64,000 nt of DNA from Flavobacteriales bacterium (GTDB lineage: Bacteria; Bacteroidota; Bacteroidia; Flavobacteriales_E; Vicingaceae). Under the pieces are notes generated by a model. That model ran no database searches. It had not been told where the DNA came from and saw nothing but the letters and a program-made list of their open reading frames with translations. The stretch lies in contig JADYZM010000004.1 of assembly GCA_020853105.1 (NCBI GenBank), forward strand, positions 1 through 64,000. Reading direction: 5' to 3'. Shown piece by piece: positions 1 through 64,000 of this stretch (positions are counted from its first letter, which is position 1; each line of letters begins with the position of its first letter). A program made the position numbers and the translations under genes.

Positions 1-71
1 ACTTTTTTACCCATCTCATGCGACTTTAGCGCTTGGGTAATTTGACTCTCACTAAATTTTGACTTTTTCAT
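1..71 (-). CDS. IS3-family transposase OrfA, 5' end only (partial)
   Basis: The reverse strand from 71 down to the left edge reads MKKSKFSESQITQALKSHEM and onward without a stop, which is the typical opening of IS3-family OrfA proteins (an HTH protein that binds the element's ends). Only about 23 codons are inside the window, so intactness cannot be judged. It is divergent from the membrane-protein gene that begins at 137. The N-terminal match is short but highly characteristic of the family. Confidence 0.72.
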   Translation of the reverse strand, partial: MKKSKFSESQITQALKSHEMGKK

Positions 72-127
72 ATTTCCAGTTTAAAGTTATAACTTTTTAA
101 ACTGTTGAGTTTTTGGGGGGACTTACA
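1..127 (-). mobile_element. End of an IS3-family insertion sequence (partial)
   Basis: Upstream of the OrfA start, the reverse strand ends in TGTAAGTCCCCCCAAAAACT, starting at position 127. IS3-family ends begin with TG, and Bacteroidota members often carry a C-run followed by A-rich sequence just inside the end, so I place the element boundary at about 127. The other end and any target duplication are outside the window. The boundary is inferred from pattern, not from an alignment of both ends. Confidence 0.55.
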
Positions 128-136
128 GTTTGTATA

Positions 137-721
137 ATGGCTTTAACTGAAAAAAAAATATTATTACTAATTGAACTCATATTTTGTTGTTGTACTAATT
201 ATTTTATACTTGATATGAAATATGATGATTTATATATATGGAAAGATGCGGAGCAATATACTCTTGATAATATAAAAGAAATGATTGAGCAAAAGATTGT
301 GTTTTTTTGGATTATTTTCACACTTCTTACTTTCTTAATTTGGTATTGGCTTATTCCAATGATGTTGGAATTAATTGCTTTTAGATTGGTATTACCTAAG
401 TATCAAAAATTGATTTCTAAAATTAATGACCAAGAACACTTTAATAAGTTTGTTAGCATTAATAGTATAAGAAAGATAAAGAAGCTATATAAAACCGAAA
501 ATATACATAAAATAACACAAGAAGAGCATAATCAAAATATAGATAAATCATTTACTTACTTCTCTGTTTTTATTCATTTTGTAATTTGTTGGAATTTATT
601 AGAGATAAATAACAATATCTACATGATTATAATATTTAGTATATGTATTATAGTTTGGATAATATCATTGTTATTGCTGCTTCCAGCCACTAAAATATTT
701 AATATTTATACCCCTAAATAA
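137..721 (+). CDS. Hypothetical multi-pass membrane protein
   Basis: A protein of 194 residues if started at the ATG at 137. A longer reading from TTG at 113 would begin inside the predicted IS3 end and is unlikely. Hydrophobic stretches occur near residues 6-24 and 57-85 and in two segments near the C-terminus (about 138-155 and 160-185), so about four membrane helices with a charged cytoplasmic middle rich in Lys and Asn. I recognise no family. Its stop overlaps the transposase ATG by one base (TAATG), which suggests translational coupling or a passenger gene of the IS1595 element. The IS3 end lies 10 bases upstream, so the native promoter or 5' end may have been lost. Confidence 0.55.
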   Translation: MALTEKKILLLIELIFCCCTNYFILDMKYDDLYIWKDAEQYTLDNIKEMIEQKIVFFWIIFTLLTFLIWYWLIPMMLELIAFRLVLPKYQKLISKINDQEHFNKFVSINSIRKIKKLYKTENIHKITQEEHNQNIDKSFTYFSVFIHFVICWNLLEINNNIYMIIIFSICIIVWIISLLLLLPATKIFNIYTPK

Positions 722-1692
722 TGAACCTAACACTACTCCATAAACAATTTGGCACACAAGAAAAGTGCATAAGCTACCTTGAAAAAACGAGGTGGAATAA
801 AAAACCGCTTTGTTTACATTGTAACTCAAAAAATGTAAAGAAAAGGGCTAAATCAATACGTTGGCATTGCAACGCTTGTAACAAAGATTTTAGCGTTTTA
901 ATGGGTACTATATTCGAGGGAACTCGATTGCCATTACCTAAGTTTTTTGAAATCATGTTTTTAATGAATAACGCTAAAATGGGTATAAGTGCTTCCGAAA
1001 TAGCAAGGCTTGTTGGTGTGAAGTATCAAACAGCATGGTTTGCCTGTCATAAAACAAGGTGTGCAATGATTGATAATGAATTGAAATTAGAGGGAATGGT
1101 TGAATTTGATGAGGCTTACATTGGTAGTAAAAAGAAGAAAAAAAGCGAACTAATCGAAAACGAAGCCAACCTATCTAAAATGACAAGTAAACGAGGTAGA
1201 GGAACTAACAAAACCCCAATAGTAGGAGCAGTAGAGAAAAAAGGAAGAGTTTACGTTAAGATAATAGAAAAACTTACTGGACGTAACTTATTAGCTATGC
1301 TAAGAGATAAAGTAGATGTTGATAGTAGTATTGTATTTACAGACGATTTTAGAAGCTACAAACAATTTGATAAAGCAGTAGAACACATTACAATAAAACA
1401 TAGTGAGGGTTACGGAAAAGGAGTAAAAACGATAAATACAATTGAGGGCTTTTGGAGTATAATAAAAAACGGAATCAAAGGCAGTTACAGGTCTGTAAGT
1501 AAAAAATACTTACCTTTTTACCTAGCTGAATTTAGTTACAAGTACAATAATCGTCATTTACAAAAAGATGCGTTCACCAAACTACTTGAAAACGCTGTAA
1601 AAGACGAGAATTGTTTACTAAATTATAAACCAAAGGGTAATCCTCGTGAAATCGTTGCTAGACAAAGGAAGTGTAAAACTGCAATGTCATAA
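721..1692 (+). CDS. IS1595-family (ISXO2-like) transposase
   Basis: A 323-residue protein with the IS1595 architecture. An N-terminal zinc ribbon (CLHC near residue 31 and CNAC near residue 50) is followed by an HTH-like segment (ISASEIARLVGVKYQTAW) and a DDE-type ISXO2 catalytic domain. Visible catalytic-region motifs are EFDEAYIG, VFTDDFRSYK and NTIEGFWSIIKNGIKG followed by a KYNNR end. It appears full length with no frameshift, so it may be active. The start overlaps the stop of the upstream membrane gene. I could not find matching terminal inverted repeats on either side, so the element's limits are undefined. Confidence 0.9.
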   Translation: MNLTLLHKQFGTQEKCISYLEKTRWNKKPLCLHCNSKNVKKRAKSIRWHCNACNKDFSVLMGTIFEGTRLPLPKFFEIMFLMNNAKMGISASEIARLVGVKYQTAWFACHKTRCAMIDNELKLEGMVEFDEAYIGSKKKKKSELIENEANLSKMTSKRGRGTNKTPIVGAVEKKGRVYVKIIEKLTGRNLLAMLRDKVDVDSSIVFTDDFRSYKQFDKAVEHITIKHSEGYGKGVKTINTIEGFWSIIKNGIKGSYRSVSKKYLPFYLAEFSYKYNNRHLQKDAFTKLLENAVKDENCLLNYKPKGNPREIVARQRKCKTAMS

Positions 1693-1839
1693 TATGGATA
1701 GGTACGTTTTTGTAATTGTAGTTCGTTTATCCAAGCAATTACTGATTAATAGAATTTTTTAGAATTTCAAAAGGATTGAAAATTTTTACGCATTCTTTTT
1801 AGAGTTGTGAGTTGAAAGTCAAGAATGAGTATTTTTCTA

Positions 1840-2727
1840 TTATTTGAGCTTATTAATAAAGTAAATTCCTACAAGGATAACTAATATTCCTAATATTTGA
1901 ATAAGATTGATAGTTTCACCGTCAAAAATTCCCCACATAATTGCGAAAACAGGTATCAGATAAGTTGTTGTTGATGCAAACAAGGCAGAAGTTTGTTGAA
2001 CTAAAGTATTAAAAATTATCAAAGAAAGTGCGGTTCCAAAAACTGCTAAAATAGTTATAAACCCTAATGATGTCGGTGCTTCTGGATTGGTTGTTGTAAT
2101 TGTGATGAAATCGGTGCTAAAAAGATAAATAAGAAGAGGAGGACCGATGAACATAAATACAAAAGAGGAAACCAACAAAGGGTTTAGTTCTTGCAAATAT
2201 CTTTTAATGGTATTCACACTAATTGCATAGCAAATGGTAGCCGCAACAACTAATAAACTATAAGTAAATTCAGAACTTTTAAAGTTAAATCCATTGCCGG
2301 ACAGAAGCATAATTGCTCCGATAAGCCCAATAAAAACACCGATAAATTTTAATTTATTGGTAGCAACTTTAAAAAAAAAAGTACCTAAAATAATTGTAAA
2401 AAGTGGAACCAACGAGTTTAGCATACCAGCCAAAGAACTTGAAATGGCAGTTTCAGCTTTAGTAAATAAAAATGCAGGAATTGCATTTCCAAACATACCT
2501 GAGATAATAAGGTATTTCCAGTATTTTTTTTTTACTTTTTTGAATGCAACAACAATATAGGGAAGAAAAAAAATAAAAGCTATTACCATTCTTAGAGCAG
2601 CAACTTGACCGGAGGAATATGCAACCAATCCTCGCTTCATTAAAATAAATGAGCTACCCCATACAAAAGCCAAAAGCAGTATTGAAAAATATTGCCAAAA
2701 AGGTTTAGATAAGTCGAAAAATTTCAT
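1840..2727 (-). CDS. EamA/DMT-family transporter
   Basis: A 295-residue inner-membrane protein with ten hydrophobic segments in two EamA-like halves, typical of the drug/metabolite transporter superfamily. The N-terminal half has the family pattern FVWGSSFILMKRGL followed by AALRMVIAFIFFLPYI. The C-terminal half repeats it, with ASTTTYLIPVFAIMWGIFDGE near residues 250-270. Members export amino acids, nucleosides or other small metabolites; the substrate cannot be told from sequence. It is transcribed divergently from the HMA genes, with promoter-like elements for both directions in the 73-base gap. Confidence 0.88.
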   Translation of the reverse strand: MKFFDLSKPFWQYFSILLLAFVWGSSFILMKRGLVAYSSGQVAALRMVIAFIFFLPYIVVAFKKVKKKYWKYLIISGMFGNAIPAFLFTKAETAISSSLAGMLNSLVPLFTIILGTFFFKVATNKLKFIGVFIGLIGAIMLLSGNGFNFKSSEFTYSLLVVAATICYAISVNTIKRYLQELNPLLVSSFVFMFIGPPLLIYLFSTDFITITTTNPEAPTSLGFITILAVFGTALSLIIFNTLVQQTSALFASTTTYLIPVFAIMWGIFDGETINLIQILGILVILVGIYFINKLK

Positions 2728-2743
2728 TGTTGATATAATGCTT

Positions 2744-2751
2744 CAAAAGTA
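2744..2751 (-). promoter_or_regulatory. Bacteroidota -7 element upstream of the DMT transporter
   Basis: The reverse strand reads TACTTTTG, a full match to TAnnTTTG, 17 bases ahead of the transporter start codon. No clear TTG-type -33 element is visible. If used, the transcript leader would be only about a dozen bases. Confidence 0.4.
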
Positions 2752-2775
2752 GCTACAAATAATTTGAATTATTTG

Positions 2776-2783
2776 TAAATTTG
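2776..2783 (+). promoter_or_regulatory. Bacteroidota -7 element upstream of the HMA gene
   Basis: TAAATTTG matches TAnnTTTG, 18 bases upstream of the ATG at 2801 and divergent from the DMT promoter. The A/T-rich gap lacks an obvious -33 element. Confidence 0.42.
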
Positions 2784-2800
2784 TTTTAAAATTTAAAAAA

Positions 2801-3004
2801 ATGATTGCTGAGTTTACAATTGAAGGGTTGAGTTGCGGACATTGTGTGAGTGCTGTTTCTACAATCATTAAAAATATTAATGGAGTAAAATCTTGCAAAG
2901 TCGTTTTACCCAATAAAGCATCAGTAGAATTTGATGAGTTACAAACTTCACTTGATTTAATAAAATCGGAAATTAATAGTTCAGAAATATACAAAGCAAT
3001 TTAA
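2801..3004 (+). CDS. Heavy-metal-associated (HMA) domain protein, copper-chaperone-like
   Basis: A 67-residue single HMA domain (beta-alpha-beta-beta-alpha-beta fold). The metal-binding loop is GLSCGHCVSAV (CxxC at residues 12-15), and the second half shows the NGVKSCKVVL pattern. Such proteins bind Cu(I) or related soft metals and pass them to ATPases or periplasmic partners. There is no signal peptide, so it is cytosolic. It sits 3 bases upstream of a second HMA gene that is exported as a lipoprotein, which suggests one transcript and a cytosol-envelope metal-handling pair. No copper ATPase gene is nearby. Confidence 0.85.
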   Translation: MIAEFTIEGLSCGHCVSAVSTIIKNINGVKSCKVVLPNKASVEFDELQTSLDLIKSEINSSEIYKAI

Positions 3005-3007
3005 AAC

Positions 3008-3469
3008 ATGAAAACTACTCGATTTTTTGGAACGCTTTTTTTCTTAATTGTATTGTTATCATGCAGTCAAAAATCTGATAATAATGAAGCAAAAACTCAA
3101 ATAAATCCTGAAAACATTATTTTAGCTGATTTTGAAGTAGAAGGAATGGTTTGTGCAGTTGGTTGTGCTAAAACAATTGAAGAAGAAATTGCTGCTTTAA
3201 ATGGAGTAACCAAAAGTACCGTAGATTATGATTCCGGTAAAGCACATTTTGAATTTGATAAAACACAAATTTCTGAATCAGAAATAATTACAAAAATTGA
3301 AGGAATTGCCAATGGTCAGTATAAAGTAAAACGAATTTCAAACAACTCTGTTAATGAAAATACAAGTCAATCCGGCAATACAACCTCCAACGAAAGCGAA
3401 AAAGTAAAAGTAGATTTTAAAGGATTTGAAGTACCAAATTTGTTTACTTTTCTGATTAATCAGGTTTAA
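3008..3469 (+). CDS. Lipoprotein with a variant HMA domain
   Basis: A 153-residue protein with a lipoprotein signal peptide (hydrophobic core FFGTLFFLIVLL followed by the lipobox LLSC, Cys about residue 20). An HMA-like domain follows (about residues 40-110). Its metal loop reads EGMVCAVGCAKTIE, so the cysteines are spaced CxxxC rather than the usual CxxC. The tail is low complexity (Asn/Ser rich). It follows the soluble HMA gene by 3 bases. A surface or periplasmic metal-binding role is likely from the domain, but the metal is unknown. Confidence 0.8.
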   Translation: MKTTRFFGTLFFLIVLLSCSQKSDNNEAKTQINPENIILADFEVEGMVCAVGCAKTIEEEIAALNGVTKSTVDYDSGKAHFEFDKTQISESEIITKIEGIANGQYKVKRISNNSVNENTSQSGNTTSNESEKVKVDFKGFEVPNLFTFLINQV

Positions 3470-3513
3470 TTATATATTCGATATAATATAATAATTCCTT
3501 TTATCAATATGGA

Positions 3514-5676
3514 ATGATAGAGTTTTTTAACCATTTAATACACGAATTTGAACTGCCGCTATCTAACCCGGTATTGGTTTTTTCTCTGATTTTATTAATT
3601 ATCCTTCTTTCACCCATATTACTTAGGAAGATAAATATTCCCGGTATAATAGGTTTAATCATTGCCGGAGTTGCAATAGGACCTCATGGATTCAATATTT
3701 TGGAAAAAAATTCAGCAATCGAACTTTTTTCAACCATCGGCTTATTGTATATCATGTTTATTGCTGGGGTTGAGCTAGACATGAATGATTTTAAAACCAA
3801 CAGAAATAGAAGTATAGTTTTCGGTTTTTTTACATTTGTCATCCCAATAAGCATAGGATTCCCTGTTTGTTATTACTTTTTAGGTTACGATTTTGACGCC
3901 AGTTTTTTAACAGCAAGTATGTTTGCAACCCACACTCTTGTTGCTTATCCAATTGTTAGCAAATTGGGAGTCTCAAAAAACAAAGCTGTTGCTGTTACTG
4001 TTGGCGGAACTATTCTGACAGATACAGCCGTACTTATTATTTTAGCTGTGATTATGGGAAAGAGTGAAGGAAATCTAACTCAAGAGTTTTGGATACGGTT
4101 AGGAGTTTCTCTAACAATTTTTTCTGCTATCATGTTTTTAATAATCCCTCGTGTGGCAAAGTGGTTTTTCAAAAAGCTTGAAAGTGAGAAACATTCGCAT
4201 TATATTTTTGTTTTGTCGGTTGTGTTTTTTGCTGCCTTCCTTGCAGAAGTAGCCGGAGTGGAAGCAATCATTGGAGCTTTCGTTGCCGGATTGGCTCTAA
4301 ACAAATTAATTCCCCACTCCTCAGCTCTAATGAACAGAATTGAGTTTATCGGAAATTCTTTGTTTATTCCTTTTTTCCTGATTAGTGTTGGAATGTTGGT
4401 TGATATAAAAGTTATCTTCAGCGGACCCACTGCATTAATTGTTGCAGGAACACTCTCTGTAGTTGCCTTGTTTGGAAAATGGTTTGCAGCACTGATAACT
4501 CAATTGATTTTTAAATATAGTGGGGCTCAACGGCAATTGATTTTTGGTTTAAGTGGAGCTCATGCTGCAGCAACTTTGGCAGTTATTTTAGTGGGATACA
4601 AAGCAAAAATTATTGATGAAAACATTTTAAATGGAACCGTAATTTTAATTTTAATAACTTGCTTGGTAGCTTCTTTCGTTACTGAAAAAGCCGCAAAAAG
4701 AATCATAACTGAATCTGAAGACGATAACACAGGGTTAGAAAAACTTGAAAGTTTACAAAGTGAGCATATTTTATTACCCATAGCTAATGTTTCAAACTTT
4801 GAAAAATTACTCGATTTTTCTGTTCTTATAAAAGATAAAAATTCTGCAAACCCAATTTCAATTCTATCTGTGGTGTCAAACAACGACGAGGCAGAAGTGA
4901 ATTTAATCAAAGCTAGAGCCAAGATGGAAGAATTTGTAAAACAAGGCTCTGCAACAGAAACAAAAGTGAATATGATTGCTACAATTGACCATAACCCTGC
5001 TGGTGGAATTGCTCGGGTTTCAAAAGAAATTATGGCAGATATAATCATTATCGGTTGGTCGCAACGAACAGGGTTTCTAGATAAATTGTTGGGCGAAAGA
5101 GTAGATAGTATATTAAACAACACAGACAAAACAACATTTATTTGTCATTTTGAAAAACCCTTAACCATACATAAAAGAATTGTTATTGCAGCACCTCCAT
5201 TATCCGAACACGAAAACGGTTTTTCGGTATGGTTTGTTAAATTAGCTAAACTATCACAGGAATTGAGCATTCCTTTAGTTTTTTTCTGCAATGAAACAAC
5301 CGAAAAATCTATAAAAAGATTAAAAAAAGAAGCTAAAATAGCAGCAAATATTCAATTTCAAATATTTGTTGATTGGGACGATTTTTTAATTATTTCAAAA
5401 GATTTACATCAAGATGATTTAATTGTTTTGATTTCTGCAAAGAAGGGAGCCACTTCGTATTCTACTATTTTAGATGTACTTCCAATGAAAATTGAAAAAC
5501 ATTTTGCTACCAACAGTAGAATTGTAATTTATCCTCAACAATACGATGTTCTAACCAGAGGAAAACAATATAACGATATCTCGACAGAAACTTTAACGAA
5601 GAGTATCGCTACTGTTCAGAAAATTGGTAAAGGCATTGGCTCAATATTTAATAAATCAGATGAAGACAAAAATTAG
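3514..5676 (+). CDS. CPA2-family cation/proton antiporter with C-terminal UspA-like region
   Basis: A 720-residue protein. Residues about 1-395 form a Na+/H+ or K+/H+ exchanger domain of the CPA2 (KefB/GerN-like) type, with a dozen hydrophobic segments and typical stretches such as IPGIIGLIIAGVAIGPHG, LYIMFIAGVELDMNDF and VEAIIGAFVAGLALN. The remaining 320 residues are soluble and look like two universal-stress-protein-like modules, a known arrangement in Bacteroidota antiporters in which nucleotide binding may regulate transport. The gene follows the HMA pair after 44 bases but is not obviously linked in function. Confidence 0.88.
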   Translation: MIEFFNHLIHEFELPLSNPVLVFSLILLIILLSPILLRKINIPGIIGLIIAGVAIGPHGFNILEKNSAIELFSTIGLLYIMFIAGVELDMNDFKTNRNRSIVFGFFTFVIPISIGFPVCYYFLGYDFDASFLTASMFATHTLVAYPIVSKLGVSKNKAVAVTVGGTILTDTAVLIILAVIMGKSEGNLTQEFWIRLGVSLTIFSAIMFLIIPRVAKWFFKKLESEKHSHYIFVLSVVFFAAFLAEVAGVEAIIGAFVAGLALNKLIPHSSALMNRIEFIGNSLFIPFFLISVGMLVDIKVIFSGPTALIVAGTLSVVALFGKWFAALITQLIFKYSGAQRQLIFGLSGAHAAATLAVILVGYKAKIIDENILNGTVILILITCLVASFVTEKAAKRIITESEDDNTGLEKLESLQSEHILLPIANVSNFEKLLDFSVLIKDKNSANPISILSVVSNNDEAEVNLIKARAKMEEFVKQGSATETKVNMIATIDHNPAGGIARVSKEIMADIIIIGWSQRTGFLDKLLGERVDSILNNTDKTTFICHFEKPLTIHKRIVIAAPPLSEHENGFSVWFVKLAKLSQELSIPLVFFCNETTEKSIKRLKKEAKIAANIQFQIFVDWDDFLIISKDLHQDDLIVLISAKKGATSYSTILDVLPMKIEKHFATNSRIVIYPQQYDVLTRGKQYNDISTETLTKSIATVQKIGKGIGSIFNKSDEDKN

Positions 5677-5680
5677 CTTT

Positions 5681-6265
5681 CTAAGGCTTTGTCTGACTGT
5701 TACTACCAAAAATATTTATATTAAATCCTAAACCAAATGAAATTCTAAGCTCATCTAAATCGATCTTCTTTTGATTGGAAAGATGTTTACCGGAAACATA
5801 TCTGCCGTCAATAAACAAATGAAACCACTTTGAAGCGTAGTAGTTAAAACCCATTGCTACAGAAATCAATGGACTTACTTCCACATTATTTGTTACTCCT
5901 TGAATTGTTACAAAATTTGCTTGAGTTAAAGCTAAACCGGGTTGAAGTCCAACGTAAGGAACAAACTGATGATTAGTGTTGAAATGAAATGCAGCCCCAA
6001 CAAACAATTGATGGTTGAGTTCTAACATTTGTTTGTCGCCTGATTTTAAATAAAAATAAATGTCGCTTCTAAGCGAATTCCAATCATTAACCAAATATTC
6101 TCCCAGCCCATGTAAGTATATATTTGTTTGTTCATGCTTTGTCATACCTCCAAAACTAATGGTGCCAGTAGCATTCAATAAACCCTTTCGAACAACAGGT
6201 TCTGTTGAGTTTTGGGCAAAAGCTGTTGACCAGATTAAAAAGAAAAGAATCAAATACTTTACCAT
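5681..6265 (-). CDS. Small outer-membrane beta-barrel protein
   Basis: A 194-residue protein with a cleavable signal peptide (MVKYLILFFLIWSTAFAQ). The remainder alternates polar and hydrophobic residues in amphipathic strands and ends in a strand with aromatic and glycine content (RISFGLGFNINIF), as in 8-strand porin-like barrels. The function is unknown. Its start overlaps the stop of the upstream gene (6259-6897) by 7 bases, so the two barrels are probably co-translated. It converges on the antiporter gene with a 4-base gap. Confidence 0.7.
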   Translation of the reverse strand: MVKYLILFFLIWSTAFAQNSTEPVVRKGLLNATGTISFGGMTKHEQTNIYLHGLGEYLVNDWNSLRSDIYFYLKSGDKQMLELNHQLFVGAAFHFNTNHQFVPYVGLQPGLALTQANFVTIQGVTNNVEVSPLISVAMGFNYYASKWFHLFIDGRYVSGKHLSNQKKIDLDELRISFGLGFNINIFGSNSQTKP

Positions 6266-6897
6266 AGTTGAGCAATTTTGAAATTTAAACTAATTGTAAA
6301 TAACAAATGTCCTTCTAAACTGATTTCTTCATGGTTTTCTTTAAAGTGGATAACTTCACTCCCTTTCTCTATATGAGTGTGTGTATGAATATCGTTTCCT
6401 AAATGAATCATATACTGTCCTGAAACCGATAAATTAAAGTTGTGTGAAAAATTGATATGAGTACCTAATCCCAGTTGGGTAGCAGAACTCCATCTTTCTG
6501 AAAACAATGGTGTAGGCTTTTCTTGTGAAGGTTTAATTAGTGAAATTTTTGTATAATCAAAACAATGCCCTGCCAAAATATAGGGAGTTACTAACTGTTG
6601 TTGTCGTTTAAGCGGATAAAACATCACAGACCAACCAATGTGTGCATCGTTCCTATTAGCTAATCCACTAATATCTTCGCTAAAATAATCTAAAAACCAT
6701 TCCGAATTTAGATATTTTCCAAAACTTAATCGAAATTGACCACCGAATCCAGTGCCGATGTTGCCGCTACCACTGAATGTACTAAAAGTAGAACGGGTAC
6801 CAAATTCTAGGGTTCCGCTATCTTTAAATTTTGAATTCTGAGATTTTAAATGAAATCCAACAGCTAAAAATAATATTAAAAACCCTATACGTTTCAT
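6259..6897 (-). CDS. Small outer-membrane beta-barrel protein
   Basis: A 212-residue protein with a signal peptide (MKRIGFLILFLAVGFHLKSQ). Amphipathic beta-strands follow, with a Gly-rich start (GTLEFGTRSTFSTFSGSGN) and the closing strand GHLLFTISLNFKIAQLW. It contains a His-rich loop (GNDIHTHTHIEKG, residues about 172-184), which might bind metal, although this is only an inference. It forms a two-gene unit with the downstream barrel protein and has a similar size, but the two sequences are only loosely alike. Confidence 0.68.
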   Translation of the reverse strand: MKRIGFLILFLAVGFHLKSQNSKFKDSGTLEFGTRSTFSTFSGSGNIGTGFGGQFRLSFGKYLNSEWFLDYFSEDISGLANRNDAHIGWSVMFYPLKRQQQLVTPYILAGHCFDYTKISLIKPSQEKPTPLFSERWSSATQLGLGTHINFSHNFNLSVSGQYMIHLGNDIHTHTHIEKGSEVIHFKENHEEISLEGHLLFTISLNFKIAQLW

Positions 6898-6948
6898 GAT
6901 AATATGTTTTATAACATAATTACTAAAAATTTATACCAAATGTAGTTT

Positions 6949-6956
6949 TAAATTTG
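6949..6956 (+). promoter_or_regulatory. -7 element upstream of heme A synthase
   Basis: TAAATTTG matches the Bacteroidota -7 consensus. It lies 45 bases upstream of the ATG at 7001, giving a predicted leader of about 40 bases. Confidence 0.42.
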
Positions 6957-7000
6957 AAACGATAATTACTATCATTAATTTTGTTTTTTTAAAAAAAATT

Positions 7001-8035
7001 ATGAAAACTCAAAATAATAAACCTGTCGTACTATGGCTATTAACGGGTTCATTAATTATTTTTTTGATTGTTATCATTGGTGGAATTACAAGGCTGACAA
7101 ATTCCGGATTATCAATGGTTGACTGGGAGCCTATTATGGGGTTTATTCCACCCATGAATGAATTGGAATGGAATGAAGTTTTTGAAAAATACAAATTATA
7201 CCCTGAATATCAAATGGTTAATTTTCATTTTACGCTGGAAGAGTTTAAGTCAATATTTTTTTGGGAGTATTTGCACCGTTTATTGGGGCGCATTTTAGGA
7301 TTAGTTTTTATCATTCCGTTTATTATTTTTTTAATACAAAAGCGACTGAGTAAAAAAACTATTTTAAACAGTTTAGTTGTTTTTTTTATGGGTGGAACTC
7401 AAGGCTTTTTAGGCTGGTGGATGGTAAAAAGTGGCTTGGTTGATAATCCTGATGTGAGTCATTATAGGTTGGCAATGCATTTGATTATGGCGTTTTTAAC
7501 TTTTTCTTATACTTTTTGGGTAGCCTTAAATTTGATTTATGAAAATGAAGAAAAATTCAATAATCAAGCTAAACAAAGGGAACTGAATAAATGGATATAT
7601 AGTATTGTAATTGTTACTATTATTCAGATAGTTTATGGAGCTTTTGTAGCAGGATTAAACGCTGGATTTATACTTAATACTTTTCCAAAAATGGGAGATA
7701 ATTGGATAGATGATTCTGTTTTTGCACTGTCTCCTTTGTGGCTAAATTTTATTGAAGGATTAGGAGGAGTTCAGTTTATTCACCGTTATTTGGCATACTT
7801 GGTTGTCGGTTTAGTCGTATTTTTTGTTTTAAAATGTAGAAATTTTAGTCTTACTCCTCGACAAAAAACAGCCAAAAATAGTATGTTGCTCATTGTGATA
7901 ATTCAATTTTTATTAGGGGTATTTACTTTGTTAATGTCTGTCCCTGTTTGGTTGGGCGTGATTCATCAATTGGGTGCATTTTTATTGTTAACTACAATTG
8001 TGTATAGTTTACACGCATTTAAAACCAGTAAATAA
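7001..8035 (+). CDS. ctaA: Heme A synthase (COX15/CtaA family)
   Basis: A 344-residue membrane protein that oxidises the C8 methyl of heme O to the formyl of heme A, the cofactor of aa3-type cytochrome oxidases. There are eight hydrophobic segments and the four family histidine sites: EYLHRLLGRILG, DVSHYRLAMHL, QFIHRYLAYL and GVIHQLGAFLL. The opening VIIGGITRLTNSGLSMVDWEPI is the family signature. It stands alone; neither ctaB (heme O synthase) nor oxidase genes are adjacent. Its presence implies that the organism respires aerobically. Confidence 0.93.
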   Translation: MKTQNNKPVVLWLLTGSLIIFLIVIIGGITRLTNSGLSMVDWEPIMGFIPPMNELEWNEVFEKYKLYPEYQMVNFHFTLEEFKSIFFWEYLHRLLGRILGLVFIIPFIIFLIQKRLSKKTILNSLVVFFMGGTQGFLGWWMVKSGLVDNPDVSHYRLAMHLIMAFLTFSYTFWVALNLIYENEEKFNNQAKQRELNKWIYSIVIVTIIQIVYGAFVAGLNAGFILNTFPKMGDNWIDDSVFALSPLWLNFIEGLGGVQFIHRYLAYLVVGLVVFFVLKCRNFSLTPRQKTAKNSMLLIVIIQFLLGVFTLLMSVPVWLGVIHQLGAFLLLTTIVYSLHAFKTSK

Positions 8036-8042
8036 TCAAATA

Positions 8043-9290
8043 TTATTCTTCAATTAAACCTTCTTTAACACGTTTTTCAAAGTCCAGAATCAGAAAATAA
8101 TACATCAATACGCCAAACATATACAAACCCGAAGTAATCAAAAAAACATAAACGTATTGAATACCATTTTTTCTTAGGATTTGAAAAATTATTGAACTCA
8201 CAAACCAGCTTCCAGACCAAATTGCTGCTGTTAATGCACTAACCATTTCTCTATTTCTTTCTCCTACATATTTCATTACAATGTCAGAAGTCATTGGTCC
8301 GGCAATATTCATTAAAGGTTGGCGAATTATATAAGCAATAACTGCTAAATAAACTGCAAATGGGTAGGGAATTAATTCTGTAACAGCTAAAATAATTAAT
8401 GCTAGCACAGCAATTGACTGAGTTAACGGAACTGCAATTTTATAACCAATTTTTTCTTTGATATTAGGCACATAAAGTACCATACCAAACACAACTAACG
8501 TAGCTAAGCTACTTATAGCAGCATATTGATCAGAATCAATTCCATGAATTTTGTAAAAAAATAAACCAATAAAGGGTATAGTCAAACCGGCACCAACAGC
8601 AATTATAAATGTTGGAATCAAAGCTTTAGCAATTAATATCCAATCAAAATCCTTATAATTTAATCGGCTTTTTTCCAAAGCAGGAACATGTTCTTGATTT
8701 TTAATCTGATAAATAAAATAAAAGCATAAAAAACCAATGAATGATATGATTTGTAAGATTAGTTTTTCATTAAAAAATTCCGAATTGATGTTGCTTAATA
8801 AATAAATAATTAAACCACCTATTATACCTGCAAAACTCCATGTTGAATAACTTAAAGTAATTGCTGCTGTGTGTGTTTCAGGCTTTGCATTTCGTAAGAT
8901 GTAGGGTAGGGCAGTAATTTGAATACCGGTAAAGCTTATTCCCCATAAAAATAAAAAAGAATACAAAAGAATATCAATTTTTAAGTCGATTACAACTAAG
9001 ATTAATAAAGCAAAAATGGGTGTTAATATTGATGAGGCTAAGAAAATTGGTTTAAGCCTTCTACCTTTGATAAATAAACCCAAAGGAAATGCAAAAAGTA
9101 AAACTCCCAAAAATCGAAAAGAAACAAATGATGCACTTTGGTGGTCCGGATAGCCTACTTTTTCCATATAAATCAGCATGATTGTCATGAAAGAAGTATT
9201 GATAAGTTGCAGAAAAAATTCTGCTATAATAAATAGTATAATATGCCGTTCAAGCTTCTGGTAATGCCTTATAAAGGAAATTAAATTCAA
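8043..9290 (-). CDS. MFS transporter
   Basis: A 415-residue protein with about twelve membrane helices, a central charged loop (near residues 195-215) and major-facilitator-like loops (for example FPLGLFIKGRRLKPIF after helix 2). The substrate is unknown. It lies 13 bases downstream of fmt on the same strand, so the two could be co-transcribed, but no functional link is apparent. It converges on ctaA with a 7-base gap. Confidence 0.82.
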   Translation of the reverse strand: MNLISFIRHYQKLERHIILFIIAEFFLQLINTSFMTIMLIYMEKVGYPDHQSASFVSFRFLGVLLFAFPLGLFIKGRRLKPIFLASSILTPIFALLILVVIDLKIDILLYSFLFLWGISFTGIQITALPYILRNAKPETHTAAITLSYSTWSFAGIIGGLIIYLLSNINSEFFNEKLILQIISFIGFLCFYFIYQIKNQEHVPALEKSRLNYKDFDWILIAKALIPTFIIAVGAGLTIPFIGLFFYKIHGIDSDQYAAISSLATLVVFGMVLYVPNIKEKIGYKIAVPLTQSIAVLALIILAVTELIPYPFAVYLAVIAYIIRQPLMNIAGPMTSDIVMKYVGERNREMVSALTAAIWSGSWFVSSIIFQILRKNGIQYVYVFLITSGLYMFGVLMYYFLILDFEKRVKEGLIEE

Positions 9291-9303
9291 AACAAACTGA
9301 TTT

Positions 9304-10269
9304 TCAAAGAATACAATAGGAGTTTAGATTGAAACCATTAAGAAGTGAAGCTGATGTCATCCGTTTTTTGCCTTCTATTTGCAATTCTAAAATTTCAATA
9401 AAACCATTTAAAACTGATACTCGAATTGAATTTTTCGTTATAATTAATTCGCCTGTTTTTTTGTTGTGATTTTCAAAAATGGGGACACTTTTAAAGATTT
9501 TTACAGCCAATTTTTCATCTTTTTCTTTGTGTTGAAAAGTTGTCCAAGCAGTTGGGTATGGACTCAAACCTCTAATCTTATTGTGTATGGACTTTATATC
9601 AGCAGCCCAATTTATTTTGCAATCTTGTTTAAAAATTTTAGTAGCTGACTTTAATTCACTGTTTGGAATATTTTGTTTTTGAGGTTTTATTTTGACGGAG
9701 TTATTTTCAATTGCTCGAGTAGTTGATAATACCAATTTTGCTCCAATATTCATTAATTTATCGTGCAATTCGCCGGCAGTTTCGTTTTCTCCAATTGCAA
9801 CTTTTTGTTGCTCAATAATATCGCCTGTGTCTATTTCATGAGTTAGAAAAAAAGTAGTAACACCGGTTTCAGTTTCTCCATTTATTATACTCCAATTTAT
9901 GGGGGCAGCTCCTCTGTATTGGGGTAATAATGAAGCATGAAGATTAAAAGTGCCAAGCTCAGGCATATTCCAAACTCGTTCGGGCAGCATTCTAAATGCT
10001 ACTACAATTTGCAAATTTGCTTTTAAGGCTTTTAGTTCTTCAATAAATTCTGTTGATTTTAAATTCGTTGGCTGAAGAATTTTAAGGTTTTGCTGTGTTG
10101 CAAATTTTTTTATTGCAGATTCTTGAATTTGTTGACCTCTACCAGCTGGTTTATCCGGACTGGTGATTACTCCCACAATGTTATAGCTATTTTCAATTAA
10201 AATTCTTAGCGGTGCTACTGCAAATTCAGGAGTACCCATAAAAACTATCCGTAATTCTTTTTTACTCAT
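9304..10269 (-). CDS. fmt: Methionyl-tRNA formyltransferase
   Basis: A 321-residue enzyme that transfers a formyl group from 10-formyl-tetrahydrofolate to initiator Met-tRNA. The N-terminal formyltransferase domain opens with RIVFMGTPEFAVAPL and carries the catalytic Asn/His/Asp region in FNLHASLLPQYRGAAPINWS, followed by GVTTFFLTHEIDTGDII. The C-terminal OB-like domain begins near residue 205 (CKINWAADIKSIHNKIRGL). The length is normal. Its donor is made by fhs, present further along at 27.5-29.1 kb. Confidence 0.96.
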   Translation of the reverse strand: MSKKELRIVFMGTPEFAVAPLRILIENSYNIVGVITSPDKPAGRGQQIQESAIKKFATQQNLKILQPTNLKSTEFIEELKALKANLQIVVAFRMLPERVWNMPELGTFNLHASLLPQYRGAAPINWSIINGETETGVTTFFLTHEIDTGDIIEQQKVAIGENETAGELHDKLMNIGAKLVLSTTRAIENNSVKIKPQKQNIPNSELKSATKIFKQDCKINWAADIKSIHNKIRGLSPYPTAWTTFQHKEKDEKLAVKIFKSVPIFENHNKKTGELIITKNSIRVSVLNGFIEILELQIEGKKRMTSASLLNGFNLNSYCIL

Positions 10270-10353
10270 TTTGGAGGTAAATATTTTCCAAAATTAATAA
10301 TTTGAGAGTGTGAAAATAGCTTTGATACATATTGAATTCAGCAAGTTTTCAAC

Positions 10354-11121
10354 TTAATCAAACTCAAACAAATTCTTCTCTCTGTTGTATTTAACTGAAG
10401 TATTGGTGAATAGTTTATCTATTTCACCACTTTGAATGCAATTGGAAGGCGTATTGCTATAAAAATTACTGTTATTTACAATCCAAATTTGGTCAGCCAA
10501 TTGTAGGGCAGATTCAATGTGATGAGTAGAGAAAATTACTGATTTACCACACTCTTTTGATATTTTTTTTAGTAGTTTGAATGTTTCAAAGTTGTTGGCT
10601 AAATCTAAATGTGCAGTTGGTTCATCTAATAGTATAACTGGAGTTTCTTGAGCAATAGCTCTAGCGATATTCACTTTTTGTTTTTCACCATCACTTAGGT
10701 CATTAAAATTTTTTCCTTTTAAATGGGAAATGCCACATAAATTCATTGCTTCTGAAATAATAATTCTATCATTTTCATTAATTGTTCCAAGCCAATTTGT
10801 AAATGGATATCTTCCAAAAGCAATAAAATCTTCAACAAGAGTGTGATTGATATTAATTTTTTGAGTGAGAACCACACTAACTAGTTTTGAGAATTGTTTG
10901 TCGGTTATTTTATCTAAATGTATGTTTTTAATAAAAATGTTTCCGGATATTGGCTTCAGTAGTTTACAAAGAGTTTTTATAATTGTTGATTTTCCTTGAC
11001 CGTTTCTGCCAACAATACAAATCATATCGTTTGTATGGGTATTAACTGTTATTGGCGACAAAATTGCTTTATTTTTATAGCCTACTTCCAGTTTTTCTAT
11101 TTTCAATACAACCTCCATCAT
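10354..11121 (-). CDS. ABC transporter ATP-binding protein, FecE-type (iron complex/cobalamin uptake)
   Basis: A 255-residue ATPase. Walker A is GRNGQGKST, the signature is LSDGEKQKVNIARA (a D in place of the usual second G of LSGG), Walker B is VILLDEPTAHLD and the switch is STHH. This type partners with FecCD permeases to import ferric siderophores, heme or cobalamin. The start overlaps the permease stop: ATG at 11121 gives a 4-base ATGA overlap, and the second ATG at 11118 a 1-base overlap. Both imply translational coupling to the permease upstream. Confidence 0.9.
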   Translation of the reverse strand: MMEVVLKIEKLEVGYKNKAILSPITVNTHTNDMICIVGRNGQGKSTIIKTLCKLLKPISGNIFIKNIHLDKITDKQFSKLVSVVLTQKININHTLVEDFIAFGRYPFTNWLGTINENDRIIISEAMNLCGISHLKGKNFNDLSDGEKQKVNIARAIAQETPVILLDEPTAHLDLANNFETFKLLKKISKECGKSVIFSTHHIESALQLADQIWIVNNSNFYSNTPSNCIQSGEIDKLFTNTSVKYNREKNLFEFD

Positions 11122-12161
11122 CCAACATTTGTAATTTTTGCTTTTCTAAAAAGTATCCATATAATTATCGGAATCCCAATGAATGAGGTTATTGCGTTAA
11201 TAGGAAGCACAGTTTCTGAATTAGGTAATGAAGTCAAAATATCGGCAAATAACAAAATATTTGTACCAACTAAGATAGAGTAGGGAACCAGTATAAAGTG
11301 ATTTGAAGTTTTACTGATTAATCTTGCAATGTGTGGTACAACAATTCCGATAAAACCAATTGGACCAAAATATGCCGTAACAATCCCTGAAAGTATTGCT
11401 GTAATTATTACTGTTTGTAACTGAAAATTTCGAACGTTCAATCCTAATGTTCTGGCATAGTCCTCGCCCAACAAGTACAAATTAAATTGTTTTGAAATTA
11501 CAATTGACCAAATGAGTGTAGCAAAGATTATAGGTAACACAAAATATAGCTGTTGACTGGTTACATTGTTTAGACTTCCCATAGTCCAAACTATAAATGA
11601 CTTGAGTTGGTTTTCAAAACTAAAGTATTGAATTACGCTTATCACCGAAGTAAAAATACTCCCCAGCATTACTCCTAAAATCAAAACAGTCATGATGTCT
11701 TTCAAACGGTAAATTGCACTTAAAAGAATCATCAAAACAAGGAAAGAACCTGTAAATGAACATATCAGCAAACCGTAGTTAAACAGCAGGGAATAGGCAG
11801 AAACAGAGAAGCCAAATACGGATATTCCCATTATAAAAATTGCAACACCTAGCCCTGCTCCAGAACTTATTCCGAGAATGTAGGGTCCTGCCAAAGGGTT
11901 TCTAAATAGAGTTTGCATTTGTAGCCCACTTACAGAAAGTGCTGAGCCACAAACGATAGCTCCTATTGCTTTTGGAAGCCTATTATTCAGAATAATCATT
12001 TCCCAGCTTTCTTTTTCAATTTTAGTGTGTGTCAAAATATTAAATATAGATTTTAATGGAATTTTAACAGAACCAAGAAGAATATCGAGAAAAAATAGAA
12101 CTGTAGCTAAAACTAAAAGCAGAAATAAAAAGAAACCGTGATTTGATTTTAAAAGATTCAT
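11118..12161 (-). CDS. FecCD-family ABC transporter permease
   Basis: A 347-residue inner-membrane protein with about nine to ten helices and FecCD/BtuC signatures: NRLPKAIGAIVCGSALSVSG, FRNPLAGPYILGISSGAGLG and GPIGFIGIVVPHIARLI. It forms the channel of an iron-siderophore, heme or B12 importer together with the overlapping ATPase gene. No periplasmic binding protein or TonB receptor is adjacent, so the substrate cannot be assigned. The organism has a B12-dependent mutase elsewhere in the window, which makes cobalamin one reasonable possibility. Confidence 0.9.
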   Translation of the reverse strand: MNLLKSNHGFFLFLLLVLATVLFFLDILLGSVKIPLKSIFNILTHTKIEKESWEMIILNNRLPKAIGAIVCGSALSVSGLQMQTLFRNPLAGPYILGISSGAGLGVAIFIMGISVFGFSVSAYSLLFNYGLLICSFTGSFLVLMILLSAIYRLKDIMTVLILGVMLGSIFTSVISVIQYFSFENQLKSFIVWTMGSLNNVTSQQLYFVLPIIFATLIWSIVISKQFNLYLLGEDYARTLGLNVRNFQLQTVIITAILSGIVTAYFGPIGFIGIVVPHIARLISKTSNHFILVPYSILVGTNILLFADILTSLPNSETVLPINAITSFIGIPIIIWILFRKAKITNVG

Positions 12162-12232
12162 TCCAAGTAATCAATTTTTCAAAAATAAACTTTTTACTTC
12201 CGAAATTATACGAGGATTTAGAATAAGAATAA

Positions 12233-14485
12233 TTATTCCTGTTTTGTATTCATTAAATCAGAAAATCGAATCAATGACATTTGATTGTTTTTTGATTTCA
12301 TAGAGTTGAATACATTTTCTTTCTCGGTTTTTGTTAAATGCCAGCTTAATGATATTTTGTCTTTAACATTATCGAGCTCGAAATCAATAACATGAATGGG
12401 TTGTTTGAATCCTGTGCTTAAATATTGCATCATATCATCAAAGTTATAATCTTGAATTGCAAACAAATTACCATATAAACTTCCGATAGGAAGACTGATT
12501 GATTCCATTAGCGATTGAAGGGGATTAGATTCTATTTTAGTTTCTTTTGGCTTATCTCTAAATGTTAGAATGATAATGCCGCTAGTGTTTTCTTCTATCC
12601 ATTTTTGAAATGTATGGATATATTTAAATGTGCTTAAAGTACCATAATTATCACGTAATCCAGCATCTAACACAATCATTTTTGGCTCTGAAGGAAGAGA
12701 AACACTAGGCATAATATATGGAAAGGTAGAACTCATGCGAATAACACTTGAAAAGCGAATACTATCTGCTCCTTGATTTTTATACATTGCTCTGAATTCA
12801 ATATTTTCTGTTAGTGGTTGATTAAAAACAATGTTATTGGGTAAGTTGTTTGTTAAAAATGAAATCGATTGTGGTGAAATAAGTAATCTTCTGGCATCAT
12901 TTGAAATAGCTGGAGAAAATATCATCAAAGGTATTTCTGAATTTTGCTCGGGTGTTTTGTAAGCAATCAATGGTTTATCAAGTATTTGATTGGTATTATC
13001 TAAAAGTTGTTTTTCAAATGCAAATCCTCTGTCTTTGGTGTACATTTGGTGATTGTATTCAAATTGTTTGGTTCTGATAAAAAAGTCATTAGTGGCTATA
13101 TAAAATGCTATCGGATTTAGTAAATCTTTAGCAATGTTGTTTCTGTATTTTACATCGTGTAATTCTAAATCATAGCCTTCTTGATTTTTTAAATAAAGCT
13201 CTCTGTAGTATGAAGCACCAATCATTCCACCTGATGATCCTGTAATAAGATGGGTATGCTTAAAAAGTTCTCCGTTAGATAAACTATCAATGTATTGTAG
13301 AGAATAAAAAGTCCACAGAGCAGCTCTAGAGCCACCACCACTTGTGTTTATAAATATAATTTTTGGTTTTTGGGTGTTACTGTTTTTTATTTTCCAACTT
13401 TCTAAAATTGATAAATGATGTTTAATATCATTTTCAACGTGTAACGCGTCAATTCTATAGGAATCTATAGTGGAATTTGTATAAACAGCTCTGGTTGTGT
13501 TGTAATTTAATCCGTATGCTCGGTTATCGTAGTTAAAATCTTGTTTCTTGGACAAATAATTAATAATAACAAAAAGCAAAATAAAGGTCAATGTCGCCCA
13601 TGACTTCAGCCATGTGTGTATTGCACTGAATAAAATCAAAATAGTTGTAAATAGCAATACTAGACTTGCAGCAGCAGGAATTATAAAAATTGGAATTTCG
13701 TTTAGAAACCCCAATCCGATAAATGAAATAAAAACAACCAATTCAAAAATTGTAGCATTTATACTGTTTTTTTTGAATATGGATTTAAGCATATTGATGT
13801 CATAATGAGAAATATCTCTAGCAGGGCGAATAGTAAATGGATTGTATAAATAATATTCTACGTGCCATTTTTTGGTATTTTTTAGAATTGTAAACCAATT
13901 TTTTTCCCTTAACAAAAAAGAACTAACTGCTTTGGTTTTCGATTTTTTCTTAGGCTTTTGTTCATCGTCGAGAGTATTAATCAAATTTTTTAAAAATCGA
14001 TTTGTCGAGAAAAAATATGTAAAAGAAATAAATATGAAAAATGAATAACCGGCAACAAAGCTTAGAGAAAACTTAACGATTTCAGTTGTTGATGCGATTT
14101 CATTTTCCATTAAAAACGATGACATTTTAAAAAGATAAAATAGTATAAAAACAAGTGGAATAAGTGAATTGTTAATACAATATCTTAAAAATGGGTGTTT
14201 AATTGCGGCTATAAAAGGGAATTTTCCGCTGTTAATTACATAACCTGTAATATTAAAAGCCATTACAAATCCGCCAAACGAAAACCCCAGTATAGCAAAT
14301 GACCAAAAGCTGATTTCATTCAAATATTCAGGGGCAAGAAATAAGTTTGGAATTCCATATTTAACAAATAAATTTTGGTTTACAATACCAAAGAGTAGAA
14401 TCCAAAATAAAATTATAATATGGTTCCTCTTCAGATTTGTTAAAAGAAGTTGTGTGGGTAAGAAGTAAAAAATATTTTTAATCAT
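12233..14485 (-). CDS. Membrane-anchored patatin-like phospholipase
   Basis: A 750-residue protein. The first 330 residues hold about seven hydrophobic helices. A patatin-type lipid acyl hydrolase domain follows (about residues 375-745). It has the oxyanion loop TSGGGSRAALW, the nucleophile elbow GSSGG (Ser in TGSSGGMIGASYY) and the catalytic Asp in VLDAGLRDNYG, a DAG version of the DG[AG] motif. The catalytic Ser-Asp dyad is therefore complete. The protein probably cleaves acyl chains from membrane lipids at the inner membrane. The multi-helix N-terminal anchor is an unusual partner for a patatin domain. Confidence 0.82.
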   Translation of the reverse strand: MIKNIFYFLPTQLLLTNLKRNHIIILFWILLFGIVNQNLFVKYGIPNLFLAPEYLNEISFWSFAILGFSFGGFVMAFNITGYVINSGKFPFIAAIKHPFLRYCINNSLIPLVFILFYLFKMSSFLMENEIASTTEIVKFSLSFVAGYSFFIFISFTYFFSTNRFLKNLINTLDDEQKPKKKSKTKAVSSFLLREKNWFTILKNTKKWHVEYYLYNPFTIRPARDISHYDINMLKSIFKKNSINATIFELVVFISFIGLGFLNEIPIFIIPAAASLVLLFTTILILFSAIHTWLKSWATLTFILLFVIINYLSKKQDFNYDNRAYGLNYNTTRAVYTNSTIDSYRIDALHVENDIKHHLSILESWKIKNSNTQKPKIIFINTSGGGSRAALWTFYSLQYIDSLSNGELFKHTHLITGSSGGMIGASYYRELYLKNQEGYDLELHDVKYRNNIAKDLLNPIAFYIATNDFFIRTKQFEYNHQMYTKDRGFAFEKQLLDNTNQILDKPLIAYKTPEQNSEIPLMIFSPAISNDARRLLISPQSISFLTNNLPNNIVFNQPLTENIEFRAMYKNQGADSIRFSSVIRMSSTFPYIMPSVSLPSEPKMIVLDAGLRDNYGTLSTFKYIHTFQKWIEENTSGIIILTFRDKPKETKIESNPLQSLMESISLPIGSLYGNLFAIQDYNFDDMMQYLSTGFKQPIHVIDFELDNVKDKISLSWHLTKTEKENVFNSMKSKNNQMSLIRFSDLMNTKQE

Positions 14486-14554
14486 AACAATACGAACTGT
14501 TTCTTCATACAGCTCAAATTACGATTACTGATGGAAATAGTTTTATTTTCCAAT

Positions 14555-17500
14555 TTATTTTTTTATACGTTCAATCAACTTTTCAATTGAAGTAATAAAA
14601 TTTTTTAATAAATCAAAATAAAGAGTTATTGCCAAAAAGATTGACATTAACCAGATAACCGAAATATTTACCCAATACGTGTCCACATACATTCCAAATA
14701 TTTTTTTATCAGGTGCATAAAAATGAGCTCTAAAGCCATCCGGACTTAAATATATTGGATCCGCTTTTTGAATGAGCTTATTATCTATTTCAATAATTTT
14801 ATTCATCTCATTTTTATCTTTTACAAAGTCAGATAATGCGTCGTTTGTAAAGTTATCTTTCATTTGAATAAATAAATCTTTTGCAGTTTGATTTTCATTA
14901 AGCTTTGATGCTAGTTTATCACGTTTGGTGTTTGCTTTTTTAAATCGTTGTAAATAATAATTGTTTAGCTCCTGCAAATAGTTTTTTGTGTTAAAAAAGA
15001 CTGTTGCATTAACTTTTGTTAGTGTTAGCTTATCCAAATCATCAAACTTCACTTTTGGATTGTTTTCTAATTCTTTTGCAATTTCGTGTTGCAATAAAAT
15101 TAAATTATTAGTGAGTTCTTCTTTTTTTGAAGCGTCATTGATATTGTTTTGTGTGCTACTTAGTTTTTCTCGTAGTTTTGCTAACCAAAAATTTTTCTTG
15201 AATTCAACAACTTTTAACTCCTTATCCAGTTTATAAAATTGTTTTTCAAATTCATTGTCTTTAAACTGGTGTACTGCTAATGCTTCGTACGCCCATCGAG
15301 AAGCCATAACTTCACCAACAACAGGAACTTTATCTTGTAAAGTAATGGTTGGATTAAGTTTATTAAACTTTACAATTACTCCACTAAGTAATAATTGTGG
15401 AATCACTAAAAATGGAATTAAAATATAAATAGTTACAGCCGAATTAAAACTTGCAGAAATGTTTAAACCAAGCATATTTGCAAAACACGATGTAGTGAAT
15501 AAAACCAACCAATATGTTAAATTCATTCCGTCTATTCCTAAAATTGTGTTTCCAATTAGAACAAAAGATATGGTTTGAATAGCTGATATAATAAACATGA
15601 TTGATATCTTAGACATTAAATAACTGCCTTTTGATAAATTCAAGAATTTCTCTCTTTTTCGTATCTTTTGGTCACGAATAATTTCTTCTGCACTTACTGT
15701 TAAACCTACAAATAGGGCAACAATTACCGACATAAAAATATAGGCTGGAACATTTTCATTTTCTCTAAAAATATATCCCAAATGATTATTCACATCAGAA
15801 TTAAAATATCGAACTAAATAGGATAATATAAAAGCTAAAATTGGAGCTTCAAGAAAATTGATAAGTAAATATTGTTTATTTGTTAATTTAGATAGTACGT
15901 CGCGAATAACAAAGACTTTATATTGTTTAAAAGGATTGGGAATGTTAAAACTAATGTTTGGTTTTTCAATTAATCGCTTAAATGTTTCTGCACTCTTTTC
16001 AATTTTTTCTAGATAATATTTATACCATTCAGTAGGAAGTACTTTTCTGTGAGAAGTTGTGTTTCCATACTCATCAACAACTCTAGACTCAATAATATTA
16101 AAAATTTGTTCAGAATTAACGTTGCCGCACGTTATACATTCACTTTCGCTACTGTTTACATGATTTACTAATTCTTTAAAATATACTACAGCATCTACTG
16201 GGTTTCCATTGTAAATTGGGTAACCACCCGTATCTAAAATCAAAAGGTTATCGAACATTTTAAAAATTTCGGAAGAGGGCTGGTGAATCACTACAAATAC
16301 AAGTTTGCCTTTAAGTGCAAGTTCTTTAAGTAAGTCCATTATATTTTCAGAATCTCTAGATGATAAACCTGAGGTTGGTTCATCAACAAATAGAACTGCA
16401 GGCTCTCTAATTAATTCAAGTGCAATGTTGAGCCGTTTTCTTTGTCCTCCACTAATTGTTTTTTCAAGAGGACTCCCAACTTTTAAATCTTTGGCTTGGT
16501 CAAGTCCAATACTGGATAATACATCAATTACTCTTTTTGAAATCTCTGTGTCAGATAAGTTGTCAAAACATAGTTTAGCGTTGTAAAAAAGATTTTGAAA
16601 TACAGTTAGTTCTTCAATTAATAAATCGTCTTGAGAAACGTAACCGATTACACCTTCTATTTTATCGGGTTCTCTGTGTAGATCTATACCGTTAATTGTA
16701 ATTTGTCCGGTTGTTGGAACATAAGCACCATTGAGTAAATTGAGTAGTGTGGATTTTCCGGCACCACTAGCTCCCATGATACCGACCATTCTACCTGATT
16801 CTTCAGAAAAATTGAAATGGTGCAACCCCATATTTCCACCTTTAAACTTATAGGTTAGATTTTCGGCATTAAAAACAATTTTTTCTTTTGTGTTAATATT
16901 AAAGAAGCTGCTAATAATATCACTATAATAGATTGGCTGAACTTTTGAACTACGAATAGATGAGCCAGGTGTTAAAATGTGGGACCTCGATTTGTTTATA
17001 AGAATACCGTTCAGGTAAAGTTCTGAATCGCCAAAATAGCGAACAAAAAACATGTTTACGGTTTCTATTTTGATAATTCGTAATTCTCCGGTTATACCTT
17101 CAGACGAAATGTGTCTGCAAGGAGAATATGTGTTTTCCTTAGCATTATTGATAATTAACACATGAGGTGAATTTATTTTATTGTCAATTGTATTGTGAAC
17201 AAAAGACAAACATAAATCAAATTCATCTTTTGGAATGTTGAATGTTTCTGAAACCGTATTTACAAATTCAAGTTCTTGTTCAGAGGCTTCTTTATTGGCA
17301 TAAATAAACTCTAATAATCGAATTAAAACAATAATTTTTTGTTTTTGAGCAAGTTCTTCATTGATTTGAGTGCAGATTAAAAGAACTTTTACCGAATTAA
17401 CTGATGTTCTTTTACGCTTTTTTTCAGTATCAGATTTTTGATTTTTTGCTTCAATAAATTCATCATATAATGAAAGATATTGATCAACTAATTGCTGATT

Positions 17501-17614
17501 TAATTGTTGCTTTAAAAATGACTCAACAATAACTCTACTGTTATCTGAAAGTTCATTGGATTCAGATACAATGGAGAACAACTGCATTAACGCTTTCAGT
17601 ATCCTTTCACTCAT
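14555..17614 (-). CDS. Large ABCG-like ABC transporter fusion (TerB-like, FHA-like, ATPase, ABC2 membrane)
   Basis: A 1019-residue protein carrying several parts in order. Residues 1-145 are alpha-helical and resemble a TerB-like domain. About 165-235 is a beta-rich region resembling an FHA domain. The ATPase at about 247-470 has Walker A GASGAGKST (281-289), signature TISGGQRKRLNIALELI and Walker B VLFVDEPTSGLSS. A cysteine pair CITC follows. The ABC2 membrane domain has about five to six helices from residue 590 and an extended, partly coiled-coil external loop before the last helix. The ABCG-type order (ATPase before membrane) suggests an exporter or flippase that dimerises. The substrate is unknown. 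Confidence 0.85.
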   Translation of the reverse strand: MSERILKALMQLFSIVSESNELSDNSRVIVESFLKQQLNQQLVDQYLSLYDEFIEAKNQKSDTEKKRKRTSVNSVKVLLICTQINEELAQKQKIIVLIRLLEFIYANKEASEQELEFVNTVSETFNIPKDEFDLCLSFVHNTIDNKINSPHVLIINNAKENTYSPCRHISSEGITGELRIIKIETVNMFFVRYFGDSELYLNGILINKSRSHILTPGSSIRSSKVQPIYYSDIISSFFNINTKEKIVFNAENLTYKFKGGNMGLHHFNFSEESGRMVGIMGASGAGKSTLLNLLNGAYVPTTGQITINGIDLHREPDKIEGVIGYVSQDDLLIEELTVFQNLFYNAKLCFDNLSDTEISKRVIDVLSSIGLDQAKDLKVGSPLEKTISGGQRKRLNIALELIREPAVLFVDEPTSGLSSRDSENIMDLLKELALKGKLVFVVIHQPSSEIFKMFDNLLILDTGGYPIYNGNPVDAVVYFKELVNHVNSSESECITCGNVNSEQIFNIIESRVVDEYGNTTSHRKVLPTEWYKYYLEKIEKSAETFKRLIEKPNISFNIPNPFKQYKVFVIRDVLSKLTNKQYLLINFLEAPILAFILSYLVRYFNSDVNNHLGYIFRENENVPAYIFMSVIVALFVGLTVSAEEIIRDQKIRKREKFLNLSKGSYLMSKISIMFIISAIQTISFVLIGNTILGIDGMNLTYWLVLFTTSCFANMLGLNISASFNSAVTIYILIPFLVIPQLLLSGVIVKFNKLNPTITLQDKVPVVGEVMASRWAYEALAVHQFKDNEFEKQFYKLDKELKVVEFKKNFWLAKLREKLSSTQNNINDASKKEELTNNLILLQHEIAKELENNPKVKFDDLDKLTLTKVNATVFFNTKNYLQELNNYYLQRFKKANTKRDKLASKLNENQTAKDLFIQMKDNFTNDALSDFVKDKNEMNKIIEIDNKLIQKADPIYLSPDGFRAHFYAPDKKIFGMYVDTYWVNISVIWLMSIFLAITLYFDLLKNFITSIEKLIERIKK

Positions 17615-17645
17615 GCTTTTGTGTTCTAAATTTTAGTATTTTATA

Positions 17646-17678
17646 CAAAAAAAGGCATTATCGATTAAACAATGCCTT
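17646..17678 (-). terminator. Rho-independent terminator after the 141-aa gene
   Basis: An 8-bp stem (AAGGCATT with AATGCCTT) and an 11-base loop, followed on the reverse strand by a run of seven Ts. It closes the transcript coming from 18124 before the ABC gene starts. Confidence 0.7.
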
Positions 17679-17698
17679 CATATTTATTAGTTGTTAGT

Positions 17699-18124
17699 TT
17701 ATTGTTTAAAGCCTACTAAAAGAACAGCACAACCAGAAGCTAAGTTGTTAGGGTCTAATTGAGCTTCGATTACACAATCAATTGTATTTGATACTTTAAA
17801 GTCCCAATAAGGGGCATTCGCGTAATCTTTGTTTGTAAACAATAAGTTTCTTTGTTGGTCATATACTGAGAAAATTAGATTTCCGTCAGTTAAACCACTA
17901 CATGCAGCAAATCTATACGTGCTATTTCCATAAAGAACCATGTTAAACTCGGCAATTTCATCATCTAATAATAAAGAACGATAGTCTTGACCATCTGAGA
18001 TAAATCCCATTTTAATATGTTTGTCACACATTGATGCAATTGTATCACATTGTCCGTATGTTGTACTTAAAGCGAAAAATCCAATTAAAACAATCGCTAT
18101 TTTTAAAAATTTATATTTTTTCAT
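17699..18124 (-). CDS. Secreted hypothetical protein
   Basis: A 141-residue protein with a signal peptide (IAIVLIGFFALSTTYGQ, cleavage about residue 25). The mature part contains five cysteines (in GQCDTIASMCDK, AACSGL, DCVIEAQ and SGCAVL), which could form disulfides in the periplasm. The beta-rich stretch YRFAACSGLTDGNLIFSVYD resembles small periplasmic or surface domains, but I do not recognise a family. It is 29 bases downstream of a lipoprotein gene on the same strand and shares its terminator, so the two probably form a unit. Confidence 0.65.
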   Translation of the reverse strand: MKKYKFLKIAIVLIGFFALSTTYGQCDTIASMCDKHIKMGFISDGQDYRSLLLDDEIAEFNMVLYGNSTYRFAACSGLTDGNLIFSVYDQQRNLLFTNKDYANAPYWDFKVSNTIDCVIEAQLDPNNLASGCAVLLVGFKQ

Positions 18125-18153
18125 TTGTTATACTTTTTGAAATTCAAAAAAAT

Positions 18154-19056
18154 TTAATTAATCAATTCAGTTCTGATTTGTGATACTTTATCACTGATAG
18201 CTTTAAGTTGTTCGGCTGAAATTATAACTTCTGTTGTACTGTTAATTGTTGTTACTTTGTTTTTTGCATCAACTGTCGGTTTAACGTAAGTATAAACGAT
18301 TTCAATTTTTGAAAAAAGGTCGTCCAATTCTATTAATTTATCAATGAAAGGAGTGTAATCAGAATTGCTGTAGTATGGAGTTAATATTTTAATCAAATTA
18401 CTGATTGTATTTTTTTGCTCACCAATTCTTTTGATAATTTCTTTGTTGTTAGTCATCTTTGCAGCATTTACAGCAAAATATAAACTCTCTATCCAACCTC
18501 CGGCAAGAATAACAGCTCCAATATCATTTTGTTGGTTGTTTTTTAAGTATCTATCACTAGCTTTATATGCATCAGAAACCATTGAAAGAATAGAGTCTTG
18601 ATTTCCGATATTTTTTTCAAAACGATTAACTAATTCCATGTCAAAAGCACTACTAACTCCTAAATCATCACCAATAGATTTAATGGCTGTTAAAAAAGAG
18701 ATTGCATCTTGTGTTTGTTCGTAAAGAGTAACATAACCTAAGTCAGCACCATAAATACCAAGATTTACTGCTTTTTTAAAATTGGTTGAATATTTAGTAA
18801 CGTTAGAGGGAATATTTAGGATGTCCTTGTTGTAATTTGTCCCGGAGTTTTTTATTAGTGTTGCTGTTTGGATTGGAGAAGGAATACTAAAAACTTTACC
18901 GTCAATTTCTAGAAGTTGAGACTGTTTTGGGTTAATTTCTTCTTGAACTTCTTCTGTTTCTTCAGTTGGTTTATCTCCACCACAACTAGTTGCAATTATA
19001 GCAATACAGGTTACGATTATGAGTTGTTTCTTGAAGTTAAATAATTTTTTTACCAT
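18154..19056 (-). CDS. Secreted lipoprotein, alpha-helical, unknown function
   Basis: Starting at the ATG at 19056 gives a 300-residue protein (an upstream ATG at 19095 would put charged residues ahead of the signal peptide). The signal QLIIVTCIAIIATSCGG has a lipobox ending at TSC. An acidic linker (EETEEVQEEI) follows, then a mostly helical domain. Helices such as YGADLGYVTLYEQTQDAISF and LAGGWIESLYFAVNAAKM suggest a TPR-like or bundle fold. The family is not recognised. It is probably transcribed with the small secreted protein downstream (29-base gap). Confidence 0.68.
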   Translation of the reverse strand: MVKKLFNFKKQLIIVTCIAIIATSCGGDKPTEETEEVQEEINPKQSQLLEIDGKVFSIPSPIQTATLIKNSGTNYNKDILNIPSNVTKYSTNFKKAVNLGIYGADLGYVTLYEQTQDAISFLTAIKSIGDDLGVSSAFDMELVNRFEKNIGNQDSILSMVSDAYKASDRYLKNNQQNDIGAVILAGGWIESLYFAVNAAKMTNNKEIIKRIGEQKNTISNLIKILTPYYSNSDYTPFIDKLIELDDLFSKIEIVYTYVKPTVDAKNKVTTINSTTEVIISAEQLKAISDKVSQIRTELIN

Positions 19057-19156
19057 TTTTTTAATTTTAAAGTGGATTTTTTTTCTCAATTGCAAATAAA
19101 CAAAAAATCTTTGTTACTAACCAATTTATATTTCGATAAATCTAAACTATTTTATG

Positions 19157-20935
19157 TTAATTGTTGAAAATGTTGGTACGAATTAGATAAAATCGCAACA
19201 CAAAAAATGAAATAATTGCAGAAACAAAACAATAAAAACTGGTTAAGTATTCTTGTAATATCAGTTTGCCGGTAAAAAATAAAAGGGAATAGGTAAATAG
19301 AATAGAACTAATCCAACATACAAAAAGATTAAACAAATTTGATTTAGTTACAGATGAAGTTTTAAATGGTTTCCAATTTCCGTCAGGACGTACTTTAGTA
19401 TAGAAATTCTGAAGAACAGATTTTTCTGTTTGTTTCGTTATAAAAGTTGCAACTACCCAACTTATGGTTGTGAAGACTACTGTAAAAATAAATGGACCTC
19501 TGTTTTCAACAAACTCATCACCAAAATAATTTACCAATACAAAATGACCTATTAAATAACCAGCAAAAGGAGCTAATGTTGCAACAATCTCACTCCACGC
19601 ATTAATTCGCCACCAATACCATCTAAGAATAAGAACAAGGCCTAACCCCGCACCGCATTCCATAATAAATTCCCAGACAGCAGCAATTGAATTGATTTGG
19701 GTGGTAACAAAAGCTCCAAAAATCATAATTAAAATTGTAGTAAGTTTTGAAACCAAAACATAGTGTTTTTCTTCTTTTTCTGTAGCAATTTCATTATGAG
19801 GCTTCTTAATAAATCTTTTATAAAAATCATTAACCAGATAACTAGCTCCCCAATTTAATTGAGTTGAGATAGTGCTCATGTATGCAGCCAAAAAAGCTAC
19901 AAACAGAAGCCCTTTTAATCCAACGGGAAGAAAATCTTTCATGGCATAAACAAAACCTAGTTTTTTATCAGTTAAATCTGGATATAAAATAACTGAACAC
20001 AAACCTACAAGAATCCAAGGCCATGGTCTGATGCAATAATGAGCAATTTGGAAAAATAAAGTAGCAAAAACAGCATTTTTTTCGTCTTTAGTACTCATCA
20101 TTCTTTGTGCTATATAACCACCACCACCGGGTTCCGCCCCAGGATACCAACTTGCCCACCATTGTATTGCTGCAAATGAAAAAAATGCGCCCACACTAAT
20201 ACTTAAAGTAGAAACAACATCTGAACCCGATGAGCTGATTTGTGGTAAAAAATTCAATGAACCTTCCGGAAGTTTTGATTTCATTCCTTCAATACCACCA
20301 ATTTTATCAGAATTTACCACAATTACAGCTAATATTATGCAGCCTATCATGGCAATAGCAAACTGAATAGTATCTGTTATTGCTACTCCCAGTAATCCAG
20401 ATAATGAGGAATATATCATTGTAATTAGCAATATACCAACCATATACCAAAAAGCAATTGATGAATCAACATCAAAGAAAACAGTAATAATAGAAACCAT
20501 TGCCAGGTTCACCCATCCGATTATTAATACATTCATAAACAATCCAAGGTATATCGATTTGAACCCTCTAAGAACAGCGGCTGCTTTTCCACTGTATCGG
20601 AGCTCAATTAATTCCAATTCGGTTAATACGTTGGCACGTCGCCACAAATTGGCAAAGAAAAAAGTAGTTAACATTCCACCAATTAAAAAATTCCACCAAA
20701 TCCAATTTGATGAAATTCCATCTTTTGCAACAAGCTCAGTAACTGCCAAAGGAGTATCAGCAGCAAATGTTGTCGCAACCATTGACATTCCGGCAATGTA
20801 CCACGGAAGGTTTCTTCCTCCAAGAAAAAAACTAGCTAAATTTGTGCTACCTTCTGTTTTATAATTTAACCCAATCAGCAATGACAACAATAAAAATGCT
20901 GCTATAATAATCCAATCTATAAGCTCTAAAATCAT
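19157..20935 (-). CDS. Sodium/solute symporter (SSS family)
   Basis: Taking the ATG at 20935 (MILELIDWIIIAAF) rather than the in-frame ATG 36 bases earlier gives 592 residues with about thirteen to fourteen helices. Family signs are the early FFLGGRNLPWYIAGMSMVATTFAADTP motif, which lines the Na+ and substrate path, and the later region GLLFVAFLAAYMSTISTQLNWGASYLVND. SSS members import sugars, amino acids, vitamins or carboxylates with Na+; the specific substrate is not clear. It is divergent from the DUF58 gene. The start is preferred because the upstream residues are polar and not conserved in the family. Confidence 0.88.
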   Translation of the reverse strand: MILELIDWIIIAAFLLLSLLIGLNYKTEGSTNLASFFLGGRNLPWYIAGMSMVATTFAADTPLAVTELVAKDGISSNWIWWNFLIGGMLTTFFFANLWRRANVLTELELIELRYSGKAAAVLRGFKSIYLGLFMNVLIIGWVNLAMVSIITVFFDVDSSIAFWYMVGILLITMIYSSLSGLLGVAITDTIQFAIAMIGCIILAVIVVNSDKIGGIEGMKSKLPEGSLNFLPQISSSGSDVVSTLSISVGAFFSFAAIQWWASWYPGAEPGGGGYIAQRMMSTKDEKNAVFATLFFQIAHYCIRPWPWILVGLCSVILYPDLTDKKLGFVYAMKDFLPVGLKGLLFVAFLAAYMSTISTQLNWGASYLVNDFYKRFIKKPHNEIATEKEEKHYVLVSKLTTILIMIFGAFVTTQINSIAAVWEFIMECGAGLGLVLILRWYWWRINAWSEIVATLAPFAGYLIGHFVLVNYFGDEFVENRGPFIFTVVFTTISWVVATFITKQTEKSVLQNFYTKVRPDGNWKPFKTSSVTKSNLFNLFVCWISSILFTYSLLFFTGKLILQEYLTSFYCFVSAIISFFVLRFYLIRTNIFNN

Positions 20936-21055
20936 AAATAATTTTTTATGAAAAGTACTGAGTTTTTGCACCGAAGAATTGGATGAATAAAATGATTATT
21001 AACATAAGCCGGTAAATAAAATAGAAGTGATTGAAATAATGTTAAATTTGAGTTT

Positions 21056-21982
21056 ATGAAATTCAAAATTGATAATCAACAACTGCAACAATATTCAAGA
21101 CTGGAGTTTATTGCTAAGCAGGTTGTCGAAGGGTTTATAACTGGACTTCATAAAAGCCCATTTCATGGATTTTCTGTTGAATTTGCTGAACATAGATTAT
21201 ATAATTCAGGAGAATCTACTCGACATGTTGACTGGAAATTATTTGCTAGAACTGATAAGTTATTTCTAAAACGCTTTGAAGAAGAAACCAATTTAAGATG
21301 CAGAATTGTTATAGATACTTCTTCTTCAATGTATTATCCGGAAATTGACGTGAATTCTGAGGACTACAATAAGTTAAAGTTTTCAATATATGCTGCTGCT
21401 TCACTGATGAATTTAATGAAAAAACAAAGAGATGTTGTTGGACTATCAACTTTCAGTGATAAACTTGAATTACATTCTCAAGATAAATCGAGTACTATTC
21501 ATCATAAATATTTAATAAGTGAATTAGAAAAGCTTTTAAATAACCCAAGAATTCAAGTAAAAACTTCTGCAGTAAAACCTTTACACACCATATCTGAAAG
21601 TTTACATAAACGTTCATTGGTAGTAATTTTTAGCGATATGATGGACAATACCAGCAATCAAAATGAACTTTTTTCTTCCATACAACATTTAAAACACAAT
21701 AAACATGAAGTTGTATTGTTCCACGTAGTCGATAAAAATAAAGAAATTGATTTCGCTTTTGAAAATAGACCTTATCATTTTATTGATTTGGAAACAGGAG
21801 ATGAACTAAAACTACATCCCAATGAAGTAAAGCAAAGTTATATTGAGCAAATTAATAGTTATAACAAGCAGTTAAAACGTAAATGTGGACAATATGGGGT
21901 TGAATTCGTTGAGGTAGATATTAATCAAGGGTTTCATCAAGTTTTATCGTCTTACTTGATGAAAAGAAAAAAAATGAAGTAA
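21056..21982 (+). CDS. DUF58 domain protein with vWA-like fold
   Basis: A 308-residue soluble protein with the DUF58 signature region SVEFAEHRLYNSGESTRHVD followed by WKLFARTDKLFLKRFEEE. A von Willebrand A-like MIDAS motif (IDTSSSM) lies near residue 87. DUF58 proteins normally accompany MoxR AAA+ ATPases and BatA-E proteins in chaperone-like or stress systems. Here no moxR or bat gene is adjacent, so it stands alone. Its partner, if any, must be elsewhere. It ends 64 bases before the tRNA-Asp gene. Confidence 0.87.
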   Translation: MKFKIDNQQLQQYSRLEFIAKQVVEGFITGLHKSPFHGFSVEFAEHRLYNSGESTRHVDWKLFARTDKLFLKRFEEETNLRCRIVIDTSSSMYYPEIDVNSEDYNKLKFSIYAAASLMNLMKKQRDVVGLSTFSDKLELHSQDKSSTIHHKYLISELEKLLNNPRIQVKTSAVKPLHTISESLHKRSLVVIFSDMMDNTSNQNELFSSIQHLKHNKHEVVLFHVVDKNKEIDFAFENRPYHFIDLETGDELKLHPNEVKQSYIEQINSYNKQLKRKCGQYGVEFVEVDINQGFHQVLSSYLMKRKKMK

Positions 21983-22020
21983 TTTTTTTATCACAGAGTA
22001 TTAAGAATAAAAAAAATAAT

Positions 22021-22028
22021 TAAATTTG
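22021..22028 (+). promoter_or_regulatory. -7 element for tRNA-Asp
   Basis: TAAATTTG, followed by CA, matches the Bacteroidota consensus and ends 18 bases before the tRNA 5' end. It is preceded by a long A/T tract. Confidence 0.5.
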
Positions 22029-22046
22029 CACTCCTTTAAAGGAAAC

Positions 22047-22120
22047 GGTTTGGTAGTTCAGTTGGTTAGAATACATGCCTGTCACGCATGGGGTCGCGGG
22101 TTCGAGTCCCGTCCAGACCG
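22047..22120 (+). tRNA. tRNA-Asp (GTC)
   Basis: 74 nucleotides folding into a cloverleaf. The acceptor stem is GGTTTGG with CCAGACC (one G-T wobble), the anticodon stem is CATGC/GCATG with loop CTGTCAC giving anticodon GTC at 22081-22083, the T-arm is GCGGGTTCGAGTCCCGT and the discriminator is G, as expected for Asp. CCA is not encoded. A terminator hairpin follows directly. Confidence 0.97.
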
Positions 22121-22126
22121 CAAAAA

Positions 22127-22155
22127 AAGCCTCGAAATTTTTCGAGGCTTTTTTA
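22127..22155 (+). terminator. Terminator of tRNA-Asp
   Basis: A GCCTCGAA/TTCGAGGC stem with a 4-base loop, followed by six Ts. It begins 7 bases after the tRNA. Confidence 0.85.
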
Positions 22156-22235
22156 ATTTTAGATAAGCAAAATCACTGATACAATAAATTTATTATAAAT
22201 ACGTATTTTAGCAGTACTTTATTGCATTTTATTAA

Positions 22236-23384
22236 ATGAGATATTCTCTGGTATTTATTTGTTTTTTTATCCTTCATTATGTTCAGGCTCAAAATGGTGG
22301 AAACAGTACATACCAATTTTTAAACGTACCTGTTTCTGCAAGAGTTGGCGGAATGGGAGGTAGTGCTCTTTCAATAAAAGACGATGACCCAAACCTAACT
22401 CATTTCAATCCATCATTACTAACACCAGCAATGAGTACATCAATTACTTTAACGTATTTAAATTTTTTTGCAGATATTAATTATGGTTATGTGTCATATA
22501 TTCATGATTTTAAAAAGTGGGGTACTTTTTCGGGAGGAGTGAATTATATAAATTATGGGCAGTTCAAAGAAACAGACTCAGGAGGGAACGAGATGGGTAA
22601 TTTTACTGCCGGTGAATATGCATTTGTTTTAGGTTGGGGAAGGAGTATAGATTCATCATTTTCTGTAGGAGCCAATTTAAAACCTATATACAGCAACTTA
22701 TACGAATACAATTCCTTTGGAATGGCTGCTGATATTGCTGCTACATATTACAAAAAGTCGTCAAATATTGGAATATCGGTATTGTTGAAAAATATGGGTA
22801 TGCAACTTACTACCTATGTAGAAGGTAGAGAAAGAGAACCAATACCTTTTGAAATACAAGCCGGAGTTTCTAAAAAGTTAAAATATGTACCCATTCGATT
22901 ATCTCTTGATTTTCATAATTTGCAAAATTGGAATTTAGCGTATAATGATTCAACCTATTTAACAAACACAAATAAAAAGCTTTCAGATGAAGACAAAGCA
23001 GAACGTAACCAGGTTGGCTATTTTGATGAATTATTTCGACACATTGTTATCGGTGCTGAAGTTATCCCATCAAAAAGTTTTAGTGTTCGTTTTGGGTTCA
23101 ACGTAAAACGTCGTGCAGAATTAGGATTAGACGACCAAGCAGGGCTTTCCGGGTTAAGTTGGGGATTTGGTTTTCGTGTAAAGAAATTTTATTTTAGCTA
23201 TGGCAGTGCCAGATATCATCTTGCGGGATCTTCAAATCATTTTTCTGTAACTACCAATATTGGAGATTACTACAAAAAAGAAACAGTTTCAGATTTTAAT
23301 CAAGAAAAACCAATTAAAGACAAAAAACAGAAGAAGAGTAGATTAAAAAATGAGAATAATGAAAAAGATAGTAATAGCAATTGA
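22236..23384 (+). CDS. porQ: Type IX secretion system protein PorQ
   Basis: A 382-residue outer-membrane barrel of the PorV/PorQ (FadL-like) group with a signal peptide (residues 1-18, ending VQAQ). The PorQ opening YQFLNVPVSARVGGMGG followed by DDDPNLTHFNPSLL is diagnostic. Later strands include KLKYVPIRLSLDFHNLQNWN and SGLSWGFGFRVKKFYFSYGSA. In the type IX system PorQ is associated with the PorU-PorV-PorZ attachment complex that processes and anchors cargo at the cell surface. Its C-terminal tail is Lys-rich. The gene overlaps cmk, a neighbour pairing I recall from other Bacteroidota. Confidence 0.9.
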   Translation: MRYSLVFICFFILHYVQAQNGGNSTYQFLNVPVSARVGGMGGSALSIKDDDPNLTHFNPSLLTPAMSTSITLTYLNFFADINYGYVSYIHDFKKWGTFSGGVNYINYGQFKETDSGGNEMGNFTAGEYAFVLGWGRSIDSSFSVGANLKPIYSNLYEYNSFGMAADIAATYYKKSSNIGISVLLKNMGMQLTTYVEGREREPIPFEIQAGVSKKLKYVPIRLSLDFHNLQNWNLAYNDSTYLTNTNKKLSDEDKAERNQVGYFDELFRHIVIGAEVIPSKSFSVRFGFNVKRRAELGLDDQAGLSGLSWGFGFRVKKFYFSYGSARYHLAGSSNHFSVTTNIGDYYKKETVSDFNQEKPIKDKKQKKSRLKNENNEKDSNSN

Positions 23385-24051
23385 CGGATATTCTTCTTGT
23401 GGAAAAAGTACGCTAGCAAAACAATTAGCCAAAGAATTAGGATATGTATATATTGATACAGGGGCTATGTATAGAGCCGTTGCATACTATGCTGATTCGT
23501 GTGGTTATTTCGATTCAAATTCATTAGCTGTTACTGAATTAATAAAAGATTTACCAAAAATTTTGATTTCGTTTAGATACAATTCTTCTTTAGAAAAATC
23601 TGAAACCATATTGAATGGACAGAACATCGAGCAACATATACGTTCAATTAAAATTTCAAATTATGTTAGTAAAATAGCTCAAATAAAAGAAGTTAGATTA
23701 AAATTAATTGAACTTCAACGGGCTATGGGTAAAGAGAAAGGGATAGTAATGGATGGGAGAGATATTGGTTCTGTTGTTTTTCCAGATGCTGAGCTCAAAT
23801 TGTTTATGACAGCAAGTCCAGAAATTAGGGCACAACGCAGATACGATGAATTAGTTGCAAAAGGTGAGAAAGTTACCTTTGAAGAAGTGTTTTCAAATAT
23901 TATTTTAAGAGATAATGACGATACAACAAGGTCAGAAAACCCATTGATAAAAGCTAGTGATGCTGTAGTCATTGATAATTCTGAATTAACACAAGTAGAA
24001 CAGTTTGAAATAACTCTAAAAATGGCACTTTCAAAAATTAACGAAAAGTGA
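23359..24051 (+). CDS. cmk: Cytidylate kinase
   Basis: Phosphorylates CMP and dCMP with ATP. The P-loop is AIDGYSSCGKSTLAKQLA and is followed by YVYIDTGAMYRAVAY, the family signature. Substrate and lid motifs VMDGRDIGSVVFPDAELKLF and RRYDEL are present. Two in-frame starts exist: 23350 (MRIMKK) and 23359 (MKKIVIAIDG). The second places the P-loop at the usual distance and gives 230 residues. Either way, the start lies inside the 3' end of porQ (26-35 base overlap), so translation is probably coupled. Confidence 0.95.
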   Translation: MKKIVIAIDGYSSCGKSTLAKQLAKELGYVYIDTGAMYRAVAYYADSCGYFDSNSLAVTELIKDLPKILISFRYNSSLEKSETILNGQNIEQHIRSIKISNYVSKIAQIKEVRLKLIELQRAMGKEKGIVMDGRDIGSVVFPDAELKLFMTASPEIRAQRRYDELVAKGEKVTFEEVFSNIILRDNDDTTRSENPLIKASDAVVIDNSELTQVEQFEITLKMALSKINEK

Positions 24052-24128
24052 TTGAATTGTATATTAATCGAAAAATCAAATTTTATATCATAAATTATAG
24101 GTAAATTCGCATAAACTAGCTAAAAGTT

Positions 24129-25196
24129 ATGGTGGATGTTGTAAATATTAACGTAGAAAAAGTTAATCAGTCTAGAATCAAAGAAGTGGATTTTGATAAG
24201 ATTGTGTTTGGAAAAGTATTTTCTGACCACATGTTTGTTGCGGACTATAAAAATGGAGAGTGGAGCGATCTGAAAATCCAACCCTATTCGCCAATCAGTT
24301 TAAGCCCTGCTTGTGCTGCATTACATTATGGACAGGCTATATTTGAAGGGATGAAAGCCTATAAAAATGAAAATGGAGAGGTGTTGTTGTTTAGACCCTA
24401 CGATAATGCAAAACGCATTAATATTTCTGCAAGAAGAATGTGTATGCCAGAAATTCCTGAAGAAATATTTATTGAGGGACTAAAAAAGTTAATTTCATTA
24501 GATTCAGCGTGGATACCTTCTGGCGAAGATAGTTCATTATATATCAGACCTTTTATGTTTGCTAGTGAACAATTACTAGGTGTTAGACCAGCTGATGAAT
24601 ATAAATTTATAATTTTTACAGCACCTGTTAATTCCTATTATAGTGTGCCTGTTAATGTAAAAGTAGAAACAGAATTTTCCAGAGCAATGGAAGGTGGAGT
24701 TGGTTTTGCTAAGGTAGCCGGGAACTATGGTGCAGCACTATATCCAGCAAAAATGGGACAAGATAAAGGATACCAACAATTGGTGTGGACAGATTCAGCC
24801 ACACATGAATATATTGAAGAATCCGGAACAATGAACGTAATGTTTCAAATAGGGAATAAATTAATTACTCCAAATCTTGATTTGAAAACTACGCTTGCAG
24901 GAATAACTCGTGATAGCGTTTTAACAATTGCAAAAGAGTTAGAATATGAAGTTGAAGAGAGAAGAGTTTCTGTTAAAGAGATTATTGAATCTGCAAAAAA
25001 TGGTAGCTTAAAAGATGTTTTTGGAACAGGTACAGCAGCAACAATTGCTCAAATTGTTTCTATTACATTAAAAGGAGAGCGATTTGAATTACCTCCAATT
25101 GAAAACAGAGCGATATCAAATTCAATTTCCAAGAAATTAATGGATATAAAAAAAGGTAGGGTAGAAGATAAATACGGATGGGTTCTTAAACTCTAA
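24129..25196 (+). CDS. ilvE: Branched-chain amino acid aminotransferase
   Basis: A 355-residue PLP enzyme of fold type IV that interconverts Leu, Ile and Val with their 2-oxo acids using glutamate/2-oxoglutarate. The length and motifs match the eukaryote-like (BCAT) class: ALHYGQAIFEGMKAYK, the PLP lysine in GGVGFAKVAGNYGAALYPA and EESGTMNVMF followed by GTGTAATIA. In a propionyl-CoA-capable organism it also starts the catabolism of Val and Ile towards methylmalonyl-CoA, for which the mutase is present at 54.6-58.2 kb. It is followed by a strong terminator. Confidence 0.95.
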   Translation: MVDVVNINVEKVNQSRIKEVDFDKIVFGKVFSDHMFVADYKNGEWSDLKIQPYSPISLSPACAALHYGQAIFEGMKAYKNENGEVLLFRPYDNAKRINISARRMCMPEIPEEIFIEGLKKLISLDSAWIPSGEDSSLYIRPFMFASEQLLGVRPADEYKFIIFTAPVNSYYSVPVNVKVETEFSRAMEGGVGFAKVAGNYGAALYPAKMGQDKGYQQLVWTDSATHEYIEESGTMNVMFQIGNKLITPNLDLKTTLAGITRDSVLTIAKELEYEVEERRVSVKEIIESAKNGSLKDVFGTGTAATIAQIVSITLKGERFELPPIENRAISNSISKKLMDIKKGRVEDKYGWVLKL

Positions 25197-25203
25197 TAAA
25201 CAA

Positions 25204-25238
25204 CAAAAAATAGACTGAATTTTCAGTCTATTTTTTTT
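25204..25238 (+). terminator. Terminator after ilvE
   Basis: A long A/T-flanked stem with core TAGACTGAA/TTCAGTCTA and a T-run of eight, lying 7 bases past the ilvE stop. The A-run on its other side could let it work in both directions. Confidence 0.8.
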
Positions 25239-25365
25239 GAACATCATAACTTCCAATTTTCATTTTCAAAAACTGAATAATCTATTGCTGAATTCTCAAT
25301 GTTTATAGTTTGTAAAGAGTTTTACCAATACATTCAAATTAATAATAGAAAAAAATCTTGTGGTA

Positions 25366-27054
25366 CTACATTTTTGAATTTATTAACTCAATCGTATTTT
25401 TTTCAATTGCAACTGCCTTTAAGTAAATTTCTTCCCCTCTTTTAAGAATGTCTTCAGCAAAAACTCTGTCTTTTATGTCCTTTGCATTGATTTTTACATT
25501 AAAAAAAGCACCCGTAATTGAAGTTTTTGCACATAAAATACCAACAGCAGAATCAGAAAGAGATGATTGCATACCATCTTTTAGCATTGCTTGCATAACT
25601 TCCATAGATTGAAATGCTGTTTCCATAACAGTGAAAGGAACAATGGTAGCATATTTTGTAGCATTTTCTATAGCTTCAGCTCTTACCTTTTTTTGTTCAT
25701 CAGTTTCTTTTGGCATTCTAAATCCATCAATAATCTTATTGAATGCATTGGTATCTTCATCAATGAGTTGCAACAGTTTACTTTTATATTGCTGCCCTTT
25801 AACAGCCCAAGTTGAAAATTCTTCCCAACGGTGGTCCCATTCTTTTTTATGCCCAGAAAGATTAGCTACCATTGTTCCCAAAGCGACTCCAAGTGCCCCG
25901 ACTAGTGCCGAAATTGAACCACCTCCAGGTGCCATAGATTCCGCCGCCGTTTCATCGGTAAATGCTGTAACTGTTAAATCAACTAATTTTTTTTGTTTAT
26001 CCGCATCTTCCAGAACATATTCAATAATTTTTTCTCTTGGATTAAATGGTTTAAGCTCGTCTAACCCTAAAGATTTTATAGCAATTTTTATTTTTTCTGA
26101 TTCAGAGCACCCTAGAGAACGTTGTTGTTTTATTAAATAGTAATCAGCAGCATCTAACATAGCTTTTAATGGTATTAAACCTATTAGCTCAGAACCGGTT
26201 ACTCTCAATCCTCGCAAATTTGCTGCCTTGTCGCTTTCATCAAACGCAATATGCATAGGTGTTATGCTTATATTGGTTAAATTGTATGAAATTTGAGCAA
26301 TACCATATTCTTCGATATACCAACCAATACCTTTAATAGCTTTAAGCTTACCAGCTATTCGAATTGGCTCTCCATTTTCGTCTAATATATTCTTCCCTTT
26401 TTCATCGGTTTTTACACGACCAGCTTCTCTAATGTCAAAAGCTATTGCATTAGCACGCCTTGTGGACGTTGTGTTGAGGTTTACATTATAAGCAATTAAA
26501 AAATCTCGTGCACTTATTGCTGTTGCCCCAGATTGTTGAACTTTTTCATTAAATTTATTTGGACCATAATCGGGTTTCCAATCTGGGTTATTTAACTTTT
26601 CTTTTAGTCCTTCATATTCTCCGGCTCTACAATTTGCAAGGTTTTTTCGTTTGGGCTCTGTTGCTGCATTTTCATAACAATAAACGGGGATTTGCAATTC
26701 ATTTCCAACCCTTTCTGCCAAAAGATGAGCATATTTTGCTGTTTCTTCCATAGTAATTCCACTGATTGGAATTAAAGGACAAACATCTGTGGCACCAAAA
26801 CGAGGATGTTCACCAGAGTGTTTGCTCATATCAATCAATTCGGAAGCTTTTTTTATCAATTGAAAAGCTGCTTCTACAACCTTTTTAGGCTCACCAACAA
26901 AAGTTATAACTGTACGGTTTGTGGCTTTTCCCGGGTCAACATCAAGTAATTTAATACCTTCTATTTTTTCAACTACTTCTGTAATAGCACTTATTTTTGC
27001 TGTGTCCCTTCCTTCGCTAATGTTGGGAACACATTCTATCAATTGTTTTTCCAT
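25366..27054 (-). CDS. ftcD: Glutamate formimidoyltransferase / formimidoyl-THF cyclodeaminase fusion
   Basis: A 562-residue bifunctional enzyme of histidine breakdown. Residues 1-330 are the formiminotransferase (opening QLIECVPNISEGRD, then DVDPGKATNRTVITFVG and HPRFGATDVCPLIPISG), which moves the formimino group of N-formimino-glutamate to tetrahydrofolate. Residues about 355-562 are the cyclodeaminase (AAESMAPGGGSISALVGALG) that releases ammonia to give 5,10-methenyl-THF. The fused form is common in animals and in Bacteroidota. No other histidine-utilisation genes (hutH, hutU, hutI) are adjacent. Confidence 0.95.
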   Translation of the reverse strand: MEKQLIECVPNISEGRDTAKISAITEVVEKIEGIKLLDVDPGKATNRTVITFVGEPKKVVEAAFQLIKKASELIDMSKHSGEHPRFGATDVCPLIPISGITMEETAKYAHLLAERVGNELQIPVYCYENAATEPKRKNLANCRAGEYEGLKEKLNNPDWKPDYGPNKFNEKVQQSGATAISARDFLIAYNVNLNTTSTRRANAIAFDIREAGRVKTDEKGKNILDENGEPIRIAGKLKAIKGIGWYIEEYGIAQISYNLTNISITPMHIAFDESDKAANLRGLRVTGSELIGLIPLKAMLDAADYYLIKQQRSLGCSESEKIKIAIKSLGLDELKPFNPREKIIEYVLEDADKQKKLVDLTVTAFTDETAAESMAPGGGSISALVGALGVALGTMVANLSGHKKEWDHRWEEFSTWAVKGQQYKSKLLQLIDEDTNAFNKIIDGFRMPKETDEQKKVRAEAIENATKYATIVPFTVMETAFQSMEVMQAMLKDGMQSSLSDSAVGILCAKTSITGAFFNVKINAKDIKDRVFAEDILKRGEEIYLKAVAIEKNTIELINSKM

Positions 27055-27085
27055 GTATGTAAAATGTTTTGTTTTTGACAGTTAA

Positions 27086-27093
27086 CAAAACTA
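27086..27093 (-). promoter_or_regulatory. -7 element upstream of ftcD
   Basis: The reverse strand reads TAGTTTTG, a match to TAnnTTTG, 31 bases ahead of the ATG. No clear -33 box was found. Confidence 0.38.
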
Positions 27094-27213
27094 CAATTTG
27101 AACTAGCAATATGCATTTAAATGTGGAATATATTTTTAAACAATAGAAATAATGATTAAAATTTGATACAACAAAAAAATAAATAAAATGTTTCGATATG
27201 TAAAAAGTATAGT

Positions 27214-27221
27214 TATATTTG
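27214..27221 (+). promoter_or_regulatory. -7 element for the tRNA-Pro/tRNA-Arg unit
   Basis: TATATTTG, followed by CA, matches the consensus 23 bases before tRNA-Pro. A TTTC sequence at 27191-27194 sits at the right 19-base spacing for a weak -33 box. Confidence 0.48.
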
Positions 27222-27244
27222 CACCCGCGAAAACAACACCGAAT

Positions 27245-27318
27245 CGGGGTGTAGCGTAGCCCGGTATCGCGCCTGCTTTGGGAGCAGGAGGTCGTAGGTT
27301 CGAATCCTGCCACCCCGA
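27245..27318 (+). tRNA. tRNA-Pro (TGG)
   Basis: 74 nucleotides. The acceptor stem is CGGGGTG/CACCCCG, the anticodon stem is CCTGC/GCAGG with loop TTTGGGA giving anticodon TGG, the T-loop is TTCGAAT and the discriminator is A. The initial C and the CCCGG D-loop are typical of bacterial tRNA-Pro. CCA is not encoded. Confidence 0.97.
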
Positions 27319-27320
27319 CA

Positions 27321-27347
27321 AAAAAACCAACATTTCGTTGGTTTTTT
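27321..27347 (+). terminator. Terminator after tRNA-Pro
   Basis: An 11-bp stem AAAAAACCAAC/GTTGGTTTTTT with loop ATTTC, located between the two tRNA genes. It may be partial, because no separate promoter for tRNA-Arg is visible in the few bases that follow. Confidence 0.65.
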
Positions 27348-27354
27348 GGTTATT

Positions 27355-27428
27355 GGTCCGCTAGCTCAGCTGGATAGAGCAACTGCCTTCTAAGCAGTAG
27401 GTCTCAGGTTCGAATCCTGAGCGGATCA
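27355..27428 (+). tRNA. tRNA-Arg (TCT)
   Basis: 74 nucleotides. The acceptor stem is GGTCCGC/GCGGATC with one G-T pair, the anticodon stem is ACTGC/GCAGT with loop CTTCTAA giving anticodon TCT (reads AGA), the T-arm is CTCAGGTTCGAATCCTGAG and the discriminator is A. AGA is the arginine codon expected to dominate in AT-rich genomes. Confidence 0.96.
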
Positions 27429-27430
27429 CA

Positions 27431-27462
27431 AAAAGAGAGAGTCAAATTAACTCTCTTTTTTT
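27431..27462 (+). terminator. Terminator after tRNA-Arg
   Basis: An A/G-rich stem, AGAGAGT against AACTCTCT, with a short loop and seven Ts. It ends just before the fhs stop codon, so it may also serve fhs from the other strand. Confidence 0.75.
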
Positions 27463-27465
27463 GTT

Positions 27466-29142
27466 TTAAGATAATCCTGAAATTTTTCCGTTATTGTCAA
27501 TTGTCATTCCTTCAGATGCAGGATGTTCAGGCAATCCTGGCATTCGCATCATACTACCAAATATTGGTATAACAAATCCAGCACCTGCTGCAAATTCAAA
27601 CTCTCTAACGGTTACTCTAAATCCTTTTGGTCGTCCTATAAGATTTTCATTATCAGAAAATGATTTTTGAGTTTTTGCCATGCAAACAGGTAGTTTGTCC
27701 AGACCAAGTGTTTCAATCTTTTTTAAATCAGTTTGTGCTTGTTTAGAGAAATCAACACCATCTGCGCCATAAATTTCTTTAGCGATTAATTCAATTTTGG
27801 ATTTGATTGGTAAACTCCAATCATAAAGCGGCTTAAAATTGTTTTTACCAGCAGCAATTTCATCAACAACAGCTTGGGCTAAGTTTATCATTCCATCACC
27901 ACCTTTGGCAAACCCTTCAGCTACAACAGCTTTAACACCAAGTTCACTACATTTTTTTTGAACAAATTCAACTTCTTCTGCTGAATCTGAAGGAAAAGAA
28001 TTTATTGCAACTACTGGATTTAATCCGAATTTTTTACAGTTCTCAATGTGTTTATCTAAGTTTTCAAATCCTTTGGTAACTCTTTCAATACTTGGAGTGT
28101 TGTATTCTTCTTTTGTTGCTCCACCATGGTGGCGAAGGGCTCGGATTGTTGCAACTAAAACGATTGTTTTTGGTTTAAGATTACCGGAAACACATTTAAT
28201 ATTCATGAATTTCTCTGCTCCCAAGTCTGCTCCAAAACCTGCTTCGGTTACAACATAGTCGGCTAATGAAAGTCCCATTTTTGTTGCTAAAATGGTGTTT
28301 GTTCCTTGTGCGATATTGGCAAATGGTCCAGCGTGAATAATCGCCGGATTTTTTTCTAAAGTTTGAACTAAATTTGGCTTAATGGCATCTTTTAACAGGA
28401 TTGCCATTGCATTTTCAGCTTTTAAATCTCTGGCATATATTGGTTTTTTGTCGTAAGTAAATCCAACAAATATTTTACTTAATCGGTCTTTCAAATCTTC
28501 GAAGCTTTGTGACATACACAGGACTGCCATAACTTCAGATGCAGATGTAATATTAAAACCGTTTTGACGAGGAACTCCATTACCGGTGCCGCCTAATCCA
28601 ATCACTATTTCTCTTAAAGCCCTATCATTCATGTCCATTACTCTTTTCCAAACTACAGTGCGAGGGTCAATGCCTAAATTGTTTTTTTTGTTTTGAATAT
28701 TATTATCAACAAGTGCTGCAAGTAGATTATTGGCTTTTTCAATCGCCCCAAAGTCTCCTGTAAAATGCAGATTAATATCTTCCATGGGTACTACTTGAGA
28801 ATATCCACCTCCGGCTGCACCACCTTTGATGCCAAATACCGGTCCTAAAGAGGGTTCTCGTAGAACCACAATGGTCTTTTTTCCAATTTTATTCATTCCT
28901 TCTGTTAAACCGATAGAGGTTGTTGTTTTTCCCTCACCAGCAGGTGTTGGAGTTATTGCAGTTACAAGTATTAAAGAGCTGTTTTTTAGTTTTTCTTCAT
29001 CAATTAAATTTAACGGTAGTTTTGCTTTGTATTTACCATACATTTCCATTTCATCTTCAGGAATGTTCAGTTTTTCTGCAATTTTTGAAATGTGAATCAT
29101 TTCATTTTTTTGAGCAATCTCAATATCGGTTGGAAATCCCAT
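27466..29142 (-). CDS. fhs: Formate-tetrahydrofolate ligase
   Basis: A 558-residue enzyme joining formate and THF with ATP to form 10-formyl-THF. The ATP-binding P-loop lies in TPTPAGEGKTTTSIGLTEG. The family segments GGAAGGGYSQVVPM, NLHFTGDFGAI, VVATIRALRHHGGA and AAGAGFVIPIFGSMMRMPGLP are intact, and the length is normal for the monofunctional enzyme. It supplies formyl groups for fmt and purine synthesis, alongside the formimino route through ftcD upstream. Confidence 0.97.
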   Translation of the reverse strand: MGFPTDIEIAQKNEMIHISKIAEKLNIPEDEMEMYGKYKAKLPLNLIDEEKLKNSSLILVTAITPTPAGEGKTTTSIGLTEGMNKIGKKTIVVLREPSLGPVFGIKGGAAGGGYSQVVPMEDINLHFTGDFGAIEKANNLLAALVDNNIQNKKNNLGIDPRTVVWKRVMDMNDRALREIVIGLGGTGNGVPRQNGFNITSASEVMAVLCMSQSFEDLKDRLSKIFVGFTYDKKPIYARDLKAENAMAILLKDAIKPNLVQTLEKNPAIIHAGPFANIAQGTNTILATKMGLSLADYVVTEAGFGADLGAEKFMNIKCVSGNLKPKTIVLVATIRALRHHGGATKEEYNTPSIERVTKGFENLDKHIENCKKFGLNPVVAINSFPSDSAEEVEFVQKKCSELGVKAVVAEGFAKGGDGMINLAQAVVDEIAAGKNNFKPLYDWSLPIKSKIELIAKEIYGADGVDFSKQAQTDLKKIETLGLDKLPVCMAKTQKSFSDNENLIGRPKGFRVTVREFEFAAGAGFVIPIFGSMMRMPGLPEHPASEGMTIDNNGKISGLS

Positions 29143-29168
29143 ACTTCTTTAGTTTATGTTTATTACTC

Positions 29169-29199
29169 TAAAAGTATATATTTTGTTGAGAAAAACAAA
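29169..29199 (-). promoter_or_regulatory. Promoter of fhs
   Basis: On the reverse strand a TTTG box (29196-29199) is followed after exactly 19 bases by TACTTTTA (29169-29176), seven of eight consensus positions. The spacing matches the known Bacteroidota -33/-7 layout, making this the best-formed promoter I saw. The predicted leader is about 22 bases. Confidence 0.55.
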
Positions 29200-29286
29200 G
29201 ATTTTCATGCAAATAATTAATGAAAGAAAATCTAACTTTCGATAAGTTAGTGCTTAAATACTCTTTGACAACTTTGAGAAAAATTT

Positions 29287-30873
29287 TTAATTGTAAACCA
29301 ACTTTTCTTTTTTGAATGAAGTTCCATTGATTTCTTCAACTGCTTTAAGATACAAATCATTGGTTTCGTTGGCTATTTCATAAAATGCAGAGGTGTCCCA
29401 AATGTTTCGAGCTACAAGAGCTTTTAAACGATTAAGAATAACGGGTTTTGAAATTTTTATTTGTTCGTCAACAGGTTCCACATCATTATTTTTGGCGTAT
29501 TGAATAAAGCTTTCCAACAATTCATCTTCCGGATTAAAACTTTTTCTAAATTCTGTAATAGTTGAATACAATTTAGTTAAGCTATCTCGCTTACTATCCA
29601 TGAATTTTAATACAAACTCGTTAAACAGTCCTTTTCTATTTACTTTTCCAAAGTAATCGGAATATTTTGATGTATCAATAGGAACAAAAATATCGGGCAT
29701 GATACCCCCTCCACCATAAACAGTTCTTTTGCTGACAAGGGTTTGATATTTTAAAGAGTCTGGAAAATGAATACTATCTGCATTCATAAGCTCACCGTGC
29801 TCAAATCTTCTTGTTAATTCGTTATAGTAGTCTTCTTTTTCTTCGTTGTAAGGGCGTTGAATACATCTTCCTGATGGAGTAAAATATCTTGCAATGGTTA
29901 GTCGAATTGCAGAGCCATCTGTTAATGTAAAAGGCTTTTGAACAAGCCCTTTGCCAAAAGATCGTCGTCCAACAATTAGTCCTCTGTCGTGGTCTTGAAT
30001 TGCACCAGATACAATTTCAGAAGCCGATGCTGAACCCTCATCTACGATTATTACCACTTTTCCTTTTTCAAAAACTCCTTTAACAGCTGTGTAATATTCT
30101 TGTTTTGGATTTTTTCTTCCTTCAGTAAAGACAATTAATTTTTTGTCGTCGAGCAATTCATCGGCTAATTGAATGGCAGTTTTTAAATATCCGCCGCCAT
30201 TACCACTTAAATCGATAATGAGGTGTTTCATTTTTTGTAACTTTAATTTAGCGATGGCATCAGAAAATTCCTTATCAGTGTTTTGAGCAAACCGGTTGAT
30301 TTTGATATATCCGATTTCTCCGGTAGCCATATATGATGCATCAACGCTAAAAATTGGAATTTCATCTCGAGTTATTGTGAAGTCTAATAATTCTTTTGAT
30401 TCTCTTCTAAGTATAGCAACACTAACTTTTGTGCCTTTTTTGCCTCGTAATTTATCTTGTACATCACTATTTTTAATACCAACACCGGCTATATTTTCGC
30501 CATTAACAGTAATTATTTTATCTCCTGCCAATATACCTACTTTTTCACTTGGTCCGCCTGAAATTATAGATACAACATAGATTGTGTCTTGTAAAATATT
30601 GTATTGAATGCCGATACCTTCAAAATTTCCAACTAGAGGTTCATTCATTTTTTTTACTTCGTCAGCAGGAATATAAACAGAGTGGGGGTCAAGTTCTTTA
30701 AGTGCAGCTACTATTGCATCTTCAACAACTTTTGTTTCATTTGTAGAGTCAACATAAGCGTAATTGATGTATTGAAGTAAAGCATCAAATTTTCTACCAC
30801 CTTCAGTTGCAAATTGAGCTTTAATTGTTGTGTATATTAATAGATTGATGAGTAAAAAGAGTGTTGATTTCAT
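29287..30873 (-). CDS. S41-family C-terminal processing peptidase
   Basis: A 528-residue exported protease (signal LFLLINLLIYTTIKAQ). A PDZ domain spans about residues 78-160 (EGIGIQYNILQDTIYVVSII, GDKIITVNGENI). The catalytic domain has serine in DEGSASASEIVSGAIQD and lysine in RRSFGKGLVQKPF, the Ser-Lys dyad of CtpA/Prc enzymes. The tail carries a helical C-terminal region seen in many Bacteroidota tail-specific proteases. It degrades or trims periplasmic and cell-wall-related proteins by their C-termini. Confidence 0.93.
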   Translation of the reverse strand: MKSTLFLLINLLIYTTIKAQFATEGGRKFDALLQYINYAYVDSTNETKVVEDAIVAALKELDPHSVYIPADEVKKMNEPLVGNFEGIGIQYNILQDTIYVVSIISGGPSEKVGILAGDKIITVNGENIAGVGIKNSDVQDKLRGKKGTKVSVAILRRESKELLDFTITRDEIPIFSVDASYMATGEIGYIKINRFAQNTDKEFSDAIAKLKLQKMKHLIIDLSGNGGGYLKTAIQLADELLDDKKLIVFTEGRKNPKQEYYTAVKGVFEKGKVVIIVDEGSASASEIVSGAIQDHDRGLIVGRRSFGKGLVQKPFTLTDGSAIRLTIARYFTPSGRCIQRPYNEEKEDYYNELTRRFEHGELMNADSIHFPDSLKYQTLVSKRTVYGGGGIMPDIFVPIDTSKYSDYFGKVNRKGLFNEFVLKFMDSKRDSLTKLYSTITEFRKSFNPEDELLESFIQYAKNNDVEPVDEQIKISKPVILNRLKALVARNIWDTSAFYEIANETNDLYLKAVEEINGTSFKKEKLVYN

Positions 30874-30900
30874 TTAACTGAGTTTATAAACTGTTTAACA

Positions 30901-30908
30901 CAAATCTA
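30901..30908 (-). promoter_or_regulatory. -7 element upstream of the S41 peptidase
   Basis: The reverse strand reads TAGATTTG followed by TG, matching TAnnTTTG 27 bases before the ATG. Confidence 0.42.
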
Positions 30909-30960
30909 ATTAATTTAGTTTCGTTAGAGTTGTTAATTGTTGTTAAAGTGTGAATATAAA

Positions 30961-30992
30961 AGAAAAGGCTACAATATGTAGCCTTTTCTTTT
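30961..30992 (-). terminator. Terminator closing the 31.0-38.8 kb gene cluster
   Basis: A perfect 12-bp stem (AGAAAAGGCTAC with GTAGCCTTTTCT, loop AATAT) with T-rich flanks on both strands. It lies 17 bases past the stop of the last cluster gene (31009). Confidence 0.8.
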
Positions 30993-31008
30993 GATTTAAA
31001 AATTGAAT

Positions 31009-31641
31009 TTATTTGATTCTGTATCCTATTTTTAAGCCTAATCGTAAATCAACAGGTATTTTGTTGCCCAATACTGGTAAGTAATCATTTTTGTCCCAGT
31101 CTTTAGTTAAATTTTTTGTTTCGTCGTCAGCTTTGCTGTTGCTGATTGAAATAGAATTGTTTAATAATTTACCAACTCCAAATTCTGCTTCAACTATAAA
31201 ACCATTACCAGCAACCCACTTATATCCGGTTAATGCTCCTAATCCCATTGCTGATGATGTAACGTTGGTTTGTTCGATGACAATAATTGAGTTGGCATCA
31301 TAAGCAAAGAAATCATTTTTATTTGATGCAGAACTTCTGTATCTGGCAAAGGCTCCCAAATAAAATCCATCGGCTCCTTTTTCAGGGGTTAGAAAATACT
31401 TGAAAGTTGGAATAATATTAAATTCTGAATATTCTTTGCCACCGGCTTCAGTCATATTTTTTGAAGTGGTATTAACATTTATTCCAACAGCGATTTTATC
31501 GTTAAAACCATATTCTGCACCCAATTCATATTTAGAAAATACAAAATTTAGGACATTTAGGTTAACATCAAAGTGTTGAGAGAATGCTGTACTATTTATA
31601 AAGAATAGTAGGACTACGGTTGATAATAATTTAGTTTTCAT
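31009..31641 (-). CDS. Outer-membrane beta-barrel protein, last gene of the envelope cluster
   Basis: A 210-residue protein with a signal peptide (residues 1-21, ending FINSTAFSQ). Amphipathic strands with glycine and aromatic girdles follow (KYELGAEYGFNDKIAVGINV, GADGFYLGAFARYRSS, GFIVEAEFGVGKLL), and the terminal strand LRLGLKIGYRIK is typical for small barrels. The function is unknown. It is separated by 35 bases from the preceding cluster gene and followed by a terminator, so it is the 3' member of the predicted eight-gene unit, as the 309-residue barrel is the first. Confidence 0.75.
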   Translation of the reverse strand: MKTKLLSTVVLLFFINSTAFSQHFDVNLNVLNFVFSKYELGAEYGFNDKIAVGINVNTTSKNMTEAGGKEYSEFNIIPTFKYFLTPEKGADGFYLGAFARYRSSASNKNDFFAYDANSIIVIEQTNVTSSAMGLGALTGYKWVAGNGFIVEAEFGVGKLLNNSISISNSKADDETKNLTKDWDKNDYLPVLGNKIPVDLRLGLKIGYRIK

Positions 31642-31676
31642 ATAGTAAAAAAATTAGGTTATAAATTCAATTTTGA

Positions 31677-32639
31677 TCACCACCAACCTCTCACATTGTA
31701 TGTTATAGATTTTGGTTGACCATTACCATAAGCAACTCCAACATCACGATAAGCTTTTATCATTTCGCTTTTTTGCTCTTGGTCTTTCAATATGTATTTC
31801 CATTCACGTGCATCAATTTCTTTTACTCGAGCAGCAATTTTAGAGTTTAAAGCTTTTACTTCACCATAGCAAGATGATTGAGGTTCAATTGAAGATAAAA
31901 TTGCACCTGCTTGGTCTGCTGCATCCATGCTTTGGTTAGCGGCCCAAATATTGCTTGCTTCTGCTAATTTAAGCTTACAATCTCTGTCAATCATTTTTTG
32001 ATACATTGGACCAACAGCTTTAATTGCTTTGTCATAACATTCTGCACAGGCATCAGGAACACTTGTTAACTTGAATATTGCTTCCTCATATTTATTTTGA
32101 GTAGCTAAAGTATTAGCCTCTTTTATTATGAAATCACATTTTGAATTGTAATATTCAACTATTTTTTGTTTTCCTTTTTGAACAAATGCTGCGAGTTCTG
32201 GATTTTCCGGTTTGATATTATTTAAAGCTTGCATATATGCTTTAGTTTCGTTTTGACCAACACCTTTCACTTGTACAGAAGTACTTGCAAAAAGAGTTCC
32301 GTCAAATCCATCTCCAATGTATAAGTTAACATCAAGTGTATAGGCTTGCATTGGGGGTGCAGTTGCAGTTAAATCTTTAGTAGCAACAATAATGTTCGCA
32401 GTTAAGACAAATCTGGAATTGAAACTACTTGAAGCAACACCGTTTTTGTTGATAATTTGAGTTAATTTATTAGCTAGAGATTGACGAGCAGTAGTTGGCA
32501 TTCCTTCAATCTGATCCGGAACCCATGCAGTAACTGCTACACGGCCAAGGTCGTCTTTTTTATCTTGTGCGATAGCTGAAGTTATAGAAAACAAAGCTAA
32601 AGAAGAAATAAAAGCTATTTTTAAAATTGATTTTTTCAT
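31677..32639 (-). CDS. Exported protein of an uncharacterised family, envelope cluster
   Basis: A 320-residue protein with a signal peptide (AFISSLALFSITSAIAQ). Residues about 30-150 look like a CsgG/LPP20-like alpha-beta domain (ARQSLANKLTQIINKNGVAS, FVLTANIIVATKDLT, YTLDVNLYIGDGFDGTLFAS), that is, a strand that handles a variable substrate plus a conserved KGVGQNETKAYMQAL helix. Residues 165-300 are helical with paired cysteines (DACAEC, KCD, DRDCK, SSCYG) and TPR-like spacing (LATQNKYEEAIFKL). The likely site is the periplasm or inner face of the outer membrane. Homologues of unknown function probably exist widely in Bacteroidota; I do not know a name. Confidence 0.72.
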   Translation of the reverse strand: MKKSILKIAFISSLALFSITSAIAQDKKDDLGRVAVTAWVPDQIEGMPTTARQSLANKLTQIINKNGVASSSFNSRFVLTANIIVATKDLTATAPPMQAYTLDVNLYIGDGFDGTLFASTSVQVKGVGQNETKAYMQALNNIKPENPELAAFVQKGKQKIVEYYNSKCDFIIKEANTLATQNKYEEAIFKLTSVPDACAECYDKAIKAVGPMYQKMIDRDCKLKLAEASNIWAANQSMDAADQAGAILSSIEPQSSCYGEVKALNSKIAARVKEIDAREWKYILKDQEQKSEMIKAYRDVGVAYGNGQPKSITYNVRGWW

Positions 32640-32666
32640 GTCTATTTCGTTTAATAAGTTAATTTG

Positions 32667-33614
32667 TTATTTCTCACCAAGAACTATAACAGCTTGTCCT
32701 AATCCTTTCATCATTAGTTTATTAGTAATGCTATATGGTGGTTCTTTTAAGAATTTTTGTAAGTTTTTGGCAAATCCTCTAGCGTCAATTGCTTTTCCTG
32801 AATCATCAAACATTGGTATTCTAACTTGTTCGAACAACATCATGTTCTCAGTAGCATCTGTAGTACTAAATCTACCTTTAACAGTATTTGCAGCCATCCA
32901 GTCTTCAATAATAGCACTTAATTCTTTACCATCAAATTCTGATTCTAAATCTTCTGACCATGAATCGAATTTTTTAATTCTAATGATAATTTCTCTTCCA
33001 TTTGCAAACATATCTTCAAAATGCAATTGTAACTTAGAATTGAAGTTATCGATATGAGTGGTTACTGCTTCTTGCAAAAGAACTGCAATTTCTGCAGAGA
33101 AAGAAGGAGCACCAGTTCCTTGAGCTCCAGCAATTTGTTTATCGGTATAAGAATCTAAACCTTGTAAATTAAAAGTTATAGATTTTTTTGGACCTGTAGT
33201 ATTTACTGTCCATGTTAATTGCATAATAATGTCAGCTTTTGCAACTCTTTTTAACGCATCAACAGGTGATTCACTAACGCCAGCACCAGATTTAGAGGTT
33301 AACATATTGTTTTCAGCAGCTTCTGCTTCTAAAGTTTTAATTGCAGATTCCATGTTTTTAAGCGGAAAACCTCTTTCAGACATCATATCATTTAAAGAAC
33401 TGATTACAAGATTTAAGTCGGAATTTTCTTGAAAAGCTCTTTTGTAATCTGGAATTTTAACTTTAGTTCCTTGATTGTCAAATTCTAAAAAGAATCCATT
33501 AGTAATACACCAGTTATCACTTGGTACAACCATAATTGTTGGTTTTTTTGCTTGACCAAAAGCTAAAGCAGATAGTAAAACAAACGATAATGTTATTGAA
33601 ATAATTTTTTTCAT
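32667..33614 (-). CDS. Exported protein, DUF6175-like, envelope cluster
   Basis: A 315-residue protein with a signal peptide (IISITLSFVLLSALAFGQ). The opening KKPTIMVVPSDNWCITNGF and the segment KADIIMQLTWTVNTTGPKKS followed by ITFNLQGLDSYTDKQIAGA resemble the substrate-facing part of CsgG/TolB-N-like envelope proteins and, from memory, families grouped as DUF6175. That name is a recollection, not a search result. A C-terminal alpha-beta part (FDSWSEDLESEFDGKELSAI) follows. It precedes the 320-residue protein by 27 bases, and the two share the pattern of a predicted alpha-beta domain near the N-terminus. Confidence 0.7.
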   Translation of the reverse strand: MKKIISITLSFVLLSALAFGQAKKPTIMVVPSDNWCITNGFFLEFDNQGTKVKIPDYKRAFQENSDLNLVISSLNDMMSERGFPLKNMESAIKTLEAEAAENNMLTSKSGAGVSESPVDALKRVAKADIIMQLTWTVNTTGPKKSITFNLQGLDSYTDKQIAGAQGTGAPSFSAEIAVLLQEAVTTHIDNFNSKLQLHFEDMFANGREIIIRIKKFDSWSEDLESEFDGKELSAIIEDWMAANTVKGRFSTTDATENMMLFEQVRIPMFDDSGKAIDARGFAKNLQKFLKEPPYSITNKLMMKGLGQAVIVLGEK

Positions 33615-33637
33615 TTTTTAAAATTTATTAGAGTTAA

Positions 33638-34147
33638 TTATTGAGTAATTATTTTATCTTGAATCATTCTTTCTTTAAGTTTAGCACGTTGAACACGAAC
33701 AACTACACCGTAGTTTTCTTGAGAACCAGCTTGAGAACGACCTTTTCTTACTTCACTATGCATATCTGAGCCATCTTCTGAAGTAATAAACTCTTTATAT
33801 GGACCGCCATCAGCAAAAAATGCGTTGAAATAGTCTTCAAACTTTTCGCGAGCATTTGGGTTAAACAAAACTGGTTTTGTGTTACATTCACTACTTCCTT
33901 TGGTTATACCTTTAAAAAGAACGTCTCTAACAGCGTTTTTCTTTGCTTGTTCAATAGCATCTTCACGGTTTCTACCTTTTCCATGAGAACGAACTGTTTG
34001 AGAACCATCACCTTCAACTCCTAAACATTCAGTTTCGTAATCGTAAAAACCTGCTGTTTTCTTTTGTTTTTTCTGAGCAGAAGAGTTTAACGTGAATCCT
34101 ACAAGAAATACAAGTAGAATTCCTACTGATTTTAAAATTGTTTTCAT
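33638..34147 (-). CDS. Small exported protein, tandem paralogue A, envelope cluster
   Basis: A 169-residue protein with a signal peptide (SVGILLVFLVGFTLNSSAQ). The mature part is clearly paralogous to the neighbouring 173-residue protein. Shared positions include YETECLGV/YEIECVGI, AIEQAKKNAVRDVLFKG/AITQAKKNAVHGLIFKG, FNAFFADGG/FDPFFAEGG and a later YGVVVRV/YKVGVVVSV strand. Two cysteines are conserved between the paralogues (EC near residue 40 and SEC/GC near 95) and could pair. The QAKKNAV helix recalls the repeated-Ala helix of LPP20/FlgT-like envelope proteins. No function is known to me. Confidence 0.72.
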   Translation of the reverse strand: MKTILKSVGILLVFLVGFTLNSSAQKKQKKTAGFYDYETECLGVEGDGSQTVRSHGKGRNREDAIEQAKKNAVRDVLFKGITKGSSECNTKPVLFNPNAREKFEDYFNAFFADGGPYKEFITSEDGSDMHSEVRKGRSQAGSQENYGVVVRVQRAKLKERMIQDKIITQ

Positions 34148-34166
34148 AGCTTAAATAGTTTAAATG

Positions 34167-34688
34167 TTAGAAACCAGAAGAAAGACCTTTAATTATACCA
34201 GCTTCTTCTAAATCTTTTCTTAATAAATCGGTCATTACAGATACTACAACACCAACTTTATACTCTTTTCCAACTTTCATAGGTTCTGGAGTTCCATCTC
34301 CTGATACAGAAACGAATTTCATGTATTTTCCACCTTCAGCAAAAAATGGGTCGAAAAAATCAGCTTTTTGTTGTTCTAAAGAAGGGTCGTTTGTTAATGG
34401 ACGTTGTGCAGAACAACCTTGTGCACCACCAGCGTAACCTTTAAAAATTAATCCGTGTACTGCATTTTTTTTAGCTTGCGTAATAGCTATTTTAGGGCTT
34501 TTTGAGTAAGACCATACTTTGATTAACTTTGTTCCAGGTTGTCCAATACCAACACATTCTATTTCGTATCTCCAACTTTCTGTAGCTTTATCTGCTTTTT
34601 TTTGTTGAGCAAAAGCTTGTGAACCAATTAGCAACATTCCAACTGTAATTAAGCTAATTTTTGAAATCATTTTTTGTATCATAATCAA
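34167..34688 (-). CDS. Small exported protein, tandem paralogue B, envelope cluster
   Basis: A 173-residue protein with a signal peptide ending SQAFAQQ. It aligns over its mature length with the downstream 169-residue protein (gap 19 bases), so the pair arose by tandem duplication. The cysteines in YEIECVGI and GAQGCSAQ line up with those of the paralogue. It differs in having SYSKSP where the other has GKGRNRED, and in the C-terminal EAGIIKGLSSGF tail. Two retained, diverged copies side by side suggest hetero-oligomer subunits, an inference only. Confidence 0.72.
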   Translation of the reverse strand: MIMIQKMISKISLITVGMLLIGSQAFAQQKKADKATESWRYEIECVGIGQPGTKLIKVWSYSKSPKIAITQAKKNAVHGLIFKGYAGGAQGCSAQRPLTNDPSLEQQKADFFDPFFAEGGKYMKFVSVSGDGTPEPMKVGKEYKVGVVVSVMTDLLRKDLEEAGIIKGLSSGF

Positions 34689-34714
34689 TTGTTTTTAGTT
34701 TGTATTTAAAATTA

Positions 34715-36079
34715 TTAATTTATTTGTCTAATTAACATACCAGCATAGTATCCTTTTCCACCTTTAAAGGTAGTATATTCAAAATCATTTTCAGGTTTCA
34801 TTGGATTTCCTTCTTCGTCTAAAGGTTCTTGTCCTTTACGGTAGCGATTGTCCATTATTTTATCTTTCTCAACAGTTATTACACCTTTTCTTTTGTAAAC
34901 TATTTTTCCATCAGCACCAACATTTTGTTCTAAAACTTCGTATTTGTCGCCTTTTTCTAAGCCTTCTTTCATTCCAATTTTTGCAGCAAGTGGGTCAGCA
35001 CTTACAAGTGGCGTTTTGGTTCTGAATTTTTCGAATTTACGTTGAAGTTTTGCGTAAACAGCATCAATTGATTTTAATGTTGCATTTTTAATAATGTTCA
35101 CTTCAGAATCTGCATTTTTACCCAATCCAGAAATTAATGCTGATGTTTTTTGATAACCAATTAAATTCATTTTAAATAAATTAGAGTTATCAAAAGCTTC
35201 TTTTTTTGCTGGGTCAACAGAATTGTCGTCCATCCAATAGTTTTGGTAAAAAACAGCCGAAGTAGAATCATTCCAATTCAATTCGTATAAATAAGCTGTT
35301 GTCCAAACAGAGTAACCATGTCGAGCTTTTTCGTAGGCAGCTTCTGCAGCTTTTATTGCAACCTCTTTTAAGGCAGCAACTTTAATTGCTTGAGCTGTTG
35401 CAATTGCTGTTGTTTTAGCAGCCAAAGCAGCAACTTCGTTACTAACAAATTTTGAATAACTTACCACAACAAAAGTATTTGGTAAAAGCTCTTCACCAGC
35501 ATCAGCCAATGCAGCATCTCCTCTACTTGAAGATGAAGCAATTTGTATGTCTTGAGCAGAAGCATCATACATACCCCTTTCTTGAATTAAATTCATATCA
35601 AACGCACCATTTTCTTTTCTGTTAAACCATTTTGCTACTATTTTATTAGCAACTTTAGCTTCTTCAAAGTATTTATTGATTGCAGGTATATAATCTTCTT
35701 CGGTTATTTTTTTTGAATTAGTATCGGCTAATACTAAATATTTTGAAACATTAAACGATTTTTCACCAATCGTATGATCGTTGTATTTATCAGGAAATTC
35801 GGCGTTTAAGAATGTGTTTAGGATGATGTCTTTTTTTGGAAGTTTATCATCTTCCATAATCATGGTATGAAGTGAACTTCTACGGTATTTAATTGCTGCT
35901 GTAGATTTGTCAGAAGCATCAATTTTTCCAGAATCTTTTTTTTCCTTCTCTTTTACTTCTTTTTCTTTAACTGGTTCTTCTGTTTGAGCAATTGATTGCT
36001 GAGAAGATAAAACTACTGAAAATGCAACTAATGTTAGATTAATTAGTGTTTTTGTTCTTTGAAATGTTTGTTTTTTCAT
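34715..36079 (-). CDS. Exported protein with RSSL and C-terminal beta modules, tandem paralogue, envelope cluster
   Basis: A 454-residue protein with a signal peptide ending QQSIAQ and a Lys/Glu-rich linker (KEKEVKEKEKKDSGK). The conserved core starts AAIKYRRSSLHTMIMEDD, then FPDKYNDHTIG, VAKWFNRKENGAFDMNLI and NTFVVVSYSKFVS. A helical Ala-rich segment follows, then YLYELNWNDSTSAVFYQNYW, and a C-terminal module with KLQRKFEKFRTKTPLVSADP and GDKYEVLEQNVGADGKIVYK. The 558-residue protein upstream has the same sequence of blocks. A 115-base gap with a -7-like element precedes it, the only large gap in the cluster. I do not recognise a named domain. Confidence 0.73.
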   Translation of the reverse strand: MKKQTFQRTKTLINLTLVAFSVVLSSQQSIAQTEEPVKEKEVKEKEKKDSGKIDASDKSTAAIKYRRSSLHTMIMEDDKLPKKDIILNTFLNAEFPDKYNDHTIGEKSFNVSKYLVLADTNSKKITEEDYIPAINKYFEEAKVANKIVAKWFNRKENGAFDMNLIQERGMYDASAQDIQIASSSSRGDAALADAGEELLPNTFVVVSYSKFVSNEVAALAAKTTAIATAQAIKVAALKEVAIKAAEAAYEKARHGYSVWTTAYLYELNWNDSTSAVFYQNYWMDDNSVDPAKKEAFDNSNLFKMNLIGYQKTSALISGLGKNADSEVNIIKNATLKSIDAVYAKLQRKFEKFRTKTPLVSADPLAAKIGMKEGLEKGDKYEVLEQNVGADGKIVYKRKGVITVEKDKIMDNRYRKGQEPLDEEGNPMKPENDFEYTTFKGGKGYYAGMLIRQIN

Positions 36080-36102
36080 ATAAAAATTTAGTTATTAGAA
36101 AC

Positions 36103-36110
36103 CAAAACTA
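36103..36110 (-). promoter_or_regulatory. Possible internal promoter of the envelope cluster
   Basis: The reverse strand reads TAGTTTTG, a consensus -7 element, 23 bases before the 454-residue gene in the cluster's only wide gap (115 bases). No clear -33 box is seen. Confidence 0.4.
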
Positions 36111-36194
36111 AGAAAAAAGAAAAAGGTAAACATTAATTGTTAATAATGTTTTTGTTAGGACAATTTTTATGCCAATAATAATTATAACTATTGA

Positions 36195-37871
36195 TTAATT
36201 AATTTGTTTAATTAACATACCTGGATAGAATTGACCACTAGCACCATTAAAATGTGTTGCGTCAATTGCTTGTGGAGGAACATTTCCTTTTAGTTCATCA
36301 GGTACATAGCTATTATCCCAAATCATTCCTTTTTTTACTGTAATTATACCTTTTCTTTTATAGGAAATTTTTCCGTCTAATCCAATAACCGATTCAAGTA
36401 CTTCAAACTTATCTCCAGGTTCTAATCCTTCTTTTAAACCTATTTTAGCAGTCAAAGGTTCAACTGAATGTAATGGAGTTTTTGTTCTAAATTCTTCAAA
36501 TTTTCGTTGAAGTTTTGCAATAGCTTGATCGGTTGCTTTAACTGTTGCCATTTTTATCAAATCCTCTTCGCTTTTATTAGTGAAAATAGAAGATTGAACA
36601 TCTGCCCAAGCATCTTGACTACCAATGTATTTTAATCTAAATAAGTTAGAAATATCAAACGCCTTTACTTTGTTTGGGTCTAGGTTTGTTTCGTCTGCCC
36701 AATAATTTTGATAAAAAACTGCAGCAACTGAATCGTTCCACTCTAAACGATATAAGTAGGAAGTAGTTTTAATAATATATCCTTTTCCTGCAACTGTTAC
36801 ACCAGCATCAGTTACAGCCGTTACGTTATTTATAGTAGATGAAAGTGCTCCAGCACCGGGAATAAAACTTAGACCTGTACGTAAACCAGCAGTAACTTTT
36901 TTAGTTGTTTGAGCAATTTCTTCTTTGCTCGTAAATTTAAAATCATTAACAATAACAAAGGTGTTTCCAATTAAATCTTCACCAGCATCAGCGAGGAGAG
37001 CGTCGCCTCGTTGAGAGGAAGCAGCTATTAATTTATCATAAGTAGATGCATCGTACTCACCACGAGATGCTATTAAATCCATATTAAATACACCATTATT
37101 TTTTCTGTTAAACCATTTTGCTACTAAATCCTTAGCAACAAAGTTATTGTTTAGGTAATTGCTTATTTCGTAAGAACGGTCTTTTACTGTGCCAACTCCT
37201 TCAATTAAATAAGGACCAATGTTGTGGTCGTTAAATTTTTCGGGAAGTGGAGCATTTCCAAAAGCATCTTTAATTACATTGGCATGTTGACGGGTTGGGT
37301 CGTTAACCATTAAAGTGTATAAAGAACTTCGGCGGTATTTTACACTTGCTGTTGAATTATCTGTTGCGTCTTTTACTTTTGCTGGGCCAGCAACAGCGTT
37401 AGTTGTTGAAGTGGTTGTAGTATTTGAACTAGGAAGCGAAATGGTTGTGCCAAATCCTTCTTTTTTTAATTGTTGATAAGCAAAATCTCTTTTGTTTGTT
37501 GCTGAAGCAATTGCTAGGTTATTTTGCGAAGCAACAATTGCATTAAGACCTTTTTTAGAATCAATATCTTTTTTAAGTTGAGCTGCAATAGTCCAATATT
37601 CTTTAGTTACAGCTTCTTTTTTTTCAGCTTCTAATTTGTTTATCGCAATAACGGTTTCAGGATTTTTTCTCCATTCTTCGGCATCAGGATTATAACTAGA
37701 TGAATTTCGTTTGTTTATTTCATCTTGAATAACTTTTGCCAAACGATACTGCTCGTTTGCTACAGCCTGATTTTTTTGAGTATTTAATTCTTCAAGTGTT
37801 AAACTAGATTGTGAATAAAGGCTAGAGTTAAAGATTATGATAGAAATAAGAAATATATATATAGTTTTCAT
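36195..37871 (-). CDS. Exported protein with UVR-like repeats and the RSSL/beta core, envelope cluster
   Basis: A 558-residue protein with a signal peptide (IFLISIIIFNSSLYSQ). Residues about 24-120 hold two or more UVR-like helical hairpins (TLEELNTQKNQAVANEQYRL and NKLEAEKKEAVTKEYWTIAA), a motif usually found in UvrB/UvrC and here on an exported protein. After a Thr-rich linker the core repeats that of the 454-residue paralogue: SVKYRRSSLYTLMVNDP, LPEKFNDHNIG, LVAKWFNRKNNGVFNMDL, RLEWNDSVAAVFYQNYW, KLQRKFEEFRTKTPLHSVEP and the closing GMLIKQIN. A hydrophobic Gly-rich stretch (LSFIPGAGALSSTINNV) sits mid-protein. Confidence 0.75.
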   Translation of the reverse strand: MKTIYIFLISIIIFNSSLYSQSSLTLEELNTQKNQAVANEQYRLAKVIQDEINKRNSSSYNPDAEEWRKNPETVIAINKLEAEKKEAVTKEYWTIAAQLKKDIDSKKGLNAIVASQNNLAIASATNKRDFAYQQLKKEGFGTTISLPSSNTTTTSTTNAVAGPAKVKDATDNSTASVKYRRSSLYTLMVNDPTRQHANVIKDAFGNAPLPEKFNDHNIGPYLIEGVGTVKDRSYEISNYLNNNFVAKDLVAKWFNRKNNGVFNMDLIASRGEYDASTYDKLIAASSQRGDALLADAGEDLIGNTFVIVNDFKFTSKEEIAQTTKKVTAGLRTGLSFIPGAGALSSTINNVTAVTDAGVTVAGKGYIIKTTSYLYRLEWNDSVAAVFYQNYWADETNLDPNKVKAFDISNLFRLKYIGSQDAWADVQSSIFTNKSEEDLIKMATVKATDQAIAKLQRKFEEFRTKTPLHSVEPLTAKIGLKEGLEPGDKFEVLESVIGLDGKISYKRKGIITVKKGMIWDNSYVPDELKGNVPPQAIDATHFNGASGQFYPGMLIKQIN

Positions 37872-37893
37872 TTTATGATTTTTTTATAATGAG

Positions 37894-38823
37894 TTATTTT
37901 TTAGCTTTTCTTTTTACTCTCGACCAAGCGAGACCAAATCTAAAACGTGGGGTGTATTCATTATTAAAATAAGTATTAAATTCTAAAAAAGCACCAATAC
38001 TTCTTTCTTTAGTAAAAAACAAATAGCTACCAAGTTTGTAATTTAAAGGCAAATAAAATTCTTCATCATCATTTAATCCGAAACCAAGTCCAAATGAAGT
38101 ATAAGGTAATAAAACTGCATCAAAATCAGCAAGAAATGCTATTTGAGCACCTGTGTTTATACTCAAATAATCGCCAACAATAAAATCAAAAGATGTTCCT
38201 CCAGCAATGTATTTGTTTGCCCACCAACGATGATTTGATGTTTGAATAGAAAAAAATGAATATTCTTCCATGTAGGATTCATCAACATATCTGTTTAAAT
38301 AATTATCATAATAACTTGATTGGTATTCGTCTTCAATTGTTCTAAAGCCTAATCCTACACTTCCAATAATTTTATCATTATATTCATATTCAGAAAGAGA
38401 TCTACTAGATGATTTTGTTTTAGGTTGTTTAGCACCAAGAAGTGCATTTTCGAAACCTGGAGGAAGTGGTTGATTAGAGATTGCAGTACCCGTTAATCCT
38501 AATACATTTGTTTGTTGTGTTAGAGGAGTTATATTTCTACCATTTTTTACATCATCAATTTTTTTATCGATAACAATTACTTCGTCGTACTTTTCTAAGA
38601 AAATGGCAATTTTCTTATCTTCTTCTAATTGTTTTATAGTGGCATTTTTTTCTTCCACTTGCTGAATTTCTTTTTTTAGTTGTTCAGCTTTTTGAAAATC
38701 GTTGTTTTCAGTTGCAATTTTTAATTCATTATTTAGTTCTTCTATTGTTTTAGTGGTTTGTCCAATTATAGAAATGGAACAAAATAATAGTATTACTAAG
38801 AATATTTTTTGTCTAATCATCAT
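37894..38823 (-). CDS. Outer-membrane barrel with N-terminal UVR-like helices, first gene of the envelope cluster
   Basis: A 309-residue protein with a signal peptide (IFLVILLFCSISIIGQ). Residues 23-92 carry UVR-like helical hairpins (TIEELNNELKIATENNDFQK, QLEEDKKIAIFLEKYDEVIV) like those of the next protein. A barrel domain follows (YNDKIIGSVGLGFRTIED, WWANKYIAGGTSFDFIVGD, YTSFGLGFGLND), ending FRFGLAWSRVKRKAKK. Shared helical motifs on the barrel and on its 22-base-distant neighbour suggest that the two bind the same partner or each other. An ATG one codon downstream (MIRQK) is an equal start. Confidence 0.74.
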   Translation of the reverse strand: MMIRQKIFLVILLFCSISIIGQTTKTIEELNNELKIATENNDFQKAEQLKKEIQQVEEKNATIKQLEEDKKIAIFLEKYDEVIVIDKKIDDVKNGRNITPLTQQTNVLGLTGTAISNQPLPPGFENALLGAKQPKTKSSSRSLSEYEYNDKIIGSVGLGFRTIEDEYQSSYYDNYLNRYVDESYMEEYSFFSIQTSNHRWWANKYIAGGTSFDFIVGDYLSINTGAQIAFLADFDAVLLPYTSFGLGFGLNDDEEFYLPLNYKLGSYLFFTKERSIGAFLEFNTYFNNEYTPRFRFGLAWSRVKRKAKK

Positions 38824-38841
38824 TCAATTTTTATATTGTAG

Positions 38842-38870
38842 CGAAGGTATTTTAAATTAGTTGATTGCAA
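38842..38870 (-). promoter_or_regulatory. Promoter of the envelope cluster
   Basis: On the reverse strand TTG (38868-38870) is followed after 18 bases by TACCTTCG (38842-38849), seven of eight positions of TAnnTTTG. It lies about 20 bases before the first cluster gene, giving a very short leader. Confidence 0.48.
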
Positions 38871-38946
38871 TAAAAATATTATTAACAAAAATTAGCGAAA
38901 TTGTTAATAATAACAGCCTATTTCAGAGGTTTTCTGAAGATTTTTG

Positions 38947-39480
38947 TTAATATTCCACTTTTAAAGAAGAAACAGTTTCTTTGAGCAGATGCAAAAGTTT
39001 TCGATATTCTTCATCAATTTCGTAATCATCTAATTTTTCTTCAATGTCGTAAACAGCGTCCATAATTTGTTCTTCATCGAAACTGGTGTCAAAAGTTTCA
39101 ATAACAGTTAAAACTTCTAAACACGAGTTGTAATCGTTTTTTGTAGCTATTCGAACCAATGCTCCTAAATGTTCACTCGCATCTAACGATGATTGCCAAA
39201 AAATAGAAATAAGAAATGGTTTAATTGCATGATACTTTTTATCATTTATAGCTTTTAGAATTGGAAGTACAGCTTTTTCATCTTTTAAATCGAAGAGTAG
39301 ATTGGTAATGTTTTTTTTAACTTCTTCATTAGCAGTTTCAATGAAAACAGCTAAAACTTCAGCAATAGCTTCTTTTTGACCATAAATACGTAGTTGATTT
39401 ATGGCTGTTAATACTTTTTCCGTATCGTTCGATTTTAAGTCTTTAATAATGAGATTGAAAGAGGTTTTATTATTTTCCAT
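38947..39480 (-). CDS. HEAT-repeat-like protein
   Basis: Starting at the ATG at 39480 (MENNKTSFNL) gives 177 residues; an upstream extension would run through the gap terminator and is not credible. The protein is helical with HEAT-type pairs: DTEKVLTAINQLRIYGQKEA, IAEVLAVFIETANEEVKKNI and NLLFDLKDEKAVLPILKAIN. It ends in an acidic stretch. Homologues are usually annotated as conserved HEAT proteins of unknown role in Bacteroidota. It is cytosolic and follows the gap terminator on the same strand. Confidence 0.75.
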   Translation of the reverse strand: MENNKTSFNLIIKDLKSNDTEKVLTAINQLRIYGQKEAIAEVLAVFIETANEEVKKNITNLLFDLKDEKAVLPILKAINDKKYHAIKPFLISIFWQSSLDASEHLGALVRIATKNDYNSCLEVLTVIETFDTSFDEEQIMDAVYDIEEKLDDYEIDEEYRKLLHLLKETVSSLKVEY

Positions 39481-39497
39481 GAAAATTTTATAAAAGC

Positions 39498-39525
39498 AAA
39501 AGCTCACCAAATTTAGTGAGCTTTT
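39498..39525 (-). terminator. Terminator after gap
   Basis: A stem with core AAAAGCTCAC/GTGAGCTTTT and a short A/T loop, about 24 bases past the gap stop, with T-runs on both sides. It ends the sigma-gap transcript ahead of the HEAT gene. Confidence 0.72.
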
Positions 39526-39548
39526 CTTGTTTACAGTTTTTTTATTGA

Positions 39549-41003
39549 TTAATAATAAATTAATCGTTTTACTTTGGCAATATGTTTGGCTAAACGAATT
39601 ACTTGTTTGGTATAACCAAATTCGTTGTCGTACCACACGTATAACACGATATTTTTCTTGTCGGTTGAAACAATGGTTGCGTTGCTATCAAAAACAGAGC
39701 AGCAAATGTTTCCGATAATATCTGATGATACCAACTCGGGGTCGTTTTCGTATTTGATTTGATTTACTAAACCACCTTGAAGTGCAGCTTTTCGAATAAT
39801 TTCGTTTACCTCTTCAATGGAGGTTTCTTTGTTTACACTTAAACTAAGAATGGCTAATGAACCATTTGGAGTTGGAACACGAACAGCATTTGCTGTTAAT
39901 TTATCTTTAAACGAAGGAATTACTTTTGTTACTGCACTTCCGGCACCGGTAGAAGTAATAACCATGTTTATTGCTGCAGAACGTCCTCTACGTGGTTTTT
40001 TATGGAAATTATCCAATAAGTTTTGGTCGTTAGTATAAGCATGAACAGTTTCAATATGACCTTTGCTAACACCAAGTTCGTTTTCTATAACATATAAAAT
40101 TGGAGCAATAGCGTTTGTTGTACATGATGCAGCTGTAAAAATAGCTTCTTTTTCTAAGTCTAAAGTATCTTCATTAATTCCATAAACAATATTAGGAACT
40201 TCTTTTCCCGGTGCAGTTAACAGCACTTTGCTAATTCCTTTTGCTTGTAAATGTCTTGATAATTGCTCACGATTAGTAAATGCTCCTGTGTTATCAATTA
40301 ATAATGCATCTTTAATTCCATAAGCTGTATAATCAACATCTTCCGGATTTTTTGCTTCAATTAATTTAACTATTTGACCATTAATAATTAATGCGTTGTT
40401 TTCTAAATCTTCTTCTACTGTTCCAGAAAACATTCCGTGAACAGAATCGTTTCGTAATAAAGCAGCTCTTTTAATAGTTTCTTCTTTACTAACAGTTCTT
40501 GTAACGATTGCTTTTAAACGTAACTGTTGACCTTTTCCAGCTTGTTTTACTAGTTCTCTAGCAGCTAAACGACCAATACGTCCAAATCCAAACAATACAA
40601 CGTCTTTTGGGGTAAGTGTAGCAGCTTTATCAGATGTAAAGTTGGCAAGTTTGTTGCCTAAAAAATCGGTTAGAGAAGAGAAATTATTTTTTTCAATTAA
40701 CCATTCACTGGCAAGTCTTCCTATGTCAAGCTTTGATGGTGCTAAGTCTAATTTAGTTAATTCTTCACCTATTTTTTGAGTGGTAAATATGTCAACAGGA
40801 TTAAATGCAATGCTTTTTGCTTTTTTGTGTAGGTGTAAAATTTCTGATGTACTTTTATCTACCAGTGGATTTCTGAACAGCACCAATTCTATTGATTTTT
40901 CATACATTAAAAAACCGATAGAACTAATTAAACTTACTGCTGCTTTTTCGTTGCTAACGTATTCGTTAAGCTTTGAGTCGTAATTGTTTTTAATAACTTC
41001 CAT
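39549..41003 (-). CDS. gap: Glyceraldehyde-3-phosphate dehydrogenase, long form
   Basis: A 484-residue GAPDH, about 150 residues longer than the usual 330-340. The catalytic part begins near residue 133. The Rossmann motif VLFGFGRIGRLAARE (GFGRIGR at 139-145) is followed by the catalytic Cys294 in AASCTTNAIAP and His321 in ETVHAYTNDQNLLDNF. The substrate region PRRGRSAAINMVITSTGA and the end YVWYDNEFGYTKQVIRLA are intact. The N-terminal 130 residues are helical and unlike the core. Long GAPDHs of this type are, to my knowledge, common in Bacteroidota. It begins 2 bases after the sigma factor stop, so the two form an operon. Confidence 0.93.
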   Translation of the reverse strand: MEVIKNNYDSKLNEYVSNEKAAVSLISSIGFLMYEKSIELVLFRNPLVDKSTSEILHLHKKAKSIAFNPVDIFTTQKIGEELTKLDLAPSKLDIGRLASEWLIEKNNFSSLTDFLGNKLANFTSDKAATLTPKDVVLFGFGRIGRLAARELVKQAGKGQQLRLKAIVTRTVSKEETIKRAALLRNDSVHGMFSGTVEEDLENNALIINGQIVKLIEAKNPEDVDYTAYGIKDALLIDNTGAFTNREQLSRHLQAKGISKVLLTAPGKEVPNIVYGINEDTLDLEKEAIFTAASCTTNAIAPILYVIENELGVSKGHIETVHAYTNDQNLLDNFHKKPRRGRSAAINMVITSTGAGSAVTKVIPSFKDKLTANAVRVPTPNGSLAILSLSVNKETSIEEVNEIIRKAALQGGLVNQIKYENDPELVSSDIIGNICCSVFDSNATIVSTDKKNIVLYVWYDNEFGYTKQVIRLAKHIAKVKRLIYY

Positions 41004-41005
41004 AA

Positions 41006-41869
41006 CTATCCTAAATATGATTTTAATAAATAATTTTTTGAAGAATGTCGAAGCCGTCGGATTGCTTTTTCTTTTATTTGACGAACTCTTTCTCTAGTCA
41101 AATTGTATTTGTCACCAATTTCCTCAAGAGAAAGTGGGTGTGGGATTCCAATCCCAAAAAACATTTTAAGTACGTCTTGTTCTTTGTCTGTTAATGTGGA
41201 CAAAGTTCTCGTTATTTCTTTGTTTAGGGATTCACTGATTAAACTAACATCGGAATTGGGAGAATCGTGGTTTGTGAGTACGTCCAGCAAGTTTCCGTCT
41301 TCATCGTCCCTAAAAGGGGCATCAACAGAAATGTGTTTGCCTGATATTTTAATTGCATCAACAATTTTTTCATCACCAATTTCAAGCATTTCTGCAATTT
41401 CATCAACAGATGGTTCACGCTCAAATTGTTGTTCGAGTTTGGAGAATGCTTTGTTTATTCTGTTTAGTGAACCAACTTGATTCAAAGGAAGTCTTACAAT
41501 TCTTGCTTGTTCAGCAATAGCTTGTAAAATAGACTGTCTAATCCACCAAACAGCATAGGAAATGAATTTGAAACCACGCGTTTCATCAAAGCGTTGAGCA
41601 GCTTTAATTAAACCTAAATTTCCTTCGTTAATTAAATCCGGAAGGGTTAATCCTTGATTTTGGTATTGTTTTGCAACAGACACAACAAATCGTAAGTTTG
41701 ATTTTACCAACTTTTCAAGTGCTCGTTGGTCTCCGTCTTTAATTTTTCGTGCTAACTCGACTTCATCTTCTGCTGTTATTAACTCTTCGCGTCCAATTTC
41801 TTGAAGATATTTATCAAGAGAGGCACTATCACGATTGGTTATTGATTTTGTGATTTTGAGTTGTCTCAT
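41006..41869 (-). CDS. rpoD: RNA polymerase primary sigma factor (sigma-70, RpoD)
   Basis: A 287-residue group 1/2 sigma factor of Bacteroidota size. Region 1.2 is [20 protein letters not shown]. Region 2 is [20 protein letters not shown] followed by [20 protein letters not shown] and [15 protein letters not shown] (core binding and -10 recognition). Region 3 is around [17 protein letters not shown]. Region 4 has the [32 protein letters not shown]-type signature near the C-terminus. In this phylum the housekeeping factor lacks region 1.1 and reads TAnnTTTG promoters, in line with the sites seen here. Confidence 0.93.
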
Positions 41870-41904
41870 TAACGATAGTTTTTGTTAATATTGATAGGGT
41901 TGGG

Positions 41905-41912
41905 CAAACATA
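41905..41912 (-). promoter_or_regulatory. -7 element of the rpoD-gap operon
   Basis: The reverse strand reads TATGTTTG followed by CC, a full match to TAnnTTTG, 35 bases before the sigma factor start. The housekeeping sigma gene would thus be autoregulated. Confidence 0.5.
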
Positions 41913-42013
41913 CCGAAATATTTGATTGGAAAGTTAAATTTAACCTACTTTTTCTTTGTTGTAAAATAATCTGATTTGGTCGTATAATATTTGATATTCA
42001 GCGAGTTTTAAAT

Positions 42014-42045
42014 ACAAAAGCCAAAGCTTTAGCTTTGGCTTTTGT
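42014..42045 (-). terminator. Terminator after htrA
   Basis: A perfect 15-bp stem, ACAAAAGCCAAAGCT with AGCTTTGGCTTTTGT, and a minimal TT loop, flanked by T-rich sequence on both strands. It lies 18 bases past the htrA stop. Confidence 0.82.
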
Positions 42046-42062
42046 TTGGATTAAAAATTTGT

Positions 42063-43523
42063 TTAAACACCAAATCCGTAAAATTCTTTTCTGCCGTTTT
42101 TATAAAATCCTTCTATTAAAACGCCATTCTTTGCAGAGGATATAATTTCATTGAATGTCTGTATATCTTTAACAGGTTTTTGATTTATTTTCGTTATAAT
42201 AAAACCTTCTCTTATACCGATATTTTGAAATTTTCCTGGATAGACTTCGTCAACTTTAATTCCACCTGAAATATTGAGTTCATTTTTGTCTTCAGAATCT
42301 AAGTTTTCCAGTTTAGCTCCTAATATTTTAAAAATTTTATTTTCTTCAACTTTTGAAACTGTTGCTTCGCCTTGCAAATTTCTAAGTGTTAAAGGAATTT
42401 GGATTTCTTGTTCATTTCTATAAATCAAAACATTTATTTTATCACCGGGTTTATATTGACTCACTTGCTCTTGAAGTTCGGGTACGTCAGTTATAAACTG
42501 ATTGTTTATTTTTTTTATGATATCTCCCGGTTTTATTCCTGCAGATGCTGCTGAACCATTTTTGGTTACACCATTCACATACACACCGTTTAAATCTTTT
42601 AAATTCAATTTTTGAGCCACGTTTTCATCTATGTTTTTTATACTAACACCAATAAAAGCACGTTGAACAGAACCGTGTTCTTTTAAATCATTGACTACTT
42701 TTTGTACTATGTTTGATGGAATTGCGAAAGAGTATCCTGTATAGGAACCTGTGTTTGATTGTATTGCTGTATTTATTCCAACCAGCTCCCCTTTTACATT
42801 AACCAAAGCACCTCCACTGTTGCCCGGATTAACAGCGGCATCTGTTTGTATAAATGATTCAATGGGTGGTAATCCATTTTCATTATCGCCCAAAATATTA
42901 ATACTTCTGCCTTTGGCACTGATAATACCGGCGGTAACTGTTGATGTAAGATTAAATGGATTTCCGACAGCCAAAACCCATTGTCCAACGTTCAAATTAT
43001 TCGAATTACCAAACTCAATGAAAGGTAGCCCTTTGACATCTATTTTTATAAGAGCAAGATCTGTACTTGGGTCATTTCCAATAAGTTCGGCTTTGTATGT
43101 TTTTTTATTGTTCAAGGTAACGTTTATATTACTGGTTTGGTCAATCACATGATTATTTGTAACAATATAACCATCGCTCGATAAAATTACACCTGATCCG
43201 GCACCTTGTATGATTTGTGGATGTTGTTTAAAAGATCTTCCATAGAAAAATTCATACAACGGGTCTGATTGCTGCTGAAAAACAGATTCGGTTTTTATAT
43301 GCACTACTGCATTTGTTGAAGTTGCTGCAGCATATTCCAAGTTGGTTAAGGTGCCGTCTTCAATAGTAACATTTGTAAATTTTGCTTGAGGAATATCTTC
43401 TTGCTTTTCAGAAATAACATTTGAATTTGGCTTGATTAGCTTTTGATACAAAACCACAGATAAAAGGCTACTAAATATTGCCACAATCATCAAAGTGACA
43501 ATTTGTTTTAATGAATTTTTCAT
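42063..43523 (-). CDS. HtrA/DegP-type serine protease
   Basis: A 486-residue envelope protease and chaperone with an N-terminal signal or anchor helix (TLMIVAIFSSLLSVVLY). The trypsin-like domain has the complete triad: His in IVTNNHVIDQTS, Asp in STDLALIKIDV and Ser in NPGNSGGALVNVKG. Two PDZ domains follow (AFIGVSIKNIDENVAQKLNL region, and a second near residues 400-480, ending KNGRKEFYGFGV). It removes misfolded periplasmic proteins. It is close to the genes of the large envelope cluster but on its own transcript. Confidence 0.95.
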   Translation of the reverse strand: MKNSLKQIVTLMIVAIFSSLLSVVLYQKLIKPNSNVISEKQEDIPQAKFTNVTIEDGTLTNLEYAAATSTNAVVHIKTESVFQQQSDPLYEFFYGRSFKQHPQIIQGAGSGVILSSDGYIVTNNHVIDQTSNINVTLNNKKTYKAELIGNDPSTDLALIKIDVKGLPFIEFGNSNNLNVGQWVLAVGNPFNLTSTVTAGIISAKGRSINILGDNENGLPPIESFIQTDAAVNPGNSGGALVNVKGELVGINTAIQSNTGSYTGYSFAIPSNIVQKVVNDLKEHGSVQRAFIGVSIKNIDENVAQKLNLKDLNGVYVNGVTKNGSAASAGIKPGDIIKKINNQFITDVPELQEQVSQYKPGDKINVLIYRNEQEIQIPLTLRNLQGEATVSKVEENKIFKILGAKLENLDSEDKNELNISGGIKVDEVYPGKFQNIGIREGFIITKINQKPVKDIQTFNEIISSAKNGVLIEGFYKNGRKEFYGFGV

Positions 43524-43661
43524 ATCGTCAAATTTTAAAAGGTTTACACTGCAAAGTTTATCATTAAAACGATTTGTCTATTGTGTTTATTGGTGTTTCA
43601 ATGTTAAAAGTTGTTAAGTAAACTGATAAATAATTGTTAAATATTTTTAAAATGGAATGGA

Positions 43662-44615
43662 TTAAAAAGTGGCTGTTACACCATAGACAGGAATACCGTT
43701 TAAACTTGACATAAAAAAGTTGGTATTCAATTTTTTTTGTTGATGTGAGTGGCTGAGTGTTTCAATTTTGGTGATTCTTCTATTTACTGAGACTGATGCA
43801 ACTGTGTAGCCAATAAAAAAACCAAGAGGATAGTCAGAAACCCAGTGTACTCCACTATTCATCATTTCAAAACCCATAAGGGCAGCCATTGAATAGCCAA
43901 TCGGTTTTATCCATCTGTATTCCGGATAATTTTTTGAAATTACTGTAATTGTTGCAATAACTGTTGCCATGTGTCCTGAAGGCATTGCATCGTAATAAGC
44001 AGTATTTTTCATATAATCCTTTTGATTTGGAAAAAAATTCCATTCACCACCGTCTTGAGTAGCCATGTTCGGGCTTTGTCTTCCAAAAACACGTTTTAAT
44101 CCTTGAGTCATTACTCCAAGGGTTATTAAACTTTCTGTAATTTCAATTGATGTATGAATGGCTCTGTAATCATTTTTAATTAACCCGGTGGCTAAAAAAC
44201 CGCCAACAAAGAGAAATGAAACAGTTCCATGACCTATATGATATAAAGCAGCAGATGAATTTGTGGGGATTTCAAATCCTAAAAATGGGTTTATATATTT
44301 GTGTTTACGGGGAAGATTTGCACTTAATGAAATATTTTGAGCATGTTCTACAAAATCTTGGTCGTAGGGTATCATGGCGGCAGTATTTGCTAGTGTAAAG
44401 CCAAGCCAAGCTAAATTGTTTTTTTGTTTTAATCCTTTTCCTAAGTCTAAGTAATTTTTAGGAATGTTAGTAACAATATCAAAGAGTTTTGGCTTTCTGT
44501 ATCCATACGATAAATCAGAGTTGATGGAATGAATTTGCAATTCAGACGAATCTTGTTGAGCAAAACAGGGTATGCAAACAAGTGATATTAAAATATATAG
44601 GAGTGCAAATTTCAA
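43662..44615 (-). CDS. PAP2-family membrane phosphatase
   Basis: A 317-residue exported protein (signal ILISLVCIPCFAQQ) with a PAP2 acid-phosphatase domain. The motifs are GLKRVFGRQSPN (the K-x6-RP motif with SP in place of P), YDAMPSGHMATVIAT (PSGH) and NSGVHWVSDYPLG (third motif with catalytic His). Several hydrophobic helices surround them. Enzymes of this type dephosphorylate lipid phosphates such as undecaprenyl pyrophosphate, PgpB or lipid A substrates. The periplasmic-facing active site and neighbours (LTA-synthase-like transferase, divergent) point to envelope lipid metabolism. Confidence 0.88.
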   Translation of the reverse strand: MKFALLYILISLVCIPCFAQQDSSELQIHSINSDLSYGYRKPKLFDIVTNIPKNYLDLGKGLKQKNNLAWLGFTLANTAAMIPYDQDFVEHAQNISLSANLPRKHKYINPFLGFEIPTNSSAALYHIGHGTVSFLFVGGFLATGLIKNDYRAIHTSIEITESLITLGVMTQGLKRVFGRQSPNMATQDGGEWNFFPNQKDYMKNTAYYDAMPSGHMATVIATITVISKNYPEYRWIKPIGYSMAALMGFEMMNSGVHWVSDYPLGFFIGYTVASVSVNRRITKIETLSHSHQQKKLNTNFFMSSLNGIPVYGVTATF

Positions 44616-44729
44616 AAATTTGAATTATTTCAGGTAACAAAGTTATTCCTTTTCATTCAATGCAAAAAGATAACAAAAACAAAATTGTTCGATTGTTGTT
44701 ATTTTTGTAGAGAAAGTATAAATAGATTC

Positions 44730-46709
44730 ATGGGTTTTTTAAAACAAATAGTTAATCACAAAAGGCTAACCCTTTTGTATTTTTTTGCAGCATTTTATTT
44801 GATATTATCTTCTGCTGTTCGGTTGTCGTTGTACATTTGGGCGTTTGATTCTATAGATTTCACTGTTGGTGGATTTTTGAAATCTTTTTTGTTGGGGTTT
44901 TTCTTTGATTTTGGTGTTATCTGTTATTTTTTAATTCCATACCTATTTTATTTATTGATACTTCCCAATCGGTATGTTGGAAGTATGCTTGACAAATCAA
45001 TAACGTATTTTGCTTATTTCATTGGTTTATTAATGTTTACCTTTAGTTTTTTAGCAGAATTTACCTTTTGGGAAGAATTTGGTAGTAGGTTTAATTTCAT
45101 AGCGGTTGACTACCTAATTTATACTTTTGAAGTGGTTCAAAATATTCATCAGTCCTATCCTTTATATATATTACTACCGAGTGTTGCTTTAGTTGTTGTA
45201 CTTTATATGATTTATTCATCTAAGAAAGGAGCATTTTCAAAAACATTTAGTTCAACAATAAAGACAATTCAAACACTCCCCATTTTTCTAATTGTAATTC
45301 TTTCGAGCATTTTTTATACCCTTTTTATTCCTAATAATTTATCGGAATGGTCGTTAAACAGATATGAAAACGAATTGAGCAAATCCGGAATATATTCTTT
45401 TTTTGCCGCTTTTAGGAACAATGAACTTAGTTACCCTGATTTTTATATCAGCCAAGATATTAATGAATCGTTTGCCGTATTAAAAAAAATGATTGTTGCT
45501 GAAAATGAGCAGTTTGATTCGTCAAAACCGAACAGTTTAAAACGACAAGTTAAAAACGAAGGAGAAGAATACAAACCCAATGTAATCTTCATTTGCATAG
45601 AAAGTTTCAGTGCTGACTTTATGCATCGATTTGGTAATAAAGATGGAATTACCCCGCATTTAGATTCACTTTCAAAAAACAGTGTATTTTTTACCAACTT
45701 GTTTGCAACAGGAACCCGTACAGTTCGAGGAATGGAAGCTATTTCGTTGTCTGTTCCTCCATCTCCCGGAAGCAGTATAGTTAAACGAAAAAGAAACAAC
45801 ATGGATTTGTTTACGATAGGAACTGTTTTTAAAGAGAAAAACTATAAAAATGTTTTTTTCTATGGCGGTGATGGTTATTTTGATAATATGAATCAATATT
45901 TTGGTGGAAATGGATTTGAAATAGTGGATAGAGGAAGGGGGTATATTATGGGAGACAGTTTTAAGTCTAAAAGAACCAATATTAATGATGATGAAGTTCA
46001 ATTTGAAAATGCTTGGGGGTTGTGCGATGAAGATATATACAATAAAGTGTTAAAAGAAGCAGACAACGATTATAAAAATAACCGGTTGTTTTTCAATTTT
46101 GTGATGACCACGTCAAATCATCGTCCTTATACATTTCCTGAAGGTAGAATTGATCTGCCTTCAAAAGCCAGCGGAAGAAACGGAGCGGTTAAATACACCG
46201 ATTATGCAATATCTAATTTTATCGAAAAGGCAAAGAAGAAACCTTGGTTCAGTAATACAGTTTTTGTAATCATGGCAGACCATTGTGCTTCCAGTGCCGG
46301 GAAACAAGAGTTAGATGTGTCGAAGTACCATATACCAGCATGGATTTATAACTTGCCAAAACAATCTCCTGTTGAGATAAATAAGTTGTGTTCTCAAATT
46401 GATTTATTTCCCACTCTTTTCGGGTATTTTAATTGGGACTACACAACTCAGTTTTTTGGAAGAGATGTAAACAGAATGTTACCTGAAGACGAACGGGCTT
46501 TTATTGGAAATTACAGAAAAATAGGTTACCTGAAAGATGGAAAATTGTTGGTCCTTGGAGATATGAAATCGTCGAATTATTATGCATGGGACAGAAAAAC
46601 AAATGAACTCATTGTATTACCTGAAAATAAAACAGTATTGAAAGAAGCAGTTTCGTACTATCAATGCTACGATTATTTGTATCAAAACAATTTATTGATA
46701 CCAGAATAG
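44730..46709 (+). CDS. LTA synthase/phosphoglycerol transferase family membrane protein
   Basis: The ATG at 44730 (MGFLKQIVNH) gives 659 residues; an ATG 45 bases upstream adds a Cys-rich tail that is unlikely. Five N-terminal helices are followed by an extracytoplasmic alkaline-phosphatase-superfamily domain (about residues 265-600). Metal sites include ICIESFSADF, the catalytic Thr in ATGTRTVRGMEAI and VIMADH. In Gram-positives this family makes lipoteichoic acid; in Gram-negatives relatives add phosphoglycerol or phosphoethanolamine to glycans or lipids. The acceptor here is unknown. Its stop codon abuts the ridA stop codon with no spacer. Confidence 0.87.
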   Translation: MGFLKQIVNHKRLTLLYFFAAFYLILSSAVRLSLYIWAFDSIDFTVGGFLKSFLLGFFFDFGVICYFLIPYLFYLLILPNRYVGSMLDKSITYFAYFIGLLMFTFSFLAEFTFWEEFGSRFNFIAVDYLIYTFEVVQNIHQSYPLYILLPSVALVVVLYMIYSSKKGAFSKTFSSTIKTIQTLPIFLIVILSSIFYTLFIPNNLSEWSLNRYENELSKSGIYSFFAAFRNNELSYPDFYISQDINESFAVLKKMIVAENEQFDSSKPNSLKRQVKNEGEEYKPNVIFICIESFSADFMHRFGNKDGITPHLDSLSKNSVFFTNLFATGTRTVRGMEAISLSVPPSPGSSIVKRKRNNMDLFTIGTVFKEKNYKNVFFYGGDGYFDNMNQYFGGNGFEIVDRGRGYIMGDSFKSKRTNINDDEVQFENAWGLCDEDIYNKVLKEADNDYKNNRLFFNFVMTTSNHRPYTFPEGRIDLPSKASGRNGAVKYTDYAISNFIEKAKKKPWFSNTVFVIMADHCASSAGKQELDVSKYHIPAWIYNLPKQSPVEINKLCSQIDLFPTLFGYFNWDYTTQFFGRDVNRMLPEDERAFIGNYRKIGYLKDGKLLVLGDMKSSNYYAWDRKTNELIVLPENKTVLKEAVSYYQCYDYLYQNNLLIPE

Positions 46710-47087
46710 CTATTTTGTAGCAATTACAGAGATTTCTACATTCACATTTTTTGGCAAACAAGCCACCTGAACGGTTTCTCTCGCAGGGAAATTTGATAAA
46801 AAATAGCTACCGTAAACTTCATTTATCTTGGCAAAGTCATTCATGTTTGAAATGAAAATAGTGCTTTTAATTACATGGCTAAAATCCATTCCAGCTTCAC
46901 TAAGCAAGGCTTTTAAGTTTTCCATCACCATTTTTGTTTCGGCTTTTATTTCTGAAGTTACCAATTCGTTTGTTTTTGGGTCAATAGCAATTTGTCCCGA
47001 TGTATATAACATATTTCCAACCATTACCGCTTGACTGTATGGACCAATTGGTGCAGGTGCATTTGTTGTGTTAATTATCTTTTTCAT
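46710..47087 (-). CDS. ridA: RidA-family reactive intermediate deaminase
   Basis: A 125-residue trimeric enzyme that hydrolyses reactive enamine/imine intermediates made by PLP enzymes such as threonine dehydratase. The family hallmarks are NAPAPIGPYSQAVMVGN, YTSGQIAID and ARETVQVACLPKNVNVEISV, with the substrate-binding Arg in ARETV. The length is standard. Convergent with the LTA-synthase-like gene; 19 bases downstream of the lipoprotein gene, with which it may be co-transcribed. Confidence 0.95.
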   Translation of the reverse strand: MKKIINTTNAPAPIGPYSQAVMVGNMLYTSGQIAIDPKTNELVTSEIKAETKMVMENLKALLSEAGMDFSHVIKSTIFISNMNDFAKINEVYGSYFLSNFPARETVQVACLPKNVNVEISVIATK

Positions 47088-47106
47088 TTAGTTAAGAATT
47101 CAAAAT

Positions 47107-47721
47107 TTATAATGATACATCAGCAAAGATTACCAAAAATGCAAATACAATTCCGGGTATAATAAATAAAAACCACAAGAGTAAATCTACCCAAAAGTTT
47201 GCTGTAACAGCGTCATCAAATAAATAGACTGCCAATGGAGGAATAAATATGGCTAATATGACTAAAACAACTGTGTTCACTTCAGCTGAACTTGAGTTTT
47301 TCAAGGTGTTGTAATTGAAATGTTGTTCTTTTGAAGCTAAAAATTCTTGTTCGTTCAGATTGTTGAATTTATCCCAGTTTCTAAATTCTTTTCTAACAGA
47401 TTTAAGTTGTTTTTCAATGGGAGTAGATGCTTTTGAAGTCTCAAAATTACTTACCGCAATTTTTGGAAAACTATTTTCCGGAATTGGAAGTATGTTTGGA
47501 GTTTCTTCAACAGAAAGTGAATTAACCGATTTTGAGTCAATGGTATTTAATTGAGCAGATTTTTCATCGAGTGAAGCATCGTATGATTTTTTTGATTCTT
47601 TAAAATTTTTGAGGTATTTTCTTTTAGAAAAGTTACTTAAAACGTCAGTATTTGAACTGCATGACACAAAAAAGATACTTCCAAAAAGCAATCCGATTGT
47701 TGAGATGTTTTTCATATTCAT
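47107..47721 (-). CDS. Lipoprotein with C-terminal YqaE/Pmp3-like membrane hairpin
   Basis: A 204-residue protein. The N-terminal signal GLLFGSIFFVSCSS has a lipobox (VSC, Cys about residue 21). A polar, Ser/Lys-rich region of about 120 residues follows with no clear fold. The last 55 residues form a two-helix hairpin like YqaE/Pmp3 (UPF0057) proteins (VVLVILAIFIPPLAVYLFDD, followed by NFWVDLLLWFLFIIPGIV). Pmp3 proteins affect membrane potential and salt tolerance. An acylated N-terminus together with an integral hairpin is unusual. Possible alternatives are a hairpin-only inner-membrane protein with a misread signal. Confidence 0.75.
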   Translation of the reverse strand: MNMKNISTIGLLFGSIFFVSCSSNTDVLSNFSKRKYLKNFKESKKSYDASLDEKSAQLNTIDSKSVNSLSVEETPNILPIPENSFPKIAVSNFETSKASTPIEKQLKSVRKEFRNWDKFNNLNEQEFLASKEQHFNYNTLKNSSSAEVNTVVLVILAIFIPPLAVYLFDDAVTANFWVDLLLWFLFIIPGIVFAFLVIFADVSL

Positions 47722-47829
47722 AATATATGTGAGTTTAACCGTAAAGAATTAATCAAAAGTAATTATCTCTTTTTAAATTAAATCGAATAAAGAAATTCGA
47801 GTTATCAACATCAAATCCGTTAAAAAAAT

Positions 47830-47837
47830 TACTTTTG
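47830..47837 (+). promoter_or_regulatory. -7 element directly ahead of prfC
   Basis: TACTTTTG followed by CGGC matches TAnnTTTG and ends 4 bases before the prfC ATG at 47842. If used, transcription would begin at or next to the start codon. Confidence 0.42.
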
Positions 47838-47841
47838 CGGC

Positions 47842-49437
47842 ATGAGTCTGAATGAAGAAATTGAAAAAAGAAGAACCTTTGGGATTATCAGCCACCCTGA
47901 TGCCGGAAAAACAACACTCACTGAAAAATTATTATTATTTGGTGGAGCTATTCAAACTGCCGGAGCAGTAAAATCAAATAAAATTAAAAAAACAGCTACT
48001 TCCGATTTTATGGAAATCGAGAAACAACGGGGTATTTCTGTGGCAACATCGGTGATGGCGTTTAATTATAAAAATGTAAAAATTAATATTCTGGATACTC
48101 CGGGTCACAAAGACTTTGCAGAGGATACATACAGAACCTTAACTGCTGTTGATAGTGTTATTTTAGTAATAGACTGTGCCAATGGAGTTGAAACTCAAAC
48201 TAAAAAACTGATGGAAGTGTGTAGAATGAGAAATACTCCGGTTATCGTGTTTATAAATAAAATGGATAGAGAAGGGAAAGACCCTTTTGATTTGCTAGAC
48301 GAAATAGAAACCACCCTCAATATTAAACTTCGCCCGTTGAGTTGGCCAATTGGAATTGGGGCTACCTTCAAAGGGGTTTACAACATGTACGAAAACCATT
48401 TAAACCTTTTTGACATCAATAAAACCAAAATTGAACGGAATATTGTTTCGATAAAAGATTTGAATGATTTGGTTCTAGAACAGCAAATAGGAGGGAAGGC
48501 TGCTGAAAAACTACGTGAAGATGTTGAATTGATTGAGGGGGTTTATGATACATTCAGTATTTCAGCATACCAAGAAGGAGCTTTAGCTCCTGTATTTTTT
48601 GGTAGTGCATTGAATAATTTTGGTGTTCAAGAGTTGTTGGACACATTTATCAAAATTGCTCCTTCACCAAGAGGAAGGGAAACCACTGTAAAAATTGTAC
48701 AACCAACTGATGATAAATTTTCAGGGTTTGTTTTTAAAATCCATGCAAATTTAGAACCGAACCACAGAGATAGAATAGCATTTTTAAGGATTTGCTCCGG
48801 AAAATTTGAGAGGAACACATTTTATTATCACGTAAGGAATGATAAAAAAATGAAATTCAGCAATCCCACCAGTTTTATGGCACAAGATAAAAGTGTTATT
48901 GACGAAGCTTTTCCGGGAGATGTTATTGGTTTGTATGATACCGGAACTTTTAAAATTGGAGACACTTTAACCGAAGGCGAAAAGATGGAATTTAAAGGTA
49001 TTCCCAGTTTTTCTCCTGAAATTTTCAAAGAACTGATAAACAAAGACCCAATGAAAACCAAACAACTCGAAAAAGGAATTGAACAATTAACAGATGAAGG
49101 AGTGGCACAGTTGTTTACTCAGCAACCCGGAAACAGAAAAATTATTGGAACAGTTGGTGAACTTCAGTTTGAAGTTATTCAATATCGGTTGAAACACGAA
49201 TATGGTGCATCTGCCGAATTTCAATCTAAAACTTTACACAAAGCTTGTTGGATGACTTCAGATAAACCAGAAAAGATTGATGATTTTATTCGTAGAAAAG
49301 CTCAATACATTGCTACTGACAAAGATGGAAATTTTGTGTTTTTAGCTCAATCTGCATTTTTGCTGCAAAGTGCCCAACAAGATTTTCCAGACATCACTTT
49401 TCATACAACTTCAGAATTTAAAAGAGCAACAGTTTAA
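47842..49437 (+). CDS. prfC: Peptide chain release factor 3
   Basis: A 531-residue translational GTPase that recycles RF1/RF2 after termination. The G1 motif is [14 protein letters not shown], the G2 region is [15 protein letters not shown]3 is [15 protein letters not shown] and G4 is [12 protein letters not shown]. The C-terminal domains resemble those of EF-G, and the length is normal. The stop codon directly abuts the stop of the convergent histidine kinase. No ribosome-binding site is evident upstream, and a -7 promoter element lies 4 bases before the ATG, so the message may be nearly leaderless. Confidence 0.96.
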
Positions 49438-50640
49438 TTAATCTTCTAAATTGTTTAATTGGAAATGATAAGTAGAATCATTTCTAGTATAACTGCCTTC
49501 TAATTGTTCAGTAAGGGTTTTTATCAATTCAAGACCAAAGCCATTTGTATTTTGCTCATTCCACTTGCCGCTATCGGAGTAAATCAGTATAAACTCTTTA
49601 GGATTTGACCGATTCAGATGAATTAAAATGTTGCCTTCAGTACAATTCTTAAATGCATGTTTAAATGAATTTGATAGCAATTCATTCAATAACAAACCTA
49701 AAGGAACAATAGTTTTTAACCCAACATCTCCAATATCAGATTTTATTTCGGTGCTCACTTTTTTGTTGTGGTCTAAGGTGTGGATAATCTCAAATATCAA
49801 ATCGTTTATATACGATTCTATTTCAATTTTATTTAATTTGTTGGTTTGGTATAACTTACTATGAATCAAAGACATGGTCATGATTCTACTGATGGCTTCG
49901 TCAAATTTGAGTTTTATTTCATCGGGCAAGCTTCCTTTTTGCAAACGTAAAAGGCTGGTAATAATTTGTAAATTGTTTTTTACACGGTGATGAACTTCCT
50001 TGAGTAATACAATGTTTTCGTTGTTTTTTGTTGAAATAAGCTGATTTTGTTTTTCCAATTCACTGTTAGCCAATTTAAGTTCGTTGTTTGAATGTTGTTG
50101 GTGCAGGTAATACAGGTGAATTAAATATCCGAGTACAAATAAAGCAAACGTAACTTCAATAAATTCGCCCACAAGTTGGGAATTGGTTCTAGGTTTTATC
50201 AATACAATGTGTCGGTTCAGGTTATTAAAGAAGAAATAGGCAATTAAAAACGCATTAATAACAGTTGCAATAATGCCGATTCGTTGTCCCAAACCGATGA
50301 ATGTCATGAATAAAGTAATCATTATCCACATAAAATCCACATAATGGGTAAGGTTCATTACGGTGTTCATTGCAAAATGCGACATAAAAAAACCACTGAT
50401 GGAATACACCCAAAAAATAGGAATGTAGTTGCGAGTGATGTAAAGAAAAATAAAACAAAACAACCCAATCAGCAAAACAATTGCCGAAGGTATAGCATTG
50501 TCAATACCAGAAAAACTGTATAAAGTGGTGACAATTGAAAAGATAAAAATAAATGCCAATGAAATTCTCCAAGCCAATAAAAAACTGGCTTTTTCAAAAA
50601 AAGTAGGAAATGAAGATGTATCCGGAGTAAATATTGTCAT
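49438..50640 (-). CDS. Sensor histidine kinase (HisKA_2 type)
   Basis: A 400-residue membrane kinase. The N-terminal about 180 residues hold six hydrophobic helices without a large periplasmic domain, so the signal is probably sensed in the membrane. A short coiled region is followed by the HisKA_2 phosphorylation box LKEVHHRVKNNLQIITSLLRLQ-like (His about residue 217) and a HATPase domain (N box LGLLLNELLSNSFKHAF, G box GFGLELIKT). No response regulator gene is adjacent. HisKA_2 kinases often pair with LytTR or PhyR-type regulators encoded elsewhere. Confidence 0.88.
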   Translation of the reverse strand: MTIFTPDTSSFPTFFEKASFLLAWRISLAFIFIFSIVTTLYSFSGIDNAIPSAIVLLIGLFCFIFLYITRNYIPIFWVYSISGFFMSHFAMNTVMNLTHYVDFMWIMITLFMTFIGLGQRIGIIATVINAFLIAYFFFNNLNRHIVLIKPRTNSQLVGEFIEVTFALFVLGYLIHLYYLHQQHSNNELKLANSELEKQNQLISTKNNENIVLLKEVHHRVKNNLQIITSLLRLQKGSLPDEIKLKFDEAISRIMTMSLIHSKLYQTNKLNKIEIESYINDLIFEIIHTLDHNKKVSTEIKSDIGDVGLKTIVPLGLLLNELLSNSFKHAFKNCTEGNILIHLNRSNPKEFILIYSDSGKWNEQNTNGFGLELIKTLTEQLEGSYTRNDSTYHFQLNNLED

Positions 50641-50736
50641 TCTAAATTAAAATTCTGCTAAAGAATAGCCCAAATTAATAATTATCTTTAAAATTGAGCA
50701 GCAATCTGTAAATTCGTTTTTTAATTTTTTTATAAG

Positions 50737-51546
50737 ATGAGTATTAAAACCACAGAATCTGAGTCTAATTATCAGCATTTAGAACAAAAAGAAACAATTG
50801 AGTTGTTGAAAGGCATTAATTTAGAAGACAAAACAGTACCTCTGGCTGTTGAAAAAGCCATTCCACAAATAGAGTCTTTGGTTGAAGAAATTGTTAAAAG
50901 ATTAAAATCAGGAGGAAGATTGTTTTATATGGGGGCAGGAACAAGCGGAAGACTTGGAATTGTTGACGCCTCAGAATGTCCACCTACATTTGGTGTTGAG
51001 CATGGATTGGTTGTGGGTTTAATTGCAGGTGGCGATACTGCCATTAGAAAGGCAGTTGAGTTTGCAGAAGATGATACTAACCAGGGTTGGATAGACTTAC
51101 AGGAATATAACATAAACAAGAATGATGTGGTTATTGGTATTGCCGCATCAGGGAGTACACCTTATGTTATTGGAGCATTAGAAAAATGCAACGAATCAGG
51201 AATTTTAACAGGTTGTATAACTTGTAACAAAGGCAGCAAACTGGCTGCTGTTTCAAAATTTCCTATTGAAGTAATTGTGGGTCCTGAATTTGTTACGGGT
51301 AGCACTCGCATGAAATCGGGAACAGCCCAAAAACTAGTGTTGAATATGATTTCTACTGCAACCATGATTAAATTGGGCAGAATAAAAGGTAATCGCATGG
51401 TGGATATGCAACCAAGCAATAATAAACTGGTTGACCGCGGCACTCAAATGATTATGAATGAACTGAAGGTGGACTATGAAACGGCTAACAAACTGTTGTT
51501 GCAGTATGGGAATGTTCGTAAAGCGGTGGAATCATACAAAATATAA
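50737..51546 (+). CDS. murQ: N-acetylmuramic acid 6-phosphate etherase
   Basis: A 269-residue SIS-domain enzyme that cleaves the lactyl ether of MurNAc-6-P to GlcNAc-6-P and D-lactate in cell-wall recycling. Diagnostic stretches are FYMGAGTSGRLGIVDASECP, VIGIAASGSTPYVIGAL, ITCNKGSKLAAVS and GPEFVTGSTRMKSGTAQKL. It is slightly shorter than the E. coli enzyme at the C-terminus, which is usual in Bacteroidota. No MurNAc kinase (murK) or importer is adjacent. Confidence 0.95.
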   Translation: MSIKTTESESNYQHLEQKETIELLKGINLEDKTVPLAVEKAIPQIESLVEEIVKRLKSGGRLFYMGAGTSGRLGIVDASECPPTFGVEHGLVVGLIAGGDTAIRKAVEFAEDDTNQGWIDLQEYNINKNDVVIGIAASGSTPYVIGALEKCNESGILTGCITCNKGSKLAAVSKFPIEVIVGPEFVTGSTRMKSGTAQKLVLNMISTATMIKLGRIKGNRMVDMQPSNNKLVDRGTQMIMNELKVDYETANKLLLQYGNVRKAVESYKI

Positions 51547-51654
51547 AATCTATTATTTTTTTTAATTATTAAAAAATTGAAAAAAAATTAAATCAATAAT
51601 AAATTGAGTTTTAAATCGTTATTAAACCAGTATTAACCTAAATTTTTTTATACT

Positions 51655-51858
51655 ATGAAAAAGCACTTGAGAGACCTATCAAATTTTTCATTTACACTAG
51701 GAGTAATTTTTATTGTAATTGAATCGTACCTAATTTCATTTGAAAATGCCGAAATATCCAGTAAATTAACAGCTGGAATTGTAGCATTTGGATTTGGAAC
51801 GTTGGTTGCTTTTGTATCTAAAAATAGTAAATCAAAAGTAATTGATAATAATAATTAG
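51655..51858 (+). CDS. Small two-helix membrane protein, unknown
   Basis: A 67-residue protein with two hydrophobic stretches (FSFTLGVIFIVIESYLI and TAGIVAFGFGTLVAFVS) separated by a short polar turn and ending in a Lys/Asn-rich tail. It has a normal ATG and base composition for the region, so it is probably real, but I know no family. It follows murQ after 108 bases of very A/T-rich DNA. The next 300 bases hold repeats and no gene. Confidence 0.5.
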   Translation: MKKHLRDLSNFSFTLGVIFIVIESYLISFENAEISSKLTAGIVAFGFGTLVAFVSKNSKSKVIDNNN

Positions 51859-51949
51859 GAGTTAAAAGAAAAAAGCAAATCATTGCTACACGCCAATCAC
51901 CAGACTTATGTCAATCGCAGGTTATAAGTCATTTTACTGCAACACCATA

Positions 51950-52000
51950 GTTTTGATTTGCTTTCAACTTTTGTAGAAGTTCTTTAATTTCACGATTATA
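51950..52000. repeat. Repeat copy 1 (diverged)
   Basis: Begins GTTTTGATTTGCTTTCAACT and runs to GATTATAA. Aligned to copy 2 it differs by a few substitutions and lacks one T in the central T-run. Its start is 86 bases from that of copy 2. On the reverse strand it reads YNREIKELLQKLKANQN before a stop. Confidence 0.8.
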
Positions 52001-52035
52001 AGCACCAATTTTTCACATTTTATATTTCTTATTTA

Positions 52036-52092
52036 GTTGTGATTTGCTTTCAACTTTTTGTAGAAGTTCTTTAATTTCACGGTCATAAACAA
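52036..52092. repeat. Repeat copy 2
   Basis: Begins GTTGTGATTTGCTTTCAACT. It contains a nested dyad: AACTT/AAGTT around the centre and GTGA/TCAC further out. Positions 52054-52092 are identical base for base to 54500-54538. On the reverse strand it reads YDREIKELLQKVESKSQ before a stop at 52013. Confidence 0.88.
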
Positions 52093-52160
52093 TCGCAATA
52101 AAGTTGATTGTTATGAGTAATTTTACCAACCAATCGTGCAGACAATAAACAGACGGACAA

Positions 52161-52607
52161 ATGACATTAAAACTACATAATGGCAGCATCATAGATATTT
52201 TTTCGGCAGACACCGAAACAACTCTTGCTTTACCTTATGTAGAATCCGGAATTTCAGCAGGATTTCCTTCTCCGGCATTGGATTTTGTAGATTTAACCAT
52301 TGACCTGAACCGCCATTTAATTAAAAATCCTTCTGCAACTTTTTACGGACGTGTAAAGGGTGATTCGCTAAAAAACGCAGGAATCCATAATGGCGATCTG
52401 CTAATCATTGACCGAAGTTTAGAACCAAAAAACGGAAAAATTGCCGTTTGTTATATTGACGGTGAATTTACAGCAAAGCGTGTTCAAATTTCAAAAAACG
52501 AAATTTTGCTTGTTCCTGAAAATGAAAGTTATCAACCGATACGAGTTACCAAAGAAAATAATTTTTTAATTTGGGGTATTGTTACTCACGTTATTAAAGA
52601 TGTTTAA
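52161..52607 (+). CDS. umuD: UmuD-like SOS mutagenesis peptidase (S24/LexA family)
   Basis: A 148-residue protein with the autocleaving S24 fold and no DNA-binding domain. The cleavage site is ISAGFPSPA (Ala33-Gly34). The catalytic dyad is Ser69 in VKGDSLKNAGI and Lys106 in FTAKRVQI. After RecA-stimulated self-cleavage it assembles with UmuC as DNA polymerase V. The umuC start lies 3 bases after its stop. The likely promoter element is in the gap at 52110-52126, but no Bacteroidota LexA box could be defined. Confidence 0.93.
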   Translation: MTLKLHNGSIIDIFSADTETTLALPYVESGISAGFPSPALDFVDLTIDLNRHLIKNPSATFYGRVKGDSLKNAGIHNGDLLIIDRSLEPKNGKIAVCYIDGEFTAKRVQISKNEILLVPENESYQPIRVTKENNFLIWGIVTHVIKDV

Positions 52608-52610
52608 GTG

Positions 52611-53870
52611 ATGTTTGCCCTTATTGACTGCAATAACTTTTACGCCTCGTGCGAGCGGGTTTTTCGTCCGGATTTGAATGGAAAGCCTGTTGTTGTGCTG
52701 TCTAATAATGACGGTTGTGTAATTGCAAGAAGTAATGAAGCAAAAGCTATTGGCATTCCAATGGGCGCACCTGCATTTGAATACGAAAAACTTTTTCAGC
52801 AACACGGTGTGCAGGTTTTCTCTGCAAATTTCGCTCTGTATGGCGATATGAGTAATCGGGTGATGACAATCCTTTCCGACTATTCGCCCGAAATGGAAAT
52901 TTATAGCATTGACGAATGTTTCTTAAAACTTCACGGTTTTAATTTGTTCAACTTGCAGACTTATGGCGAAGAAATACGTTACAAAGTAACGAAGTGGACA
53001 GGAATACCAATCAGCGTTGGTATTGCCCCTACAAAAGCATTAGCAAAAGTTGCCAACCGTATTGCTAAGAAATATCCTAACGAAACTAATAGCGTTTACA
53101 TCATTGACAGCGAAGAAAAACGTATTAAAGCTTTGAAATGGTTAAGAGTAGAAGATGTATGGGGAATTGGAAGGCAACACAGCAAACGTCTAAACGCAAT
53201 CGGTATAAATACAGCTTTTGACTTTACACAACTTGATGATGAGGTTGTGAAAAAGCAAATGGCAATCGTTGGTTTGCGTTTAAAACACGATTTACAGGGC
53301 GTTCCAACACTTGATTTGGAAGAACGTCAAATCAAAAAAAACATTGCCACCACTCGGAGTTTTGAAACCAATTACACGGAATACGAGCAGTTGGCTGAAA
53401 GAATAAGCACTTTTGCTTCGTCTTGTGCAGAAAAATTGCGAAAACAAAATTCATGTTGCAATTCGTTAATGGTTTTCATTCACACCAACGGACACAGAAC
53501 AGATTTATTACAATACAGCAGAAACATTGTTGTGAAACTTCCATTTCCTACCAATTCAAGCATTGAATTAGCCAAATTTGCAACACAAGCCTTGCAGCGA
53601 ATTTTCAAGAAAGGATATGCTTACAAAAAATCCGGCGTTATTGTACAAGATTTTACTCAAGCTAACAGTTTGCAAAAAAAACTTTTTGAAAATAGAGATG
53701 AACGTCATATCCCTTTAATGCAGGCAATAGACAAAATGAATTTACTGTTCGGACAGCAAAAAATCCGACTTGCTTCGCAAGACACAAAGAGGGTTTGGAA
53801 AATGAAACAACAAAAATTGTCGCCACGTTACACAACCAATTTAAACGATATCATAACAATTAACGTGTAA
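52611..53870 (+). CDS. umuC: UmuC-like Y-family DNA polymerase V subunit
   Basis: A 419-residue translesion polymerase. The opening [20 protein letters not shown] and [20 protein letters not shown] match UmuC. Catalytic carboxylates are in LIDCNN and in [10 protein letters not shown]. The thumb/HhH region [16 protein letters not shown] and a UmuC C-terminal region follow. I start at ATG 52611 rather than the GTG at 52608, as this matches the family's MFAL start. It lies between umuD and the SRAP gene with only 1-3 bases of spacing, so it is one operon. Confidence 0.95.
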
Positions 53871-53871
53871 C

Positions 53872-54474
53872 ATGTGTTTTCATAGTAAGCTATCAAAATC
53901 AGCACAAGAACTACAAAACCGATTCAAAGCAAAGATTGAAAATGAAGCATTATTTACGCCGACAATTTACAACGGTTTTCAATTTCCAACAACACCTGTA
54001 ATCACGAACAAACAACCCGACAAAATCCAATTTTACAGTTGGGGACTTATCCCGTTTTGGGCTAAAGACGATAGCATAAAGAAAAATACACTAAACGCAA
54101 GAATTGAAACCATTCACGAAAAACCGTCATTTAGAAATTCAGTAAATAATCGTTGCCTAATCCTCGCAGATGGATTTTATGAGTGGCAATGGTTAGACGA
54201 CAAAGGCAAGCAAAAACAAAAATATGAATTGACTCTACCCAATAACGAACTTTTCGCATTTGCCGGACTTTATAGTGAGTGGATAAACAAATCTACAGGT
54301 GAAATAATAAATACTTACACCGTATTGACAACAGCAGCAAACGACCTGATGAGTAAAATTCACAACACAAAAAAACGTATGCCTGTTATAGTTGAGATAG
54401 ATAATGAGCAGAATTGGTTATCCGGACAAGAATTAATCATGCAAAACGACAGGCTTAGAGCAAAAGAAATATGA
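53872..54474 (+). CDS. SRAP/HMCES-type abasic-site protein (YedK-like)
   Basis: A 200-residue SOS-response-associated peptidase-fold protein that crosslinks through Cys2 to abasic sites in single-stranded DNA. Cys2 is present (MCFHSKLS). Conserved blocks are WGLIPFWAKD, NTLNARIETIHEKPSF, RCLILADGFYEWQW (with catalytic Glu) and NTKKRMPVI (with active-site His just before). It begins 1 base after umuC, linking abasic-site protection to translesion synthesis. It is followed by repeat copy 3 and a terminator. Confidence 0.94.
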   Translation: MCFHSKLSKSAQELQNRFKAKIENEALFTPTIYNGFQFPTTPVITNKQPDKIQFYSWGLIPFWAKDDSIKKNTLNARIETIHEKPSFRNSVNNRCLILADGFYEWQWLDDKGKQKQKYELTLPNNELFAFAGLYSEWINKSTGEIINTYTVLTTAANDLMSKIHNTKKRMPVIVEIDNEQNWLSGQELIMQNDRLRAKEI

Positions 54475-54499
54475 TAAAACTGAACCAACAAGTGTATCG

Positions 54500-54538
54500 C
54501 TTTTTGTAGAAGTTCTTTAATTTCACGGTCATAAACAA
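54500..54538. repeat. Repeat copy 3, downstream of the SOS cassette
   Basis: 39 bases identical to 52054-52092, starting CTTTTTGTAGAAGTTC. The 5' part seen in copies 1 and 2 (GTTGTGATTTG) is missing here. The three bases of context after it (CCA) resemble copy 1 more than copy 2. With copy 2 it forms a direct repeat 2.45 kb apart that encloses umuD, umuC and the SRAP gene. Confidence 0.88.
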
Positions 54539-54575
54539 CCAATTCACAATAAGGCTATAAGCCGAAGATTTTCTC

Positions 54576-54602
54576 AGCCCTGCTTAGGTGGGGCTTTTTT
54601 TT
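54576..54602 (+). terminator. Terminator of the umuDC-SRAP operon
   Basis: A stem AGCCC/GGGCT with a 10-base loop, followed by eight or more Ts. It ends just before the stop codon of the convergent mutase gene. Confidence 0.75.
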
Positions 54603-54603
54603 A

Positions 54604-56736
54604 CTAACTTTTTTCGTTAATCAGTAGCTTTAAAATTTCTTGAGCAGCCACACTGATTTTGGTTCCCGGTCCGTAAATTCCGGAAGCTCCCGAATCGAAC
54701 AAAAATTTATAATCTTGTTGAGGAATCACACCGCCAACAGTAACCAAAATATCTTCTCTACCCAGTTTTTTGAGTTCTTCAATCACCTGAGGCACAAGAG
54801 TTTTGTGTCCCCCTGCAAGCGATGAAATGCCAAGTACATGCACGTCGTTTTCCACGGCTTGTTTGGCGGCTTCGGCAGGTGTTTGAAACAAGGGTCCGAT
54901 ATCCACATCAAAACCCATGTCGGCATAAGCAGTAGAAACAACCTTAGCCCCTCGGTCGTGTCCGTCTTGTCCCATTTTAACCACCATAATTCGCGGTCGT
55001 CTGCCATCAAGCTCAGCAAATTGGTCGGAGAGTTTTTTTGCTTCAATAAAATCTTTGTCTTCCATAGATTCACTGCTATAAACACCGCTAATTGAACGTA
55101 TCTGAGCATGATAACGCCCAAAAACTTTTTCCATAGCGTCAGAAATTTCGCCGAGAGTAGCTCTTTCTTTAGCTGCAAGAACTGCTGCTTCGAGTAGATT
55201 TCCGTTTTTGCTACGTGCAATATACGTAATTTTTTCTAAAGCTTGAGTAACTTTTTCGTGGTTTCGGTTGGCTTTTATTCGATTGAGTCTGTCAATTTGG
55301 TTTTTTCGAACCGAATTGTTGTCAATTTCTAATATGTCTAATTGTTCGTTATTATCTACGCGATATTCGTTAACGCCAACAATAATTTCCTTACCGGAAT
55401 CAATTTTAGCCTGTTTTCTGGCGGCAGCTTCTTCGATACGAAGTTTTGGGATGCCTTTTTCAATGGCTTTAGCCATACCACCGTTTTCTTCAATTTCTTC
55501 AATCAGTTTCCAAGCTTTTTCGGCAATTTGGTTTGTCAAATACTCAACATAGTAGGAACCTCCCCATGGATCAACGGTTCTGCAGATTTCAGTTTCTTCT
55601 TGCAGGTAAATTTGGGTATTTCTGGCAATACGAGCAGAAAAATCAGTAGGCAGAGCAATAGCTTCATCAAGGGCATTTGTGTGCAACGATTGTGTTCCGC
55701 CTAAAGCGGCAGCCAAAGCTTCAACACAAGTTCGGGTAACATTGTTAAAGGGGTCTTGTTCGGTTAAACTCCATCCACTGGTTTGACAGTGAGTTCTGAG
55801 GGCAAGTGATTTTTCGTTTTTTGGGTTGAATTTTTTAACAATTTTTGCCCACAACATACGAGCAGCTCTCATTTTGGCAATTTCCATAAAATGGTTCATT
55901 CCGATAGCCCAGAAAAAAGAGAGTCTAGGGGCAAAAGAGTCTATGTCCATGCCGGAATTAATGCCTGTTCGTAAGTATTCCAATCCGTCGGCAAGCGTAT
56001 ATGCAAGTTCAATGTCAGCAGTAGCTCCTGCTTCTTGCATGTGATAGCCCGAGATACTGATGGAATTGAATTTAGGCATTTTCTCAGAAGTGTATTTAAA
56101 AATATCTGCAATGATTTGCATGGAAGGTAGAGGCGGATAAATATAGGTGTTTCGAACCATAAATTCTTTGAGAATATCGTTTTGTATGGTTCCGGAAAGT
56201 TCTTCGAGTTTCACACCTTGTTCCAGTGCAGCAACAATATAAAATGCCATAATGGGGATAACAGCACCGTTCATGGTCATGGAAACCGACATTTGATTGA
56301 GCGGTATTTCATTGAACAATATTTTCATGTCTTCAACAGAATCAATGGCTACACCTGCTTTTCCGACATCGCCTACTACTCTGGGGTGGTCGGAATCGTA
56401 GCCTCTATGGGTTGCCAAATCAAAAGCAACCGATAGTCCTTTTTGTCCGGCAGCTAAATTTCTGCGGTAAAAAGCATTGGATTCTTCGGCGGTACTGAAC
56501 CCTGCATATTGACGAATAGTCCAGGGTTGCATAACGTACATGGTAGAATAGGGTCCGCGAAGGTTTGGAGTTATGCCTGCAGCAAAATTCAAATGAGAAA
56601 ATTCTTTACAATCATCAAAATTGAAGGTGTTTTTAATTGCAATCTGCTCAGATGTAATCCACTCCTTTGTATTTGGTGAAAATGTTTTTTTCGTTTGTGG
56701 GTTTTTATATTCTATTTTGCTAAAATCAGGTTTCAT
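54604..56736 (-). CDS. mutB: Methylmalonyl-CoA mutase, large (catalytic) subunit
   Basis: A 710-residue adenosylcobalamin enzyme that interconverts (R)-methylmalonyl-CoA and succinyl-CoA. The TIM-barrel part (about 1-560) contains [36 protein letters not shown] and [15 protein letters not shown]. The C-terminal B12-binding domain (about 580-710) has the base-off motif [10 protein letters not shown] (cobalt ligand His), the GISSLAGGH loop and VGGVIPQQD. It starts 37 bases after the small subunit gene, giving a two-gene operon for propionate, Val, Ile or odd-chain metabolism. Confidence 0.97.
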
Positions 56737-56773
56737 TTTTAACTTTAATTAAAATTATTTATTATTCAGTAAA

Positions 56774-58168
56774 TCAAATTGTTGTGTTTTTTATTGAAGA
56801 TAAATATTCTTCAGAAAAATTGATGGGATTTAGTGTTGCGAATGGAGTGTCTTTTTTTACTGATTTTTCTTTAATTGGAGGTATTGGAGTGGTTTTGTCT
56901 TGATGTTTAGTAACGCCTAAAAGCGTTCTTTTTCCATTTTTGAATAATTCAATTTGTTTGTTTGCGTTTTGGGTAATAGATTGTTGTATGAATCCTGATT
57001 TTATGCAAGCCAAAAATCCGCCAAGGGCTTCAGTTTCTTTAAAAAGTGCAAGTGATTTCTCCACCAATTCATCGGTAAGTTTTTCAATATAATATGAGCC
57101 TGAAGCAATATCATTCACTTTATCGAGAAAGGATTCTTCTTTGAGAATGTGTTGAATGTTGATTGCAACTCGCTCTGCAAGTTCCGATTGGGTTTCAAAA
57201 TCACTGTCGAAAGGTAAAACACTGATGCTGTTGGCTCCACCAAGAATGGCCGACATGGCTTCTGTGGTTGTTCGTAAAATGTTAGTGTGTGGGGCTAGAT
57301 TAGAAATAGTAGTTGTGGTTGAAAAAGAATGTATATGCATTTGCTGTTGATTGATGTCGTATTCTTTGGTAATCAACTGCCACAAGATTTTTGCAGCTCT
57401 GATTTTTGCAATTTCAAAGAAATAGTTCGGACCAATTCCGAAACGAAAAATCATTTTATCGATACAATCTTTTAACGGAATGCCTGTGTTTGATAATTGG
57501 GTGATGTATTCAACAGCCAACGAGAATGAAAATGCCAGTTCTTGAGTAATTGTTGCACCTGAATTGTTAAAGTTTTTTCCGTTTACAGCAATTGAAAGGA
57601 TTTGGTTGTTGGATTTTAGTAAATCAGATAATTCTTCAATGTCCTTTTGCTGATTGTTTTTCCAATTTCCAATATTTAAAATTTCACCAATATAATCATA
57701 AGATATTGAGTTTGTTATATTGTTTAGTTTAATGTTTTTATTTAATAAATAATCAGAATAAAACTGCTCGATTTTATTAGGCTCTGAATTGTAAAAATGA
57801 AGATTAATACAAGTTAAATCAATATTTTCTAGTAGTATGTTAAAATCAGTTTGAGTAGGTATGTTACCGGTAAATAGAATAGAATTAACTCCTCGATTCA
57901 AAGCCCAAAGAGCTTTTCTATTGGCTTCAACACAAGAATTTATGGCAACCACAAATTGATTTTGCCATGTAGATTCATTGTTTGAGAGTTCAAAATTTTT
58001 AGTAACAGTATTTGCTAAATCTTCAGAATTATAAAACGGTTTGATAATAATATCTTCAGGAGAGTTCCACAACAGATTTTCGTTATAGTCTTTTCCTTTC
58101 AGGTCTTTGATGATTCTATCTTGCCACTGTTTTGCTGAAACTTCATCAAAATCTTCAAATAAACTCAT
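56774..58168 (-). CDS. mutA: Methylmalonyl-CoA mutase, small subunit
   Basis: A 464-residue protein with the mutase TIM-barrel fold but lacking the B12-binding domain and the strictly conserved active-site segments. Recognisable parts are the N-terminal FDEVSAKQWQDRIIKDLKGK, RFGIGPNYFFEIAKIRAAKI and GSYYIEKLTDELVEKSLALF. It is non-catalytic and stabilises the heterodimer. The absence of a degenerate B12 domain makes it about 150 residues shorter than the actinobacterial MutA, in line with other Flavobacteriales. It is upstream of mutB in the same transcript. Confidence 0.92.
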   Translation of the reverse strand: MSLFEDFDEVSAKQWQDRIIKDLKGKDYNENLLWNSPEDIIIKPFYNSEDLANTVTKNFELSNNESTWQNQFVVAINSCVEANRKALWALNRGVNSILFTGNIPTQTDFNILLENIDLTCINLHFYNSEPNKIEQFYSDYLLNKNIKLNNITNSISYDYIGEILNIGNWKNNQQKDIEELSDLLKSNNQILSIAVNGKNFNNSGATITQELAFSFSLAVEYITQLSNTGIPLKDCIDKMIFRFGIGPNYFFEIAKIRAAKILWQLITKEYDINQQQMHIHSFSTTTTISNLAPHTNILRTTTEAMSAILGGANSISVLPFDSDFETQSELAERVAINIQHILKEESFLDKVNDIASGSYYIEKLTDELVEKSLALFKETEALGGFLACIKSGFIQQSITQNANKQIELFKNGKRTLLGVTKHQDKTTPIPPIKEKSVKKDTPFATLNPINFSEEYLSSIKNTTI

Positions 58169-58263
58169 AAGATGAGAGATTGGTTAAGAGGCAAATGTAG
58201 TAAATAGATGAGAGAGAAGCAATGTTTTTTGCTAGTGAATAACTCGACGAAAAAGTTTAGATT

Positions 58264-58554
58264 TTATTTGATTTCAAATACAAAAATCTCCTCGTTATCC
58301 TTTTTCATAAAGTATTGTTCACGGGCAAATTTTTCAAGGGTGACCGGGTTTGATGTTAAATCATATAGTTCTTGTCTGGTTTTTGTGAGTTCTTTAACGA
58401 AATAGTCTTTGTCTTTTTGAAGAACACGGAGTTCTTTAAAAAAATTATATTGATTAAAGAAATTATTTTGGTCGAAGAAAGAAACCCAAATAGCAAAGCT
58501 GAGAAATGCTATTGTGTATTTGTTTTTGAGCCAGTCGGGGACTTTTTTTAACAT
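58264..58554 (-). CDS. FtsB/DivIC-family septum formation protein
   Basis: A 96-residue bitopic protein with one membrane helix (YTIAFLSFAIWVSFF) near the N-terminus, followed by a coiled coil (NFFKELRVLQKDKDYFVKEL, TKTRQELYDLTSNP). The end KFAREQYFMKKDNEEIFVFE is the conserved DivIC/FtsB motif (AREQYxMKxxNE). These proteins join FtsL and FtsQ in the divisome. It is 95 bases upstream of mutA and downstream of the muiA terminator, so it has its own start or leads the mutase transcript. Confidence 0.9.
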   Translation of the reverse strand: MLKKVPDWLKNKYTIAFLSFAIWVSFFDQNNFFNQYNFFKELRVLQKDKDYFVKELTKTRQELYDLTSNPVTLEKFAREQYFMKKDNEEIFVFEIK

Positions 58555-58560
58555 GAACCA

Positions 58561-58604
58561 AAAATAAGAATAGGAAGCAATTTTGCTTCCTATTCTTATT
58601 TTTT
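58561..58604 (-). terminator. Terminator after muiA
   Basis: A long stem of about 19 bp with core AAGAATAGGAAGC/GCTTCCTATTCTT and T-runs on both flanks. It lies between the DivIC-like gene and the 3' end of muiA. Confidence 0.85.
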
Positions 58605-58630
58605 CTAATTAACAAGTATATGTTAATGGT

Positions 58631-60277
58631 TTAGAAATAGATTTGAGAGTCTTTTGGATATTTCATTTCGTATTTGAAAGCTAATTTTTTGGTTTCTTTT
58701 TGTGCCAATGAAAGCTTCCAAACCAACATTCCGTTGTTTTCATTGAAGGAGGTGTGTTCTTTCGATTTTAAAGAAACGGTAATATCTTTATGGTTAGAAA
58801 CCGGAATTTGGTCTTCAACAGTCAATTGAACGGTTGATAAAAAATTGTTTCTGACGGTAATTTCAAAACCGTAGTTTTTAATTCTGTCGCCGCCCAAGAA
58901 ACTTTCTTTTTCATCAATTTTTAACGCTATTCGTTGTGCCGAAATACGTTCTTCTTTACCAAAATCTATTGACAGTGAATCGCCTGTAACTTTAGGATTA
59001 ATCATAGTTTGTCCAATATAAGTTCCTCCAAAATAGATGTTTGCAGCAGCAGGCAACAAGTTCAAATTTTCAAAACCTTTGATGCTTGCTACCAAAAAGG
59101 CATTTTGGTCAACTTTAGGCACTATAAAGTAGCGATAATCTACGTTCATTTTTTCCTCTTTAACTACAACGGTATGTGTTTCTCCGTCAGATGGAATAGA
59201 GTAGGGAATAGCAATGTCAAATTCTACTGAGGTAAAGTTTTCTGTCATGGTAGTGTAATATCCGGCATCTTCTGCTTCAGAAAGAGATACTTTTTCTTTC
59301 ATTTGTCTCTTATCCATATCCATAGTAGATGAAGGTTGGAAAACCATGCCTGTAGATTCAGTTTTTTTATTGCTATAGGGTTGATAATAATTTACATACC
59401 ATGTTGGCAGAACAGGTTTGATTTTACTGGTAAAAGGATTGTTTGTTGAAAGTTTTATTTTAACATTATCCCAATTTTCACCTGTGTTTTGGACAATTGA
59501 AGCTTTGTAGGTAAGTTCCACCGGTTCGTTGATTTGACTCGAGCGTAAATCGTAACTTGGAGTCCAAGACGCATTGTTGTCGGTATAATTTAACGAAAGT
59601 TTTCCAATTGATGCTGCATCAGCCAATATGGTTACAGCAATCTGATGTAGCTCTCTTTGATTTCGATTGCCATATTTATTTGCAATTTCTTGATTGAGTT
59701 TTTGGAGTCTTTCGTTCAGACCTTTCATTCGTTTTTGAAGTTTGTCGTTGTATTTTTTGTTTTGAAGCAATCTGTTGTTAATGTCGTTGTATTTTTCACG
59801 GAAATAGGTCAAAGCATCTTTAAGGACTGGCAAAGAGTCAGTAATCATGGTTTTGTTGGTTATTAAAAACTGTTTTTCGGTTTCTAACATTTGTTTGGTG
59901 CTATTGGATTCTTCAATATCGTAAGTAACATTTTCAATGGAATCATTCAATTGTTGAAGTTGTTTAATGATTTGGGCAGGCAAATGAGCATTCGGATTCG
60001 AATAATCGGGTTGAACAACACGGTATTTTGTATCCAAAATAATGAATTTTCCTTTACCGCTAACTTGTATGCTGTTGTTGTTTATTCCATACGACAAACT
60101 GTCGAACACAAATTCTGAAACGCCCTTACTGAATGAAAAATCAGCTTCACGCGTTATTTGTGCTCCGTTTAAGAATACGGTTACTTTATTGATTTTTGAA
60201 TTTAATTTAGTTACACTTTCCCCGAAAATACAGGTTGATATGAAAATGAAACCGATGCAAGCAATTGAAGTTTTCAT
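58631..60277 (-). CDS. MuiA-family protein (DUF4140/DUF4139)
   Basis: A 548-residue protein with a signal peptide (IACIGFIFISTCIFGES). An N-terminal DUF4140 domain (KINKVTVFLNGAQITREADF) is followed by a coiled coil (about residues 95-205, with QLQQLNDSIENVTYD and KKYNDKLQKRMKGLNERLQK). The C-terminal DUF4139 domain (about 215-540) is beta-rich (LSLNYTDNNASWTPSYDLRS, NFTSVEFDIAIPYSIPSDG). The family is named from a mucoidy inhibitor and its role in the envelope is unknown. It is divergent from the DUF6495-like gene. Confidence 0.88.
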   Translation of the reverse strand: MKTSIACIGFIFISTCIFGESVTKLNSKINKVTVFLNGAQITREADFSFSKGVSEFVFDSLSYGINNNSIQVSGKGKFIILDTKYRVVQPDYSNPNAHLPAQIIKQLQQLNDSIENVTYDIEESNSTKQMLETEKQFLITNKTMITDSLPVLKDALTYFREKYNDINNRLLQNKKYNDKLQKRMKGLNERLQKLNQEIANKYGNRNQRELHQIAVTILADAASIGKLSLNYTDNNASWTPSYDLRSSQINEPVELTYKASIVQNTGENWDNVKIKLSTNNPFTSKIKPVLPTWYVNYYQPYSNKKTESTGMVFQPSSTMDMDKRQMKEKVSLSEAEDAGYYTTMTENFTSVEFDIAIPYSIPSDGETHTVVVKEEKMNVDYRYFIVPKVDQNAFLVASIKGFENLNLLPAAANIYFGGTYIGQTMINPKVTGDSLSIDFGKEERISAQRIALKIDEKESFLGGDRIKNYGFEITVRNNFLSTVQLTVEDQIPVSNHKDITVSLKSKEHTSFNENNGMLVWKLSLAQKETKKLAFKYEMKYPKDSQIYF

Positions 60278-60356
60278 AATAAATGAGTTTAGTTGATATT
60301 TTTTTTTCTTGTTAGATGAAAATTTTTTAGAATTCCATATTTTTATAAAAAAAATT

Positions 60357-60833
60357 ATGAAATATCGAATATTGAGCGATATCGAACTAAAAGAATTAGA
60401 AAATGATTTTAAGCATTTTTTGATAGCTAATTCTGTGTATGACGATGAATGGAAAAAGTTGAATCAGGATAAAGATAAAAGGGTGAAAGAACTTATTGAA
60501 AAGTTTAGCGATATTGTTGTTGAAAAAGCGTTGGCTAACGTGAAATTTTTGGAGTTTGTTGCTAAAGACAGTATCAGCACTTTTTTTTGTTCAAAAAACG
60601 AAATGATTTTGATTGGGATAGAGTGTAAAAGAAAGGAAATTGATTTCACCAAACAGCCATTTGATTTGATAAAAGGAGATTTGATAATTTACAAAACAGT
60701 CAAACCTTATAAAAAGAAAAGAGAAGAAGAAATTTTTGAGCTGTTGGAATCCGGATGTTCACTTATTCAAGAAGAACAGTTTAAACGTATGGATATGGCT
60801 TACAACCTATCACAACAATCAACCCAAAACTAA
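60357..60833 (+). CDS. DUF6495-like cytosolic protein
   Basis: Starting at the ATG at 60357 (MKYRILSDIELKEL) gives 158 residues; the longer reading from 60309 adds residues not expected in the family. The protein is mixed alpha-beta, with helices early (LENDFKHFLIANSVYDDEWK) and a middle strand pair around NEMILIGIECKRKEIDF. It resembles the DUF6495 family of Bacteroidota as I remember it. Its stop overlaps the PBP4 gene start by one base (TAATG), which suggests coupled translation with a peptidoglycan enzyme. Confidence 0.72.
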   Translation: MKYRILSDIELKELENDFKHFLIANSVYDDEWKKLNQDKDKRVKELIEKFSDIVVEKALANVKFLEFVAKDSISTFFCSKNEMILIGIECKRKEIDFTKQPFDLIKGDLIIYKTVKPYKKKREEEIFELLESGCSLIQEEQFKRMDMAYNLSQQSTQN

Positions 60834-62293
60834 TGCGAGAATTTGTATTCATTTTTATTTTCTGTTTGTTCGGAGTTAGCAAAGGACAAACGATACAAGA
60901 ATTTAAAAGCGAATTAACAAAATTTTCTGCTTTGCCTGAATTGAAAAATGCATCTGTAGGATTTTATGCTGTTGATTTGAAAACCAATGAAATTATTGGC
61001 GAACTAAATCCGAATTTAAGTTTAATTCCGGCTTCAATAACCAAAGTGATAACAACTGCTTGTGGAATCGAAATCCTCGGAACTGACTATCGGTTCAAAA
61101 CAGAGATTTATTACACCGGCAAAATTGATAAGGAAAAAAAGATTTTAAATGGAAATATTATCATTAGGGGATTTGGAGATCCATGCTTAGGCTCTCATCG
61201 ATTTACTTCAAATTATGGTGATTTTATAAATAAATGGACTTTAGCAATAAAACAAATGGGAATAGATTCTGTTTGTGGAGACATAATTTCAGATGCATCC
61301 TATTTTAGCCAACAGTCAATTCCATCAACTTGGATTTGGGGAGATATGGGAAATTATTATGGAGCGGTTGCTTCCGGACTTAGTGTTTACGAAAATTTAT
61401 TTACAGCACAATTTACATCGGGCAAACTTGAAGGTGATTCAACAAAAATAGTGGCAATAAAACCATTTATTCCGGGGCTGGAGGTTGAAAATTATGTAAA
61501 AAGTGCAAATACAAATAAAGACGAATCCTTCTTTTATGGCGGTCCCTATCAAAACAACAAATATGCAAAAGGAAAAATTCCGGTTAACAAAACCAACTAT
61601 GAGGTTAAAGGTTCAATTCCAGACCCTGCTTTATTACTCTCGTTTGAACTTTCAGAAGAACTAAAAAATAATGGAGTAAGTGTATCCGGAAAATATACAA
61701 CAACGAAAATAGAATGTACAGAAATTAATTATTTAATGTCGAAAAACATTGCAACCACACAGTCTCCTGCTCTTTCTGAAATTATCAAGCAAATAAACCA
61801 CCACAGCATAAATTTATATGCCGAACATATTCTAAATGAAATAGGGGTTAAACAGAAAAATTTTGGTGATACAGATACCGGTGCCGTTGCAATCGTTGAT
61901 TTTTTAAAAAATAAAGGAATTGATGTTTCCGGATTCTATTTGTTGGATGGGAGTGGGTTGTCAAGGTTTAACTCAATCACTGCAACACATTTTGTGGAAG
62001 TGCTTAAAATGATGCGAAAAAGTAAAAATTATGAAGTATATAATGCATCATTTCCTGTAGCCGGAATATCAGGAACAGTGAGAAGTTTTGGTGCAAAAAC
62101 TGCACTTGAAGAAAATGCAAGAATTAAAAGTGGATATATGGTACGAGTGAGAAGTTATGCGGGTTATATAAAAACAAAATCCAACCGAGAGGTTGGATTT
62201 GCCGTTATGGTTAACAATTACAATTGTTCGCCACAAATGATGAAATTGATTCTTGAAAAACTAGTAACTAAAATCGCTGAAATAAATCAGTAG
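60833..62293 (+). CDS. dacB: D-alanyl-D-alanine carboxypeptidase/endopeptidase (PBP4, S13 family)
   Basis: A 486-residue periplasmic penicillin-binding protein with a signal peptide (FVFIFIFCLFGVSKGQ). The active-site motifs are SITK (Ser68 and Lys71, in IPASITKVITT), SIN (in HHSINLYAEHIL) and KSG (in RIKSGYMVRVRSYAG). The large insert between the first two motifs is typical of DacB. It trims pentapeptides and cuts cross-links in the cell wall. Its start overlaps the preceding stop by one base. Confidence 0.94.
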   Translation: MREFVFIFIFCLFGVSKGQTIQEFKSELTKFSALPELKNASVGFYAVDLKTNEIIGELNPNLSLIPASITKVITTACGIEILGTDYRFKTEIYYTGKIDKEKKILNGNIIIRGFGDPCLGSHRFTSNYGDFINKWTLAIKQMGIDSVCGDIISDASYFSQQSIPSTWIWGDMGNYYGAVASGLSVYENLFTAQFTSGKLEGDSTKIVAIKPFIPGLEVENYVKSANTNKDESFFYGGPYQNNKYAKGKIPVNKTNYEVKGSIPDPALLLSFELSEELKNNGVSVSGKYTTTKIECTEINYLMSKNIATTQSPALSEIIKQINHHSINLYAEHILNEIGVKQKNFGDTDTGAVAIVDFLKNKGIDVSGFYLLDGSGLSRFNSITATHFVEVLKMMRKSKNYEVYNASFPVAGISGTVRSFGAKTALEENARIKSGYMVRVRSYAGYIKTKSNREVGFAVMVNNYNCSPQMMKLILEKLVTKIAEINQ

Positions 62294-62296
62294 CGA

Positions 62297-62494
62297 TTAT
62301 ACTTCAGATAGTTTTCCGTTTTTAGATTTTCCTAAAACTACAACGTCTTTAACTCTTTCGTACTCTTTTATAGCACTAAGCATCGCTTCTCTGGAATCTC
62401 TTCTGATTTTAATTCCAGTTTTAGAACCTTTGTTTCTGACTTCTATGTAGTAACCATCTTTTAATTTCGTTGGTTTTGTTGCCGGTCTTCCCAT
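62297..62494 (-). CDS. Small conserved basic protein, unknown
   Basis: A 65-residue protein of strongly basic composition. It opens MGRPATKPTKLKDGYYIEVR and continues into a KGSKTGIKIRRDS segment and a helix REAMLSAIKEYERVK. The pattern resembles short DNA- or RNA-binding beta-sheet proteins of Bacteroidota (AP2/integrase-arm-like), but that is a guess. It has a proper ATG. Convergent with dacB (3-base gap). Confidence 0.6.
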   Translation of the reverse strand: MGRPATKPTKLKDGYYIEVRNKGSKTGIKIRRDSREAMLSAIKEYERVKDVVVLGKSKNGKLSEV

Positions 62495-62585
62495 AATTTT
62501 AAATGTTATTTATAATGAGTCTAAATTAGTAATAAAAACTGGATAAATTAAATAAAATTGTGTCAAATTAACAAACTTTAACAAA

Positions 62586-63596
62586 TTAATTTTCAATTAT
62601 TTGTTTGAAAGTTTTTTTATTCAGCAGGAAAGAGGCAAGCAGAGTGCTTTTTGGGATAATTCCAAATAAATTTGGAGAAGTAACTCGGTTGCGTTTTTTC
62701 CTATTTTCTTTTAATCTGGAGTAAAAGCTAAAATGAGCTTGGATTATTGCAAAAGTATGTTTTGGTTTTCCTTCAAAGAGCAGTTTAATCCCAGCCATTC
62801 CATCAAGAATCAGTCGTAAAAATAGTATTTTAAATCGTTTGTTTTTTTGTAGGTTTTTGTGCAAAACCAGTAAGTTGTTTCTAAAATTTAGATATGTTTT
62901 TTTAGGGTTAATTTTATTTAAAGTTCCTCCGCCAACGTGATAAACAATTGATTCTGAGCAATACATAATTTGATAGCCTAAGTTTTTTAATCGCCAACAC
63001 AAATCAATTTCTTCCATGTGTGCAAAAAATTGTTCGTCGAATCCGTTTATTTCTTTGAAGAGTTTTGCACGAATAAAAAGTGCAGCTCCAGTAGCCCAAA
63101 ATATTTCAGATGTATCGTTGAATTGTCCGTTGTCTTTTTCCAAAGTATTGAAAATTCGTCCTCTGCAAAGAGGGTATCCTAAATAATCAATAAAACCTCC
63201 GGCTGCACCGGCATATTCGAAATACTCTTTTTTATAAAAATCTTTGATTTTGGGTTGGCAGGCAGCAATGTTCAGATTGCTATCCATAAGTTGGATTATT
63301 GGGGTTATCCAATTTTCAGTAACCTCAACATCAGAATTGAGCAATACAAAATATTCCGCATCAACTTGTTTGAGGGCTACGTTGTATCCTTTAGCAAAAC
63401 CGTAGTTTTTATCGTTAACAATAATTTCAATTTCAGGATAATTATCTTGGATAAATTGTATTGAATCATCGGTTGATTGGTTGTCGGCTACAACTATTCT
63501 AGCATCATGACTGCTATATTTTGTTACTGAAGGTAAAAATTGTTCTAAAAACTTTTTTCCGTTCCAATTCAATATGACAACTGCTGTTTTTTTCAC
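62586..63596 (-). CDS. Family 2 glycosyltransferase
   Basis: A 336-residue GT-A-fold enzyme. The nucleotide-sugar region is AVVILNWNGKKFLEQFLPSV with VVADNQSTDDSIQFI. The metal-binding segment is FVLLNSDVEVTENW, and the acceptor and catalytic part includes FFAHMEEIDLCWRLKNLGY. These match GT2 rhamnosyl- or related transferases acting on polysaccharide or lipid-linked glycans. The sugar and acceptor are unknown. It lies 9 bases downstream of the GWxTD gene on the same strand. Confidence 0.92.
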   Translation of the reverse strand: MKKTAVVILNWNGKKFLEQFLPSVTKYSSHDARIVVADNQSTDDSIQFIQDNYPEIEIIVNDKNYGFAKGYNVALKQVDAEYFVLLNSDVEVTENWITPIIQLMDSNLNIAACQPKIKDFYKKEYFEYAGAAGGFIDYLGYPLCRGRIFNTLEKDNGQFNDTSEIFWATGAALFIRAKLFKEINGFDEQFFAHMEEIDLCWRLKNLGYQIMYCSESIVYHVGGGTLNKINPKKTYLNFRNNLLVLHKNLQKNKRFKILFLRLILDGMAGIKLLFEGKPKHTFAIIQAHFSFYSRLKENRKKRNRVTSPNLFGIIPKSTLLASFLLNKKTFKQIIEN

Positions 63597-63605
63597 GAGT
63601 TGTGA

Positions 63606-64000
63606 TTATTTTGGCAAAACATAATATTCATCGGTTCGGTCTTGCGAATATTCTCTAGGATTTGTAGCGTTAAAGTCTCTGGGTTGATTGGTTCTTTTAT
63701 GTAAATCAACTCGCCATTGTGCATTGTATATTTCTCCTGGAAGTGTAGAATGTAGCATTTGATAATCATTAGAAACATCATCGGGGTTGTAAAATATAAA
63801 TCTCACGTTACTTCTTCCATTAATTCCGTAATAATGCCATATTTCATAAGGGTATGAACTGGGCTCGTTTTTCATTTCAGAGAGTGTATTTGGTTTTCCG
63901 TATTTCAAAAAAATTCTACCTCTGTCGGTTTCATATCCTTTTTTGATAGAAGTAGAAAATTGAGTTTCAGCGATTTGAACTAAATCCTGGTATTTTTTCC
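63606..64000 (-). CDS. GWxTD-domain protein, C-terminal part (partial)
   Basis: The reading frame runs off the right edge. The visible 131 codons include YQDLVQIAETQFSTSIKKG, GYETDRGRIFLKYGKPNT (the GWxTD motif with Tyr in place of Trp) and YPYEIWHYYGINGRSNVRFI, ending in SQDRTDEYYVLPK. GWxTD proteins are exported proteins common in Bacteroidota; their function is unknown. An internal TTG (63908) could be mistaken for a start, but the frame is open upstream of it. The gene lies 9 bases before the GT2 gene. Confidence 0.85.
   Translation of the reverse strand, partial: KKYQDLVQIAETQFSTSIKKGYETDRGRIFLKYGKPNTLSEMKNEPSSYPYEIWHYYGINGRSNVRFIFYNPDDVSNDYQMLHSTLPGEIYNAQWRVDLHKRTNQPRDFNATNPREYSQDRTDEYYVLPK

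Follow-up and report, generated by a model that had tools for sequence, protein, structure and literature searches.

We find in a member of the Flavobacteriales (Bacteroidota; Vicingaceae) a set of exported proteins whose core of four families, B/C, D/E, F and G, is conserved across much of the Bacteroidota and has so far gone undescribed. The genes, here called A to H, lie in a stretch of 64,000 nucleotides (positions 1 to 64,000 of the forward strand of contig JADYZM010000004.1, assembly GCA_020853105.1), hereafter the window, and comprise two modules, namely a two-gene unit A-B and an operon C-H. On the strength of the predicted folds of C and F we propose that their products might build, against the outer membrane, a non-flagellar periplasmic ring of the FlgT/CsgG type that acts as a conduit or scaffold, a reading to which we give about an even chance and in which ring formation, docking on a barrel and transport are all putative.

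All eight genes are on the minus strand, and their coordinates, strand and spacing agree with the preliminary description. The A-B module opens with A (37894-38823, 309 aa), an exported protein with a UVR-like helical hairpin and a probable small β-barrel, and continues with B (36195-37871, 558 aa), an exported member of the B/C family in which an N-terminal UVR motif precedes a predicted FlgT-like part. A gap of 115 bp (36080-36194) forms the junction with the second module, which consists of C (34715-36079, 454 aa), a predicted FlgT-like core subunit with an α/β domain and a C-terminal small β domain; D (34167-34688), a small exported core protein of 173 aa if read from the TTG at 34688 and of 171 aa if read from the ATG at 34682; E (33638-34147, 169 aa), an ancient paralogue of D that is optional and in relatives often a lipoprotein; F (32667-33614, 315 aa), a DUF6175 (PF19672) protein and core subunit predicted to resemble CsgG and the middle domain of FlgT; G (31677-32639, 320 aa), a core subunit with an α/β domain and a helical TPR-like region; and H (31009-31641, 210 aa), the last gene, which is lineage-specific and encodes a small outer-membrane barrel of the DUF3575 family. 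From A to H the intergenic distances are 22, 115, 26 (32 from the ATG of D), 19, 23, 27 and 35 bases. The C-H operon is closed by an intrinsic terminator (30940-31008, minus strand) with a 16-bp stem, a folding energy of -20.8 kcal/mol (z = -8.3) and a U-rich tail next to it, which is stronger than the 12-bp stem originally reported.

The promoter-like pattern TTG-18-TACCTTCG that had been placed ahead of A is indeed present (38870-38842), but occurs at chance frequency, with 2 matches in the window against 3.7 expected, and shows no enrichment ahead of the B/C genes of relatives (2 of 82); a promoter upstream of A was therefore dropped. The gap between B and C holds TTGGCATAAAAATTGT (36174-36160, minus strand, 95 bases upstream of C), a predicted site close to a sigma-54 -24/-12 promoter. 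It is conserved in the window's genus, including a genome (G396) that has no A-B at this place; with three genomes of a single genus this is weak evidence, and no similar site was found ahead of the B/C genes of other loci. Related sites of the form GGTAT-N-TTTGC were seen in a few other relatives upstream of a small helical gene described below.

Each of the eight proteins is headed by a signal-peptide-like hydrophobic segment, in keeping with the earlier view that all are exported, and a lipobox is absent from all eight window copies. Pfam searches supplied family names for F and H alone, plus a UVR motif at the N-terminus of B (E = 1.5e-6): F matches DUF6175 with E = 5e-127 and 423.6 bits (cut-off 23) over profile positions 1-293 of 293, and H matches DUF3575 with E = 4e-12. 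The preliminary description could name no pathway for any of the genes; one of them, F, does fall into a named family, while the set as such is undescribed. NCBIfam named none of the eight proteins, and no window protein matched the Pfam models of FlgT, CsgG or LPP20. Comparisons with PHROGs and PADLOC gave nothing relevant and no meaningful defence-family match for the core proteins, and a phage or anti-phage defence origin was dropped on these grounds.

We scanned the genomes of 84,980 species with F, which recovered 518 relatives; the best 80 of these 518 were kept with their flanks, profiles were built for each gene, and every open reading frame in the loci was labelled with them. The arrangement [B/C]-[D/E, one or two]-F-G is found again in loci of Flavobacterium, Aquimarina, Tenacibaculum, Mucilaginibacter, Pedobacter, Chitinophagaceae and Bacteroidales; among 86 non-redundant loci of Bacteroidota, chosen by similarity to F, 80 preserve it in full. 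G lies immediately downstream of F in all 86, and the core genes are usually separated by 10-30 bp, with median gaps of 20, 16, 17 and 14.5 bp over the 86 loci. Since the loci had been selected by F, we turned also to 395 evenly sampled Bacteroidota genomes. Of these, 19 have F and 19 have D/E, 18 having both; F is likewise present in each of the 9 that have G and in each of the 5 that have a full-length B/C. This co-occurrence indicates that the system, rare and patchy as it is, travels as a set. Adjacency across genomes, the yardstick that the preliminary description set for itself, is thus borne out for the core, and its genes are not scattered singly; what is conserved is four families rather than eight genes, the end barrels being accessory. 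Among the core proteins F is by far the most conserved, mostly with 64-71% identity to the window copy (alignment A4), which sets it far above C, D and G and might mean that it makes more contacts than they do or has to bind something. Cassettes of Bacteroidota type were also encountered in metagenome-assembled genomes titled Cellvibrionales and Chlorobiota (L099, L059), reflecting either mis-binning or transfer. Our literature searches found no paper naming DUF6175 and none linking LPP20, CsgG, FlgT and Bacteroidetes.

The division into two modules emerges from the placement of A and B in relatives. In four of these the A-B pair is at a different locus from C-H, and there C is preceded by a small helical exported gene. 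Further, in another genome of the window's genus (G396) the locus reads HEAT gene-C-D-E-F-G-H-peptidase without A-B, and so represents an empty site. Together these arrangements mark the 115 bp that separate B from C as a module boundary, and with H being lineage-specific they rule out the eight genes as a single conserved unit, as which they had first been presented. A is present in 6 of 41 related genomes and F in 8 of 41, every genome with A also having F, an overlap that counting would yield in 28 of 4,496,388 cases if the genomes were independent, which as relatives they are not. No F locus other than that of the window contains an A homologue. The UVR-like hairpin is common to A and B (pairwise E = 5e-7, computed with no composition correction). 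Under the proposal favoured here, with its even chance overall, A-B would be a second, separable pair of barrel and FlgT-like protein serving the C-H machine. In a close relative (G395; L134, 4581-5459) A is broken near its end by a putative insertion-sequence transposase gene.

The two duplicated pairs recognized at the outset stand, B pairing with C in one family and D with E in a second. In the tree of the former the nearest neighbours of B are copies from other lineages and not C, showing that B is no recent copy of C. The D/E copies form two clades, and each of the 46 two-copy loci is represented once in either clade, which makes this duplication old, and 40 of 43 single-copy loci retain the D-type; of the three exceptions two are cut at a contig end and one has D fused to B/C. 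Hence the D-type is retained and the E-type is optional. A lipobox is found in 20 of 49 E-type copies as against 8 of 86 D-type copies. The B/C-D fusion of one locus (L080) contains part of the signal segment of D, which may point to a deletion or an assembly fault, and was left unused. The suggestion that D and E are LPP20- or FlgP-like found no support: 50 members of the family gave no LPP20 match, and a profile made from the LPP20 loci reached a probability of only 11% in hhalign.

For C and F we used AlphaFold models (pLDDT 83.5 and 88.1, respectively) in Foldseek searches against 350,542 PDB chains. C retrieved only two entries at E <= 0.001, both FlgT (3w1e, 8z5n), with values of 6e-6 and 1e-5, and CsgG came next; the first match is chain 0 of an LPHT-ring entry and was taken as FlgT by its length and rank. 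The match to FlgT spans about 430 aligned columns with TM-scores of 0.19-0.23. F recovered FlgT, GNA1162 and CsgG at E-values of about 2-5e-4, and PelC at about 1e-2, the comparison with CsgG having an E-value of 3e-4, a probability of 1.0 and a TM-score of 0.26. Whole-chain TM-scores for both proteins are low (0.19-0.29), so that the models point to a kinship of domain folds: the predicted likeness of C and F is one of local fold and domain order, not of rigid superposition or same arrangement. Thus the CsgG/LPP20-like parts formerly assigned to the middle of the cluster are retained as predicted FlgT/CsgG-type folds of C and F, and LPP20 goes undetected in D/E. At the sequence level the FlgT domains of Pfam were found neither in B or C at E <= 1 nor in 46 members of the family at E <= 0.1, and profiles of B/C, D/E, F and G searched against PDB sequences gave chance matches only. 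TPR_19 was detected in 4 of 45 members of the G family (best E = 0.0015).

The barrels that were thought to flank the cluster fare unequally, H being well matched to DUF3575 and A weakly supported by a barrel-like C-terminus and by a homologue that matches OMP_b-brl with E = 0.06. In 13 loci, that of the window among them, H or a homologue directly follows G. In Flavobacterium loci an OMP_b-brl_2 barrel (1e-22 to 1e-28) is encoded 8-30 bp upstream of B/C, and in four loci (L081, L091, L108, L110) B/C itself has a C-terminal extension with a barrel-like end and weak Pfam support. In pairwise comparisons these barrels show no significant mutual similarity, L091-L110 excepted; the end barrels are accessory parts and, judged by their sequences, come from unrelated families. 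Such repeated recruitment of unrelated barrels beside the FlgT-like subunit, or fused to it, suggests that this subunit docks on an outer-membrane barrel.

An altered version of the unit is kept in the same order in genomes of another Bacteroidota class. Here a long B/C-like protein with an outer-membrane barrel, seen in L030, is followed by a D/E-F fusion of about 430 aa and then by a protein combining an LPP20 domain (Pfam, 7e-6 to 6e-10) with a G domain in the operon slot of G. In profile-profile comparisons (hhalign) D/E matches the N-terminal part of the fusion at 96.8%, F its C-terminal part at 98.2%, B/C the deep barrel proteins at 85.8%, and the N-terminal domain of G the C-terminal part of the deep LPP20 proteins at 88.8%. 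An apparent similarity between the D/E and F profiles proved to be an artefact of fused proteins in the D/E set, and was gone once these were removed. In two divergent loci (L025, L027) a protein that Pfam assigns to CsgG/LpoB holds the B/C slot ahead of D/E-F-G; for both the LpoB model scores as well or better (2.9e-9 against 1.9e-8 for CsgG in L027). Among further neighbours, an exported helical protein of about 150 aa with no Pfam match is encoded directly upstream of C in a dozen or so relatives (L135-L138, L141, L050, L057, L063, L069, L076, L078, L084, L088, L098) and is a candidate substrate or subunit; a search of the window's own genome did not recover it. It is unrelated by profile to the product of the 207-223 aa gene that precedes the CsgG-like gene of L025 and L027. 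In a Bacteroidales locus (L068) G is followed by a gene for a lipoprotein of 194 aa that looked LPP20-like, a reading which Pfam did not bear out. Several relatives (L113-L124) also encode long lipoprotein-like LPP20 proteins of about 460 aa, in two genomes close to a second, LPP20-like protein of 196 aa, and these may belong to a further envelope set, as yet without a name.

In the ring that we propose, C, as a FlgT-like protein, and F, resembling CsgG and the FlgT middle domain, would be the ring-forming subunits. D and the optional, often lipid-anchored E would be partners that bind F directly, as the fusion of D/E to F in the deep relatives suggests, and G would contribute a further α/β domain along with a TPR-like arm. 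The ring might be seated in the outer membrane by a small barrel, exchanged between lineages and here represented by H, with A-B as a second, separable pair of the same machine. The likeliest role of such an assembly would be the passage or assembly of something across the outer membrane, comparable to that of CsgG, PelC-PelB or the FlgT/FlgP/FlgO H-ring. Going further, the set could be a Bacteroidota machine for export or assembly across the outer membrane that has not been described before and is neither flagellar nor of the curli type, with a ring of FlgT-like, DUF6175 and partner proteins and interchangeable barrels; this more specific version we hold tentatively, as somewhat less likely than not. 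FlgT is known as a part of the flagellum and CsgG as a part of the curli apparatus, and Bacteroidota are known above all for the type IX system. If the proposal is true, flagellar H-rings and curli pores would be particular instances of a ring architecture that serves as a general outer-membrane kit, a first testable role would fall to DUF6175 and to three families without a name, and Bacteroidota would gain a further candidate envelope machine beside the type IX system, whose SprA is present in the window's genome.

Several other explanations compete with this proposal. F and its CsgG-like counterparts might regulate a peptidoglycan synthase in the manner of LpoB, the remaining proteins providing a scaffold, making the set a lipoprotein-type outer-membrane regulator of an envelope enzyme, an idea that draws on the LpoB matches of the upstream genes in L027 and L025 and on the presence of GNA1162 among the best structural matches of F. 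However, LpoB consists of one protein, against the four families and a barrel that travel jointly here, the spread over 19 of 395 genomes is unlike that of an essential regulator, and no cell-wall enzyme recurs beside the cassette in the loci compared, where neighbours are mostly unannotated; we consider this explanation unlikely. It is improbable, too, that the genes encode a true curli-type secretion apparatus, diverged past recognition and exporting an amyloid or a helical protein. CsgG is the second-ranking structural match group, and the helical protein before C might be the substrate, but this protein was not recovered from the window's genome, the same genome has no match to the CsgG family (PF03783) even at E <= 0.1 (E. 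coli controls being positive), none of 89 F homologues has a lipobox, and curlin-like repeats were not noticed among the predicted proteins.

A relic or repurposed set of H-ring genes from a flagellated donor would account for FlgT as the top structural match of C and F alike and for the LPP20 domain in the operon of deep relatives. Against it FlgI, sought in a genome listed as 100% complete, is absent, leaving the host with no flagellum marker; FlgT is unmatched at the sequence level; and the set's own order and fusions are conserved from class to class, indicating that it is old in Bacteroidota and no recent import, all of which renders this origin most improbable. Shared transcription is no proof of interaction, and the insertion-sequence-like gene interrupting A in a close relative implies that accessory parts are dispensable, as would be expected of envelope genes merely co-expressed with no joint complex. 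Yet the D/E-F and G-LPP20 fusions, the near-perfect co-occurrence of D/E with F and an order held between classes make this distinctly improbable.

The LPP20 domain (PF02169), that of the FlgP family, occurs as a true copy in deep relatives, joined there to a G-like domain and encoded at the place of G in the operon; in the window, by contrast, Pfam matches none of D, E and G to LPP20, and profile comparison gives no match for D/E either. F is a full-length member of DUF6175, and its conserved neighbours lie outside the description of that family as far as databases show. In Vibrio motors FlgT, FlgO and FlgP make up the H-ring, which is associated with the outer membrane and aids the flagellum in crossing it (PMC7990780), and the set is like this ring in the predicted local folds that C shares with FlgT, in export, and in having small partner subunits comparable to FlgO and FlgP. 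It differs in a host without FlgI, in the lack of a FlgT Pfam match, in the low whole-chain TM-score, and in barrel partners and a DUF6175 protein that have no known H-ring counterpart. To the CsgG channel it is akin in a predicted α/β fold, matched by F and only weakly by C, and in the Pfam CsgG protein in the first slot of L025 and L027, whereas the window proteins are not lipoproteins, do not match the CsgG family, and have a core of four other families. In the Pel system twelve copies of PelC make a ring that sits on the TPR stalk of the barrel protein PelB (PMC12141448), and the present operon similarly unites a protein with a predicted PelC-like α/β fold (F), a TPR-like part (in G) and an outer-membrane barrel; unlike the Pel system it has small barrels rather than the 16-stranded PelB, F is unlipidated, and no polysaccharide synthase was noticed adjoining. 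None of the eight proteins combines TPRs with a 16-strand barrel as PelB does, the TPR-like part being in G and the barrels in A and H. Lipidation separates the sets as well, C, D, E and F of the window being non-lipoproteins, whereas FlgP and FlgO (PMC7990780) and PelC (PMC12141448) are described as lipoproteins and CsgG is so named in PDB entries. Thus, while membership tests place it in none of the three, the module appears to resemble in its working the flagellar H-ring, the curli and the Pel systems alike.
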